From the NCBI RefSeq assembly GCF_040183065.1, contig NC_091132.1, positions 164,700,102-164,764,101 on the forward strand: a stretch of 64,000 bases of DNA, given 5' to 3'. The notes below the pieces were generated by a model. That model was not told where the DNA came from. It ran no database searches and saw nothing but the letters and a program-made list of their open reading frames with translations. Source of the DNA: Periplaneta americana. Lineage: Eukaryota; Arthropoda; Insecta; Blattodea; Blattidae. Below, one piece after another: positions 1-64,000 of the stretch. Each line of letters begins with the position of its first letter. Positions within the stretch are counted from its first letter, which is position 1. The translations under genes were made by a program, and so were the position numbers.

Positions 1-42
1 ATTATGATATATTTAATAATTATTATGAATTGTGTGTTGCAG

Positions 43-180
43 GATGAGAATGTATTAGATCTACATATGACTGAAATAAAGACGGAATGTATGGACCGCA
101 GCTATGATCTGAAATCAGAGATAACATTTGGTGATACTCCTGTGCCAATTGACTCTCCAGTCATGAAGAGTGAAGCTATG
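43..180 (+). CDS. C2H2 zinc-finger gene I, internal exon 2 (acidic linker exon)
   Basis: This is a 138-nt exon (46 codons, phase 0 at both ends) bounded by an acceptor TTGCAG at 37-42 and a donor GTGAGT at 181. The peptide starts DENVLDLHMTEIKTE and ends PVPIDSPVMKSEAM. It has no enzymatic motif; it is an acidic spacer with an MKSE-type end. Two paralogous exons lie at 54331-54465 and 63370-63489, with the same phases and similar intron flanks, which is the main proof that it is real. It should join exon 3 at 1400-1482 and then the finger exon at 7139. The initiating exon, expected to resemble 23202-23282, lies left of the window. From memory, cockroach zinc-finger proteins have one or more such blocks before the fingers; I could not check this. 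Confidence 0.75.
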
Positions 181-399
181 GTGAGTGCTGTTTGCGAAGT
201 GTGTTGGTCGGTAGTTCACACTGTGTTACCAATTGGCTGACGTGGCTGCTACACTCAGATGACCAGGGTGTACGATTGTTGCTCTGATGCTATCCATTTC
301 TTCATCCTGCTGTCCTTTGTGAATTTTTCCCACCCAGTTTTTGTGGTAGGGACTGCAATCCTGAACATTCACAAAATCATACACATTTTGAATTTTTAA

Positions 400-697
400 C
401 TGCACGCATTGTATTGTTCTCCTGACATAATTAGGAACATTAAATCCAGACGTTTAAGTTGGGCAGGGCATGTAGCACGTATAGGCGAATCCAGATATGC
501 ATATAGAATGTTAGTTGGGAAGAAGACCTTTGGAAGACCGAGACGTAGATGGGAGGATAGTATTAAAATGGATTTGAGGGAGATGGGATATGATGATAGA
601 GAGTGGATTAATCTTGCACAGAATAGGGACCCATGGCAGGTTTATGTAAGGGCAGCAATGAACCAACGGGTTATTTAAAAGCCATTTGTAAGTAAGT
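400..697 (+). mobile_element. RTE-clade LINE, 3' end fragment
   Basis: The translation of 409-675 is the RTE C-terminal segment with the motifs SRRLSWAGHVARIGES and GRPRRRWEDSIKMDL, followed by a stop and a short AAGT-type tail. Upstream reverse transcriptase sequence is absent, so this is a 5'-truncated copy of about 300 bp. The paralogous intron at about 63700 reads straight through, giving a clean empty site; the target duplication is short, about AA at 398-399 and 698-699. Confidence 0.85.
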
Positions 698-1399
698 AAT
701 CACCGCTAATAATTTTTACCAGTGTTCACTCTGATTTAATGATCAGTCCCGTATAGAGTGGGATCAATCTCAATTACTCTGGCGGTACGTGCCAGTTATT
801 TTGTGCAAAAGACTGGATTGGGAACTATAATATCAGCAAAGTAAAAATTCAAGGACCATAAGAGATGTAATTAAACATAAGAGTAGGCAGAAGAATCACC
901 CTGAATATTCACATGTGAGATAATTTCTTCCATTGTTCTATACACATTCTGAATTATTTTCCCTTAGATTTTCAAACTCTCTTAGAGTTTTACAAACCTT
1001 AATTTGTTTAGCTTAGTTGTATGCTTGATACAAATCCAGAAATATCTGAAATAGTTTCGAACTTTATTAAGAAAACTTTCCATTATCTGTTTTACCATAA
1101 CAGTTTGATTACCTGTTAACTTGGTCTTCGTGAATCCTACTCACATATGATCATCCATCATACCATTCTAGTGTCTCTTACAATTGACTTCTTGTTTATG
1201 CAATTGTTATTTAAAACGGGATGTTTCTCAGATAATGCCATATTATTTTCTCTTTTAATTGGCATTTTTCACCGACAATGTTTGAACTTTTTCCTGAATT
1301 AAGTAGGATTTAAAATCAAGTGTACAGCATATAAACTGCTGTGCATTGATTCTTGAACTGCTATTGTCCTATAGCTTCGTTTTACAAAATTACTTGCAG
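698..1399 (+). other. Intron 2 of zinc-finger gene I, no gene seen
   Basis: The first 110 bases continue the intron sequence shared with 63700-63815. The rest up to the exon 3 acceptor is AT-rich unique sequence with no supported gene, repeat or RNA. Confidence 0.6.
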
Positions 1400-1482
1400 G
1401 AGGAGACACATGAGTTTGATCAAGTGGAGGAGGAGGTCAAACTGGAAGTAACGGCAGAAGAGGATGAAGTCTTTACTGAAGG
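1400..1482 (+). CDS. C2H2 zinc-finger gene I, exon 3
   Basis: The 83-nt exon has an acceptor TTGCAG at 1394-1399 and a donor GTGAGT at 1483. It enters in phase 0 and leaves two bases (GG) that pair with the first base of the finger exon at 7139 to make a Gly codon. The peptide is very acidic, starting EETHEFDQVEEEVKLE and ending EDEVFTE. The paralogous exon at 35273-35355 has the same length and phase and the shared core EVTAE-D-EVFTE. Its role is probably a spacer between the N-terminal module and the fingers; no catalytic motif is visible. Confidence 0.8.
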
Positions 1483-1845
1483 GTGAGTGAAGTGTGTGAA
1501 CCTTTACTTTGTTGTTGGTTTCTCCGCTACGTTTTAGTTATAACGTCAAAGAACATAAATATGTACTTAAAATGAACATGATCTTTGTTCAAATGAAGGT
1601 CTCAGTATTCTGAACTGCCATGTCTACCTGTAAATGTGTCTGTATGTCTCTTTATGAGTTTGTCTATCTTTTTGTCTGCAAACCTGTCTTTCACGTATAG
1701 CACTCTGTGAACTAGACTTGAATAATTTGAAGGGAAAATTATTTTTGGGCCGGGTATGGATCTGTACGTACATTACCAGAAAAAAACCTCAATTCAAGTC
1801 ACACAGTTTGTGTGCACTCTGAGTTGGGTTTCTGGCGTCTTGTCA

Positions 1846-1916
1846 GGCCACGTCAGTAGCACAAATGGTAGAGCGTTGGTGCACTAAGGCAAAGGTCATG
1901 GGATCGATACCTGGCA
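1846..1916 (+). repeat. tRNA-like sequence, probable SINE head
   Basis: There is a pol III A-box-like stretch (AGCACAAATGGTAGAGCG) and a B-box-like stretch (GGGATCGATACC) about 30 bases apart. No acceptor-stem pairing is obvious, so this looks like a tRNA-derived SINE head rather than a tRNA gene. It lies in intron 3 of zinc-finger gene I; the rest of 1483-2198 shows nothing else I can support. Confidence 0.4.
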
Positions 1917-2198
1917 CAGAACAATTTCTCTCTTGAAATTATCTTTGCCTGTCTTTGTAGCTCTCTGTCTGTGTCTTCAACATTCCGCCTGTCCATTATT
2001 CGATCTATCCACCCTCCCACGCATCCACCAGTGTGAATATAAATTCCTGTATGAAGCAATTTGTGAGTATATTAATTTCAGTTTACTGTCATTTGCCTTT
2101 TGCAATCTCCAAACCCTAGAAGTGGATCAGAATAATCCAATCGCTCAGTATTTTTACTTTAAAGTTTCATTATTTTTACGTCATTATTTATTTATGTA

Positions 2199-2700
<502 letters not shown>

Positions 2701-2739
2701 TTCTTCACGTAATGGCGGATTAGATTTTACGTCATTATA

Positions 2740-4093
2740 CAGTGAGGCCACAAAGTTCTGTTACCCCTATTATAAACAAACTAAAATGTACGGCAATTCT
2801 TTATAGTAATTTTTATTTAAAACTTACAATGAATTTAAGATATATTCTGTGGTACTGACATTAAATATATCAGTAGGCTCATTGTGTGCCCCAACATTCT
2901 CAAAGGCAAAGGCAAAGAATAATACGCTGTCAAGTTCTGTGCGATATTTTTCGGAGCATTCCTGGCATATCATTAGGGAAAGCACGTGTCACAGCATCAG
3001 TGGTGTAATTATTGTCAGACCATTGGATCTGTATCCCTTCAGCGCTGTCGTCGTTCTTGAAAAAGTTAACGCCTGTACTCACTCCATTCCACCCGCTTTC
3101 CTCCCACCACGTCAAACAGCAGGCCACGAACCTTGCCGAATAGAGATGTTGCCAAACTTCCGTCAAACGGTGTCATAAATAACTAGCCCTCCATGCTACA
3201 ATATAATTTCTTTCAATCAAGATACATCTTGTATTTCTACAATTTTTATACCTAAATCCCTTGTCTCGAATCACTTTCCGTAGTGTTTCTCTCCAACCTT
3301 GGAAATTATTGCTTCTCTCGCAACCTTCAGTTATTTCTTCAATGTCGGAACTGCATTCTGCACGGTATATATATTTTTTTAATTTTTATTATATTGGGTT
3401 ATTTTACGATGCTGTATCAACATCTAGGTTATTTAGAGTCTGAATGATATGAAGGTGATAATGCCGGTGAAATGAGTCTGGGGTCCAGCACCGAAAGTTA
3501 CCCAGCATTTGCTCGTATTGGGTTGAGGGAAAACCCCGGAAAAAACCTCAACCAGGTAACTTGTCCCGACCGGGATTCGAACCCGGGCCACCTGGTTTCG
3601 CAGCCAGACGCGCTGACCGTTACTCCACTGCACGGTATAAAGTTCTTGTAACTTTCTTCTTAAAATATACATTAGTTCATATCATCTACCAGAATTAAAG
3701 CTTCCCTTGATCTGTTCTTCCATGGTGATTCTAGCTTTTCATCTCCTGCACAGACTCTCTCTTTCTTGATGTTCTTAATTAGGCACTCTGACCTGCCTAT
3801 GTTAATTACATAACATGTTATATGAGTATTAGTTAAGTAAGTAGTTTTAATAAGTAATCAATTGAAATAAAGTAAGCCTCACCTGTGATCGCAGTTGCCA
3901 TTTTCGTTGCCGGATTGATAGGAAGCAGATACTGACTGGGAAGGAATTGGAGTTCAGTTCAGTTCGCATATCTTACGGGGGCACAGTTCCAATGGTCCGA
4001 CAATAGACGTATCCGCCATCGTTTTGTTCCTATGATCTGAAACAAACTAAAGTAAATTTACATAAGGGGTAATGGGACTTTGTAGTCTCACTG
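2740..4093. mobile_element. DNA transposon with CAGTGAG termini and TA target site, Tc1/mariner-like
   Basis: The left end CAGTGAGGCCACAAAGT at 2740 is matched by the inverted right end ACTTTGTAGTCTCACTG finishing at 4093. Each end is flanked by TA (2738-2739 and 4094-4095). Similarity continues inward through a TTACCCC-like block and AAACAAACTAAA. The minus strand at 2930-3166 could encode a degraded transposase piece (SARFVACCLTWWEESGWNGV), but I do not recognise it firmly. A SINE sits inside at 3370-3630. The element lies in intron 3 of zinc-finger gene I. The superfamily call rests on the TA duplication and termini only. Confidence 0.7.
3370..3630 (-). repeat. tRNA-derived SINE (cockroach family 1)
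   Basis: Reverse-oriented copy of the commonest SINE in the window. The tRNA-like head (GTTACTCCACTG ... GGGATTCGAACCCG in + orientation) is at the right. The central block carries the GAGGTTTTTTCCGGGGTTTT motif, and the 3' end reads TTTACGACGCTGTATCAACA. It is flanked by a 9-bp target duplication CACGGTATA at 3361-3369 and 3631-3639. Confidence 0.92.
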
Positions 4094-5191
4094 TATGATT
4101 CAGTTGCTCCAGCAGGTGGAACTTATCAACTGTTTTGCATTTATTGTCAAGAAATATCATCCGAGTTAGTACAAATTTATTTCAAATATAGAATTTTCGT
4201 TTAATTCCCCATCTCATTTGGCTTAAAATTCGCTAATGACTTACCTTAACAAGGACTACAATACTACTTCATGACGTTACATGCTACAATTTACTGCACA
4301 CTCTTACCTGTTAAAGGGGTGTTCGTTCTCTCGGCAGTGTTCAGTTTTGTAAACAAGAGCACATCGTGAATCCCTTCTTGTGCGGAACGAGTGAAGCATA
4401 TGATGTTTACAACGAATGAAGTCAGTGGCGGCTTGTAATCAATATTCGCAATTTTCTCGCAAACGACTAATTTGGGGAGCCATGTTTACAGGAAAATTTT
4501 TGTTTCTGTTTATTGTACACTTTCAATTGTTTCAGTTTTCACTATTAATTTTGATACACCCCGTATATAATACTGCTGACAAGTATTGAAACATGTTGAG
4601 ACATTAATCTCAAGAAAACTGTATGTGGTGTTACATCAAAAGAAAACCCCAGGTCTTATCAGAAAAAGTGTTGTCTTTTCAACTAGTCAAATCAGGCGTC
4701 TCGAAAGTTATATCAGGAAAATCGCAATGCTGCGTACTTCAGAAGAAATTCTGGTTATGTGATCACTAAAATGAATTGTATACAGTGAAATATACAGTGA
4801 ATAATGAAATTGAGAACTGAGTCCAAAATTAAAGCCACAGTAAAAAATAAATGTGAAGATTTAATATATAAAGAGGTTAAAGATCCATTCCAGATAACCA
4901 ATGCAAATCACAAGTTGGAAATGTCACGTTATCTACTGTACCTGCCTGTCTCGTCAGTCACGTTCGTGTAATTGCTATACGATGTTCATCCAGAAAGTAA
5001 GTTGCAATGGCCGATAAAGAAGACAAATAGAGCAATAAGGAACAAATATTTATTTCATTATCTACAGAGATTCATTGGGTACTTCTCAGAAATTACTTTA
5101 TCCTGTTGATATTATTAGTTAAATTCAATTTATCGTAATATTATATTTGAACTTTACTTCAATGTTAAATGTATGATCCTTCTGTACGCTT
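4094..5191. other. Intron 3 of zinc-finger gene I, no gene seen
   Basis: AT-rich sequence without a supportable gene. A lone CAGTGGCGGCT at about 4423 resembles the terminus of the hAT element at 14018 and could be a decayed end, but no partner end or target duplication was found. Confidence 0.4.
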
Positions 5192-5718
5192 TTGCGGTAA
5201 TTTTAAAGGTATGATGGAAAGATATGATGTCATAGATGACGTCACTACTACCGCCATACGAGAATTAACTAAAATTATTCTCCTTTTTTCCTCTTTTCAC
5301 TTTTTCTTGTCTTCTCTGTTTTTATATATCTACATATCCAGAATTACACTCTATATATATATATATAAACTACCTATATTGCATTTTATTCACTCATCTG
5401 TAAATTTTAAATGACATAAAACATCGTGCTTAGTAATGTTGTCTTCATGGAATGACTTCAGAAATTTTTAGTAGTGAAACTAAGTAAAGCATAGTTTCAG
5501 GTTATACTAGTGAAGTAAAAGTCGAAGTGCATGATGAATAAAACAATGGTGAGTACGAAATATTATATACGCTTAATTTAATGCCATTAATTCCATAAAT
5601 ATTTAATGAAATCGTCAATTTGAAAAAACAACATTGCTGTTCGTAACTATTGTAACTACCTTGTGACGTCATTTAAGACATCATAACCTTCCATCGTATC
5701 TTTAAATTTACCGCGTTT
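5192..5718. repeat. Foldback (inverted-repeat) element
   Basis: The arms at about 5192-5258 and 5651-5718 are inverted copies. Shared blocks include TGCGGTAA-TTTAAAG, GATGGAAG, TATGATGTC and ATGACGTCAC. The spacer of about 390 bp is AT-rich with a short TA run. No coding sequence is seen. A non-autonomous DNA transposon is the likely explanation; exact ends were not resolved. Confidence 0.65.
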
Positions 5719-5880
5719 GCTATACAATATGTAAAATATAAATCATAAATTTAATATTAGATCAAAATAACCACGTTATCTAATATTGGATGCTATGTCG
5801 ACACTACAAATCGGTTATAAAGCAGACGGACTTGTTCCAAAGTTACGAATTTTCGCTGTTCATGGTTGTGTATCTAAGAT

Positions 5881-6125
5881 GCCCTGGGTCTGGGAGTAGC
5901 GGTTAGCATTTCTGACCATGAAACTAGTGGGCCTGGGTTGAAGTCCTGGTTGGGACAATTACGTGGTTGAGGTCTTTTCCTGTGTTTTCCATCTAATGAG
6001 AGCAAATGCGTGGTAACTTCCGGTGGTGGACCCTGTAGTCATTTCACTAGCATTATCATTTATCACCTTCATCTGACTCAGACAACAGAAACTATAGCTG
6101 TGATAAAGCGTCTTAAATTATATCA
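5881..6125 (+). repeat. Diverged family-1 SINE
   Basis: It has the tRNA-like head (GGTTAGCATTTCTGACCATG ... GGTTGAAGTCC), then the central GTGGTTGAGGTCTTTTCCTG block and a 3' end GATAAAGCGTCTTAAAT. It is noticeably more mutated than the copies at 23845 or 30761, so an older insertion. Confidence 0.8.
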
Positions 6126-6260
6126 CTAATAAGCTATTTCCGAGAATTAACTTGATTGCAATTGTATATAACGACGTAATTTTTGGTATTATTAACTAAT
6201 GTGTAAGTATAATGTATTTTTGTGGATGCAGGTTTTCTTTTTGTGTTTTATAATAGTTTA

Positions 6261-7096
6261 AAGTACGGTCACACATCGCAACTTTTGCAGCGCAACTTTT
6301 GTACTGCAGCTGCAAAAGTTGCGTGTCGTGTTCACACGTAAGCCAAAAGTAGCGCGCTGCACGCTACTTTTCGTGCTGCGCAACCCGAGTGCTGCAAAAG
6401 TTGCAACTGGAGGTTGCGAGTCTGTTCACACACAAGGCGCTACTTTTGCAGCCACGGTCATGCTGCAGGTTTCAATCTCCGTATTGACTTCTCAATATAC
6501 ATTTTGTGGTTATGTTCGCATTATTAAGAAACTCATGCGAAAGCTTCCTTATCTATTATTTGCTTTTCTGTTGTATCTAGTATTCAGAAATTGACATTAT
6601 TTTTACTATAAATCTTTTAAAAACGCCTATATACTTAAATGATAACCAATAATATATTCACGTCATCAATGTTGGCAACCCTCCTGTTTGGAACTATGCT
6701 ACGGAAATTAAAAAAAAATGAATTATATCGTCAGCAATTATGCTCAGACTGTGTTGTGTATTTAATAACTGTTACAAATAATTTATTTTCATCACATTTA
6801 ACATTAAAATATATCCAAACAATAAAAGTCTCATTGGCACATTTGGATGGTAACACTGGTTGCAACCGCAGCAAAAGTTTCAACAAAACCGATATCAAAA
6901 ATGCTGCGGCTGCAACCTTAAGAACCCTGTTCACACGTCGCTAGTTTTAAGCTGCGCGCAGCATGGAAAAGTAGCGGGCAGCAGGTTCGGCAGCCGCTAC
7001 TTTTCGGGTTGCACCGTTGTTCTCACGTCGCAGTACAAGAGTTGCGCAGTTTTTTGTACTGCAGCGCTGCAAAAGTAGCGACGTGTGACCGTACAT
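6261..7096. mobile_element. Non-autonomous TIR element, PIF/Harbinger-like, beside a splice acceptor
   Basis: The left end AAGTACGGTCACACATCGCA and right end GTGTGACCGTACAT are inverted repeats of about 32 bp, flanked by TTA at 6258-6260 and 7097-7099. Both subterminal zones are GC-rich and filled with short GCAACTTTTGCAGC / AAAAGTAGCG motifs in both orientations. The middle is AT-rich and non-coding. A 3-bp TTA duplication fits PIF/Harbinger, but no transposase is present to prove it. The right end is only 42 bp before the finger exon at 7139, so the element defines nearly all of the intron's end. Confidence 0.75.
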
Positions 7097-7138
7097 TTAG
7101 TCTTCATTGCTTGAACTAAGGGGACATTTTCTTCACAG

Positions 7139-8705
7139 CACTGGACTGCCGCCTTTCTGCGACAGTTTTAAAGAAGATGACTACTTGGAAACAGGTGAGA
7201 AGACATTCAAATGTGATATTTGTGGAAAGTGGTTTTTCGACTCGGCAATGCTCAATAACCATGCTGTTCTACATATGCGCAATAGATCATTCATTTCCGA
7301 TGTTTGTGGTAAGGATTGTTTGCAGTTGGAGCATCTCAAAAAGCATGAACATCTACACACAGGCAAGGAGTCATTTCCATCTGATTTATGTGGAAAAAAT
7401 TGTTCGAAATCGAATGATTTGAAAATACATTTACACGTGCACAAAGGCGAAAAGCCTTTTGTTTGTGATAAACGTGCGAAAGAAAATACACAATCTTCTA
7501 GACTGAAAAGAAACGCTCTCTTAAACACTAGGCAGAAGCCCTTCACTTGTGATATAATTGGAAAGAAATTTTCTGATTCGAGTATTCTGAAAAGGCATGT
7601 ACTTATTCACACTGGCGAAAAGCCATTCTGTTGTGATATTTGTGGAAAGAAATTTTCTCAATCTTATAATCTTATAACTCATGCACTTGTACACACAGGA
7701 AAGAAGGCATTCAGTTGTGATATATGTGGAAAGAAATTTTCGCTATCTGGAAATCTAAAAAAGCATGCAGTTGTACACACAGGGGAGAAGGCATTCAGTT
7801 GTGATATATGTGGAAAGAAATTTTCGCATTCTGGCAGTCTAAAACTGCACGAACTCAAACACACAGGGAAGAAAGCATTCAGTTGCCATATATGTGGAAA
7901 GAAATTTTCGCAATCTGGTTCTGTAAAACGGCACTCACTGGTACACACGGGACAGAAGACATTCAGTTGTGATATATGTGGAAAGAACTTTTCGGAATCT
8001 GGTAATTTAAGAAAGCATGCAATTATACACACAGGCGAGAAGGCATTCAGATGTGATACATGCGGAAAGAAATTTTTTCAAAGGGGTGGTCTGAAAAGGC
8101 ATGCACGTGTTCATTCTGGCGACAAACCATTCTGTTGTGATAATTGTGGAAAGACATTTTCTGAATCTGGTAGTCTTAGAACTCATGCATTGCTACACAC
8201 AGGGAAGAAGGCATTTACTTGTGATATATGTGGAAAGAATTTTTCGCAGTCTGGTGGTCTACGATCCCATGCACTCGTACACACAGGGAATAAAACATTC
8301 AGTTGTGATGTATGTGGAAAAAAATTTTCGCAATCTAGTAATTTAAAAATTCATGCATTCGTACACACAGGAGAGAAGGCATTCATTTGTGATATATGTG
8401 GAAAGAAATTTTCACGATCTGTTAATTTAAAAAAGCATGCACTCATACACACAGGTTACAAGGCATTCAGTTGTGATATATGTGGGAAGAAATTTTCTGA
8501 ATCGAGTTTTCTGAGAATTCATACACGTGTTCACACCGGGGAGAAGCCATTCTGTTGTGATATATGTGGAAAGACATTTTCTGAATCTAGTAGTCTTAGA
8601 AATCATACTTATGTTCACACAGGGAAGAAGGCATTCAGTTGTGATATATGTGGAAAGAAATTTTCGCTACTTGGTAATCTAAAAAGGCATGCAGTCGTAC
8701 ACTAA
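7139..8705 (+). CDS. C2H2 zinc-finger gene I, terminal finger exon
   Basis: Probable nuclear DNA-binding protein. The exon starts after the acceptor TTCTTCACAG (7129-7138); its first base completes the Gly codon from exon 3. It encodes about 522 residues with 18 finger units of 28 residues (84 bp). Finger 1 is intact, units 2-5 have lost zinc ligands (SDVC, SDLC, a strongly altered fourth unit, CDIIG), and units 6-18 are intact with the scaffold CDICGKKFS and linkers HTGEK/HTGKK. The intact fingers are nearly identical in scaffold but vary at helix positions -1, 3 and 6. The stop TAA falls in the linker after finger 18, with more finger sequence following. An upstream ATG at 7107 is intronic by this model. 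A non-spliced start or a decaying gene remains possible. Confidence 0.85.
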
Positions 8706-8908
8706 GGGGAGAAAGCATTCAGTTGTGATATATGCGAGAAGAAATTTTCGCAATCTTGTGGAATAAATAAGCATTCATGCACATAGGGAAGAAGACATTC
8801 AGTTGTTATATATGTGGAAAAGAATTTTCGCAATCTGGTACTTTAAAAAATCATGCTGTCGTACACACAGGGGAGAAGGAATTCAGTTGTGATATATGTG
8901 GAAAGAAA
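8706..8908 (+). pseudogene. Decayed finger repeats downstream of gene I stop
   Basis: Finger sequence continues past the TAA. The next unit reads as GEKAFSCDIC, followed by a frameshift and in-frame stops, then at least one more unit with [13 protein letters not shown], before homology stops abruptly at about 8908. The array was once at least two to three units longer. The break point is followed by a Tc1-like fragment. Confidence 0.85.
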
Positions 8909-8977
8909 GTAAGGGGAGAGTTATGCTTTGCTGAGTAATTGCAGGTGGAAACGTGAAACCTACTACAGGTATGCTTA

Positions 8978-9128
8978 GTCGACGTGGAAGGGCGCAATAT
9001 CAGCACGTGAGTGATTTTCGAACGGGGCAGAATGGTTGGTCTCCAGGAAGCAGGTTTGTCATACCGTGACATTTTGGCTTGTACAGGGCATGCTGCTACG
9101 ACAGTGATGCGTGTGTGGAACCAGTGAA
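8978..9128 (+). mobile_element. Tc1-like transposase N-terminal fragment
   Basis: The translation gives RGRAQYQHVSDF, then after a one-base frameshift ERGRMVGLQEAGLSYRDI and ACTGHAATTVMRVWNQ before a stop. This is the first helix-turn-helix of Tc1 transposases. No DDE catalytic part follows, so it is a truncated remnant at the broken end of the finger array. Confidence 0.85.
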
Positions 9129-9611
9129 CAAAATAATATTTTTCCGGTGTATGTACCAATAACAGAATTCTTTACAAAGTAAGAATGAACAGAAAAATTT
9201 CTATAAATTTAATTTCGTAATAATAAATAAGTCCTCTCATTATCGTTGAAAATACGGTACTTGAAAACCATTAATTTGACAATTAGTTTATTAAGTCTGC
9301 AAACAACACTTCAAACATTCTGCAAATCTGCCATGCCAAGAAGAAACTAAAACGAACAATTATTTAAGGGGTTAGGTACAGCTTACAACAGTAAAATTTT
9401 TGGAAATATTCAACATTTTTTCCCTCCATTAAGCTTACTGTATCTCGTACAATAATGAAAATTTGTACGTGTAAAACATTGTCCTTCTGCTATATGAAAA
9501 ATATATTTTACGATTTAAAAAAATTATTTGTATAGTTTTCCAAAATTCAAAATGGTGACAGTTTACTGTGCAGTGATGAGGATAATCCTTCGTAACTCAT
9601 TAATTTGTTGA
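9129..9611. other. Intergenic, no gene seen
   Basis: AT-rich sequence downstream of gene I. The stretch from about 9367 (AAGGGGTTAGGTACAGCTTA) looks like an interspersed repeat, but I could not find its ends. Confidence 0.4.
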
Positions 9612-9907
9612 CTTTTTCATATTCTCTCTCTTTTATTTTATTGCAACAACTCATGTTTATAATATCATGCGCCTTCAACTACATTCCGTAATAAGTAATA
9701 TAATTTTTTAATATTTGACCATTTTTTAGAATGAATTTATTTTTTATCAAGCTTTTTCATATCCTCTCTCTTTTATTTTATTGCAAAAGCTCATGTTTAC
9801 AATATCATGCTCCTTCAACTACAGTCCTTAATAAGTAATATATATATATATATATTTTTTGTACTGAAATTTGACCATTTTTTTAAATGAATTTATGTTT
9901 TATCAGA
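9612..9907. repeat. Tandem duplication of about 140 bp
   Basis: Two successive copies start with TTTTTCATAT-CTCTCTCTTTTA and end with GACCATTTTTTAGAATGAATT-like sequence (about 9612-9750 and 9752-9907). The second copy carries a TA run of about 20 bases. Non-coding. Confidence 0.85.
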
Positions 9908-10029
9908 CAATCTATCAAAGGTAGAGGAGTGATCTTGCATCGTATTGTAGATATGACATGCATAAATACACACAAAAAATTTCGTCACAAAATGTTGGAT
10001 ATAGTCTGCGTTAAAATTTAGAAGGTGGT

Positions 10030-10490
10030 TAACGTGTGTGTATGTTCCCTGGTTTGTACTCATGAGAGATCGCCATTGGTAAATTATGCACATATAATAT
10101 CAGAATGTGTAATATCGAATTTATGTGTTCTTGATTAATTGTAATCATAAAACACTTTTGTTGTCATAATGTACTTGTTAAAATCTTATTAAAGTAACCA
10201 TAATTTTACATATTAGTCTTGTTATTTCTTATTTGTACATATTCATGACCATGGAAATATGATGATATTAAACAGTGTGAAATGTCGCTTTGTACTACAA
10301 GACTACGAAATACAACGGGCTGTGTGAACTATACTGTACTAAGTATAATGAGTGGAACAAACTGAATCCATATGAATGTGGAAACAGATTAATTTCTTCA
10401 ACTGTTACATACAACAATTAATAACCTGTTCTTATTCAATCAAGCATGTATCTTCCTTAAAATAATATATATATATATATATTTTTACAC
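10030..10490 (+). other. 3' flank of zinc-finger gene I, conserved with gene II
   Basis: This stretch is clearly paralogous to 42460-42960 downstream of gene II. Shared blocks include GTACTCATGAGAG, GCCATTGGTAA, TTATTAAAGTAACC and CTACAAGACTACGA. It probably contains old 3' UTR or downstream DNA copied with the gene. No poly(A) signal could be assigned with confidence. Confidence 0.7.
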
Positions 10491-10716
10491 AGTATATGTA
10501 AATCACTTGAAGTAAACCTTCCAACAGTGAACCATTATTGTGTTAAAGGTATTATGTTTTAAATAATATCGTATGAGGATTTTATAATAGTACATTATGC
10601 AACGAGCCTATAATGGTAGTAATTAAGACGCAATTATGTTTATGAAACGAGCGCAAGCGAGTTTCATAATATTCATACGACCGTCTTAATTACCATTATA
10701 GTCAAGTTTCATACGA

Positions 10717-11242
10717 CTTTTTATGCTCGACCTTATTTCTAACTTGAAATTATTCATAAGTATTCATGTTATTCTTATCTGTCTGAGGAACGGAACTGAC
10801 ATTGTGCAATAACTCGTAAATTGTGAGATGTGCGCAGACGCGAAAGTATTGATTTTTTCTGAGAAACAAATGTCTACATTGACGTTGATATAATCTAGAG
10901 AGTAAAATAAACATTAATCTTTATATAACCTTGAAATTGAATTAGACATTGAAAAACGAGATGACAAGTTCAATTTATTTGAATATTATTTACAATTAAC
11001 GCTAATTATTATAGTAACAGAACTGACTTTATCTCAAATATAGGTTATTTATTGATTAATTTTTGTCTTTCGTTTGCATATCCGAGAATAATCGATACTT
11101 GCGCTTTCATATTGCTACGATGGTATTTTCTGATTGGTGGAACACCTGAATTGCATTGAATAGGTGTATTTTAATGAGGTCCATTAAAGAGCTGCTACCA
11201 GGTGTATAATTACTACATTTGGGCAAGGTCGAGCATAAAAAG
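10717..11242. repeat. Short inverted-repeat element (CTTTTTATGCTCGACC termini)
   Basis: CTTTTTATGCTCGACC at 10717-10732 is repeated in inverse at 11227-11242. Just outside, at about 10613-10700, is a second hairpin with arms GGTAGTAATTAAGACG and CGTCTTAATTACCATT, and around 10640 a palindromic GAAACGAGCGCAAGCGAGTTTC. These look like nested ends of non-autonomous elements; no target duplication was resolved. Confidence 0.55.
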
Positions 11243-11805
11243 ATTTATTTTCATTCTTTAGATAATCCATCATATCTGGCAAGTCCCTCTCTTTCTGGCT
11301 ATAAGCCTGTTTGATACTATTAAAGGCTGCATGCAGATCAGAGGCAATATTGTTCAAATTCAGGAAATATGAACAACGAACATTCCCCAGGACCAATATG
11401 TCTGCTTGTGTTAACATCCCGTCCCATGGCTCTTTTGTAGTGATACCCTCTATTGTTTGTCAGCAGCGTTCAGCCCCTGCTGTAAAGGACGCTGAACATC
11501 TTCCCTGTTAGCTGCACTGATATGTCCAAATATTTAAATAGATTGTTTTTTTTATTTTTCGGAGAATCTCGCTTTTAATTTGCATTCCAATAGTGGGCAG
11601 ATCTGCGACTCTGGAGTCTGGGATATGATAGCACATATGAAACAATAACCATTTCGAAGTGTATTTTCTTGTTATTACAAAACAGCTCTTCTATCCTCTT
11701 TCGTGGGTTTGCATTACAACAGTTGAAGACTTCCCTCGGATAAGGGTGTAAACAACAAAACTACAAGACATGTTTCAAGAGAAAGAAAAGAATGCCAGGG
11801 TTATA
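11243..11805. other. Unrecognised, possible decayed coding piece
   Basis: The minus strand at 11184-11417 has an open frame with MLTQADILVLGNVRCSYFLN, continuing upstream in the same frame. It reads like protein rather than random sequence, but I do not recognise the family. A transposase remnant is one possibility. Confidence 0.25.
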
Positions 11806-11940
11806 TCACAGTCTAGTATATACAGTCACGAAGCTCAATACTTACTAAATATGCATACATAGACAGTTGAAATATGCATCCATAGATTGTTGCTAGCCAC
11901 CAGGATCGCTACTATCACCTCATCACAGACTCTTTCCCTA
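11806..11940. repeat. Partial MITE, same family as 19487-19671
   Basis: It starts with CACAGTCTAGTATATACAGT and shares the internal block GGATCGCTACTATC in the same relative position as the full copy. The second inverted end is missing. Confidence 0.8.
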
Positions 11941-13061
11941 GCAGACGATAAAATGTATTATACTTTCGATATCGTGTTCTTTTGAAAAATTAACACCTTC
12001 TTCCACTATTGAAATACGAAATATATAAGGTTCATATATTATTTTCATAAAGCATATATTATATTTTATAAACTCACCTTTCTGGATCTTTCGGAAGAAG
12101 GATAACTCTGACCTCTTTTTCTTAGAATTTATAGTGCAATGTACTTTTATTATTTTTAAGAATAAAAAATAGTACCTTTTCACAGTCTAGAACATTTTGC
12201 ATACTTTTGAATTTAAGAAAATATATATACGAGGCTGTGAGTTCCAAAACTTCATCATTTTTCGGGAAACAAATAAATAAAACAGCTTAGCCTCTCTGTT
12301 TCACCAAACTGCAAATATTGAATTGGCAACAAAATAAAGAAATGTTCATAATAGTTATTTAAGTTGACTATTACAATTTTACTACGTCACACTACTTTTG
12401 ACCAATAAAAGGGTACGAAAGGACGTCTTTCAACCAATCATGGCTGCTTATCGCGTCCCTAGCGTTTATTTTTATCACTACCCTAGCATTTGTTTCTTTG
12501 TTTGCCAACATTTCAAACTGCACTGGTCTGGACGTCAAAAAACAGAAAATTACAAACCACCCCAGTCGATGCACAGCACTTTCAAATATGATTTGCATTG
12601 GCATTCAGGAACAAGAATTAATAAAGATCACTGGTCATAGCTATGCATCTTCCTTGAAACCTTATTTATAAATAAATGAAGAGCACCATTCGGAAATCGT
12701 GAGTAAGTTGAGGGATACACCAAGTACATCAACGAGTTCACTTCTTTTACACACATGTCCAATATAACATCAACTGAACCACCAACCACTAAAACATTCT
12801 AATTTGAAAATTGTACTTTCAATAATTGTTTCTTTTAAAATTATTTATGTTTATTTTTTATTTCATCGTCGTTAATTAAAACGTTTCTTGTTTCTTTCAT
12901 CATCCTTAATTAAACCTTTTCTAACACTTGTTTATATTATTTAGGTTATGTTATAGCTTCTGCTATATGATATTATGAATAGTCACGTATCAGAGATTGT
13001 TTAATACTAAGATTTATTGAAAATCATCTGTCAAGTGATATTCATTACTGGGATCGATATA
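11941..13061. other. Intergenic, nothing supported
   Basis: AT-rich sequence between gene I remnants and duplication block A. No gene, RNA or clear repeat was found. Confidence 0.5.
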
Positions 13062-14017
13062 ATTGAAGTGGAATGCAACTGTTTTAATAAAAATGAAACT
13101 GAATCAACAAAGCCTTCTTGACCAGTAACCGTCCACAGAGTTCAATTAAGATTCCATAGTTGGCACAACTGATAACAAGAAAACAGCTAACTATAACACA
13201 CTATTGCCATCTACTAGCGTATTATTAGTAATGTTGAGATGGTACAAATTTGAAGACAGTTTTGTATTTTCGTAAGTCAATTAATATTTTATTGTATTGG
13301 AGTATTTCGTTACTTTTAATCTTTATATACTTTCTTCTAATCGTGTAGTAGTCAATTAAATCCCACTCGAGTTTTGATTTTCTCTAGATAAATCAAAACC
13401 TCTAGTGTGATTACTGTTGATAAAAGGAAGTTCATGATTTCCTCATAAGCTTTAACATAATAAAACACTGAAAATGTGCATGTATCAAGTTTAATGGCTA
13501 AGACCGAATGTTTCGAAGTTTTATTCAGGCCCAATTTTCTCATACGCAGATCGAGGTAGCTGCTCTCGGACGACAGAATTTAGGGGGTGACATTTTTTCC
13601 CGAAAGGTTTGCGAAATATTCGATAATATCGTCATGAGTGAAGAAAAAGAGAACTTCAAAATCAGTAACATATTCAAATTTTTTTAACGAAATTCTTTCC
13701 AAAAAAACCATGACATGACATTCGAACAAACCCAATGCGCGGTGTCGCTCTCAGCCTGAAAGCAACAATAAACATGTAGCATGCTTTAAGACAGTCGGTG
13801 TATTTGTTTATATTACGCTAAAAATAGCGAAATCAATAACACTTTAAAATTCTTAAAAAAAAAAAAAAGAATGGAAAGGGATTGCCGAGACTAACACTGG
13901 CCGTGCACTTAGAATTTGTAATTTAGCATACCGGCACTCGATCAGACAATAAAAGTGCGCCACTGTCGCACTATTCATGATACGATTGTTTGCAACTTCT
14001 CAGTTTCATATGTGGAG
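13062..14017. other. Duplication block A, first segment (paralogue of 47293-48240)
   Basis: Homology begins at TTGAAGTGGAATGCAACTG and matches 47293 onward with point differences and small indels. A minus-strand frame of 63 codons at 13352-13543 corresponds to one of 68 codons at 47567-47773. The two share an ATG and differ by multiples of three in length, but no family is recognised. Confidence 0.9.
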
Positions 14018-15811
14018 CAGTGGCGGCTCTACAATAAGAACTGCAGAGTTGCAGAACCGCCATTTAAATGGACCTGTAAAATTAAAAATGTAAAACGTGC
14101 TTTTATGTAATCTAGTTCATTGTCTCATTTATTTTTCCAATTCATTCTCCTTTGATTCGAGATTTTACTGTCTGTAGGAGCCTGGAACTGCTGGAGAATT
14201 TTATCTGTAGTGTACTTTTCGGATCTGTGATCGGCAGTTCCTGGAGCTCAACGCAGGGTAGTCGGCAGCAGGAAACAGGTTTTGTTCACTGCCCCATAAG
14301 ACTGCATTGGAGCTGCAACCGAAGCAGATCTGTTCGAATATACAAAAAAAAAAAAAAAAAAAAAAAACCGTCAACACCCTCATCTCTTTATGACCTGCGT
14401 TAGAACACACAGGCTTCTGGATTACTGTATGTCATTACGGTTCCAGTAGTACTGTGGGTGGTGTGATGTGATTAGTCAGTGTGTCTGAGGAAATATTTTA
14501 TATTAAAAATGAATGAAATGAATATCTAATCGACCAACCCTTTTCGAAATTAAAAGAGAAATTCCACGTTAACTTAAGAAATTAGGACATCCTACACCAA
14601 TTTTAAACATTGAAATTTCTGGAAAAAGTCGAGGAAATCATGTACCCTACTAGTCATTTTAATACCGAAATGTGTAATGGAAACGATTGGTTTTTTGCCG
14701 TGCTCATGAAAACGCTTTCTTCCCCACCCGTATATTCTGTTTAGAGGAGAAAATACATGGACAAAGACCGGAGTGAAGGATTTAATTAATTTGACTTAAA
14801 AACTGTAAGAGCATGAAAATTCGAAAACTCATTTCAAGTCGAACAGATTTGTCACTGCTAGCGATATTAAAATATCCTAACACAGCTTGATTCTGCGTAT
14901 TGGATTAACATTCAGAAACAAGAAGAAAATGTTTCTAAACAGAGATATGGTCTATCTAAATTAATTAACTGTGTGAAATTGTGTGCCGCATTTGAATTAG
15001 CGATGCGAGGACTTGCTGAGTCAGGAGATTCAACAAACCGCGGTATATTTCGGGGTTTGACTGATTTTACTCCACATTTAGATTAAACTTTCAAAGATCA
15101 TTTATAGGGGGTCGTCACAATTCAAAGGAACTACGAAAATAATTCAAAATTAATTGCTGGATAAGAATAAAATTATTGGAAATTTCTCTTCATTGCCACC
15201 AAAACATGACGCTGAAAGTTTGATGCAAACTATCTTAATGGAATATAGGCTTAACGAAAATTCAGTCATAATTGAACCACATGAATTAATTGTGCTGGTT
15301 AATGGCGGGGCCAACGTAATGAGTGGGAAACACGGAGGATTTGTATTGTGTCCCACAGCTCATTTCTTGCCAAAGAATTAAATTTAATAATGCAACAAAC
15401 ATGTTCACAAACTGGTCAAGTTACGATACTTTATTGCAAATCTGTAGGAACTTCCAGCTCTCTGTTTTATAATTCCGTCTGCCGGTACGGGTAAAGGCTA
15501 GAAAAGTTGACGTAAAGAAATTCGGTAGGCGTTAAAAGCGTTCGAACGATAGAAAGTTCCTGATGGTTGTTCATTCAGGTATAAATGTGTGGGGCACATC
15601 TCCACTACGTAACTGGTTGTGCCATGTGGGAGAGGTGTAGCGCACGGGATGGGTAGGATGCGCGAATTGTTGGACGGGTGCACAGTCAACTTCGAGAAGG
15701 GGCTGTAATTACACGCGTTATCCGATTTAGATGCAATAAACAGCATGTGTTTGCTAAATACACTATTTTTCATGCAGAACTGCCAACCTTTATAACCGCG
15801 GACCGCTACTG
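14018..15811 (+). mobile_element. hAT transposon, decayed, block A only
   Basis: The termini CAGTGGCGG (14018) and its inverse CGCTACTG (ending 15811) are flanked by the perfect 8-bp duplication ATGTGGAG (14010-14017, 15812-15819). Block B at about 48240 is uninterrupted. Inside, on the + strand, are hAT transposase pieces of the ZMYM1-like type: about 14960-15110 (CVKLCAAFELAMRGLAESGD, then IFRGLTDFTPHLD) and 15154-15381 (LVNGGANVMSGKHGGF, corresponding to the DGAxxMSG motif). Several stops and frame changes separate the pieces. A 24-base poly(A) run at about 14343 lies inside. The element is inactive by itself. Confidence 0.92.
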
Positions 15812-15819
15812 ATGTGGAG

Positions 15820-16817
15820 TAATGTTAGCCTGATAGATTGGTCAGTTGGTGTGTGACTTAGTGATTATTAAAGAGTAAGTGACCGTGGAGTTATAAATTG
15901 TATGCAATACAAAAATCAATCAAAGGAAGCACAGTTTGTAACAATGCATTAAACAGACAAATCTTAAAACTAGTACTATTTTTTTAAGAAATCCAATTCG
16001 AAAAGTTCGGCCCAGCAACCTGGTACTTCTGTGTCGACTGCTTTTGACCTAGTGGTAATATTATTTATTCAATTTATACAGATAGAGGAGACAACAATTT
16101 TTCGCTACTACCGTAGCCTAAATGTTAGTGTAATTTCATTTCCCTTCAATAAGCACAAAGTAATGAAAGGTAAGTTAAATTAATTTGTCGAAAATTTCAG
16201 TAAAGTCTTGAAATTTACATTTTCAAGCGACTCATCACAAAAGTGATTTTTTTTCCAGTAGCTCATCAACTTCTTTGAGTTTTATCGCTAGTAAACAGTG
16301 CTCTCAATTCAGATACAAGAAAAAACATTAATATTCTTTAAAATTCCATGCTGATATTGTAAAATTTCTGTTTCACCAGCAGGATGGAATGTGAAGATGG
16401 TATGACATTTTAGAACAAAACAAGCATTGTGTCGTCTAAATAAATAAAAATGTCTTAAGCTTTGACTTGAAATGGCCATTCTTGTTTAGTTCGCCTTAAG
16501 GAATTCAACTATTTTCTCATTTTAGTTAATTATGGGTGGATTTACAATCCTCTTGCATAGAACGTCTGAAAATAAAGTGAAACAACGACAACGACATTTC
16601 TCAAGGGTTCCCACGTGCCACTACTTTTCTTTCACGGCATCATTGATCTCTGTGCTTGAATTGCTTTTATGGCAATAAAGTTTTGGTATGTACTATGTGT
16701 TTTGTCATTCGTACAAGTGCAGTAAAAATATTGTTGATGAGGTAAGTTACAATTATCAGTTTTAAGAGATATTACGAATTTAAACGTACATAAGTTAATA
16801 TATGTTTTTGCTTTTCA
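15820..16817. other. Duplication block A, second segment (paralogue of 48245-49270)
   Basis: Near-collinear with block B from GTAATGTTAGCCTGATAGA onward. No gene is seen. Collinearity ends at about 16817, where block A has about 3.4 kb of transposon-rich DNA lacking in block B. Confidence 0.9.
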
Positions 16818-16885
16818 ATGTGATTGTCATTCCAATTCTATTATTATTGTATAACTCTTTGGTAACTTGTACAAGGTATGTGACA

Positions 16886-17875
16886 CAGTGTTGCCAACTG
16901 GACGGAAATTCCGTCAAAATTGACGGAATTTTAAGGTAGCGGACGGGAAAAAAATGGCTTTGACGGGTGACGGATTTTCTGGCGGAAATTACGATTTACA
17001 TCGTCTTTTGACATGTTTAGCTGTTGACATGTTAATTGTTTAATTTTTGGGAGATTTTACTTTTTATTTGAACAGCCCTGCCTCTTCCGTACTATGTTTA
17101 AGAATCCCCTGCTACTGAGTTGCTCGTAATCAAGTCAGATGTTGACGAATGATTATTTTCATCAGAATTGGTAAGTAAGTTGTGTTAAAATTTGCTTTTA
17201 TACAGTACAACCCCGTTTATCCGTCACCCTATTAACAGATTGGCGGATTATCCGATTATCTTTCTCTCGCTCGTTTTTTTTTTTTCGCTACAGAAACGTA
17301 TGAAGTTGATACTGTTGTACGCTATATTAGTATACGTATTTTTTTCTAGAGTGTTATTACAAACATTTACACTTAGGCCTACACAGTTTTGGTCTACTGT
17401 TCGAGTTGCTGTACTCTATTACTTCTATATAAAATGTTTTCCATGAGTTTAAAAAAAACGTGTTGTGCTAAGTGTCGAATAAAATCTAAATAACTAAGTG
17501 GTTGGGGAAAGAGAAATTGTGAGTCATCTCGCATCACGATACGAGACTGATGTTACAGCTATGAGCGATTTAATAAAAATCAAGGATAAAGGGTATACAG
17601 TATGTAAATCTACAACATGAGACCTTTACTATTCCTATCTTTCCGCTGACACCCATTAAAAGGAGTTTCTTTTACCTCTTAAAAACACGTCTTTGACAAC
17701 CGAACTTAAATTAATGAACTTCTGACTCACTACCTAGCGTATTAAACACAAGACCACGGAGAAAATAACCAGTGTTATTCACTTAATTTACGAAACTATT
17801 TCATGGTACGGATTATCCGATTTTTCGATTAACCGTTCAGTCAACCCCCTTCATTACCGTGAATAATAGGGGTTC

Positions 17876-17924
<49 letters not shown>

Positions 17925-18006
17925 ATTTCTTTTTAATTTTGACGGATTCTGACGGATTTCCAGGTGTTATACTGACGGGGATACAATTTATGTGTTGGCA
18001 ACACTG
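16886..18006. mobile_element. Non-autonomous hAT with CAGTGTTGCCAAC termini
   Basis: Perfect 13-bp inverted termini CAGTGTTGCCAAC / GTTGGCAACACTG are flanked by the 8-bp duplication ATGTGACA (16878-16885, 18007-18014). Both ends are rich in GACGGAAATTCCGTC-type motifs. No transposase is seen. A second element is nested at 17203-17880. Relatives lie at 46539-46957 and 46985-47292 in inverse orientation, and they read through the nested site. Confidence 0.92.
17203..17880. mobile_element. Pogo/Tigger-like MITE nested in hAT
   Basis: The left end CAGTACAACCCCGTTTATCC and right end AATAATAGGGGTTCTACTG are inverted repeats. The GGATTATCCGATT motif occurs in both subterminal zones, and TA precedes the left end. 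The right flank is a (GT)n run, 17880-17917, probably grown from the original TA target. The CAGTA-AACCCC ends and TA target fit pogo-type Tc1/mariner elements. No transposase is present. Confidence 0.75.
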
Positions 18007-18217
18007 ATGTGACAAGGTTAGTGGGTTAGTTGAGGTGATATCTAAGCGAAGTGAGGCCGAGGATCTCAAATAACTGAAATCTTTTCACATATTCCTCGGC
18101 CACACGTCACTTAGATTTCTCCTGAACTAATCCACTAACCTTGTCACATATCTTGTAAAAGACCGGCAGCCCCTTGCTAATTAGTAATTACCAACTTCCA
18201 TGTGACACAGAAATCAG

Positions 18218-19282
18218 CAGGGTTGCCAGATTTGTATAACTAAAAGTAACGAAAGCTCGCTGGAAAAGTAGCCAAAATTCAGAAAAAGTAGCCCAATATA
18301 AATGGCAAATTTATATTTCGCGGATTATATACTGAATCGGAATGTTTTTTTTTCAAGTCTCCTTTATGAGCACTAATTTGAACTTTATAAACTTTACAAC
18401 CTGCTCTATTGCTGTCGCCTTTCACATCCTGAAGCCTGAGAATGAAGTGCTATTTAACCACTGCCTATTAAACGTTTTGGTATACTTCTCCCACTTTCCC
18501 ATTTTCAGCACTACAGAACGAGATAATAAATATTTCCTTTTTCAGTATAATCACAAAACAAAATAAATGTATAAAAAAAGTTATTCACTATCACAATTTA
18601 AAAATGTTACTGTATATCACTTCTATAACAAACACAGTTCTCTTAAAATTATTTCACTATAGGACTCAGAATTGAATAATTAGCCTACATTATAACTAGG
18701 ATACAGAAAAGTAAAAAAATTAATTCTCTAATATAACTTAAAAATTGTATATCACTTTTACAAAAGATCCGAGTTCCTAATTTAAGATTAGTGTAATAAA
18801 CTACAACGGCATTCACAAAAATACTAACGCTTGAATTGGAGGAAAAACAGCAACTGGTTATTATGTGCCTGCAGGCTGCACTTCGCCACTCCATTTCTGT
18901 TGGCGCTGGTCATGGTAAAACGAGAAAATCCCCTTACACTGGCTTAGATATGTGACATGTACAATAAATATATATTTCGCATAGGTATGTCGTTTCTCGT
19001 GGTTAAGGTGGTGGTGGTGGTGGTGGTGGTGGTGGTGGTGGTGGTGGTGGTGGTGGTGGTGGTGGTGGTGGTGGTGGAATAAAGCGAGACGTACACTGTA
19101 ACAGGTTTTTTCACTGAGAGGAAGACTGTAACTACACCTATTATTATTAATTTTCCACAAATTCAAATCAGAAAAAAAAAATAGCCCCGAAATTTTTTGA
19201 GTAGCCCAATGGTAAAAATCAATAGCCAATTAAGATTTTAAGTAGCCCAATTGGCTACTTGTAGCCCAATCTGGCATTCGTG
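18218..19282. mobile_element. Non-autonomous hAT with CAGGGTTGCCAGATT terminus
   Basis: The 5' end CAGGGTTGCCAGATT and inverted 3' end AATCTGGCATTCGTG are flanked by the 8-bp duplication GAAATCAG (18210-18217, 19283-19290). The paralogous sequence at about 50505 is an uninterrupted empty site. Subterminal AAAGTAGCC / AGTAGCCCAA motifs recur at both ends. A (GGT)n run lies at 19007-19077. No transposase frame is seen. Confidence 0.9.
19007..19077. repeat. (GGT)n microsatellite
   Basis: About 23 GGT triplets, interrupted little, inside the hAT element. The minus-strand histidine run it would encode is a translation artefact. Confidence 0.97.
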
Positions 19283-19486
19283 GAAATCAGTTGACAAATG
19301 GGAAAGATTAATTGAAAATACAATTGAATATAGCAGAGATTATCAACTTTTAAGAGACCGCGCCCCGGTAAATTATTTTTCTGTAAGAAAAGGGCCCGTT
19401 CCCAACAAATTTACTCTCAAATGCCTTTCCAATTTTTTTAAAGTTAACACATTCAATTAACGTAAGCATTAATAATTAAGTGTGGC

Positions 19487-19671
19487 CACAGTCTAGTATA
19501 TACAGTCACGAAGCTTGAGTTTGTTGAGGGTATTAGGAACAATAGACTGTGCCGGTGCTATTTCGCATTGTCTGTAATGAGGCGATAGTAGCGATCCTAG
19601 TGGTTAGCAACTATCTATGGTTGCAAATTCCCTACGTATTGAACTTTGTGACTGTATATACTAGACTGTGG
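19487..19671. repeat. Complete 185-bp MITE
   Basis: The termini CACAGTCTAGTATATACAGT and its inverse ending at 19671 are near-perfect over about 28 bp. The internal block GGCGATAGTAGCGATCC is shared with the partial copy at 11806-11940. Superfamily unresolved. Confidence 0.88.
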
Positions 19672-20051
19672 TATGGCGTAATCTTAAGACATAAAGAATA
19701 CTGGTACAGTATGAAAACTGTGACTTGTTTACAAATAATTTAATTATGAATCACTAGATTAATGAAATTTTGTAGCATATTGTTGTTTCCTCGACCCATT
19801 ATAATTAATTTATGCTAATTTTCATTAACATGTCTCTTTCTGACCACCAAAAGCTTATAACATTTGTCACTGTGTTGTTAAATTGGTTTTCATTATATTG
19901 GTTTGAAACGGAAAAGATAATGGGAAGAATGATTTTGCACTGTAATTCACCACCGAAGTAAGCTGAGCAGTGGAATCAGCAGAAAGGTGTCAACATATCG
20001 GCGAAACATACAGGCCTACACATGACAATTATTTATAAGTTTTATATTTAC

Positions 20052-20365
20052 GTTGGTATAAGGGAAACTATCCCTTATATGGGGTGCAATTAGACAAATT
20101 AGTAACTTTTCTCCTATCTAACATATTTTCGTGAAATTTTATACAGTATTTACAGGTAGTTTTGTTTTGTATACAAACTCTGATGACGTTGGTATAAGAG
20201 GAACTGCCCCTTATAGGAGGATGCATTTAGACAAAATTAGTAACACTTTTCTCCGATCTAACAGACTTTTATGAAATTTTACAGGTAGTACATTTGTTTT
20301 GTATGCAAGCTCTGATGACGTTGGCATAAGGGGAAATGCCACTTATAGGGGGATGCATTGAGGAA
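20052..20365. repeat. Minisatellite, unit about 130 bp, 2.4 copies
   Basis: Three successive starts GTTGG-ATAAG-G-AA at 20052, 20187 and 20319 are followed by GGATGCATTTAGACA-like, TTAGTAAC and TTTTCTCC blocks. Block B at 49286-49460 has about 1.5 units. Non-coding. Confidence 0.85.
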
Positions 20366-20516
20366 TTGTCATTACTATCACGATGAGAACCTAATTTAAT
20401 AAGGAGCTCACTAAGCCAATGTTCATTTCGTTAAAGAAAATTCATATGCTTTATCCTCTTGTTCTCCAACGATAAATTATCTAATGGGGAAAAATGTAAC
20501 ATTTTAGGTACTATTG

Positions 20517-21655
20517 TGACCTAGCCACTGTCTCCACTTGGGCGGCCAATTTCGGACTCGCACTTAATCCAAGTAAGACTCAAGCTATAATTATTGGACA
20601 TAAGCGTTTAGTTAACTCCCTTAATAACAGCAATCTTTTAGTTGTTACCCTTAACAACACGCTAATCTCTTATTCATCTGTCGTAAAAAATCTTGGCTTC
20701 TTTTTTGATAATAATCTAAGTTGGAATTTTCAAGTTAAAGAAACGATAAAAAAAATCTGTTCCTCCATTCACTGTTTGAGTCGCTTGAGAAACTTCTTGC
20801 TCCAGCAACTAAAACTTACCCTAGTACAAACCCTAGTAATGCCGCACTTTGATTATTGTGACGTTTTGTTAAGTGACCTAAGTTCTGAACTGTCAGTCAA
20901 GTTACAGCGAGCTCAGTATACGTGCTTCAGATACGTGTGCAACATCCGACGATATGATCACATATCACCGTCCTTAGCAAGTCTTTCGTGGCTCCGACTT
21001 AAAGAACGTAGAACTTTACACTCTTTGTCTTTACTCTTTCGAATTCTGCACACCTTAACACCAAATTACCTTTCGTCTCGTTTCTCTTATCTATACTCTA
21101 ACCACGACGTAAATACTAGATCTCTTATCTTGTGGCACGCTAAGTATACCTCTTCATAGAACATCTTGTTATTCATCATCTTTTACACTATCCACCTCGC
21201 GTCAATGGAATTCCTTGTCACAAAGTGTTAGGGGCTGCAAGACAATAAACACCTTTAAGAACAGCTTAAAAGATAACCTTATTAGCATTTCACTCCAATC
21301 ATACTGATTTAAACTATCACTGACTACATTGTTACTTCTTTCTTTTAGACATCATTCTGATTGTGCTGTATTTTCAAAATTGTCTCATAATAATCTCTTT
21401 CTATTATCTAATATTATTTGAAATATATTAACATTCTATGTATTTTAGCTTAATTCTGCTACACAGTTTATTTCAGTGTTTAATTAATAGTTCATAGTAT
21501 TTTGTTGATTAATTCGTAAATAACTTTTGTATACATGTAACTCTCACCTAAATCAAATTGTTGAATTCTTTGTAAGTTCATGCATATGTATATACTCTTT
21601 TTGCTGGTTGAGTGGAAGAGAAGGCCTTATGGCTTAACTCTGCCAGCTAAAATAA

Positions 21656-21700
<45 letters not shown>

Positions 21701-21701
21701 G
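20517..21701 (+). mobile_element. CR1/Jockey-group LINE 3' fragment (Daphne/Crack-like)
   Basis: It encodes the end of reverse transcriptase and the region after it: WAANFGLALNPSKTQ, VKNLGFFFDNNLSWN and, at 20776-21159, LVMPHFDYCDVLLSD. A stop, then TCTCAATGG-type remnants of QWNSLP follow. The 3' UTR contains AGAGAAGGCC and an (ATT)n tail at 21656-21700. Block B reads through the site at about 49770, with the likely duplication ATTG. It is 5'-truncated, with no endonuclease or catalytic YxDD. Confidence 0.88.
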
Positions 21702-22239
21702 CACCTTTTGGGCACTTGGGAAGCTAAACTGATACATAATTAACAATCTCTCACCTTACATTCCCTGATTTGTACTTCGGAAGCAGTTTCCGTTCTCAGA
21801 TATTTAAATAACTGCAATATAGAAGAATTGTATTACTGCACCTGGAAAGAATAGTACGCATAATTTATTACTTGCGCAAATCTGCGCACTTTAAGACTTC
21901 ATTTAAAATAGGGATAAATATTCGAAGAAATGAAAACAAAAATCATTTTGGGACGGAAAAAATGGTGTCTTTTTCTCTACTTTAGCTAAATCTGCACTCA
22001 ATGGTTATATTTATGTTTTGTCCCGTGTCAATTCATACTAATCTGACATGTTATAACAATATTAAATATAACAAAAGCAAACAATGTTGCATATATATAG
22101 AACCTTTATATCAAATATGATGGGAATCGACCAATTACAACAGAGTTACAGCACAAAGAAAACGGCAGACTCACGGCACTTGCTGAGTAAGAACGCTGGG
22201 TGGTCGAAATGTGGTATGTTTCTGGCTTCTTATGTCACT
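21702..22239. other. Duplication block A, segment paralogous to 49772-50330
   Basis: Collinear with block B with scattered substitutions. No gene or RNA is seen. Confidence 0.85.
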
Positions 22240-22745
22240 CTACAGCCACCTCCCCTGATTAAGATAATCAATTGAGTGTAACTCAGTTATATGTGCTTCA
22301 TTTACTTGAAGACAGTGCCTCTCCCGATCCTGACATTCTTCCGTTATACTTAAAATTGTTGCAGGTGGGTTGTGCTGGATAACATTAGTGATCGTTTCCT
22401 TCAAGGCACATACAGATCTAGGTTCTGTCTGAGAAAACGCTGTTTCACAATTCGCCATAGATATATGTAAGAGGTGTGAAGTCTGGTGACCGTGAAGACC
22501 ATGACAGTTCCAACCAAGTGCACACCGAACATCTCATTTAGTTTCTAGCGAACTGTTAGAGTATAGTGTGCCGTGCCCCCATCTGTTGAAACCACATTCT
22601 TATTCGTTTGTTCAGTGACAAATCATACAGCAACTCCATTACAGTGCTGTCCACTAAGTCCCTATATGTGTGTTGGTTTACACTTGTTTCAAAGAAATAT
22701 GCTCCCACAACCATATCACCTAGTATTCCAAACCACACCATAACT
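22240..22745 (-). mobile_element. DDE transposase C-terminal remnant (Tc/mariner-like)
   Basis: The minus strand reads VMVWFGILGDMVVGAYFFE, then TYRDLVDSTVMELLYDLSL and RIRMWFQQMGA, where insect transposases of this group have WFQQDGA with the second catalytic Asp. Here that Asp reads Met, and stops follow. The remnant ends near the transposase C-terminus (EAHITELHS-like). Copied in block B at 50570-51015. Confidence 0.8.
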
Positions 22746-23201
22746 TTTGAAGCAACAGGATTGCAAATTCTGGCACGTGAGAACTTAATGAAATTGTATT
22801 TAAAAGCGGATAATAGTTAAAGCATTGTTTTGAAAGTATCATTCTTGAATTTTCCCCCATTGATTACTAATTTGGGTGACATCCTTAGGAATTGTAGGGT
22901 TTATTCAGTCTGAATTTCAGTGAAGTAAATGAGCTCGCTTTCATACACAAACATACTCTTCCTATTGATTCTATAGGGAAATGGGATCTCATTTTGTACA
23001 CCAGGAGTCTGCATGTCCAATTCATAGCTACTTACCGCTAATATCAACATGTCTTACGTTCCTGCATATAGCCGATAATTTGTTCAGAACAAGTTCGGAG
23101 TATTCAGGAGACTATGTTACAACCATTATGAATAAGACTCTTGTAATGTCTTACATCCTGCAGATGAATGTCACTCTCTATAAATTCCTGTTCCAGTTGA
23201 G

Positions 23202-23282
23202 ATGGATGTGATAAAGATGGAACCCGACATCAACCCATTGCCTATGCAGACAAGTGATGCAGAAGAAAAGACCTTACCAGAG
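23202..23282 (+). CDS. C2H2 zinc-finger gene II, first coding exon
   Basis: The exon begins after the acceptor CCTGTTCCAG (ends 23196) with five UTR bases, then ATG. It encodes 27 codons starting MDVIKMEPDINPLPMQ and ending EEKTLPE, with donor GTAAATG at 23283. The exit phase is 0, which fits exon 2 or directly exon 3 at 35273. The paralogue at 51465-51545 has the same length, start and splice sites. MDVIKMEP starts are, from memory, typical of cockroach zinc-finger proteins. A 5' UTR exon must lie upstream but is not identified. A transposon begins 21 bp after the donor. Confidence 0.85.
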
Positions 23283-23627
23283 GTAAATGAAAAGTGATAT
23301 TATGGTCTGTCCAGAATTACTTCCGACCTGACAAATGGCGCCTTTAGCATGTTACCATGGCAACCATTCAAATCAACCAATCACGAGAGACGCGTAACCA
23401 TGGTAACGGGACGGTGTTGCCATGTCTATGTTTACAAGTTGCACGTGAATACCATAGCCTAGTGGTGAATTAAAATATTATTTAGTTTTATTACTGTTTT
23501 TAGTATATCGATAATTATTGTGTTTAAATCATATTAGACATATTATCTTCATTTTTATCAGTGGAGTGTGTGACTAGTGTGTGTTTTCTAGTTTCTGCGA
23601 GATTTTATGAACAGGTGACTTGTGCAA

Positions 23628-24221
23628 CTGCCTCCGTGGTCTGTTGGTCAGCATGCTGGCTTCCAGATCAGGAGGTCCCGGATTTGATTCCTGGGTTCAG
23701 CTCTCGGTGAATTTTTCTTGAAGAACAAAAATTATCTGCGTGTCTAGAGTCTGGAAATTTGTATGAATATGTGTGATTTTGAATGTGCCGGGTTAATATT
23801 AATTAATTAAAAAAAAATACATCAGGAATGTCGCTGGACAGTAAGTTTTTTTTTTAGTTATTTTACGACGCTGTATCAACATCTAGGTTATTTAACGTCT
23901 GAATGATATGAAGGTGATAATGCCGGTGAAATGAGTCTGGGGTCCAGCACCGAAAGTTACCCAGCATTTGCTCATATTGGGTTGAGGGAAAACCCCGGAA
24001 AAACCTCAACCAGGTAACTTGCCCCGACCGGGATTCGAACCCGGGCCACCTGGTTTCGCAGCCAGACGCGCTGACCGTTACTCCACAGGTGTGGACAACT
24101 GGACAATAACATGAACACACGTTTCAACATCACATTGTTGACAAGTAATTCCATTTGTTAGCACAGCCATAAAGCATCTAATAGATGCTATAACGAACAA
24201 CGAAAAAAAAAAAAAAAAAAA
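23628..24221 (+). repeat. tRNA-derived SINE (family 3), interrupted
   Basis: The head CTGCCTCCGTGGTCTGTTGG, an A-box (GTTGGTCAGCATGC) and a B-box (GGATTTGATTCC) are present, and the tail is a run of 18 A. Flanked by a perfect 13-bp duplication GTGACTTGTGCAA (23615-23627, 24222-24234). Block B at about 51940 is the empty site. A family-1 SINE is nested inside. Confidence 0.93.
23845..24098 (-). repeat. Family-1 SINE nested in family-3 SINE
   Basis: Well-preserved reverse copy with head GGGATTCGAACCCGGGCC and 3' end TTTTACGACGCTGTATCAAC. Flanked by CTGGACAGTAA (23834-23844) and CTGGACAATAA (24099-24109). Confidence 0.93.
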
Positions 24222-24942
24222 GTGACTTGTGCAATGTCGGAAGGAAGAAAAGGCAATCGGAGAACAAAGAATTTTGGACAAGGCGCGCCATTAAAGAGTG
24301 ATGTGCGAAGATGGTGTGTTATGTAAGAGAGTATTTTGAGAGGGAAAAGGATAGTGGCGGGCCTCTTTTACCGTTGGCACAAATCCTAATGAGAACTGCT
24401 GCTTGTGTTCAAATTAATAAGAGCACTGTTACTGATAACGGAAAAGAAGAAGGCCGTGTAGATTTTTAATCATAAATATTTTTACAGTTTATCATTTTTT
24501 CAATGCCTTTCTAGCAATATTAATTGAAGATTACCGACTCTGATAAAAGCAAAGACTTCGTATTAAATTTAAACCTGTTTTTACAGTTTAGAGTCCTTTT
24601 GACGCATTTCTAATGGTATTACATTGAAGACTACTACCACTACCACTACTACAGCTACTACTACTAAGATAAGATAATAACTGCCTCCCATTGGAGGTAG
24701 CCCAGAAGGACACAGTATACTCTCCTACATGAATTTCACAATATCAAATGTTTACATAAATTCTGTAGAAAGAAAATTAAAATAAACATATATGAATATA
24801 AAGAGAATAAAAAAAATTAAACGGAGTGAATATGATGACTACCACTACTGTTGCTGCTGCTGCTGCTAGACTAATAATGTACATTTATTTTAATGGGCAG
24901 TGTTCAACAAATTGGCTAGAAATATATGTGTTCATGTCAGCC

Positions 24943-25210
24943 AAGGTCCGTTGATAGGGCAGGTCTTCACACGCTATCATATTTGCGCTAACTCTTAGGT
25001 TTGTTTACATTGCGCTGTGGTTGGGTTGTGGAATTAATGTTTAAATTTATATATTTAATAAAATAAGTTTCTAAAACAGATATTTCGATAACTTTCGGAG
25101 AAAGTTCTGCTTGACAACAGCAACCCAGGGCGCAAAGATGGCGGATATTAGTGGAATGGGATGAGAGGACCTGATTAAGAGCTTTTCGACAGCGACATCT
25201 AGCGATCTTG
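24943..25210. repeat. 268-bp insertion of unknown class, 9-bp target duplication
   Basis: Flanked by ATGTCAGCC at 24934-24942 and 25211-25219. Block B at about 52458 is empty. The ends AAGGTCCGTTGATAGGGC and inverse of GCGATCTTG-like sequence are only weakly inverted. Non-coding; a MITE with a 9-bp duplication is plausible. Confidence 0.7.
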
Positions 25211-25699
25211 ATGTCAGCCGTTCATTACTGCATTCTATCGGCAGCGTGCTTGCTTTCACAAAAGATGGGCAACATGGCAACACTACTTCCTCTTCTCTGT
25301 AAGCTGTCAAGTCGGAAATAGTTTTGGTCAAGGTATAGATCTTTTCTATGTTCGAAATACATAACATTGTAAACTTTCACACAATAACTATAAGCTACAT
25401 GTTTCAATTTATAGTTAGCAGACTGAAGTAGGCCTACACTAACAAAGGTCAAGTCAACAATAGCTAGTGCTGCTCGCCATCACGTCACAAGTTACATTCT
25501 TGTTTACGCTATTATAACTGTTACAGCTGGTGTGCAGAAAGATTTCACCAGCTATAGTAGCTGCTCATATTCATCAGAAGTCTCAGTGAACTAAAACATG
25601 ATATGATATTTATTATAGTTCACAGACAAAGAAAAAGTATACATACATATAATCATTGGAACCTTAGATTACATACTTTATAATTTACATATAAATATA

Positions 25700-27266
25700 C
25701 TTACTTACTGGCTTTTAAGGAACCCGGATGTTCATAGCCGCTGTCACATAATGTCGCCATTGGTTCCTATCCTGAGTATGATTAATCCAGTCTCATATCC
25801 CACCTCCCTCAAATCCATTTTTAATATTATCTTCCCATCTACGTCTCGGCCTCCCCAAAGGTCTTTTTCCCTCTGGCCTCGCAACTAACACACTATATGC
25901 ATTTCTGGATTCGCCCATACGTGCTACATGCCCTGCCCATCTCAAACGTCTGGATTTAGTGTTTCCAATTACGTCAGGTGAAGAATACAATGCGTGCAGT
26001 TCTGTGTTGTGTAACTTTCTCCATTCTCCTGTAACTTCACCCCTTTTAGCCCCAAATATTTTCCTAAGCGCCTAATTCTCAAACACCCTTAACCTGTGTT
26101 GCTCTCTCAAAGTAAGAGTCCAAGTTTCACAACCATAAAGAGCAACCGTTAATATAACTGTTTTATAAATTCTAACTTTCAGATTTTTTGACAGCAGACT
26201 GGATGATAAAAGCTTCTCAACCGAATAATAACAGGCATTTCCAATATTTATTCTGCGCTTAATTTCCTCCCGAGTATCATTTATATTTGTTACTGTTGCC
26301 CTCAGGTATTTGAATTTTTCCACCTCTTCAAAGGATAAATTTGCAATTTTTATATTTCCATTTCGTACAATATTCTCGTCACGAGACATAATCATATACT
26401 TTGTCTTTTCGGGATTTACTTCCAAACCTATCTCTTTACTTGCTTCAAGTAAAATTCCCGTATATTTCCTAATCGTTTGTGGATTTTCTCGTAACATATT
26501 CACGTCATCCACATATACAAGCAGCTGATGTAACCCGTTCAATTCCAAACCCTCTCTCTTATCCTGGACTTTTCCAATGGCATACTCTAGAGCAGAGTTA
26601 AAAAGTAAAGGTGATAGTGCATCTCCTTGCTTTAAGCCACAGTGAATTGGAAACGCATCTGACAGAAACTGACCTATACGGACCCTGCTCTACGTTTCAC
26701 TGAGACACATTTTAATTAATCGAAGTAGTTTTTTGGGAATACCAAATTCAATAAGAATATCATATAAAACTTCTCTCTTAACCGAGTCATATGCCTTTTT
26801 GAAATCTATGAATAACTGATGCATTGTACCCTTATATAGTTTCCTTCCCCATAATGCAACAAATAATCTCCTATTTGTATTATGCCGTTCCCATCAAATC
26901 TAACCTCCTGTACTCCCACAAAGTCTATTCTTCATCTAGCTAGTTCTTTTGCCACTAATGTTGCCCTTCCTGTTCTATATAGACTTGTGACATTCCAAGT
27001 ACCAAATCTCATAACCTTATTCCTTTGCTGTGGTCGTGCCAGAGAATCAGTCCCATTCCAAGGCTTATTTTGAGGTTTCGTAGGAAGCTGTTTTTTGCGG
27101 TGATGGGTTGTTAGCCCTTCGCCCAAACTGGAGGACCACCCCTCATCGGCTGTCCATAACTGCTTATTCAATATATTCGCAGCTACCCTTCATATCTGGA
27201 GGCCGTCTCCTCGATCCGCAACCTGAGGACATGCCATGCCATGGTGATAGGGACCCACAATACATT
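25700..27266 (-). mobile_element. RTE-clade LINE, internally deleted
   Basis: Minus strand. The 3' end is at 25700 (CTTACTTACTGGCTTTTAAG) and the 5' end near 27266. The C-terminal segment reads RRLRWAGHVARMGESRNAYS and GRPRRRWEDN. The reverse transcriptase piece at 26072-26548 keeps the catalytic LVYVDDVN and the INIGNACYYSVEKLLSSSLL region. Near 26850 the sequence jumps into endonuclease sequence (LARPQQRNKVMRFGTWNVTS, 27050-26990), skipping about 1.6 kb present in the copy at 54599-57999. Block B at about 52968 is the empty site. The target duplication is ACATATA-type, and the right one has expanded into (TA)n. Confidence 0.93.

Positions 27267-27269
<3 letters not shown>

Positions 27270-27322
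<53 letters not shown>
27270..27322. repeat. (TA)n microsatellite at LINE junction
   Basis: About 26 TA units lie directly at the 5' end of the RTE LINE. They probably grew from the ACATATA target duplication. Confidence 0.95.
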
Positions 27323-27326
<4 letters not shown>

Positions 27327-27868
27327 TTTTAATATAATTTCTAAACTTAACTATTTAATATAAGATGTTTTATCTTGCACTTGCGACTAGTTTTGTGCAA
27401 GACTCAACTCATTTTAGTATGTTGTTACATTTAGTCTTTGCTCACTTGCCTAAGTTGTATTGTCCGCGCAACTTATCTAGGCACCTCTGTCGCTGCCCCG
27501 TATCTATCTGCTGGCTGCCTGACGTCGCTGCAGCAGTTGTACGTACAATTACAAAAAACATAATTCGGTATTTAATTTCAGTGCATTCCATTGCATATGG
27601 TAGGTATAAGTATATGGTTTCACAAAATAACAAACATAAATAAATTACATTTTTCTTCTTCTGTGTGCAATACAGTATGATTACAACTGCAATTATTACA
27701 ATATTCGTATCTGGCCGCCAGCTACTGATGGTAAGCGATGCATGAAGTCTTTAACTAGAAGCACAGGTCTGTAGTTGTTCGGTTTCCAAAAAGTTCACTT
27801 TCACATAGAGTCATTATCAATATTCTTCTTCTTCTTCTTCCTCCTCCTCTTCCCTTCATTATTATCAG

Positions 27869-27907
<39 letters not shown>

Positions 27908-27954
27908 AGTCATCAGTGCTGGTGTCGTCTAGACGTATTATAAAATCCATAAAT

Positions 27955-28675
27955 AATTAGGGAAAACACTTGAAGCAAGTAAAGAGATACGTTCCAAATA
28001 AATCCCGAAGAGACAAAGTAGGCCTATATGATTATGTCTTGTGACTAGAACATAGTACAGCAACAGTAACAAATATAAATGACACTCGGAGGAAATCAAA
28101 AGCAGAATAAATAGGGGAAATGCCTGCTATTATTAGGTTGAGAAGCTTTTGTCATCCAGTCAGCTCTCAAAAAAGCTGAAAGTCAGAATTTATAAAACAT
28201 TATCGGTTGTTCTGTATGGTTGTGAAACTTGGACTCTCACTTTCAGAGAGAAACAGAGGTTAAGGATATTTGAGAATAAGATGCTTAGGAAAATATTTGG
28301 GGCTAACAGGATTGAAGTTACAGGAGAGTAGAGAAAGTTACACAACGCAGAACTGGACGCATTTTATTCTTCACCTGACATAATTACAAACTTTAAATCC
28401 AAACGTTTGAGATGGGCAGGACATGTAGCACGTATGGGCGAATCCAGAAATGTATATAGAATGTTAGTTGGGATGCTAGAGGGAAAAGTCCTTCGGGGAA
28501 GCCGAGACATTGATGGGAGGGTAGTATTAAAATGGATTTGAAGGAGGTGGGATATAATTACTGTAGAGACTGGATTAATCTTACTCAGGATAGGGACCGA
28601 TGGCGGGCTTATGTGAGAGTGGCAATGAACCTCCGGGTTTCCTAAAAGTCTTAAATGAGTCAGTAGTAAGTAAGA
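27955..28675 (+). mobile_element. RTE-clade LINE 3' fragment
   Basis: It carries the region after reverse transcriptase, with VVLYGCETWTLTFREKQRL at 28149-28331 and, further on, SKRLRWAGHVARMGE, then a tail AGTAAGTAAG. It contains frame breaks and is 5'-truncated within RT, just upstream of a recognisable AGKTLEASKEI-like stretch. Confidence 0.88.
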
Positions 28676-28766
28676 AAGACATTTCTCTTTTGCCTCTTGA
28701 TCGCAACTAACAACCACTGACCTTATTATCTCCCTCTCCTTACTGTGTATGCTATATTAAAATTAA

Positions 28767-28965
28767 ATTATGGTTTATTTAACGACGCTCGCAACTGCAG
28801 AGGAATTTTGTCCCGCAGGAGTCCTTTTACATGCCAGTAAATCTACGACATGAGCTTGTCGCATTTACACACACTTAAATGCCATCGACCTCGGCCGGGA
28901 TCGAACCGGCAATCTCGAGTATAGAAGGCGTGTATAACCTTTTTGCATCTCTTATTACTACCGGC
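28767..28965 (-). repeat. SINE family 2 (AACGACGCTCGCAACTGCAG 3' end)
   Basis: Reverse copy of the repeat at 54767-54951. It starts with TTTATTTAACGACGCTCGC, has the shared GGAATTTTGTCCCGCAGGAG block, and ends in the tRNA-like CGGGATCGAACCGGCAATCT. The last 45 bases are of unsure membership. Confidence 0.85.
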
Positions 28966-29639
28966 CATTGCATAAATATGTCTTCACAGAACGCAAAATT
29001 ACTGTAAGTACAGATCACACTAAGCAAGCAAAGGTAGTTTACCCACCTCGTAGAACATCCTTCCCTCTCCTGCCCCGCTACCGCTACAAGCAACCCCGCT
29101 ATACCCCGCGCCCCTCTCTTTTAGCTGCCCAGATAAGTTACGCGGACAGTACACGTTTCAATTTGCAGTGTGTAGCTACCATATATAAATATTATTCTAG
29201 CGTATTTAAAACTTTTGAGTATATATGTTTTATTTTATTTATTGATAGTACTATTCAAAAACTAAACCTTTTTTCTTATCTGATTTTTTCTCATTGAATT
29301 CTAGCTATTTCACTTGTTCTTTCCATTCTAATTTTTTGGCCAAAAAAGATATGGACCTATTTGCCTTTGTAACTTTGTTATTATTATTCATAAGTTTTTT
29401 TATATCAATTTCTTTCATCGTTAACATATCGATCTTTCGGAACTTCAGGATATAGCCATTAATGTTTTAAGGCATTCCTTGTTAATTGTAAATAACCTTC
29501 TCTACTGTTCTATGTATGAAAAATAAATTATTAATGTCGAGGATAGCTGCCCCCTCAGAAATAAATTAAATTAAAATAAATTAAAAATTGAATTAAAATT
29601 TAAAATAGAATATTGTTGTTCTGCAATTAATTTATGTGC

Positions 29640-29943
29640 TGTTACCTCTCGGTACTGCTTTTTCAAGGGCAGCTATCCTTTTTGGATTCTTCTCTCTCAT
29701 TTGTAGGAACTCTTTTATAAATTTCATCCGTATTTCTTTTGTATATTGACATTCAAAAACAATATAAATATCATCTTCTCTATGTCCACATAATGGGCAC
29801 GTGCCTTGAGGTATATTAACTATATTATTTCTTAATCTCCAAATTGGTGAACTAAGATATCACACAGTGGTTAAAGTTTCATGGGAAAATATCTTCCCCA
29901 AAGAAAACTCATCGGCTAGTGAGCCAGATTCAATTCTTTAACT
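29640..29943 (-). mobile_element. Non-LTR retrotransposon C-terminal zinc-knuckle fragment
   Basis: The minus strand reads GSLADEFSLGKIFSHETLTT, one stop, then SPIWRLRN, and GTCPLCGHREDDIYIVFEC followed by KEIRMKFIKEFLQMREK and a stop. CPLCG with a downstream Cys is the LINE C-terminal C-C-H-C knuckle; here its His is Tyr, while the block B copy (53390-53763) keeps DIHIVFEC. The clade is uncertain (I, R1 or L2-like). Confidence 0.72.
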
Positions 29944-30760
29944 GGAAGAATAGGTTCTTTGTTTAGTTTCACCATCAAGGATATGTTGCTGCTTAATGTA
30001 TTTTCATTTTAATTCTTTTATATTCATAATGACCTTGAACATTCAATTTTAGTTCAATTATGTCTTTAAATGTACATTCCAGTGACTACAAATCCAAAAC
30101 GATCATCAAACTTGGTATACCTTAAAAATAATTAACATGAATGAATGCCACACCCATTCCACACGTACATAATACGTGAGTTTCTAATTCAGTTTATTTA
30201 ATTCAATTGAAACATTCATGTATGTAAATGAAATAATATTCCATCACATTTTGTTCAAGAATTATAACAGTATGATACGAAAGATTGTCAGTTACATTAA
30301 CATATCTTGATTTAGTCATTAAATTTATTCAAATACATATATGTTACAGAAGTCAAGAACCTGGTGAACAATAATATAATTATAGAAGATTTTCAACAAA
30401 TGTGTTGCATATAAGACATACGCTATTACAACATTTTAATCGTAATATCAGTAATATTTTGCATAATATCACTTAGAATCTGTCTCACACAGATATTAAG
30501 TACAAATATTTCAAATATTTTATCAATTTTAAAAATTTACATTATATGTAATAATGACATTCAGCAAAATGTAACATGAGTTGTATGTAATTGACATTCA
30601 TATTTTATAATTTTTCTTTTCCGACAAGTCGGCGAGACTACACAAATCAGTGAAATTGAGCAATTGTCACACCAGTATCAGATTTTATTACATATAACTC
30701 ATGATTAATTATTGAAATCATTGCTATGCTTATTACTATGAATACCTTATTGACTTACGT
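29944..30760. other. Intron 1 of gene II, duplication block A, no gene
   Basis: From about 29990 the sequence is collinear with 58005-58776. AT-rich; no gene or RNA was found. Confidence 0.8.
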
Positions 30761-31027
30761 GTCCACATCTGTGGAGTAACGGTCAGCGCGTCTAGCTGAG
30801 AAACCAGGTGGCCCGGGTTCGATTCCCAGTCTGGGCAAGTTACCTGGTTGAGGTTTTTTCCGGGGTTTTCCCACAATCCAATATGAGCAAAAGCTGGGTA
30901 ACTTTCGCTGTTGGACCCCGGACTCATTTCACCAGCATTATCACCTTCATCTCATTCAGACGCTAAATAACCTAAGATGTTGATAAAGCGTCGTAAAATA
31001 AACTACTAAAATTTAAAAAAATAAAAA
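30761..31027 (+). repeat. Family-1 SINE shared by both duplication blocks
   Basis: Head GTCCACATCTGTGGAGTAAC, B-box GGGTTCGATTCCC, central GGTTTTTTCCGGGGTTTTCC, 3' end GATAAAGCGTCGTAAAATAA. The 12-bp duplication ATTGACTTACGT lies at 30749-30760 and 31028-31039. The same insertion is at 58777-59044, so it predates the block duplication. Confidence 0.95.
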
Positions 31028-31548
31028 ATTGACTTACGTTTAGATTTCGTTGTAACATTTTCAATATCTTATGATGCCATATAGGCGAAAACGTTCATAA
31101 ATTTTCTTCTGTAAGATCTCGTAGCAAATAATAATTTGCAAAATAAAAATGATAAATCATATGTTTGAGAAACTTTAAAATAAGTTTATACGGTTTGTAG
31201 TAGTTCAGGAAGTACACTTAATTGTGATTTTTAAATTTTTATATATTTGTTTATTAGCCAAACTCCACACATTTGATGTCTATTTCTTGGGACCAGTTGT
31301 TCGTAACTACGCATTAATATCACAAGTCACAAAGACTACTTCATAGTTCCTTTTTCATCTGCAGTAATATCCTTACACTGACTATTACTTGGGGACAAAG
31401 TATTATTCCTGTCTTCCCCACTAACACCTTCAGTAAACCAACGCACAAGATTATGAACAATAAAATCATTCTGGACGAGGCCTTTCATACAAATTATATG
31501 ACTACTGATTCTGGAGTGCGTTTACATGCATTCATTGACATCAGAATT
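31028..31548. other. Region upstream of lost exon 2, duplication block A
   Basis: Collinear with 59045-59933 apart from a SINE in block B. The stretch 31240-31400 also matches 63840-64000 at the window's right edge. Non-coding. Confidence 0.85.
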
Positions 31549-32205
31549 GTCACGGTATGTTTGGATCTTTAATATTGTAATCCGACAGAATGAAAATTCG
31601 GCTATCTTTCCTCTACATATATATTTATAAAACGGTTTCCGGTGTATCAATCTTTAACTGTTTCGGTTCGCATGCGTCGATCCCCTTCGACCTCCTACTT
31701 GAATGCTCGAGAGCAGGGGGATGGTCGTGGGAAGGACAGTCGGATCGCGGCGCCAGTTGGAGAGTTGGCCTCATGTGAGTCGTTAAGAGGGTAGAATCAA
31801 CTGAGTTGGAGAGATCAACCAACCGAAACTTGACCTCTGGTATGTTATGAGTATACACCGGAAACTTGGAGATTGCGATTGTGAGATGGGTTATGTTGTA
31901 GGTCGAGAGATTTTAACAGATATGTAAAAGAGCTCTTGCTGAATAAGATAGTCTTGTTATTTATTTTTGCAAGTTTGCTGTTAATTCTATTTAAGAGAAA
32001 GATTATAATACTGGCAGATATTCTTGTTACTTATTGTTGAAAGTTTGCTGTTAATTCTATTTAAGAGAAAAATTATAATACTGGGAGATATTCTTGTTAC
32101 TTATTGTTGAAAGTTTGCTGTTAATTCTATTTAAGAGAAAAATTATAATAATGGGAGATATTCTTGTTACTTATTGTTGGAAGTTTGCTGTTAATTCTAT
32201 TTAAG
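31549..32205. mobile_element. Truncated copy of the minisatellite-bearing TIR element
   Basis: It starts with GTCACGGTATGTTTGGATCT at 31549 after the same AGAATT flank as at 59928-59933. It follows the block B copy through an internal hairpin (TTTCCGGTGTAT / ATACACCGGAAA) and ends after about three 70-bp minisatellite units at about 32205. The right inverted terminus is missing, and the exon 2 expected beyond it was not found. Confidence 0.88.
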
Positions 32206-33103
32206 TCTGGTTGGAGAGAACTAATGTTGAACTGTTTTCTTGTTTTATGTTTTAAGTAAGAAAATCAAATTGCTTGTTACACTTACTCTGAATTGTTGCC
32301 AAGCTATACATTCCCACAGGGCATTTGAAAGAATGTTGTTCTTAAGGACACGACTCCTTTTTGTCTTCTCTGCGCCTTTGTCTAAAATTCTCAATACTTT
32401 TACCGTTTCCAAATAATTGTTTTGGTTGTAGATGTATGTACAAACATTATCACCTCTCTTCATTTCTTTTTTACCCACTTTTTTCTAAATATTTATATAT
32501 TTGCAATCTATCGTTTGTATAACATTACCTTATTCGTAGAGAAAAAATATTTTGTAATTTTACGATAAATTATATAGCAGATTTCGAGTGGATTCCAGAA
32601 TAGGTTCTAAATTTTGCAAAATGTTCTGATACATATGTGCAGGTTCAGCATGCATGTTATTATTGTCCATTTTATTTATTCCTATTATTTTAGTGAAGTT
32701 CATTTCATTTTAATACACACAGAGAAATGTAAAATTTGAAACTCCAATTTCCCAATTTCAGAATTATTATAAATAAAGATAATGTATTTGAATTTTATTG
32801 TAGTCCTTATTAGTAGACTCCAACTTGGTTAAAATTGTCGGGAAAGTTATCAAGTTCACGAAATGGTTGAACGAATTTTCTAACCAATTTTTTCTCTACG
32901 ATATAATGATCATTATGGTCATACCAAAGGAATCTTTGTGTTCTGGAGCTTTAGTATTAATGTATAGTTCATGTTTTTGACTGGCAGAAATTATGAAGCT
33001 AAACTGGAATTATTAGTCAGGATTAACATTGTTATTAGCTTGTGCACAACATTTAATTATCAGTAGAATATGTTTGTGAACTGCTGGCATTATGAGTACA
33101 GAG
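32206..33103. other. Intron of gene II, nothing supported
   Basis: AT-rich sequence with no paralogue elsewhere in the window and no recognisable gene or repeat. It takes the place where block B has the array's right part and exon 2. Confidence 0.5.
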
Positions 33104-33948
33104 GTACTTACTTACTGGCTTTTAAGGAACCCGGAGGTTCATTGCCGCCCTCACATAAATCCGCCATTGGTCCCTATCCTGTGCAAGGTTAATCCAGTCT
33201 CTACCATCATATCCCACCTCCCTCAAATCCATTTTAATATTATCTTCCCATCTACGTGTGGGTCCACACCAGTGGAGTAACGGTCAGCGCGTCTGGCCGC
33301 GAAACCAGGTTCGAATCCTGGTCGGGGCAAGTTACCTGTTTGAGGTTTTTTCCGGGGTTTTTCCTCAACCCAATACGAGCAAATGCTGGGTAACTTTCGG
33401 TGCTGGACCCCGGACTCATTTCACCGGCGTTATCACCTTCATTTCATTCAGACCCTAAGTAACCTAGATGTTGATACAGCGTCGTAAAATAACCCAATAT
33501 CAGCCACATGGTTTCTCGGCCAGACGCGCTGACCGTTACTCCACAGGTGTGGACTATATGCATTTCTGGATTCGCTCCTATGTATTACTACATGCACTGC
33601 CCATCTCAAACGTCTGGATTTAATGTTCCTAATTATGTCAAGTGAAGAATACAATGCGTGCAGTTCTGTGTTGTGTAACTTTCTCCATTCTCCTGTAACT
33701 TCATCCCTGTTAGTTCCAATTATTTTCCTAAGCACCTTATTTTCAAACACCCTTAATCTCTGTTCCTCTCTCAAAGTCAGAGTCCAAGTTTCACAACCAT
33801 AAAGAACAACCGGTAAAATAACTGTTTTATAAATTCTAACTTTCAGATTTTTTGATAGCAGACTGGATGATAAAAGCTTCTCAACCGAATAATAACAGGC
33901 ATTTCCCATATTTATTGTGTGTTTAATTTCTTCCCGATTATCAGAGCA
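33104..33948 (-). mobile_element. RTE-clade LINE 3' fragment with SINE inside
   Basis: The 3' end TACTTACTTACTGGCTTTTA is at 33106. The minus strand at 33909-33560 reads MGNACYYSVEKLLSSSLLSK, VVLYGCETWTLTLREEQRL and SRRLRWAVHVV. It breaks off at about 33948. A family-1 SINE pair at 33262-33554 replaces about 60 bp of LINE sequence. Confidence 0.88.
33262..33554 (+). repeat. Head-to-head SINE pair (full plus inverted partial)
   Basis: A forward family-1 SINE (33262-33500, with GGTTCGAATCCTGGTCGGGG) is followed directly by an inverted head fragment (33501-33554, ending CCACAGGTGTGGAC). Both ends are thus the same SINE head facing outward. Confidence 0.88.
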
Positions 33949-34089
33949 ACTATCGGAAGCAAAACTGAATCAGATCATTATATACCTGGTAATGTAAAAT
34001 TTATAGTCATACAATGATATAGTGTTGGACATTGTCACAAAAAAGGGGATTGTACGAATTTCGTCCAAAGCTGTGCCATTACAATTAGC

Positions 34090-34292
34090 ATGTCTGGTCG
34101 TCAAACTGGCGAACTAGGACAAGATACCTGGTTGAAGTTTTTTCTGGGATTATCCGTGAACCCATTGAGAGCAAATGGTGGTTCACTTTCGGCACTCGAC
34201 CCTGGACTCATTTAACTAACATTAGCATCTTCATTTCATTCAGACACTACATAAACATTGCAGTTGATAAAGTGTCGTAAAATAAATAAACA
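34090..34292 (+). repeat. Diverged family-1 SINE, head degraded
   Basis: Central ACCTGGTTGAAGTTTTTTCT and 3' GATAAAGTGTCGTAAAATAA are clear. The tRNA-like head is barely recognisable. Confidence 0.78.
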
Positions 34293-35272
34293 ACTTACAA
34301 AATTCACCAATTTTGTGACCAGTAATCAAATTATTCGTTCATAGATGATTTCTGCTATAATACAGTTGTTAAATACTTATTCTATAACAGCCGCTTTCCA
34401 CGAGTTTGCCATGGCGCACTCGAAGGATCTGCTGGTGTGCGGCAGAATACCAAATGTGACTCAAGTCAGCCTTCAGTGAACACAGAGTAGGTGTGCAAGC
34501 AGCAGAGACGATAATGACTGACGCGCAGCTAGGATAGCTAGATCAGTAAAATTAGAATAATGTTCCAATCTTAAAAGTATCGTATTTTATTTGGATTTAT
34601 GAAAGAAAATGTTTCGTGCATTAAATACCTTAGCAAACATGTAATGATATTGTATGTTTTCGTATTTCCTCGGTAAGAAATTAAGAAAACATGCTTAAAT
34701 ATCAGACAGATATTGCTTTGGAATAGTTGTCTGTAATTAAATTTTACATTTCTATCATAACTTCAAGTAAAAATACAAAACTTATTAAAATTTCTTTTAA
34801 TAATATGTATTTGGTTCTCTTCTCAACCTTCCTTTCAACATGCGCCTGTTCACCATTCTTCTAATTATCATTCCTCGGTATGTTCACTCAAAAATAATTC
34901 ATATTCAACTGATAATATTTTATTCAGTGTATTCATGAATATACATTTATCTCATTTATTTGTATTTTATAGTACTCATGCCCTCCTAACCCTTCAAATT
35001 TATCCGCATGCCTGGAAACAACATCTTTAGATTATATGAGTGCATTGCAGAATTTTGAATTACACTTTCCGTGTCCCACATATGGTAAAAGTTTGAAAAA
35101 CGCTGTGCTATAAGCAAAAGAATTACCCTATGAAAAATCTGCCCCAAGAATTGTCTTGTGTTAGCTAAAATTCTACTAGGCCCAGTACTCTTTAAATGGA
35201 GTTCTGTGGCATCTAAAACAGACGCGCTTTTGTTAATGTGAATTATGCTATCTTTTTGTTCTGTGTTTTTAG
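34293..35272. other. Intron of gene II, nothing supported
   Basis: No gene, RNA or repeat was identified up to the exon 3 acceptor. Searched by eye for an exon 2 (PVPIDFPVMKSE-like) and none was seen. Confidence 0.5.
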
Positions 35273-35355
35273 GAAGAGCAGACTGAACTACACACAGTGA
35301 ATGAGGAGCCATGGGTGGAGGTAACGGCAGAGGACACCGAGGTTTTCACCGAAAG
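35273..35355 (+). CDS. C2H2 zinc-finger gene II, exon 3
   Basis: The 83-nt exon has acceptor GTGTTTTTAG (ends 35272) and donor GTGAGTG at 35356. It enters in phase 0 and leaves AG, which with the first G at 40750 makes Arg. The peptide starts EEQTELHTVNEEPWVEVTAE and ends DTEVFTE. Length, phase and ending match exon 3 of gene I at 1400-1482. Since exon 1 also ends in phase 0, exon 1 (23202) can join here directly without an exon 2. Confidence 0.85.
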
Positions 35356-36329
35356 GTGAGTGTGGTGTGTGAGTCTTCACTCAGGAGTTCATTGTGTTTG
35401 AAGTTTCCGCTTCCTTGAACTGTCTAAAAACACCTTCAGAAGAACTGTCCTTTTTTCTCTTTTTTCCTATTTTTCAATATAATTCCTTTGCTCCTGTCTC
35501 ATCTTCAGAGGAGCTATCTGTCTGAATCATCCAGCAATAATCTGTTATCACAACCACATTCCACTTCTCTTGGTATCCGGTTTCCATAATGTACTGTTGA
35601 ATCCTTTCTTAATGTTCTTCACTAAAAGTGCCTAGATTTTCAGGAAAGTAATGTAGATGGACTTGCTAGAAGTGGGCCTTTACACAGTATTGCAGTCCAG
35701 GACTTGAAACTCTCCAACATAATTTCTACAGTTATTTATAATTGAAGTCTTCATATTTCCCTAGGAAATTATGAACTAACATTTCGAGTTCATTGCAAGA
35801 GCTTTTCTGCTAATAGTTCATTATATTTACAAAGTCACTGTGTAACATTAATTTGCTTATTTGATTTATTCTTTTAATTATTTATTCTTTTTTTATTTGT
35901 TTGTTTATTAGTTTATTTATCTATTTAATTATTCATTAATTCATTAAATCATTGATTGGTTAATTGTTTAATTAATTAATTTGTATATTTATTTATTCAT
36001 TTGTTTATTTATTTATTTGTTTATTATTTGTTTATGTATTCTTTTATTTATTTGTTTATTTATTTCTTTAATCACTTATTGATTTATTCATTTATTTATC
36101 TGTTCGATCATTCATGCATTCTGACACAATCTTTCACTTTCTCACCACCAGAATTACAACTACAATAATACATACAGTGGTTCTGGAACAGTGTTGTTTC
36201 ATCAGGTTCTGATTTCTTTCTGTTTGGTCACTGTTTCCCCTTCCACTTCTTCCCCTTCAGTGTCCCACTCACACCAACTATGTTAGTATTCTATTCTTTA
36301 ACTTTTTTGTTAAATTTCACTGCTTGTAT
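35356..36329. other. Intron 3 of gene II, low-complexity ATTT-rich
   Basis: A stretch of about 260 bp (35860-36120) is dominated by TTTATTTA-type words, an old degenerate microsatellite. No gene is seen. Confidence 0.6.
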
Positions 36330-36395
36330 ATTTGTGACCTGGTAGAGTGTAAGAGAAGGCCCTATAGCCTTAACTCTGCCAATATAAATAATTCA

Positions 36396-36446
<51 letters not shown>
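36330..36446 (+). repeat. CR1-like LINE 3' tail
   Basis: TGGTAGAGTGTAAGAGAAGG and CCTTAACTCTGCCA, then an (ATT)n tail, match the 3' end of the LINE at 20517-21701. The coding part was not recognised. Confidence 0.75.
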
Positions 36447-36448
<2 letters not shown>

Positions 36449-36957
36449 GTTCCAGTGAATGAAGATTCTGTATTATCTTCCATATACCTGAGTTCATAAT
36501 TTAATGATTTGTAAATGAGCCTAACTTTTCCCATTCTTAAAAAAAAAAAAAAAACATATTGGCATTGAAGTGTTATGATGGAAACTGCAGTCACAATGCG
36601 TGATAACTACAATTGTGCGATTTTTCTTGCACACCTATGTGGTGAAATATGTAATAGGCCTGCAGATTATTCTGTGGTGGATATTAATAGCAAATGCTGT
36701 AATATCTTAGTGTGTGTAAATATTTTTTTAAATATGAAGTTAGAATTAAATCAAATTAAATTAGGAAGTTGGTCTGCAACATATGCGATTAGAAATGGAT
36801 TCCCCATTTGCCGATATTCCAAAACATAAAGAAATATCTCAGGAAGGTTTTTTAGAATGTTGCCACAAAAAGCCACATGCGCATCTGCTCTCCTCCGTTC
36901 CCCATTTGTCTTATAGTAATGTGTGCATCTCGGTGCCCTTAGGTGTTTCTTAGTAAG

Positions 36958-37110
36958 TTATTTTACGACGCTTTATCAACATCTTCGGTTATTTAGTGTC
37001 TGAATGAGATCAATGTGATAATGCTGGTGAAATGAGTCCGGGGTCCAACACCTTCATTTCATTCAGACGCTAAATAACCTGAGATGTTGACATAGCGTCG
37101 TAAAATAACC
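36958..37110. repeat. Foldback made of two SINE 3' ends
   Basis: The left half is a reverse family-1 SINE 3' end (TTTTACGACGCTTTATCAAC) and the right half is a forward one (GCGTCGTAAAATAACCCAAC). They meet near 37045 and form a hairpin of about 60-bp arms. Confidence 0.85.
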
Positions 37111-37324
37111 CAACAAAATAAAAAAATGAGGGGACTATGTTACACTAAACTCGGCATGCACAACATTAAAATTGCATATGTGTCAATATTCTGCAGTAAT
37201 AATTAACCATTGTCGTAGAATATTTCGCCATTACGAATGATTTTTAATAAAACTCTTTTTCTCGAAAGTATTGAATAACGCTAGTGATTGTCTTAATGCA
37301 AGACAAACGAAGAAGTACACTAGT

Positions 37325-37327
<3 letters not shown>

Positions 37328-37376
<49 letters not shown>

Positions 37377-37391
37377 TGATGATAATAGATG

Positions 37392-37423
<32 letters not shown>

Positions 37424-37430
37424 GATATCT
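37328..37430. repeat. (AAT)n/(GAT)n compound microsatellite
   Basis: About 15 AAT units are followed by GAT units with few interruptions. Confidence 0.96.
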
Positions 37431-38331
37431 GAAAGTAGAAGGCACTGGTACTTCACTATCAGCAGTTCAAACGAATTAGAGGGAACGAAATCTGAAGGAA
37501 AAACGCGGAACTGAAAACCGTCAACTTGCCAGAGTAAATTAACCAGATGAAGAATGTAGTTGGAAAGGAAAATTTTTTATTAAGAAATCCAGACAAAATT
37601 ATAAATTATAAATTCCATTAGATCACATTGAAATTCCGCATACTGATATTTGAAAAGTCATCAATCAATCTCAAATAAGACTGTAATATGCTTGACTTGA
37701 TTATAATCGGTGTACTCGATCAGTAATGCAAAATTAATGAAATAATTATCACTATACACAATGCTTAGTAATGGAACTATTCATCATTTTGTAGAAATGC
37801 GAGTCGAACCTACCGGCAGAAATTGTAATGAAGCTCCGAGTCCCACTCTTGACCATGCTATTTGCCAGCTTGTATAATCTCGTAAGCAACACTTTAGACA
37901 GAGGTTTATTAAAAGGGAAAGACAACTAAGTGTTTACTAACGTGGTGTAATCCTTATAAAATTTGATGCACAGGTGAAGACCAATATGCCGAGACAATTT
38001 TGATACTTCCAACATTAATCATAAATTAGTTATATAAGAATGTACAGTAACCTTTAAAAAGAATGAGACGATTCTTGGTTGTCGGAAGTTAAAGTTCTAC
38101 AGCGCGTTTCACTCGATATCGACGTACCAAGACAAATAGAACAAGAATTGTTACAAGGACCACAACAAGGACAAGGATTAGTTTAAGGATCACGAAGAAG
38201 ACAGCCATTTAAGGCCACGATTTCATAACATAGCTCGGGTAACAAAATATCATTGCTTCTCTGTACCGAATTGTAAATGCCTGCTATCGGATCTAGGCCC
38301 TACATTCTGGACTGCTGCTGTCACTGTCTTG

Positions 38332-38402
38332 TCTCGGTAGCTCATATAGTAGCGTGTCGGTTCCACCATATAGCCGAAATGTTTCGTGTTCGATCCCAGG
38401 TA
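38332..38402 (+). repeat. tRNA-like SINE head
   Basis: It shows an A-box-like TAGCTCATATAGTAGCGTG and a B-box GTGTTCGATCCC, followed by a T/A-rich tail. No acceptor stem. Confidence 0.45.
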
Positions 38403-40264
38403 AAACTATTTTTTTTATTGAGGTGTAATTGATTTGTTCAGAGTTCCTCGACTGTATAATTTTTCGAAAAATATGGAGAAATGAGGGATGACGATAATAC
38501 TTAGTGTAGACAATGACTATTTAGTGTGATATAGAATTATTGAAATAAGGGGCTTCTTGCACAGTAAGAGTTAATAAATCAACCCTAAATTAAATATTTA
38601 AATAACAGGATATAACAGGAAGTCCAATTATTGTTGCGAAACTAATCAAATTAAATCTAATTACGTTAAGTAAACAAATCCCAAGTTATGACACCACATT
38701 GCTACAGCTAAATTCTATGTTATTAACATAAGCATTGAATAGGTCCGTGCTTATGCGTTGGATGACATAACCAAACATCGAAAGTTCGAATGTTGCCGCG
38801 GAATGTAACTTCTTGCTTTTTATAATGTAAACCAGACTACTAACTACAATCATTCATATTCCTTACATTATTTATTAATATTTATAGCCAACATTGAATT
38901 TATAAAGAAAAGACTTTAGAAATCTCATATGGAATTTGTGATCTGTAGTGACATAAACATAGATTATCTCTCCTTGAAACTGGAGCCATTTTGCCACCAG
39001 CATACAAGCTGAAGTAGCACAGCCATTGATAAAAGTTTTGTACACAGAATTAGACTGAATTCCTATTCGACAGAACCTATAATCGATGGCTTGTCTGAAC
39101 ATGATAAATAAATCCTAAGTGTTTCCAATGTCACTGAACAATTTCAAAATATTAATTCAAAAACTAAAAAAGGGTCGTAATGCTGTATCTAGTGACTATT
39201 CACATTTATGTCTACAAAATGAATCTTGGAAAAACGTATATGATACTGGTACTACTGATATTAAGAGTAAATGTATTGTATTTTTCACTTTCATTTCAGA
39301 ATCACTTTAGTGGATGTTTTCCACTCAATATTGTGAAAAAATTCAAAAGTAAAAACATGTAGATAACGCAGGGACTTAAAAATCTCACGTATTAAAAAGA
39401 AAAATCTATATGTAATGAATTGCAATGTAATGATCCGCATGTTCTTAAATACTACAAGAAGTATGGTGTAATTTATCAAAAATTATGAAAGAGGGAAATA
39501 GAATACATTCGAATAGAAAAGTACAACATTCAGATAATGCAATTAAAGCTATTCGGAATATTATTGAAGTTAAACTTGTAGATATTCTAAGAAAGAAAAT
39601 ATTTTTTCATTAAAACCAGTGATTATAAAGTAGAGGATCCCAAATCTATTGCAAATTCTTTTAATGTCTTATAGTATATAGTACAGAAATATTATTGACA
39701 TTCAAGATTTAGCAAAAAATACTGCAATTGGTTATTTAAGAGATGCATTTAATAATTAGTATTAATATATGTAATTAGTCAATAACTGCAAAAGTGCTTT
39801 TTCATTCAATCATAACATGAATAAAATTGAATGAACATTAAATTAGACACTATTGGAAACACGTAGGTAAAATAGTTAAAATCAACTGAAGGGGTGAGAA
39901 TGAAATAATCCAAAGCCACACTTTTAACAAAAATTTTTCAGTTCCAGTGCATTTCTTACACATATGGGAAAGCTACTAATAAAATATTGTAATAATTACT
40001 CAACAAATGACATAGCCTAAGGACTCTAAACCTGTGTAAAAGTTTGTCTGTGTGGCTTAGGAATATTTTTAATTTCATTTTAATTGTTAGTTTTTAATAT
40101 ATATATGCATTTACATTGTATGTGTGTGTATGTATAAATGCATTCATTAGATTAACGTTTACAATATTATAACTTGTTATTTTTTTATTGTCTGTGATCA
40201 TTAACACTTATAACTTGTAAAACTCTATTTCAAAGTTATTTAAACAAAAAAAAAATCGTTGTGT

Positions 40265-40345
40265 AGACTAGGAATCGAACTCGCACTCTTCTACACGAGA
40301 CGCAGAAGTCTTAGAGACTGAGCTATGGAAACGACACGAAAGCTT
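40265..40345 (-). repeat. tRNA-like SINE head, reverse
   Basis: On the minus strand ATAGCTCAGTCTCTAAGA and, 30 bases later, GAGTTCGATTCCTAG resemble the two pol III boxes, and a run of T follows. The acceptor arms do not pair, so a tRNA gene is unlikely. Confidence 0.5.
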
Positions 40346-40749
40346 TCCTTTCTTTGCGGAGTGTCGATCTAGTCATGAAGGTCCATTTTCGATTTAACTA
40401 CACGATTTATGTATATATTTATCTTTTATTTACGTAATATCATATTTTTGCAGTTTTTGAAGTGAATTGCGGAACGATGCTAGTAAGAAACCAAATAGCC
40501 TGAATTTAAGTAACTCAATATTCGTTATCTTGTGTATCAGTGCTCTGGTCTCTTATCATGCTCAGTGTCTTACATCTGAAACTTAGGAATATTCAATCGT
40601 CTCATGCTTTTCTAGGGAAACTGTACGTCTATGTATCTCTAATAGTAATATACCTTCCCATGTAATAGGTTTGCTTGGATTTGAATATTGAATAATTCAG
40701 TATATGTTTATTGCAACTATTCTATAGACTGATAGTTTATTTCCTTTAG

Positions 40750-41659
40750 GATTGCAGGTACCTTTGAGAGGTCAAATTCCGGTCACCTAAGAATTCATGA
40801 ACACCTACATACAGGCGAGAAACGTTTGATATGTGAAATCTGTGGCATGTCTTTGTCGGATATGACTGCCATGAGAAGCCATGAACGCCACCACACAGAC
40901 GAGAAACCTTTCAAATGCAATGTTTGTGGAAAGTCTTTTCCAATACTTCATGGCTTAAAACTTCATGAGCGTGTGCATACAGGCGAGAAACCTCACAAGT
41001 GTGATGATTGTGGCATGTGTTTCTCGCAATCTAGTAACCTGAAGAAAAACAAATTATTGCACACTGGAGGGAAACCGTTCAAGTGTGATGTTTGCGACAA
41101 GTGTTTCTCCCAGTCGCGTTACCTGAAGACACACAAGTTATTGCACACTGGAGAGAAACCTTTCAAGTGTGATGTTTGTGACAAATGTTTCCCGTTGTCG
41201 CGTTACCTGAAGACACACAAGTTATTGCACACTGGAGAGAAACTTTTCAAGTGCGATATATGTGACAAATGGTTTTCCCAGACTGGTAATCTCAATGCGC
41301 ACAAATTATTGCACACTGGAGAAAAACCTTTCAATTGTGGTGTTTGTGATATCTCTTTCTCGCAATTTAAAAACTTAAAGTCCCATTTACGCCATCACAC
41401 TGGCGAGAAACCTTACAAATGCAATTTTTGTGATAAGTCTTTCACTACGTCTGGTAACGTAAAACGTCATGAACGCCAGCATACAGGCGAGAAACCTTTC
41501 AAATGTGATGTCTGTGGTAATTGTTTCTCTCAGACTGCTGGCTTAAGATATCATAAACGCCTTCACACAGGCGAGAAACCTTTCAAATGTGATGTTTGTA
41601 GTAAGTGTTTTACAAGTTCTAGTAACCTAAAGAGTCATGAACGCCTGCATAAATCCTAG
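40750..41659 (+). CDS. C2H2 zinc-finger gene II, terminal finger exon
   Basis: Probable nuclear DNA-binding protein. The acceptor TTTCCTTTAG ends at 40749; the first base completes Arg with exon 3, then [20 protein letters not shown], a half finger lacking its Cys pair. Ten fingers follow, starting [10 protein letters not shown] and ending [13 protein letters not shown], joined by HTGEKPFKC linkers. Nine have both Cys and both His. Finger 3 ([21 protein letters not shown] without its last His-pair member: first His is Asn) is likely weak. Fingers 4 and 5 are near duplicates. TAG lies where the next linker's Glu codon would be (HKS-stop), and finger code continues after it. The exon is shorter than that of gene I and its finger sequences differ, so the paralogues have diverged. 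Confidence 0.87.
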
Positions 41660-42125
41660 AAACCTTTCAAATGTGATATTTGTGGTAAGTATTTCTCTCA
41701 CTTCGGTGGTCTAAATGTTCATGAACGCCGCCGGCATGGAGACGAAAAATCTTTGAATTGAGATGTTCGTATTGATCATCTCATTCAAGCAGTTTAAAAC
41801 CCACACACTGGCTACAAAAATTCTAATTATAATGAGTGACAAAAGAATTTCGCTAGCATATATAGTTTAAGTGTTCATGAACTCAGACATATTCTCAAAA
41901 ACCCTTATGTAAGTTTTGTGGTTAGTATTTGTGTCGGTAGTGTTACCCAAAAAGTTATGAACGCCCATAGGTGAAAATTCTTTGAAATGTGATGTCTCTC
42001 TAACGTGTTTCTTTTGCAAGACTATTTGAAGTATGTTTTCAAACATACTGACGAAAAGATTTGGTAATGCGATGTCTGTGAAATGTGTATATCTCAATCC
42101 TGTAAGCTAAGAACTTCATGAACTC
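41660..42125 (+). pseudogene. Decayed finger repeats downstream of gene II stop
   Basis: Directly after TAG the frame continues KPFKCDICGKYFSHFGGLN with HERRRHGDEKS, a nearly whole finger, then a stop. Four or so further units to about 42125 are recognisable only by words such as AGTTTAAGTGTTCATGAAC and GTGATGTCT, with many frame changes. The ancestral array had at least 15 fingers. Confidence 0.85.
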
Positions 42126-42459
42126 AATCTTGGGCGAGAGCTTTTAGGACTTGTCCACAATAAACCGGAAACGGAACGACAGAAGAACGGGAAAATGTTA
42201 AATACATACATTGAAACTGGACATTTGCCATTAAAGGGAAACTTGCACGGATCATGAAACTTAATTACTGTGTTGTCATCTTGTAAGTACCTTTTCATCG
42301 TATTTGTTGTAGCAAGAAGGGCGTAACATGACATCTTCATACATCCTGTGTAACTCAGAAATTCAATAGGATTATTTTCAGTATTCTACGTTTATCTGAA
42401 CAGATTACCACGTGATTTGAATTCTTAAATATTTTGTCATGAATTTTGAAGTTATGTTT

Positions 42460-42960
42460 ATGTTAACTGCCTTGTACTCATGAGAGGACGCCATTGGTAA
42501 TTTATGCTCAAATAACATCTAAATGCGTAATGTCGACTTTACATATCGTTATTGACATTCTTATCGACATGCATTGTCGTTTCAGTTCTTGGGTTATTGT
42601 GGATTAAGAAATAATTGTAGTAGGTAAATCTAAAAATTTTATTAAAGTAACCCTAATTTTACATATTTATCGAGTTATGTCCTATTTGTACTCATTCATG
42701 CCCTGTGAAATATAAACCACGGTGAGATGTACTTCTTCATGACCTATGATATATAAAAAAGGGTAAAATGAGGCTTTGTGCTACAAGACTACGATATATA
42801 ACGTGCTATGTGAACTATAGTGTACTAAGTGTAATTGGGTGAAAGAAAGTGAATCAATATGCATATGGAAACAAATTATTGTCTTCAACTCTATCATACA
42901 AAAAAATTAATAATCTATACATATTCATTCAACAATATACTCTCCTTAAAATAATAAAAA
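42460..42960 (+). other. 3' flank of zinc-finger gene II, conserved with gene I
   Basis: Paralogue of 10030-10490. Together with the fossil fingers it shows that gene and downstream DNA were copied as one unit. Confidence 0.7.
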
Positions 42961-45900
42961 ATATAAATTACTTGAAGTAACAGTTTGCGGTTTGTTAGAT
43001 TTTCTTAAAAAAATAGGAGACGCAAGATTAATTTCTTTTTGCAGAAATAAACTGTTGAGTTCCGAAGTATATGCTCCTATGCAAGAGTGTGTCAGCAAAA
43101 TAGCACAACCCATTTGTAGTGGCAGTAATGTGTAACCCTGCAGTAGTGTCGAATGTGACATTGAAGTTACTGAAATGGAGAAAAATTAATTTATTATCCA
43201 TTTCAACGAGACATTAAAAAATGTTGGCGACAAACGTAGTCCACTGAAGGAGAAAAGTTTGTTTACAAAACTATTCGCAGAGCGAAGTGCAAAATATAAG
43301 CAGAACATTGAGATATAAAAATGTTGAACGGAAGGAGAATACCGAGTCGTAACAAGATAACAGGGAAGATGTTTTTGACAACATGGAGAAAAATGTTTCT
43401 AATACAAAAGATAGATGTTACGGAATTCGAATTTCAACATTGCAGCCTTTGTCTCGGACAATAATGCAAATTGGAAAACTTTAATTACAATAAACATATG
43501 TTGCAAACCACCAAAGGGCTGTTATCTGTGCATTTCGAATTGGCGGCTCAAGGTCAAGGAACGGACTGCATTTGCTATGTGCGATCACCCCAATCCTGAT
43601 CCATTCTCGTCAACTAATGTCAGCTGGGACAGCCGGAATTACCAGTGCTTTAGTTCACAGTTTTCGGTTTAGTGGCTCGTGCGTGTTTTGTACGTGACCT
43701 TGATCCCCAGTTCGATAATAGTAAAACAGAATTAGTAGCATTGGGTACTCCACACAGGTAGAAAATCTGAAATCTCTGCTATAGGCTGTTATGAAACTAT
43801 TGACATATTTCTACGGGTCACAGGATATCAGTCAAGCTATGCCTGTTGGGAAGGATTTTGTCCCAGTTAGAAAGGTTGATTAGAAAATGAAAGTAACACC
43901 GTGCTGTTTCATCTGACGAATATGAGCCACCATAACACAATGCTATTCTTACCTCAAAAACGTGCAGTATATGCCATATGTTTGTAACAGTATGTATGAA
44001 AAGACTGTATAATAATTAGAGTAATAAGGGTACAGTAAATTATTTGTGTACTTGTTTGTGTTCTTGAGTTTTGTAATTACGTGTGAGTTTCTCAGTGCCT
44101 GTTATCCCCAGAATGCTATCGTCATTGAGTGGTACTGAATTTGCTACTATTATTACTAATTGTGTAATAGGGGAAAAAATTGTTTTTGAGCTCTATGTCA
44201 GTTTCAGAATGTAATATTTATTTCCTTCTCTCTTTGTAATTTTATATGTTTAGGTTGACTTTTTGTTTCAAATCTTTATTTTAAGAAAATAAGCAAAGGT
44301 GAAATATAAAATCATATAGACCTAACTACAAGAAAATTTTTCTGATTATAATTAATTGTCTTTGGTTTCTTTACTATTTTTGTTTTTGTTTCTAATTTCC
44401 ATTCATATCGAGTAAATTGACAGGAAAAAAAAAAGTAATAAATCTACCCACAAGAAAATATTTGTGAATATAATTTAATTGCTTTCCTTATTTTATTTAT
44501 TTGCTTTCTTTGTTTGTTGATTAATTTTCATTAAATGTAAAACAACGGATTGTTATGAATCATGGTTTTAGTGGCAGCCCTAGAATGCACCGACCAATCT
44601 GCAAACATGTTTGATACAACATATTGTGCTGAGCATTATCGTGCTACTGTGTTTAACTGATCAGCTACATTTGAATTGATGATAAAGATACGCGAGAGCA
44701 GCTCAGGCAGGAAGGAAAACTTTCTCTTATAAGAAGAGTCTGGGAAATTTGGCTTCAAAATTCTATTACAGATTTATTGCTGGATTTTCAGAATAGGAAT
44801 TCTCTCCAGCTTCAACTGGAGGTGTTTTGGTCGAATTTCGTTCACTTTCTTTCCTGAATATGTGGTGAGTTCCCCGTTTTGTGTTTTCTTGCTTCTTTTC
44901 CTTCTTTCTCCATTCGCTCGTTTCCTTCAGTTTAATCTCCATCTCTCGTGCTGGATCTTCCATTGATATTTGACCTTGAGCTGCAACTTCATCCCGATAA
45001 GTATTCTGGAGCCTTGTCACTGTCACAGACTTCATCGTCAAACTCTGCATTGTCTTCAGCAGTACCATCTGAACTTTCATCTATAATTCGCAGGATCATC
45101 ACGTAAGTTTTCATCCTTTGTTACTGTGTTAGATAAAATACAGTTACAACAAAATAAATATAAACTGCACTGACAGAAATTATTTTTATTAATATTTAAA
45201 TCTGATGTTTACATATCTTTTAATAACTTGGCTGAGCGTGTAAGTTGCAACCTGCTGTCACGACTGCTAGTCAGCAACTAACAGATGGAGGTATAGCTAG
45301 AAGGAGGAGGGGCTCGTTCGGTGTAAAATGTAGTGAGGATGGATTGATGACCCATTTATACGTCAAAATTACGTAGGGTTAATGTAGGTATATATTAAGG
45401 AAATTAAATAGGTACAATATGCTTAACACGTGTCCTTTTACGAAATATAGTGACGTCCATCAGTATTCCTTTGCAAGGACATTATATAATCGGCAGATGA
45501 GATAACTGGTTTGAATAATATTTATACATTTTATATTCTGCTCCGCATTATGAAGACAAAAAAATATATTTTATTTTCCGTTACATCTTAGTCTAGCCTC
45601 GTAGTTAATAGAGGTTATAGCTAACGTTTACTAAAGTAAGTGATATTGCTGAGGAAGTCAATCAATGACAATTCCCATGTTGCTGATGAGCTCGAAGTCT
45701 ATGCGGAAATAATGTATGTTGAATAAAGCTCAAATTTTGGACGTCAGAATCGTTGAGTGATCTTTACTGTATTGTATTTATTGCATTCCATGATATTCGT
45801 ACATCATTTCACAGCTAAAATATGGAACATGTAAAAAAAAAATAAAACCTTAATAGTACTACAAAGTGTTAATTCTTAATCACAATCTAGTTGAAATATA

Positions 45901-46538
45901 TACAAAAGTGTTTTCCAGTATACTAGAACAACACACGGGGTTAGTATTGATAATTAATACTAGTAAATATCCATGCATAAAATACATATACAGATTAAAA
46001 GACGTGAGAAATTAAGCCTATGTACTCACTGATTCACTTTACAAATTCTTTACATTGTTAACTTTTTAGGAAATTAGGCACTCTTTTAATTTTGTCCTAC
46101 ACAGAGCACAGAAGGAGCAAATAGTCCCACGAAGGAAGCGCAAAAAATATAATTGGATAGAATATAGCCTGACGAAAGAGTACGCATGGAGATATCGGCA
46201 GAGATGACCTCGGAAGACTTGGAGGTGAAGTTTAGAAGAGATGCAAGAGACTAGAACATGCCGGGCAGCCTAAACTTATTGGATAAAAATATAGAGAAAA
46301 GTGGAAAAGATTTGTTGCGGCCTTTTAGGCCTACTCTAGTGGGAGTAACGGTATTTAATAGATTAAATTAGGATTTTATTTTTCATTTTTCATATTTCTA
46401 TTATTTTAGCTATGATAAAGCAAGTGTTTCGCAATACAAATTCTGAAGAATATTACGTATGGGTTACCAGTAACATAAAACTGTGCTAGATTTAACGCTA
46501 TTTATCTATCGTCTGTCTTAAATGCTTTGTGGCTAACA
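42961..46538. other. Intergenic, no supported gene
   Basis: Contains only short frames. The longest, on the minus strand at 44766-45080 (104 codons, Lys/Glu-rich, with EMEIKLKETSEWRKKEKK), is compositionally biased and unrecognised; a decayed transposon piece is possible. No RNA or repeat ends were resolved. Confidence 0.4.
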
Positions 46539-46957
46539 TGCCAACACATAATTGTATCACCGTCACTTCAACACCTGGAAAGCCGTCAGAATCCATTAAA
46601 ATTAAAAAAAAAAGTAAATAAAACCCATTGAATATATCTATATAGAAATAAAAAGCCAATTTTAACACAAGTTACTTAACAATCTTGATTAAAATAATAA
46701 TTCTTTAACCTCTGACTTGTTTACGAGGATATCTGAAATGGGAATTCTTTAACATGAGACGGCACGGGCAGGGCTGTTCAAAGAAAAAGTAAAATCGTTC
46801 AACAATTAAACAATTAAAAACAACAGCTGAAAAGTCAAAAGGCGATGTAGATCGTAATTTGCGCCACAAAATCCATCATCCGTCAAAGCCATTTTTTTTC
46901 CGGCCGCTAAGTTGAAATTCAGTCACTTTGACGGCATTTCCGTCCCGTTGGAAACAA
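46539..46957. mobile_element. Non-autonomous hAT, relative of 16886-18006, inverted
   Basis: Both ends match the CAGTGTTGCCAAC family in inverse order: TGCCAACACATAATTGTATC at left, and GACGGCATTTCCGTCCCGTT at right. The possible 8-bp duplications are GGCTAACA (46531-46538) and TGCTAACA (46958-46965), with one mismatch. It lacks the nested pogo-like element, so it shows the uninterrupted interior. Confidence 0.8.
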
Positions 46958-46984
46958 TGCTAACACGACAGCGCATCTCTGGAG

Positions 46985-47292
46985 CAGTCAGATCTGTTTT
47001 GCAGCGTTGCCCACACACAAAATGTATCCCAGTCAGTCAAACATTTGGAAATCCGTCAAAATTGAATAAATATGATACCCACTCAATAAAAAGTATTAAC
47101 GCAAATTCCCTACTAATCTTGGTTAAAATAATAATTCAGCCACATCATCTGCCTCCATTTCTACAGTTGATATCCTAGGTTGGTCTACGTTCTCCCCAAA
47201 CATTAAAGAGTTAAAAATAACACCAGCTGAAACACGTCAAGAGACGATGTAAATCGTAATTTCCGCCAGAAAATCCATCACCCGTCCAAGCC
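46985..47292. mobile_element. Second hAT-family relative, truncated at block B border
   Basis: It starts GCGTTGCCCACACACAAAAT and has GGAAATCCGTCAAAATTGA and GACGATGTAAATCGTAATTT. It breaks off at ATCACCCGTCCAAGCC, exactly where block B homology starts. Confidence 0.78.
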
Positions 47293-49275
47293 TTGAAGTG
47301 GCATGAAACTGTTTTAATAAAAATGAAACTGAATCAACAAAACCTTCTTGACCAGTAACCGTCCACAGAGTTCAATGAAGATTCTATAGTTGGCAAAACT
47401 GATAACAAGAAAACAGCTAACCATAACACACTACTGCCATCTACTAGCGTATTATTTGTAATGTTGAGATGGTACAAATTTGAAGGCAATTTTGTATTTT
47501 CGTAAGTCAATTAATGTTTTATTGATTTGGAGTATTTCGTTACTTCTAATCTTTATATACTTTCTTCTAATCGTGTAATAGTGAATTAAATCCCACTCTA
47601 GTTTTGATTTTGTCTACATTAATCAACACCTCTAGTGAGATTACTGTTGATAAAAAGTTCATGATTCCCTCATAAGCTTTAACATAATAAAACACTGAAA
47701 ATGTGCATGTATCAAGTTTAATGGCAAAGACCGAATGTTTCGAACTTTTATAATTCAGGCCCAATTCTCCCATGGGCAGACCGAGGTAGTTGCTCTGGAC
47801 GACAGAATTTAGGGGGTGACATTTTTTCCCGAAAGGTTTGCGAAACTTTCTATAATTTCGTCATAAGTAAAGAAAAAGAAAACTTCAAAATCAGTAACAT
47901 ATTAAAAATTTTTTTTACGAAATTTTTTCCGAAGAAACCATGATCTGACATTTGAACAAACCCAATGCGCGGTGTCGCTCTCTTCCTGCAAGCAACAATG
48001 TACATGTAGCATGCTTAAGACAGTCGGTGTATTTGTTTATATTACACTAAAAATAGCGATTTCATTAACACTTCTATTTTCAAAAAAAAGAAAAAGAAAT
48101 GGAAAGCGATTGCCGAGACTAACATTGGCAGTGCACTTAGAGTTTGTTATATAACATATCGACACTCGATCATGCAATAAAATTATGCTCACTCTCGCAC
48201 TATTCACGATACGTTTGTTTGCCACTTCTCAGTTTCATATGTGGAATGATAGTAGCCTGGTAGATTGGTCAGTTGGTGTGTGATTTAGTGATTATTAAAG
48301 AATAAGTGACCGTGGAGTTATAAATTATACGCAATAGAAAAATCAATCAAAGGAAGGACAGTTTGGAACAATGCATTAATCAGAGAAATCTTAAAACTAG
48401 TACTATTTTTTAAGAACTCCAATTCGAAAAATTCGGCCCAGCAACCTGGTACTTCTGTGTCCACTGCTTTTAACTTAAGTGGTAATATTACTGATTCATT
48501 TCATACAGATACAGTAGACAACAATTTTTCCCTAGTACCGTAGCCTAAATGTTAGTGGCATTTCATTTCCCCTCGATAAGCACAAAGTAATAAAAGGTAA
48601 GTAAAATTAATTTATCGAAAATATTAGTTAACTCTTGAGAGCTACATTTTCAAGCTACTCATCACAAAAGTGATTTTTTTCCAGTAGTTCATTAACTTCT
48701 TCGAGTTTTGTCGGTAGTAAACAGTGTTGTCAATTCAGATCCCAGAAAAAATATAAATATTCTTTAAAATTGCAGGGAAAATGCTAAATCAGGTAATGTT
48801 TCCTTTAAAATCCCATGCTGATATTATACAATTTCTGTTTTACCAGCGGTATGGAATGTGAAGATGGTATGACATTTTAGAAGAAACCAAGCATTTGTGT
48901 CATCTAAATTAATAAGAATGTCTGAAGCTTTGACTTGAAATAGCCATTCTTGTTTAGTTCCCCTTAAGGAATAGAACGATTTTCTCATTTTAATTCATTA
49001 TGGGTGGATTTACAATCCTCTTGCATAGAACGTCTGAAAATAAAGTGAAACAACTACAACAACATTTCTCAAGGGTTCCCACGGGCCACTACTTCTCCTT
49101 CACGGCATCATTGATCTCTGTGCTTGATTTGTTTCTATGCCAATAAGGTTTTGGTATGTTTTTCGACATTCGTACAAGTGCAGTAAAAATATTGTTGATG
49201 AGGTAGGTTACAAGTATCAGTTTTAAGAGATATTACGAATTTAAACGTACATAAGTTACTATATGTGTTTGCTTT
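47293..49275. other. Duplication block B, first segments (paralogue of 13062-16817)
   Basis: Collinear with block A but without the hAT at 14018-15811; the empty site is at about 48240 (CATATGTGGAATGATAGTAG). No gene is recognised. A minus-strand frame at 47567-47773 pairs with 13352-13543. Confidence 0.92.
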
Positions 49276-49285
49276 TACACAGTAG

Positions 49286-49460
49286 CTACAGGTATAACAT
49301 TTGTTTTGTATACAAACTTTGATGACGTTGGCATAAGGGGAACTGCCACTTATATGGGGATGCATTGAGATAAAGTTAGTAACTTTTCTCCTATCCAACA
49401 GATTTTGGTGCAACTTTATGTAGTAGTTACAGGTAGTACATTTGTCTTGTATACAATCTC
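49286..49460. repeat. Minisatellite, about 1.5 units (paralogue of 20052-20365)
   Basis: Blocks TTTGATGACGTTGGCATAAG, GGATGCATTGAGA and TAGTAACTTTTCTCCTAT match the 130-bp unit of block A. Confidence 0.8.
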
Positions 49461-50569
49461 TAATTCTCTGGATTGTCCTTGTTTCGACCATGAGGTCGAA
49501 GTATGAACGTGCTGTAATGGAAAAGCTGTCTTGATCAGCCACGACTTTTTCCAGGGGTAAGTTTTCTCTAAATTGTCTTTACTGTCACGATGAGAATCTA
49601 ATTTAATAAGTAGCTCACAAAGCCAATGTGCATTTTGTTAAAGAAGACTCATATTCTTTATCCTCTTGCTCTCCAGTGATAAATTATCTTACGGGAACTC
49701 ATATTCTTTATCCTCTTGTTCTCCAGTGATAAATTATCTTACGGGAAAATGTAACATTTTATGCACTATTGTACCTTTTGGGCACTCGGGAAGGTATTCT
49801 GATACATAATTAATAACCTGTCACCTTACATTCCCTGAATTGTACTTCGGAAGCACTTTCCGTTCTCAGATATTTAAATAACTGCAATATAGAAGAATTG
49901 TAGTACTGCACCTGGAAAGAATAGTACGCATAATTAATTACTTGCACAAATCTGCGCACTTTAAGACTTCATTTAAAGTAGTGATAAATTTTCGAGGAAA
50001 TTAAGACAAAAATCATTTAGGGACGGAAAAAATGGTGTTTTTTCTCTACCTTAGCTAAATATGCACTCAATGGTTATATTTATATTTTGTCCCGTGTCAA
50101 TTCATACTAATCTGACATGTTATAACAATATTAAATATAATCAAAAACAAACAGTGTTACATATATATAGAACCATTTGAAATGTTGATAGCAAATATGA
50201 TGGGAATCGACCATTTACAACAGAGTTACAGCACAAAGAAAACGGTAGACTCGAGGCACTTGCTGAGTAAGAACGCTGGATGATCGAGTGTGGCATGTTA
50301 CTGGCTTCTTACCTCACTCTACAGCCACCTCCATGATTAAGATAATCAATTGAGTGTTACTCAGTTATATGGAAAAAAAATAAATTTTTTATTTCATTTT
50401 TGACATGTCATTTTTCTACTTTTCTCCTCCTAAATATGGATTTTGGACCAATGTCCAGCGGTCCATTGCTAATTAGTAATTACCAACTACCATGTGACAC
50501 AGAAGTCAGTTGCCAAAAGGGAAACATTAGTCTAATTGGAAATACAATTGTGTAAGTACAGTGTGTTTA
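49461..50569. other. Duplication block B, middle segment (paralogue of 20366-22289)
   Basis: It lacks the CR1-like LINE of block A (empty site at about 49770). At 49640-49745 it has a local 56-bp tandem repeat (TCATATTCTTTATCCTCTTG twice). At 50372-50590 it holds about 220 bp not found at this place in block A; part of it (50455-50545) matches 18164-18217 joined to 19283-19330. Confidence 0.85.
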
Positions 50570-51015
50570 CCACCGCAGATGTTCAAAATGTGCTTCATTT
50601 ACTTGAAGACAGTGCCTCTCCTGATCGTGACATTCTTCTGTTATACTTAAAAGTGTTGCAGGTGGGATGTGCTGTATAACATGAGGGATCGTTTCCTTCA
50701 AGTCATATATAGATTTAGGTTCTGTCTGAAAAAAAACGCTCTTTCACAAATCGCCATATAAATATATGAGGTGTGAGGTCTGGTGATCGTGAAGGCCATG
50801 ACAGGTCCAACCAAGTGCACACCGAACATCTCATTTAGTTTCTGGCGAACTGTTAGAGCATAATGTTCCGTGTTGTTATTCGTTTGTTCAGTGACAGATC
50901 ATACAGCAACTCCATTACAGTGCTGTCCAGTAAGTCTCTATATGTGTGTTGGTTTACATTTCTATCAAAGAAATATGGTCCCACAACCATATCACCTAGT
51001 ATTCCAAACCACACC
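50570..51015 (-). mobile_element. DDE transposase C-terminal remnant, block B copy
   Basis: Paralogue of 22240-22745 with the same reading on the minus strand (VWFGILGDMVVGPYFFDR-like, then TYRDLLDSTVMELLYDLSL). It carries small deletions, including loss of part of the RMWFQQ region. Confidence 0.78.
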
Positions 51016-51464
51016 ATAACTTTTGGAGCAACGGGGTTGTAAATTCTGGCATGTGAGAACTTAATGAAATGGTATTTAAAAGCGGATAATAGTTACAGCA
51101 TTGTTTTGAAAGTATCATTCTTGAATTTTCCCTCATTGATTACTAATCTGGGTGACATCGTGAGGAAGAGTAATGTTTATTCAGTGAAGCATATGAGCGC
51201 GCTTTCACATACAAACACACTCCTCCTATTGATTCTATAGGGAAATTGGATCTCATTTTGTAGATGAGGAGTCCGAGTGTCCAATTCATTGCTACTTACC
51301 GCTAATATTAAAATGTCTTACGTTCCTGCGTATAGCAATAATTTGTTCAGAACAAGTTCGGAGTATTCAGGAGACTATGTTACAACCATTATAAATAAGA
51401 CTCTTCTAATGTCTTACATCCTGCAGATGAGTGTCACTCTCTATAAATTCCTGTTCCAGTTGAG

Positions 51465-51545
51465 ATGGATGTGATAAAGATGGAACCCGACATCAGCCCA
51501 TTACCTATGCAGATAAGTGATGCAGAAAGAAAGCCCTTATCAGAG
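51465..51545 (+). CDS. C2H2 zinc-finger gene III, first coding exon
   Basis: 27 codons, starting MDVIKMEPDISPLPMQISDA and ending PLSE. It has the same acceptor (CCTGTTCCAG, ends 51459), five UTR bases and donor GTAAATT at 51546 as gene II exon 1. Amino-acid differences from gene II are few (N/S, T/I, E/R, T/P, P/S). It can join exon 2 at 54331. The finger exon lies right of the window. Confidence 0.83.
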
Positions 51546-51566
51546 GTAAATTAAAAGTGATATTAT

Positions 51567-52574
51567 GGTCTGTCCAAAGTACTTTCGACATGACAAATGG
51601 CGCCTTTAGCATGTTACCATGGCGACCATTCAAATCAATCAATCACGAGAGACGCGTAACCATGGTAACGGGATGGTGTTGCAGTGTCTATGTTTACAAG
51701 TTGCACGTGAATACCACGGCGTAGTGGTGAATACAGTTCCCAGAATGACTTTCGAGTTGGCTGGTTAGGGAGTGCTTTGTGTGAATTAAAAATATTATTT
51801 AGTCATTTTATTGTTTTAGTGTATCGATAATTATTGTTTTTAAATTATATTAGACATACTATCTTCGTTGTTATTGGATGTGTGTGAGTAGTGTGTGTTT
51901 GGTAGTTTCTGCGAGATTTTCTAAACAGGTGACTAGTGCAATGTCGGAAGGAAGAAAAAGCAGGCAGAGAAGAAAGAATATTGGACAAGGTGCCCCGTTA
52001 AAGAGTTAAGCGCGAAGATGGTGTCTAATGTAAGAGAGTGTTTAGAGAGGGAAAAAGATAATGGCGGACCTGTTTTACCCATTGCGCAAGCCATAATGAG
52101 AATTACTGCTTGTGTTAAAATTAATAAGAGCACTGTTATTGATGTTGGAGAAGAAAAAGTCCGTGTAGATTTGTAATCATAAATATTTCTATAGTTTACA
52201 ATTTTTTCAACACCTTTCTAACAATATTACATTGAAGAATACCGACACTCATAAAATAAAGGCTTCCTATTAAATTTAAGCCTGTTTTTACAGTGTACAG
52301 TTCTTTTGACGCTTTTCTAACGGTAAGGTTATTACATTGAAGACCACAACCACTACTACTGCTGCTGCTGCTTATAATAATAGACTTATTAAATAATAAT
52401 GGATACCAATTTTAATGCCCAGTGTTCAACAAATTGTTTAGAAATATTTGTGTTCATGTCAGCTGTTCATTACTGCACTCTATCGGCAGCGCGCTCACTT
52501 ACACGAAAGATGGGAAACTTGACAACACTGTTCCCCCTTCTCTGTAACCTGTCAAGTCGGAAGTAATTTTGGTG
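51567..52574 (+). mobile_element. DDE transposon remnant, block B copy
   Basis: Paralogue of 23304-25329 without the later insertions. The left end GGTCTGTCC begins 22 bp after the exon 1 donor, and the right end is GGAAGTAATTTTGGTGAAG. The N-terminal transposase piece at 51941-52175 reads MSEGRKSRQRRKNIGQGAPL, then in another frame MVSNVRECLEREKDNGGPVL. Confidence 0.78.
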
Positions 52575-52585
52575 AAGTTACCTTA

Positions 52586-53384
52586 TAGATGATCTTTTCT
52601 ATGTTCGAAATATAGGCTATAACACTATAAAATTTAACACAAGAACTATAAGCTACATGTTTCAATTTATAGTTAGCAAACTGAAGTAGGCCTACACTAA
52701 CAAAATTCAAGTTAACAGTAGCTATTACTGCTCACCAACACGTCACAAGTTACATTCTTGTATTACGATTTTATAACTGTTACAGCTGGTCCACAGAACC
52801 AGATTTCGCCAGCTGTAGTAAATGCTCATATTCATCAGAATGCTTGGTGGATTAAGATATGACATGATATATTTATTATAGTTCATAGACCAAAAAAATA
52901 GAGTATACATACTTATAATCATTGACACCTTATATTACATACTTTATAATTTACATATAGATATGCTATTTTTTAATATAATTTCTAACCTTAACTATTT
53001 AATATAAGATGTTTTATCTTGCATTCGCGACTAGTTTTGTGCAAGATTCAACTCATTTTTTTATGTTGTTAGAATTAGTCTTAGTTCATTTGCGTAAGAT
53101 GTACTTGACGTTTCAATCTGTAATGTGCAGCTATCATATATAAATCTTCCATTATTCTCGTACATTTAAAACTTTTTCATATATAAGTTTTATTTTATTT
53201 ATTGATAATACTATTGAAAAACTAAACCTTTTTTCTTATCCATTTTTTTCTCATTCAATTCTAGCTATTTCATTTTTACTTTCCATTCTAATTTTTTTGG
53301 CCAACAAAAGATGTAGACCTATTTGCATTTGTAACTTTATGTTATTATTGTTCATAAATTTTCTTATAGTTATTTCTTTATTCA
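52586..53384. other. Intron 1 of gene III, duplication block B
   Basis: Collinear with block A (25330-25699, 27323-27459, 29150-29640). It holds the empty sites for the RTE LINE (about 52968) and the TIR element (about 53107). No gene. Confidence 0.85.
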
Positions 53385-53389
53385 TTTGT

Positions 53390-53763
53390 AAGAGCTTTTC
53401 TTTTATAAATTTCACCCTTATTTCTTTTGTATATTGACATTCAAAAACAATATGAATGTCATCTTCTATATGTCCACATAATGGGCACGTGCCTTGAGAT
53501 ATATTACCTCTATTGTTTTTGTTAATCTCGAAATTGGTGGAGTGTTGTTGTTGTTGTTTTCTAATGCCAGGCGTTTGACAATAAAGTCATTTGACCTCTT
53601 GCACTCCAATATTTTTCAAAGATATTATCATGGCCAGCCACTGAAGCACAGATTTAAATTGGTGGACTAAGATATCACACAGTGGTTAAAGTTTCATGAC
53701 AAAGTATCTTCCCCAATGAAGACTCATCGGCTAGTGAGCCATGCCAGTTTCAATTCTTTAACT
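53390..53763 (-). mobile_element. Non-LTR zinc-knuckle fragment, block B copy
   Basis: The minus strand keeps CPLCGHIEDDIHIVFEC, an intact C-C-H-C knuckle, followed by KEIRVKFIKEKLL. Split by the 114-bp insertion at 53542-53655. Confidence 0.7.
53542..53655 (-). repeat. 114-bp retroposon with (AAC)n tail
   Basis: Flanked by the perfect duplication AAATTGGTGGA (53531-53541, 53656-53666). On the minus strand it begins AAATCTGTGCTTCAGTGGCT and ends in ACAACAACAACAACA. Block A is empty at about 29855. Probably a short LINE 3' end or SINE; the parent is unknown. Confidence 0.88.
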
Positions 53764-54330
53764 GGAAGAATAGGTTGTTTAGTTCGTGCTTAAAACATTG
53801 CACTCATTTATTTCTTACGTTGGTCATAGCTTTGAGTTACAGATTAAATAGCATCCATGTCTCTCTGTAATAATATACAAAGAGATGTTAGAGATCACAG
53901 TAAAGTATTTGCTGCTTGAATCAATATTAAACAGAACAACTCTACTACTGTTCTCTCACCCATTACTCTCAGGAGAAACATCTAACACAATAACTCATTT
54001 CAAAACATATTTTACATTTCCCGGCAGACTCTTTTGTTGTTATAAATTAAGTCATTCTGAAGTGAAATATACTTCTATGTGGAAATATAAAAAGAAGTAA
54101 ACATATATTTGAACAAAACAAAATGATATTACAGAGCTATTCGCTTACATGCTGTGTTACGAGACTTTTGTACAACTTATATTTCACTATTGTCTCTGAA
54201 GTGTGTTCACGTGCGTTCGTTGACATCAGGATCTAATAATAGAGTTGTGAGACATTAGAAATGGTCTCTGATTTTTTGCGAACGGTTACATATAATATAT
54301 TTAATAATTATTATGTTCTGTGTGTTATAG
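53764..54330. other. Intron upstream of exon 2 of gene III
   Basis: From about 54170 the sequence is a diverged copy of the region before 63370, including GTTGACATCAGGATCTAATA, an empty site for the TIR element at 59934. Nothing coding is seen. Confidence 0.65.
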
Positions 54331-54465
54331 CAAGATGTATTAGATCACAACTTCAGTGAAATAAAGGCGGGATATAAGAGCCACAGCTACGATCTCATAT
54401 CAAAGATGGCATTTGATAAAACCCCTGTGCTAATTGACTTTCCCGTCATGAAAAGTGAAGTTGAG
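54331..54465 (+). CDS. C2H2 zinc-finger gene III, exon 2, first copy
   Basis: 45 codons, phase 0 to 0, between acceptor TGTGTTATAG (ends 54330) and donor GTGAGTC at 54466. The peptide starts QDVLDHNFSEIKAGYKSHSY and ends PVLIDFPVMKSEVE. It aligns with 43-180 and 63370-63489. A second copy of the same exon follows 8.9 kb later. Because both are phase 0, both could be spliced in series or used alternatively. Confidence 0.78.
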
Positions 54466-54598
54466 GTGAGTCAGTTTATGAAGTGAGTTTGTCGGTACTT
54501 CTCCCTCTGTTATATACTGGCTAATGGTGACCAGGTACGATTTTTGCTGTCATGCTGTACATTTCTTCATCCTATATCATTCGTTAATTACAATGTAT

Positions 54599-57500
54599 AC
54601 TTACTTACTTACTTACAAATGGCTTTTAAGGAACCCGAAGGTTCATTGCTGCCCTCACATAAGCCCGCCATCGGTCCCTATCCTGTGCAAGATTAATCCA
54701 GTCCCTATCATCATATCCCACCTCCCTCAAAGCCATTTTAATATTATCCTCCCATCTACGTCTCGGGGTTGCGGGTTCGATCCCGGGCCAGGTCGATGGC
54801 ATTTAAGTGTGCTTAAATGCGACAGGCTCATGTCAGTACATTTACTGGCATGTAAAAGAACTCCTGCGGGACAAAATTCCGACACATCCGGCGACGCTGA
54901 TATAACCTCTGCAGTTGCGAGCGTCGTTAAATAAAACATAACATTCAACATTCTACGTCTCGGCCTCTCCAAACGTCTTTTTACCTCCGGTCTCCCGACT
55001 AACAATCTATATGCATTCCTGGATTCGCCCATACGTGCTACATGCCCTGCCCATCGCATACGTCTGGATTTAATGTTCCTAATTATGTCAGGTGAAGAAT
55101 ACAATGCGTGCAGTTCTGCGTTGTGTAACTTTCTCCATTCTCCTGTAACTTCATCCCTCTTGGCCCCAAATATTTTCCTAAGTGCCTTATTCTCAAACAC
55201 CCTTAACCTATGTTCCTCTCTCAGAGTCAGAGTCCAAGTTTCACAACCATACAAAACAACCGGTAATATAACTGTTTTATAAATTCTAACTTTCAGATTT
55301 TTTGACAGCAGACTGTATGATAAAAGTTTCTCAACAGAATAATAACACGCATTTCCCATATTTATTCTGTGTTTAATTTCCTCCTGAGTAACATTTATAT
55401 TTGTTACTGTTGCTCCAAGATATTTGAACTTCTCCACCTCTTCAAAAGATTAATTTCCAATTTTTATATTTCCATTTGGTACAATATTCTCGTCCCGAGA
55501 CATAATCATAGACCTTTTCGGGATTTACTTCCAAACCGATCGCTTTACTTGCTCCAAGTAAAATTTCCGTGTTTTCCCTAATCGTTTGTGGATTTTTTCC
55601 TAACAAATTCACGTTATCCGCATAGACAAGAAGCTGATGTAACCCATGCAATCCCAAAGCCTCTCTCTTATCCTGGACTTTTGTAATCTCATACTCTAGA
55701 GCAAAGTTAAAAAGTAAAGGTGATAGTGCATCTCCTTGCTTTAGCCCGCAGTGAATTGGAAAAGCATCAGATAGAAACTGACCTATACGGACTCTTCTGT
55801 ATGTTTCACTGAGACACATTTTAATTAATCGAACTAGTTTCTTGGGAATACCAAATTCAATAAGAATATCATATAATACTTCCCACTTAACCGAGTCTTA
55901 TGCCTTTTTGAAATCTATGAATAACTGATGTACTGTACCCTTATACTTCCATTTTTTCTCCATTATCTGTCGAATACAAAAACTCTGATCAATAGTCGAT
56001 CTATTACGCCTAAAACCACACTGATGGTCCCCAATAATTTCATCTACGTACGGAGTTAATCTTCTCAAAAGAATATTGGACAAAATTTTGTACGACGTCA
56101 GCAAATGTGATATTCCTCGAAAGTTACCAGAGTTGGTTTTGTCCCCCTTCTTAAAATAGGTACAATTATGGACTCCTTCCATTGTTCTGGTACAATTTCC
56201 TTTTCCCAAATAGCAAGTAGGTACAAGGTTATAAATTTCGCTATTTAATGCACTTCCACCCTCTTGTATTAATTCTGCTGGAATTTGATCGATACCTGGA
56301 GACTTGTACTTTTTCAGATTTTCTATCGCAGTGTCGACTTCTGAAAGCGTGGGTTCGGGTATAAATGGCTCAGCAGTTTGTATTTCAATTTCGTCCCTAT
56401 CATTTCTATTTGGCCTATGTACATTTAGTAGTTGCGCAAAATAGTTTTCCATCTGTTTAGGATTGATGGAGAGTCTGCAAGCAAGTCACCATTCTCATCC
56501 TTGATCACGTTTACCCTTGGCTGATATCCATTCTTAAATTCCTTTATACCCTTATATAAATCTCGAATGTTTTTATTCTTACTATTTGTTTCTACCTCAT
56601 TCAGTTTTTCCTTCAAGTAACCTCTCTTTTTATTCCTAAGTGTACGACTTGCTTCCCGTCTTTCATTGAAGTAATTATCTCTCTTCTCCTCAACTGGATC
56701 CTGTATGAATTTCAATTTTCCTGTTTCCTTCTTTCTAATACCATGCAAAAATTTTCATCACACCACGGTTTCTTTTTCTTAGTTTCATAATAACCTGTGC
56801 TCTGCTCAGCTGCAATTTTGATACTATCTCTGATATTTTGCCACACGCTATTAACATCTAATTCTTTCTCAACTTCGTCGGAACTTTCTAAAGTGGCAAA
56901 CATATTCGAAGTTTCGACCTGATAATTTCGCTTAGCTTCCTCGTCCTTTAATTTCAAAATATTGAATTTAGTAATATTAACTTGTTGCTCTACTCGCTTG
57001 GCTCTTAATTCTCCAATCACCAAATAATGGTCAGAATTACAGTCTGCACCCCTGAAAGTTCGAATATCTACTATACTAGTATGTCTCCGTTTATCTATGA
57101 AGATGTGATCTATTTGGTTGTGTGTCAATCCATCTGGAGAAGTCCAAGTATATTTATGTATATCCTAATGGGGGAATGTTGTACTCTTGACAATGAAATT
57201 TTTCGATGTGGCAAAGTTGACTAATCTAACTCCATTGTCACTACTAATTGCGTGTAGGCTCTCTTTTCCAATAGTTGGTCTAAAAGTATCCTCCCGTCCT
57301 ACTTTAGCGTTGAAATCCTCCAATAAAATTTTCATGTGATATCTAGGTAACTGATCAAATGTATGTTCCAATTCCTCATAGACGCTATCCTTTTTATGGT
57401 CGTCTTTCTCTTCTGTAGGGGCGTGAGCATTTATAACTATGATGTCTCACCATCTACCCTTAAGTACTAAATATGATAACCTGTCACTGATAAATTCGAC

Positions 57501-57999
57501 CTTTTTTACTGCTGATTTTATTCTTTTATGAACAAAGAATCCTGTTCCTAATTGGTGATTATTGTTTCCTTCCCCATAATACAACAAGTAATCTCCTATT
57601 TGCGATATGCTATTCCCATCTAATCTAACCTCTTGTACTCCCACGAAGTCTATTCTATATCTAGCTAGTTCTTTTGCTACTAATGTTACCCCTCCTGTTC
57701 TATAAAGACTAGTTACGTTCCAAGTGCGAAATCTCAAAACCTTATTTCTTTGCTGTGGTCGTGCCAGAGAATCAGTCCTATTCCGAGGCTTGTTGTAGGG
57801 ATTCGTAACAAGCTGTTTTTTACGGTGATGGGTTGTTAGCCCTTCGCCCAACCCCCAAGCTGGAGGACCACCCCTTATCGGCTGTCCACGACTGCTTATT
57901 CAATATATTCACAGCCACCCTCCATATCTGGAGGCCGTCTCCTCTATCTGCAACCTGAGGACGCGCCATGCCATGGTGATAGGGACCCACAATACATGG
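54599..57999 (-). mobile_element. RTE-clade LINE, nearly full length, decayed
   Basis: About 3.2 kb of LINE plus one SINE, in a 12-bp target duplication (AATTACAATGTA 54587-54598; AATTGCAATGTA 58000-58011). On the minus strand from the right: N-terminal LARPQQRNKVLRFRTWNVTS; endonuclease VGVQEVRLDGNS, DFNAKVGRED and QIDHIFIDKRR; RT YKSPGIDQIPAELIQEGGS, NFRGISHLL and QCGFRRNRSTIDQ; then YADN in place of the catalytic YADD; and the C-terminal RRMRWAGHVARMGES. At least six frame changes or stops separate these pieces. The 3' tail is (TTAC)n at 54599-54614. Confidence 0.95.
54767..54951 (+). repeat. SINE family 2 inserted in the RTE LINE
   Basis: It begins GGTTGCGGGTTCGATCCCGG and ends GAGCGTCGTTAAATAAAACA. 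The 12-bp duplication TCTACGTCTCGG lies at 54755-54766 and 54952-54963. The LINE continues unbroken across it. Confidence 0.94.
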
Positions 58000-58776
58000 A
58001 ATTGCAATGTATTTTCACTTTAATTCTTTTATATTCATAATATTCTTCAACATTCAATTTTAGTTCAATTACGCCTTTAATATGTATATTCCAGTGACTA
58101 GAAATCCAAAACGATCATCAAACGTTGTATACCTTAAAAATAATTAACATGAATGAATGCCGCACCCATTCCACACGTACATAAAACCTAAGTTTCTAAT
58201 TCAATTTATTTAATTCAATTGAAAAATTCATATATGTAAATAAAATCATATTCAATCACATTTTGTTCAAGAATTATTACAGTATGATACGAAAGATTGT
58301 CAATTACATTAACATATCTTGATTTAATCATTATATTTATTCAAATATATATATGTTACAGAAGTCAAGAACCTGGTGAACAATCGTATAATTATAGAAG
58401 ATTTTCAACAAATGTGTAGCATATAAGACATACGCTATTGCTACATTTTAATCGTAACAGCCGTAATATTTTGCATAATATCACGTAGAATCTGTCTCAC
58501 ACAGATATTAAGTACAAATATTTCAAATATTTTACATTTTATCAATTTTAAAAATCTACATATATATAATAGTGACATTCAGCAAAATGTAACGAGTTGT
58601 ATGTAATTGACATTCATATTTTATATTTTTTACTTCCCGACAAGTTGGCGAAACTACACAAATCAGTCAAATTGAGCATTTGTCACACCAGTATCAGATT
58701 TTATTACATATAACTCATGATGAATTATTGAAATCATTGTTATGCTTATTACTATGAATACCTTATTGACTTACGT
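58000..58776. other. Intron of gene III, duplication block B (paralogue of 29985-30760)
   Basis: Collinear with block A with small differences. No gene or RNA is seen. Confidence 0.88.
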
Positions 58777-59044
58777 GTCCGCACCTTTGGAGTAACGGTT
58801 AGCGCTTCTAGCTGCGAAACCAGGTGGCCCGGGTTCGATTCCCGGTCGGGGCAAGTTAACTGGTTGAGGTTTTTTCCGGGGTTTTCCCTCAACCCAATAT
58901 GAGCAAATGTTGGGTAACTTTCGCTGTTGGACCCCGGACTCATTTCACCGGCATTATCACCTTCATCTCATTCAGACGCTAAACAACCTAGGATGTTGAT
59001 AAAGCGTCGTAAAATAAATTACTAAAATAAAAAAATAATAAAAA
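58777..59044 (+). repeat. Family-1 SINE, block B copy
   Basis: Orthologous in position to 30761-31027, with the flanks ATTGACTTACGT (58765-58776) and a mutated ATTGTCTTACAT (59045-59056). Confidence 0.95.
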
Positions 59045-59449
59045 ATTGTCTTACATTTAGATTTCTTTGTAACATTTTGAATATCTGATGATGCCATATA
59101 GGCGAAGATGTTCATAAATTTTCTTGTGTAAGATCTATTAGCAAATAAAAAAAAAAAAGAAGATAAATCATATGTTTGAGAAACTTTAAAATAAATTTAT
59201 AAGGTTTGCAGTAGAAGTACAATTAATTGTGATTTTAAATTTTTTTTATAATAGTTTATTAGCCAAACTCCAAACATTTGATGTCTATTTCTTGCGACCA
59301 GTTGTTCGTAACTAGGCATTAATATCACAAGTCACAAAGACTACTTCATAGTTCCTTTTCCATCCTCCTCCATTCTGCAGTAGCATTCTTACACTGACTG
59401 TTACTTGGGGACAAAGTATTATTCCTGTCTTCCCCGCCAACACCTTCAG

Positions 59450-59823
59450 TTCATTCATTCATTCATTCATTCATTTATTTATTTTATTCCATAGATCTTA
59501 CATGAGCAATGAAGCTTTAAGATGTGGAGCAAGTCGAAATTTTACAGTAATACAATTACAATGTTTACAAATTTTTATAATTTTACAATTTAGTAATTTT
59601 CTACAAATTTTACAATTTTGTGCAAATTTTTACAATATTTTGGCGAGATGTAGTGAGATGAGGTGAGGTCCGAGGATTCGCCAAAATATTACCCGGCATT
59701 TGCCTTTTGGTTGGGGAAAACCTCGAAAAAACCTAACTAGGTAATCAAATCAAAGGGATTGATGCCAAGGACTCGCCATAGACCATCCGGCTTCAATCCC
59801 ACGGATGTGGAAATCCATTAAGT
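59450..59823 (-). repeat. SINE with (TGAA)n tail, family 4
   Basis: Reverse orientation: the head is at the right (CCACATCCGTGGGATTGAAG on the minus strand), then the central TAGGTTTTTTCGAGGTTTTC block that resembles family 1, then a LINE-like 3' part ending in ATGGAATAAAATAAATAAAT and TGAA repeats at 59457-59475. Block A lacks it at about 31440. Confidence 0.82.
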
Positions 59824-60236
59824 GAATGCACAAGATTATGGACAATAAAATCATTCTGGACGAGGCCTTTCATACAAATTATATGACTACTGACTCTGGA
59901 GTGCGTTTACATGCATTCATTGACATCAGAATTGTCACGGTATGTTTGGATCTTTAATATTGTAATCCGACAGAATGAAAATTCGGCTCTCTTTCCTCTA
60001 CATGTATCTTTATAAAACGGTTTCCGGTGTATCAATCTTTAACTATTTCGGTGTGCATGCGTCCATGCCCTTCGACCTCCTACTTGAATGCTCGAGGGGA
60101 GGGTGATGGTAGTGGGAAAGACAGTTGGAACGCGGCGCCAGTTGGAGAGTTGGCCTGATGTGAGTCGTTAAGAGGGTAAAATCTACTGAGTTGGAGAGAT
60201 CAACCAACCGAATCTTGACCTCTGGTATGTTAAGAG

Positions 60237-61545
60237 AAGGGAACGGAATTTGGAGCAATAAAAGCTAGTATTGGCATCTACACAGCCATTTGTTCACAAC
60301 CCTTTATACAAAGTCCTTCCCACCATGACATACTCGCAGATCTCTGCACGTCAACAACAGGTGAACGGGACAGTTGTCGCTGTTCAAAGTAGTGAAGTGC
60401 AAGTACAATGCCGAAAGTGAAACCAAATAACAATACAAAATTGAAAGACTATATTTGTAAAAGTTCCAGATCGAGTATAAAAATTCAGGAAACAATTCCC
60501 TAAATTGTCGCTTCCCCCATGTCCAGTTTTTAAGAGCTGGTGGTCATGGTTAGAAGCTTGCAATTATTACGCACATCACCTCCAATCTGTGGAGAAAGTG
60601 GTCCAGTCTTTCGATCCCAATGACGCGGCTGCGATTCAAATATGCCAGGAACTGCTAAATGTTAGAACAAACGAGAAAGAAGTCACCGAAATAAGTCAAA
60701 TTTTTTATATTTACCGGATGCCATTATTCGATTAGAAAAGTCAGGAGTAGAACTAGTTGAGCAACTAAATATTATGAGACTATTGCAAAGAAACTGAGTG
60801 CAGTAGAAGGTGAAGTAGGAAAATGTGTTGGTGAAAAAATGAACAGATTTTGATTAAAAATGATGGATTCAGTATTCTAGGTTGGATTTCAGATGTACTA
60901 ACAAAGACGTGTCCCAATGGCGTCATTCAACATGTGAATTTAATTGACGTATCTTGTTTCAAGTACTTATTCTCCAATTGCCTCTGCTGATGTAGAGCAG
61001 AGTTTTTCCATGTTAAAAAATTTCCTCCCTTGCAGTAGAACAAAGTTGTATTTTGAAAATTTGAAAATGATATTTACAGTTTATTATAACCAGGCACAGC
61101 AGGAATATAATTATTTCATCAACAAAACATAGCATTAATTGAAATTGCCATATCGTTTGGTTCTACATATTCAGAGGCGAGTTTCATACAGAAGACAACT
61201 GTCTATCAGCCATCAATGTTTCCACTGACACGCGAGGACGCAGAGATTGATATTTAATTATGTATAAGTTATTTGTAATATTGTTTACTGGTGTCTTGTG
61301 CGTTGCCAAGAAAAACACATGTAGTTCAAAATGAAATGCCGATTATGTATGTAGGCCACTATAAGTCATTAAACTATAACAATTGTTTATTCTGAAATAC
61401 GTTTACAGCACGTTGCGTGTAAGTTTGTATGAAGTGGCCTGTACTCGTCCATGCTCTGTGGCGCAGCTCGCTTGACAATCACTGAGTTACGAATATCTAT
61501 ACTGCGTTTCACCATTCGTTATAATACTTCAAATCCCTTTCCCTG
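60237..61545 (+). mobile_element. hAT transposon remnant (CGGBP1-like transposase), block B only
   Basis: The ends AAGGGAACGGAATTTGGAG and inverse CAAATCCCTTTCCCTG lie within the 8-bp duplication GTTAAGAG (60229-60236) / GTTATGAC (61546-61553). Block A has one GTTATGAG. The + strand encodes hAT pieces: MPKVKPNNNTKLKDYICKSS at about 60408; SWWSWLEACNYYAHHLQSVE and SFDPNDAAAIQICQELLN at 60505-60735; and the C-terminal dimerisation part YSPIASADVEQSFSMLKNFL at 60944-61132. Large parts in between are missing, so it is a deleted, inactive copy. Confidence 0.92.
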
Positions 61546-61645
61546 GTTATGACTATACACCGGAAACTTGGAGATTGCGATTGTGAGATGGGTTATGTTG
61601 TAGGTCGAGAGATTTTAACAGATATGTAAAAGGAGCTGTTGCTGA

Positions 61646-63135
61646 ATAAGATAATCTTGTTATTTTTTTTTTCAAGTTTGCTGTCGATTCTATTTAAGAG
61701 AAAGATTATAATACTGGGAGATATTCTTATTGCTTATTGTTGGAAGTTTGCTGTTAATTCTATTTTAAGAGAAAAATTATAATACTGGGAGATATTCTTG
61801 TTACTTATTGTTGGAAGTTTGCTGTTAATTCTATTTAAGAGAAAGATTATAATACTGGGAGATATTCTTGTGGCTTATTGTTGGAAGTTTACTGATAATA
61901 ACTATTTAAGAGAAAAATTATAATACTGGAATATATTCTTGTGGCTTATTGTTGGAAGTTTACTGATAATAACTATTTAAGAGAAAGATTATAATACTGG
62001 AAGACATTCTTGTTACTTATTGTTGGAAGTTTGCTGATAATTCTATTTGAAAGAAAAATTATAATAAAAGGGGATATTCTTGTTACTTATTTTTAAAAGT
62101 TTGCTGTTGATTCTGTTAAGAGAAAGATTATAACACTGGGAGATATTCTTGTTACTTATTGTTGGAAGTTTGCTGTTATTTCTATTTGAAAGAAAGATTA
62201 TAATACTGGGAGATATTCTTGTTACTTATTGTTGGAAATTTGCTGTTAATTCTTTTCAAGAGAAAGATTATAATACTGGGAGATATTCTTGTTGCTTATT
62301 GTTGGAAGTTTGCTGTTAATTCTGTTCAAGAGAAAGATTATAATACTGGGAGATATTTTTGTTACTTATTGTTGGAAGTTTGCTGTTAATTCTATTTGAA
62401 AGAAAGATTATAATAAAAGGGGATATTCTTGTTAATTATTGTTGAAAGTTTGCTCTTAATTCTATTTAAGAGAAAGATTATAATACTGGGAGATATTCTT
62501 GTTACTTATTGTTGGAAGTTTGCTGTTAATTCTATTTGAAAGAAAGATTATAATAAAAGGGGATATTCTTGTTATGTATTGTTGAAAGTTTGCTGTTAAT
62601 TCTATTAAAGAGAAAGATTATAATACTGGGAGATATTCTTGTGGCTTATTGTTGGACGTTTACTGATAATAACTATTTAAGAGAAAGATTATAATACTGG
62701 AAGACATTCTTGTTACTTATTGTTGGAAGTTTGCTGATAATTCTATTTGAAAGAAAAATTATAATAAAAGGGGATATTCTTGTTACTTATTTTTAGAAGT
62801 TTGCTGTTGATTCTGTTAAGAGAAAGATTATAATACTGGGAGATATTCTTGTAGCTTATTGTTGGAAGTTTGCTGATAATTCTATTTGAAAGAAAAATTA
62901 TAATAAAAGGGGATATTCTTGTTACTTATTGTTAGAAGTTTGCTGTTAATTTTATTTAAGAGAAAGATTATAACACTGGGAGATATTCTTGTTACTTATT
63001 GTTGGAAGTTTGCTGTTAATTCTATTTGAAAGAAAGATTATAATACTGGGAGATATTCTTGTTACTTATTGTTGGAAGTTTGCTGCTAATTTAATTTAAG
63101 AGAAAATTATAATGAAGGGAGATATTGTAATTTTG
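61646..63135. repeat. 70-bp minisatellite, about 20 units
   Basis: Unit: AAGAGAAAGATTATAATACT, then GGGAGATATTCTTGTTACTT, ATTGTTGGAAGTTTGCTG and TTAATTCTATTT. About 20 whole units with partial units at both ends. Two main variants exist, ATACTGGGAGATATT and ATAAAAGGGGATATT. A distinctive three-unit run (61943-62139) recurs at 62641-62840, 698 bp or ten units later. Confidence 0.96.
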
Positions 63136-63369
63136 GTTTTTCCTTTTCCTGAATTTATTTGTTTCTCAAAGTTTCCTCAGTTAAACACTGGTGTAGTGAG
63201 GGACGTATCATTGATTTTTCATTCTGTCGGATTACAATATTAAAGATCCAAACATACCGTGACAGAATTTAATAATAGATTGGGGATACATTAAAATAGT
63301 CACAGGTGTTTCGTGAACAGCTACATAATTATGATTTATTAAATAATTATTATGAATTCTATGTTGCAG

Positions 63370-63489
63370 GAAAAAAATGTATTAGATTTACACATGACTG
63401 AAATAGAGACAGATGATCTGAAATCAGACGTAACATGTGATGATACTCCTGTGCCAATTGATTTTCCCATCGTGAAGAGTGAAGCTGAG
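63370..63489 (+). CDS. C2H2 zinc-finger gene III, exon 2, second copy
   Basis: 40 codons, phase 0 to 0, acceptor CTATGTTGCAG (ends 63369), donor GTGAGTG at 63490. It begins EKNVLDLHMTEIETDDLKSD and ends PVPIDFPIVKSEAE. It is closer to the exon at 43-180 than to the one at 54331, and its flanking intron matches that of gene I for over 300 bp. It should join either an additional exon 2 or an exon 3 beyond the window. Confidence 0.8.
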
Positions 63490-64000
63490 GTGAGTGCTGT
63501 TTACGAAGTGTGTTGGTCGGTAGTTCACACTGTGTTATATACCGGCTGATGTGGCTGCTATTCTCAGAAGACCGGGGAGTACGATTTTTGCTCTCATGCT
63601 ATCCATTTCTTCATCCTGCTGTCCTTTGTGAATTTTCCCCATCCAGTTTTTCTGGTAGAGACTGTGATGTTGAACGTTCACTAAATCATACATATTTTGA
63701 ATTTTTAATCACCGCTGATAATTTCTACCAGAGTTCACGCTGATTTAATAATCAGTGCCGTATAGAGTGGGGTCAATCTCAATTACTCTGGCGGTACGTG
63801 CCAGTTATTTTGTGCCTGGTGTAGGAAATACCGTTAATTAAATTTCTTGTAATTCATTTTTTGGCAGCTAAAACCTACATGATTATTGTCTATTTCTTGG
63901 GACAAATTGCTGGTAAATATGCTCGAACGTCACAATTTACGAAAACATCTTTAGAATTCTGTTGATATCCTCCTCCACTCTGCAGTAGCCACCTCACACT
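63490..64000 (+). other. Intron after exon 2, start of another tandem copy
   Basis: 63490-63815 matches 181-825 of the window minus the LINE there. 63840-64000 then matches the region that lies upstream of exon 2 in blocks A and B (31240-31400 and 59245-59410). A further exon-2 unit therefore seems to begin at the window's edge. Confidence 0.75.

Follow-up and report, generated by a model that had tools for sequence, protein, structure and literature searches.

Solo LTRs of Ty3/Gypsy retrotransposons are among the closest described counterparts of the insertion analyzed here, which shares with them TG...CA ends, a 4-bp target-site duplication, an LTR of about 700 bp, and partner copies with reverse transcriptase, RNase H, and integrase pieces, a primer site, and a purine tract. 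Unlike those solo LTRs, it continues on the right with TT(G) and then the U3 end in inverted orientation, which results in perfect inverted ends of 48 bp. hAT transposons carry an end motif of the YAGGG type. An element nested within the insertion resembles them in its YAGGG-type ends and its 8-bp duplications, gives a weak match, below the curated cut-off, to the hAT dimerization domain, and differs in being a passenger in an LTR. Tandem repeats within or beside transposable elements include the minisatellites of mouse MaLR LTRs, the Gmr9/GmOgre-associated minisatellite, and the repeats of MITEs, as listed in three reviews (PMC9659126, PMC6947457, PMC12628747). These arrays are like ours in occupying a fixed place in a dispersed element and varying in unit number from copy to copy; the difference is that the variation seen here can be traced across duplicated segments that all hold the same insertion. 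Elements of the foldback or TIR kind that contain internal repeats, such as Tetris, likewise combine inverted ends with tandem arrays inside, whereas our insertion is of LTR origin and no DNA transposase of its own was found.

The window, which is the whole stretch of DNA analyzed, comprises 64,000 nucleotides of Periplaneta americana (GCF_040183065.1, NC_091132.1, positions 164,700,102 to 164,764,101, forward strand). With a probability of roughly 0.85, the feature studied in it arose when an aberrant cDNA with a single LTR, derived from an LTR retrotransposon of the Ty3/Gypsy type, inserted once.

The insertion and its ends

The LTR, recognized by comparison with other LTR copies, LTR pairs, and their internal domains, extends from 59933 to 63210 on the plus strand (TGTCACGG...GTATCA) and is made longer by the nested hAT-type element and a long repeat array. 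It is followed by TTG (63211..63213, plus strand), the same three bases found after the 5' LTRs of copies L012 and L057 (TTGGTAGCAGAG). The G of this TTG can alternatively be read as the first base of the next piece. Comparison of the arms identified that piece, previously annotated as the right TIR, as the first 52 bp of the LTR, its U3 end, repeated in inverted orientation (63213..63264, minus strand). The two arms (59933-59984 and 63213-63264) are 98% complementary and match perfectly over the first 48 bases counted from GTCACGG. Because the right end consists of the LTR end, TT(G), and the inverted first 52 bp, both outer ends of the insertion are U3 ends.

The direct repeat AGAATT is indeed present on the left and right of the insertion, and it had been taken as a 6-bp target duplication. 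Considered alone, the symmetric ends of this locus fit perfect duplications of 2, 4 (GAAT), or 6 bp (AGAATT), and 8 bp can also be read with one mismatch. The third paralogue, near 54 kb, was said to provide an empty site and to fix the duplication size. The former was borne out, as both flanks align and the insertion is absent, leaving an unfilled site at 54228..54233 in the paralogue alignment (plus strand; AGGATC, of which GGAT corresponds to GAAT); the latter was not, since the locus allows 2, 4, 6, or 8 bp. The length was set by other copies in the genome, nearly all of which have a T before GTCACGG and an A after the right TTAC. Because these two bases recur, they belong to the element, and the duplication is the 4-bp GAAT at 59929..59932 and 63265..63268. 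The window copy is thus a single-LTR insertion with the target-site duplication GAAT outside its composite right end.

A dispersed family of LTRs

The left end was scored at 40 places among 157 candidates in the 3.2-Gb host genome. Most of the measured copies are about 700 bp long (TGTCACGG...CGTTACA) and have unrelated flanks, and typical copies are without long inverted ends. Identical 4-bp duplications were found at 14 insertions, four of which are also readable as 6 bp. The ends are those of a mobile insertion and recur at unrelated sites, as had been anticipated, but with duplications of 4 bp instead of 6 bp. When 24 copies were scored for duplications, with each end allowed to slide by up to five bases each way and no control for chance, nine matched at only three of four positions and five at only two of four. 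Each of the latter five (L010, L012, L015, L018, and L020) either belongs to an LTR pair or is preceded by a purine tract. No relatives were found in viral, phage, and bacterial collections; these contain no insect genomes, and the result therefore says nothing about insects.

Three pairs of direct LTRs were found, with the short duplications AGTT/AGTT (C7), GGCC/GGCC (C5), and GTAG/GCAG (C4; 3 of 4). LTR-LTR identity, compared for two of the pairs, was 96.0% in C7; in C4 it was 95.6%, calculated from the first 480 bp. Domain searches covered the interiors of C4 and C7, the pieces of which were searched separately. The C4 interior (L009) contains RVT_1 (E=1.9e-20), RNase H, H2C2, and integrase core matches, in this order and all above their cut-offs. 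The C7 interior (L012, L051) gave RVT_1 above and a zinc knuckle at the cut-off, with protease (E=6e-5) and integrase (E=0.00096) matches below it. A primer-binding site, TGGTAGCAGAG, whose primer tRNA we take to be initiator Met, directly follows three right ends (L009, L012, L057), and a GCGGGGAGGGGGGA-type purine tract precedes the left ends of L010, L015, L018, and L020. Rfam also reported a minus-strand tRNA in L045, with E=0.0052 and a score under the gathering threshold. Three features of a Ty3/Gypsy-type element were found: the domain order between LTRs (C4 and C7 pieces), a primer-binding site after the 5' LTR with a purine tract before the 3' LTR, and paired LTRs with matching short duplications. 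Judged by their sequence, the dispersed copies are LTRs of a Ty3/Gypsy-type retrotransposon, with predicted gag, reverse transcriptase, RNase H, and integrase-type pieces in Ty3/Gypsy order. The LTR pairs, the coding pieces, and the typical copies together indicate that the insertion, first classified as a TIR DNA transposon, derives from such an LTR.

Composite right ends in independent insertions

Of 37 right ends inspected, six have a left end attached in inverted orientation; these six represent five independent insertions. The inverted pieces in the five insertions measure 52, about 215, about 154, 16, and 20 bp; hence, besides the window insertion, four independent right ends have inverted pieces of 16 to about 215 bp, the shortest (16-20 bp) in L055 and L059. 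U3-U3 ends are recurrent in this LTR family, having arisen in several independent insertions, and this recurrence is what makes the window insertion of interest. Inverted U3 ends of LTR insertions were not described in the titles and abstract openings searched, a scope with subscription journals mostly outside it.

Duplications that span the composite were found in the window group (GAAT), which also has an empty site, and in L027 (ATAT). An outer duplication is proven in just these two of the five composites because the others are poor (L037, GCAT/TTAT), partial (L045, GTGG/ATGG, 3 of 4), or have lost their left ends (L055, L059). Three of the five junctions read LTR plus TTG, with the G of the window group ambiguous. 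L055 has only a T after the LTR end, and the junction of L059 lies away from the LTR end. In a further copy, L061, TTG follows the LTR and an inverted piece is undetectable. Inspected by eye, the junctions showed no clear microhomology.

A route to U3-U3 DNA can be proposed from these end products. Plus-strand strong-stop DNA would comprise U3-R-U5 followed by the bases copied first from the spacer and the primer tRNA. Its 3' end may switch templates to the 5' part of a U3 on a plus strand, in the simplest case that of the same molecule, and the switched strand would then copy U3 to its end. Both ends of the resulting DNA would be U3 termini, and the element's integrase could insert it in the normal way. 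We tentatively suggest, at somewhat less than even odds, that single-LTR cDNAs with a folded-back U3 capping U5 are a regular product of this family, that integrase inserts them with a 4-bp duplication, that 16-20 bp of U3 is apparently enough, and that the products resemble TIR transposons. Insertions like the one in the window are open to misfiling as TIR DNA transposons or MITEs if one locus is read alone and copies elsewhere in the genome are not consulted, which is how this one came to be classed as a TIR element. If this route is true, the inverted pieces of 16 to about 215 bp would form a natural length series, bearing on the minimal terminal sequence for a Ty3/Gypsy-type integrase and on the extent to which dead ends of reverse transcription are inserted.

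Alternatively, the same composite might be built before integration if the unprocessed U5 end of one cDNA were end-joined to a fragment broken from the U3 end of another. Such joining would capture the unprocessed LTR plus TTG end, and because the junctions lack clear homology it keeps appreciable weight. It requires, however, free U3-end fragments as short as those of L055 and L059, and a polymerase switch near the template 5' end accounts for short pieces more easily; we regard end-joining as less likely than not. Quite improbable, in our judgment, is that an ordinary solo LTR inserted first and had its right end altered later by inverted duplication or gene conversion of the left end. Inverted duplications are known to occur, the copies are old, with LTRs that diverge by about 4% within pairs, and three of the five composites are without a proven outer duplication. 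Against this reading, two independent insertions have their duplications (GAAT and ATAT) beyond the inverted piece, the empty site corresponds to the composite as a whole, and the TTG at three of five junctions (the window-group G being ambiguous) consists of bases found after the 5' LTR.

A nested hAT-type element

Copy alignment delimited a nested, decayed hAT-type element of 1,309 bp at 60237..61545 (plus strand), with the ends AAGGGAACGG and CCTTTCCCTG. Its 8-bp duplications, GTTAAGAG on the left (60229..60236) and GTTATGAC on the right (61546..61553), are identical at 6 of 8 positions, and the corresponding unfilled site in a second copy of the insertion, at 31 kb, is GTTATGAG. The element is missing from this 31-kb copy and from 13 of 14 aligned copies, in which the target site is unfilled; the 14th (L013) has a different element at that site. 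L046 contains a member of the same nested family with a perfect 8-bp duplication, GTAATAAG, on both sides, the duplication length of hAT elements. The hAT-type element inserted into the window copy.

Although the first-pass annotation saw no transposase, a broken one is present at 60404..61132 (plus strand), within the nested element. It is made up of an N-terminal part (MPKVK) together with C-terminal pieces that weakly match the hAT dimerization domain (PF05699; E=0.011 for the window piece, 0.067 for a longer read-through, and 0.045 for L046, all below the curated cut-off). One search of solved structures with the hAT pieces gave no match at E<=1, and a further search gave three unrelated matches (E 0.4-1.4). 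The remnant belongs to the nested element, a passenger of the LTR, and is not the owner of the 48-bp ends.

These results bear on the reading of the insertion as a non-autonomous TIR DNA transposon, nearest to hAT6-like elements with 6-bp duplications, in which the inner transposase remnant would be its own. The 48-bp inverted ends, the readable 6-bp repeat, and the hAT-like C-terminal piece inside are in its favor, and a hAT group with 6-bp duplications exists (PMC12730594). We nevertheless consider it highly improbable: duplications are 4 bp at 14 insertions and readable as 6 bp at four of them; the inner element, which is bounded by separate ends and 8-bp duplications, is lacking in 13 of the 14 copies aligned, where its site is unfilled; and the outer ends occur elsewhere as LTR pairs with coding pieces of a retrotransposon between them. 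Neither 6-bp duplications as the rule at independent copies nor a transposase belonging to the outer ends was found. Assignment to hAT6 or to CGGBP1/hAT-19-like elements was ruled out, as typical copies are without the segment and the duplication is 4 bp. A Ginger2-like DNA transposon with an integrase-like transposase has almost no chance of being correct: Ginger2 produces 4-bp duplications and has TGTNR ends (PMC2836005), which the TGTCA/TGTAA ends here fit, but the LTR pairs enclose pieces of reverse transcriptase, RNase H, and zinc knuckle and come with a primer site and purine tract, typical copies are without long inverted ends, and the RVT_1 match between the C4 LTRs led to its rejection, since no reverse transcriptase would be expected.

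The minisatellite and duplicates of the insertion

Inside the LTR of the inserted cDNA, TRF identified a 70-bp minisatellite of 21.1 units (61649..63126, plus strand), in agreement with the first count of about 20. It covers 1,478 of 3,332 bp (44%) and so does not fill most of the interior, as had been thought. Ordinary LTR copies hold two or three 70-bp units, which leaves the notion of a small TIR element that mobilizes a long minisatellite unsupported.

The second copy of the insertion, a segmental duplicate at 31548..32205 (plus strand), has no hAT-type element; its array ends at 3.7 units and its right end is lost. The flanks of L022, L026, and L040 match both sides of the window insertion, the left at 96.3% over 108 bp and the right at 92-93%. 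The window locus was later copied together with its surroundings. L022, L026, and L040 have arrays of 2.9, 4.1, and 17.1 units, respectively, compared to 21.1 in the window, so that five duplicates of one insertion carry 21.1, 17.1, 4.1, and 2.9 units and a truncated 3.7. Because duplicates of the same insertion differ in unit number, the array changed length in place, and these five duplicates allow minisatellite length change to be traced inside an LTR.

Ends and dispersal of the insertion

The insertion at 59933-63264 is bounded by inverted arms of 52 nt (59933-59984 and 63213-63264) that are 98% complementary, and the near-perfect 48-bp inverted ends reported in the first-pass annotation were confirmed, with 48/48 bases matching from GTCACGG onward. 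Its empty site in a third paralogue was also recovered: both flanks of the 54-kb paralogue align, and the insertion is absent. A second filled copy (31548-32205) shares its left flank with the main window copy (97% identity over 109 bp) and ends abruptly inside the 70-bp array. The flanking repeat is unlikely to have arisen by chance, as exact 6-base matches between random places of the window occur with a frequency of 0.00047. Symmetric ends are compatible with a duplication of 2, 4 (GAAT) or 6 bp (AGAATT), and with one of 8 bp if a single mismatch is accepted; the length is therefore not readable from the window locus alone.

The assembly (3.23 Gb, 91 contigs) was searched with the left 167 bp of the insertion, which matched 40 scored places among 157 candidates at identities from 100% down to 80%. 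The check proposed earlier, whether the ends recur in a cockroach assembly, thus gave recurrence of the left end at no fewer than these 40 places. Genome copies (L numbers) were fetched with flanks from 38 places outside the window, together with L049 and L050, both from the array search; L023 and L027 are one insertion. Of the 24 copies measured, 18 are 633-761 bp long. They start with the shared left end, as a rule contain two or three units of the array and finish in a sequence resembling GGTGTAGTGAGGGACCGTTACA, beyond which the DNA is unrelated. A T precedes GTCACGG in 21/24 copies, the others being L032 and L042, with A, and L038, whose end has decayed; on the right, all but L031 and L034 (22/24) have an A after the TTAC-type end. 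Because both bases recur, they are part of the element, which leaves a duplication of 4 bp. With the right end free to slide by five bases in each direction and without a chance control, the 4-bp match among the 24 copies was 4/4 in 10, 3/4 in 9 and 2/4 in 5; the ends of L024, L036, L041, L044, L046 and L047 were unsettled and fell outside this scoring. The five 2/4 copies (L010, L012, L015, L018 and L020) either belong to LTR pairs or lie 3' of a purine tract, and for these a match within the single LTR is not to be expected. When LTR pairs, composites (an LTR, a few bases and an inverted LTR start) and L043 were added, identical 4-bp duplications were present in 14 insertions: the window group (GAAT), L027 (ATAT), two LTR pairs (AGTT and GGCC), L011, L013, L014, L016, L017, L019, L021, L028, L039 and L043. 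L009, which reaches 4/4 at a shifted end only, was left out of this tally. The 6-bp duplication claimed earlier is also possible in only 4/14 (window, contig 7 pair, L021 and L043), and the other genome copies replace it with 4 bp.

Retrotransposon identity

Three LTR pairs were identified. The contig 7 pair (L012 and L010) has AGTT at both outer sides and an LTR identity of 96.0%, the contig 5 pair (L033 and L020) has GGCC, and the contig 4 pair (L009 and L018) has GTAG/GCAG and 95.6% identity over the first 480 bp. Directly after right ends L012 and L057 lies TTGGTAGCAGAG, and after L009 TGGTAGCAGAG; this is a primer-binding site, presumably of the initiator-tRNA-Met type. L045 carries a nearly complete tRNA at this position (Rfam tRNA, minus strand, E = 0.0052, below the gathering score), and a purine tract precedes four left ends (L010, L015, L018 and L020). 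Unmended stop-to-stop pieces from the interiors of two of the three pairs, those on contigs 4 and 7, were searched for domains. The contig 4 interior contains RVT_1, RNase H, H2C2 and integrase core in this order, all above cut-offs. The contig 7 interior contains RVT_1 above and a zinc knuckle at the cut-off, with protease and integrase pieces below it, and a mariner-like insertion (HTH_48, DDE_3) lies among its coding pieces. Together, the LTR pairs, primer-binding sites, purine tracts and coding domains indicate that the family is the LTR of a Ty3/Gypsy-type retrotransposon and that the window feature is a single-LTR insertion, not the TIR element first proposed. A DUF7869 match (L051:4073-4480, E=1.9e-6) within the contig 7 element is possibly another nested insertion.

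Recurrent U3-U3 ends

At the window right end, the LTR terminus GTATCA is followed by TTG, the G of which may count with the inverted piece, and then by the first 52 bases of the LTR inverted. This composite as a whole is enclosed by the 4-bp duplication, and its status as one insertion is confirmed by the empty 54-kb paralogue. A genome search returned 37 LTR right ends (37/37 candidates scored), an incomplete list that lacks the known ends of L026, L040, L042, L043, L045 and L048; 27 flanks came from the window and earlier copies, and 10 were fetched anew with about 200-270 bp of flank. The primer-binding site follows 3/37 right ends. An inverted left end was found in 6/37 rows, representing five independent insertions, as the window and L022, whose right terminus is slightly decayed, are one. 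The window group has an inverted piece of 52 bp, L027 one of about 215 bp (duplication ATAT/ATAT) and L037 one of about 154 bp (GCAT/TTAT, mismatching). The pieces of L055 and L059 measure 16 and 20 bp, respectively, and both of these insertions have lost the left end and thus any duplication to compare. The E-value search of the earlier flanks may miss pieces as short as 16 bp; direct reading of the first 24 bases of each earlier flank revealed no further short inverted piece. TTG follows the LTR end in the window group, L027 and L037, and T in L055, while the LTR end of L059 is shortened. L061 has TTG with no inverted piece detected in its flank.

These ends may have arisen during reverse transcription. 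Plus-strand strong-stop DNA would copy the spacer and the first tRNA bases, then switch to the 5' part of a plus-strand U3 and copy to the U3 end, yielding an LTR, T/TTG and an inverted U3, with U3 termini at both ends. The products alone are observed, and we infer the switch from established LTR-element reverse transcription. End-joining with a U3 fragment is a possible source of the composites, made less attractive by the 16- and 20-bp inverted pieces. Integrase-mediated self-insertion is less likely, since it would be expected to join the processed CA directly and to leave no extra TTG.

L045 (916-1064), which is not among the 37 ends, has an LTR and then almost the entire tRNA complement, a G-tract and a hairpin made of two LTR starts, with GTGG/ATGG as the duplication. 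It resembles an accident of reverse transcription in which the primer tRNA was read through.

In other respects the window element is ordinary in kind, being an old LTR that holds an internal repeat whose length has changed, together with a nested hAT-type element; its one unusual trait is the recurrent U3-U3 ends, which merit a proper census. Among the titles and abstract openings in literature listings there was no evident report of inverted U3 ends, which does not imply absence from print.

Length change of the 70-bp array

The array (61649-63126) comprises 21.1 units, close to the 20 or so first estimated, although it does not fill most of the interior as claimed; apart from this extent and the duplication size, the initial structural observations hold. 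The flanks of L022, L026 and L040 match both sides of the window insertion (left, 96.3% over 108 bp; right, 92-93%) and that of the 31-kb copy matches the left, making these, with the main copy, five duplicates of one insertion. They contain 21.1 (window), at least 3.7 (31-kb copy, broken off inside the array), 2.9 (L022), 4.1 (L026) and 17.1 units (L040), indicating that array length changed in place. Growth is the simplest reading because ordinary copies hold two or three units (3.1 in the typical copy L014), but loss in some duplicates is also possible. The unrelated insertion L016 has 29.6 units. Most simply, the unit that moved was an LTR with a few array units. The reviews PMC9659126, PMC6947457 and PMC12628747 give examples of minisatellites and other tandem repeats within or next to LTRs and MITEs, so an array in an LTR is of a known kind.

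Nested hAT-type element and its target site

The window LTR contains 1,309 extra bases at a point where 13/14 aligned copies and the 31-kb copy are unbroken. This nested element is bounded by the ends AAGGGAACGG and CCTTTCCCTG and lies between imperfect 8-bp duplications (GTTAAGAG / GTTATGAC; unfilled GTTATGAG in the 31-kb copy). It includes a transposase remnant with a weak hAT match (E = 0.011 for the window piece, below the curated cut-off; 0.045 for the L046 piece), and the initial statement that no transposase is visible is accurate for the outer element only. An element of the same family, flanked by perfect duplications GTAATAAG, sits in L046 at an identical LTR position. Between L046 and the window, the LTR parts are only 77.9% identical, against 92.5% for the inner element over its first 900 bases, so L046 holds a separate insertion. 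In L013, a third, different element beginning CAGGCTTCC lies in the same 8 bases, with GTGATGAG at both sides. PMC12730594 and PMC9004415 describe hAT groups with 5- and 6-bp duplications; PMC8097297, PMC9783078, PMC6004678 and PMC2836005 were also consulted.

At the 8-bp LTR site GTNATRAG (window 60229-60236), three insertions flanked by hAT-type 8-bp duplications thus occurred separately, two from one family (window; L046, from 501) and one from another (L013, after GTGATGAG), making the site an apparent target hot spot. L022 has a different insertion of ~1.2 kb between the left LTR part and the array, with mirrored AGTCTACTATATAGTCACGAAGC-type ends and a possible 5-bp TATGT repeat. L064 and L037 share a foreign sequence that begins GCTCGACCAT and lies at almost matching LTR positions, after ~80.

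Other features of the window

The window consists of clustered segmental duplicates; one such pair is 29995-31434 and 58006-59450. Tandem repeats of 84 bp, which we take to be the period of C2H2 zinc-finger exons, are located at 7191-8908 and 40788-41771. An Rfam tRNA match on the minus strand (24020-24092) lies within a dispersed repeat (copies at 3371-3627, 23846-24097 and 33262-33492) that is probably a tRNA-derived SINE. A TCTG microsatellite of about 107 units occupies 2200-2631.
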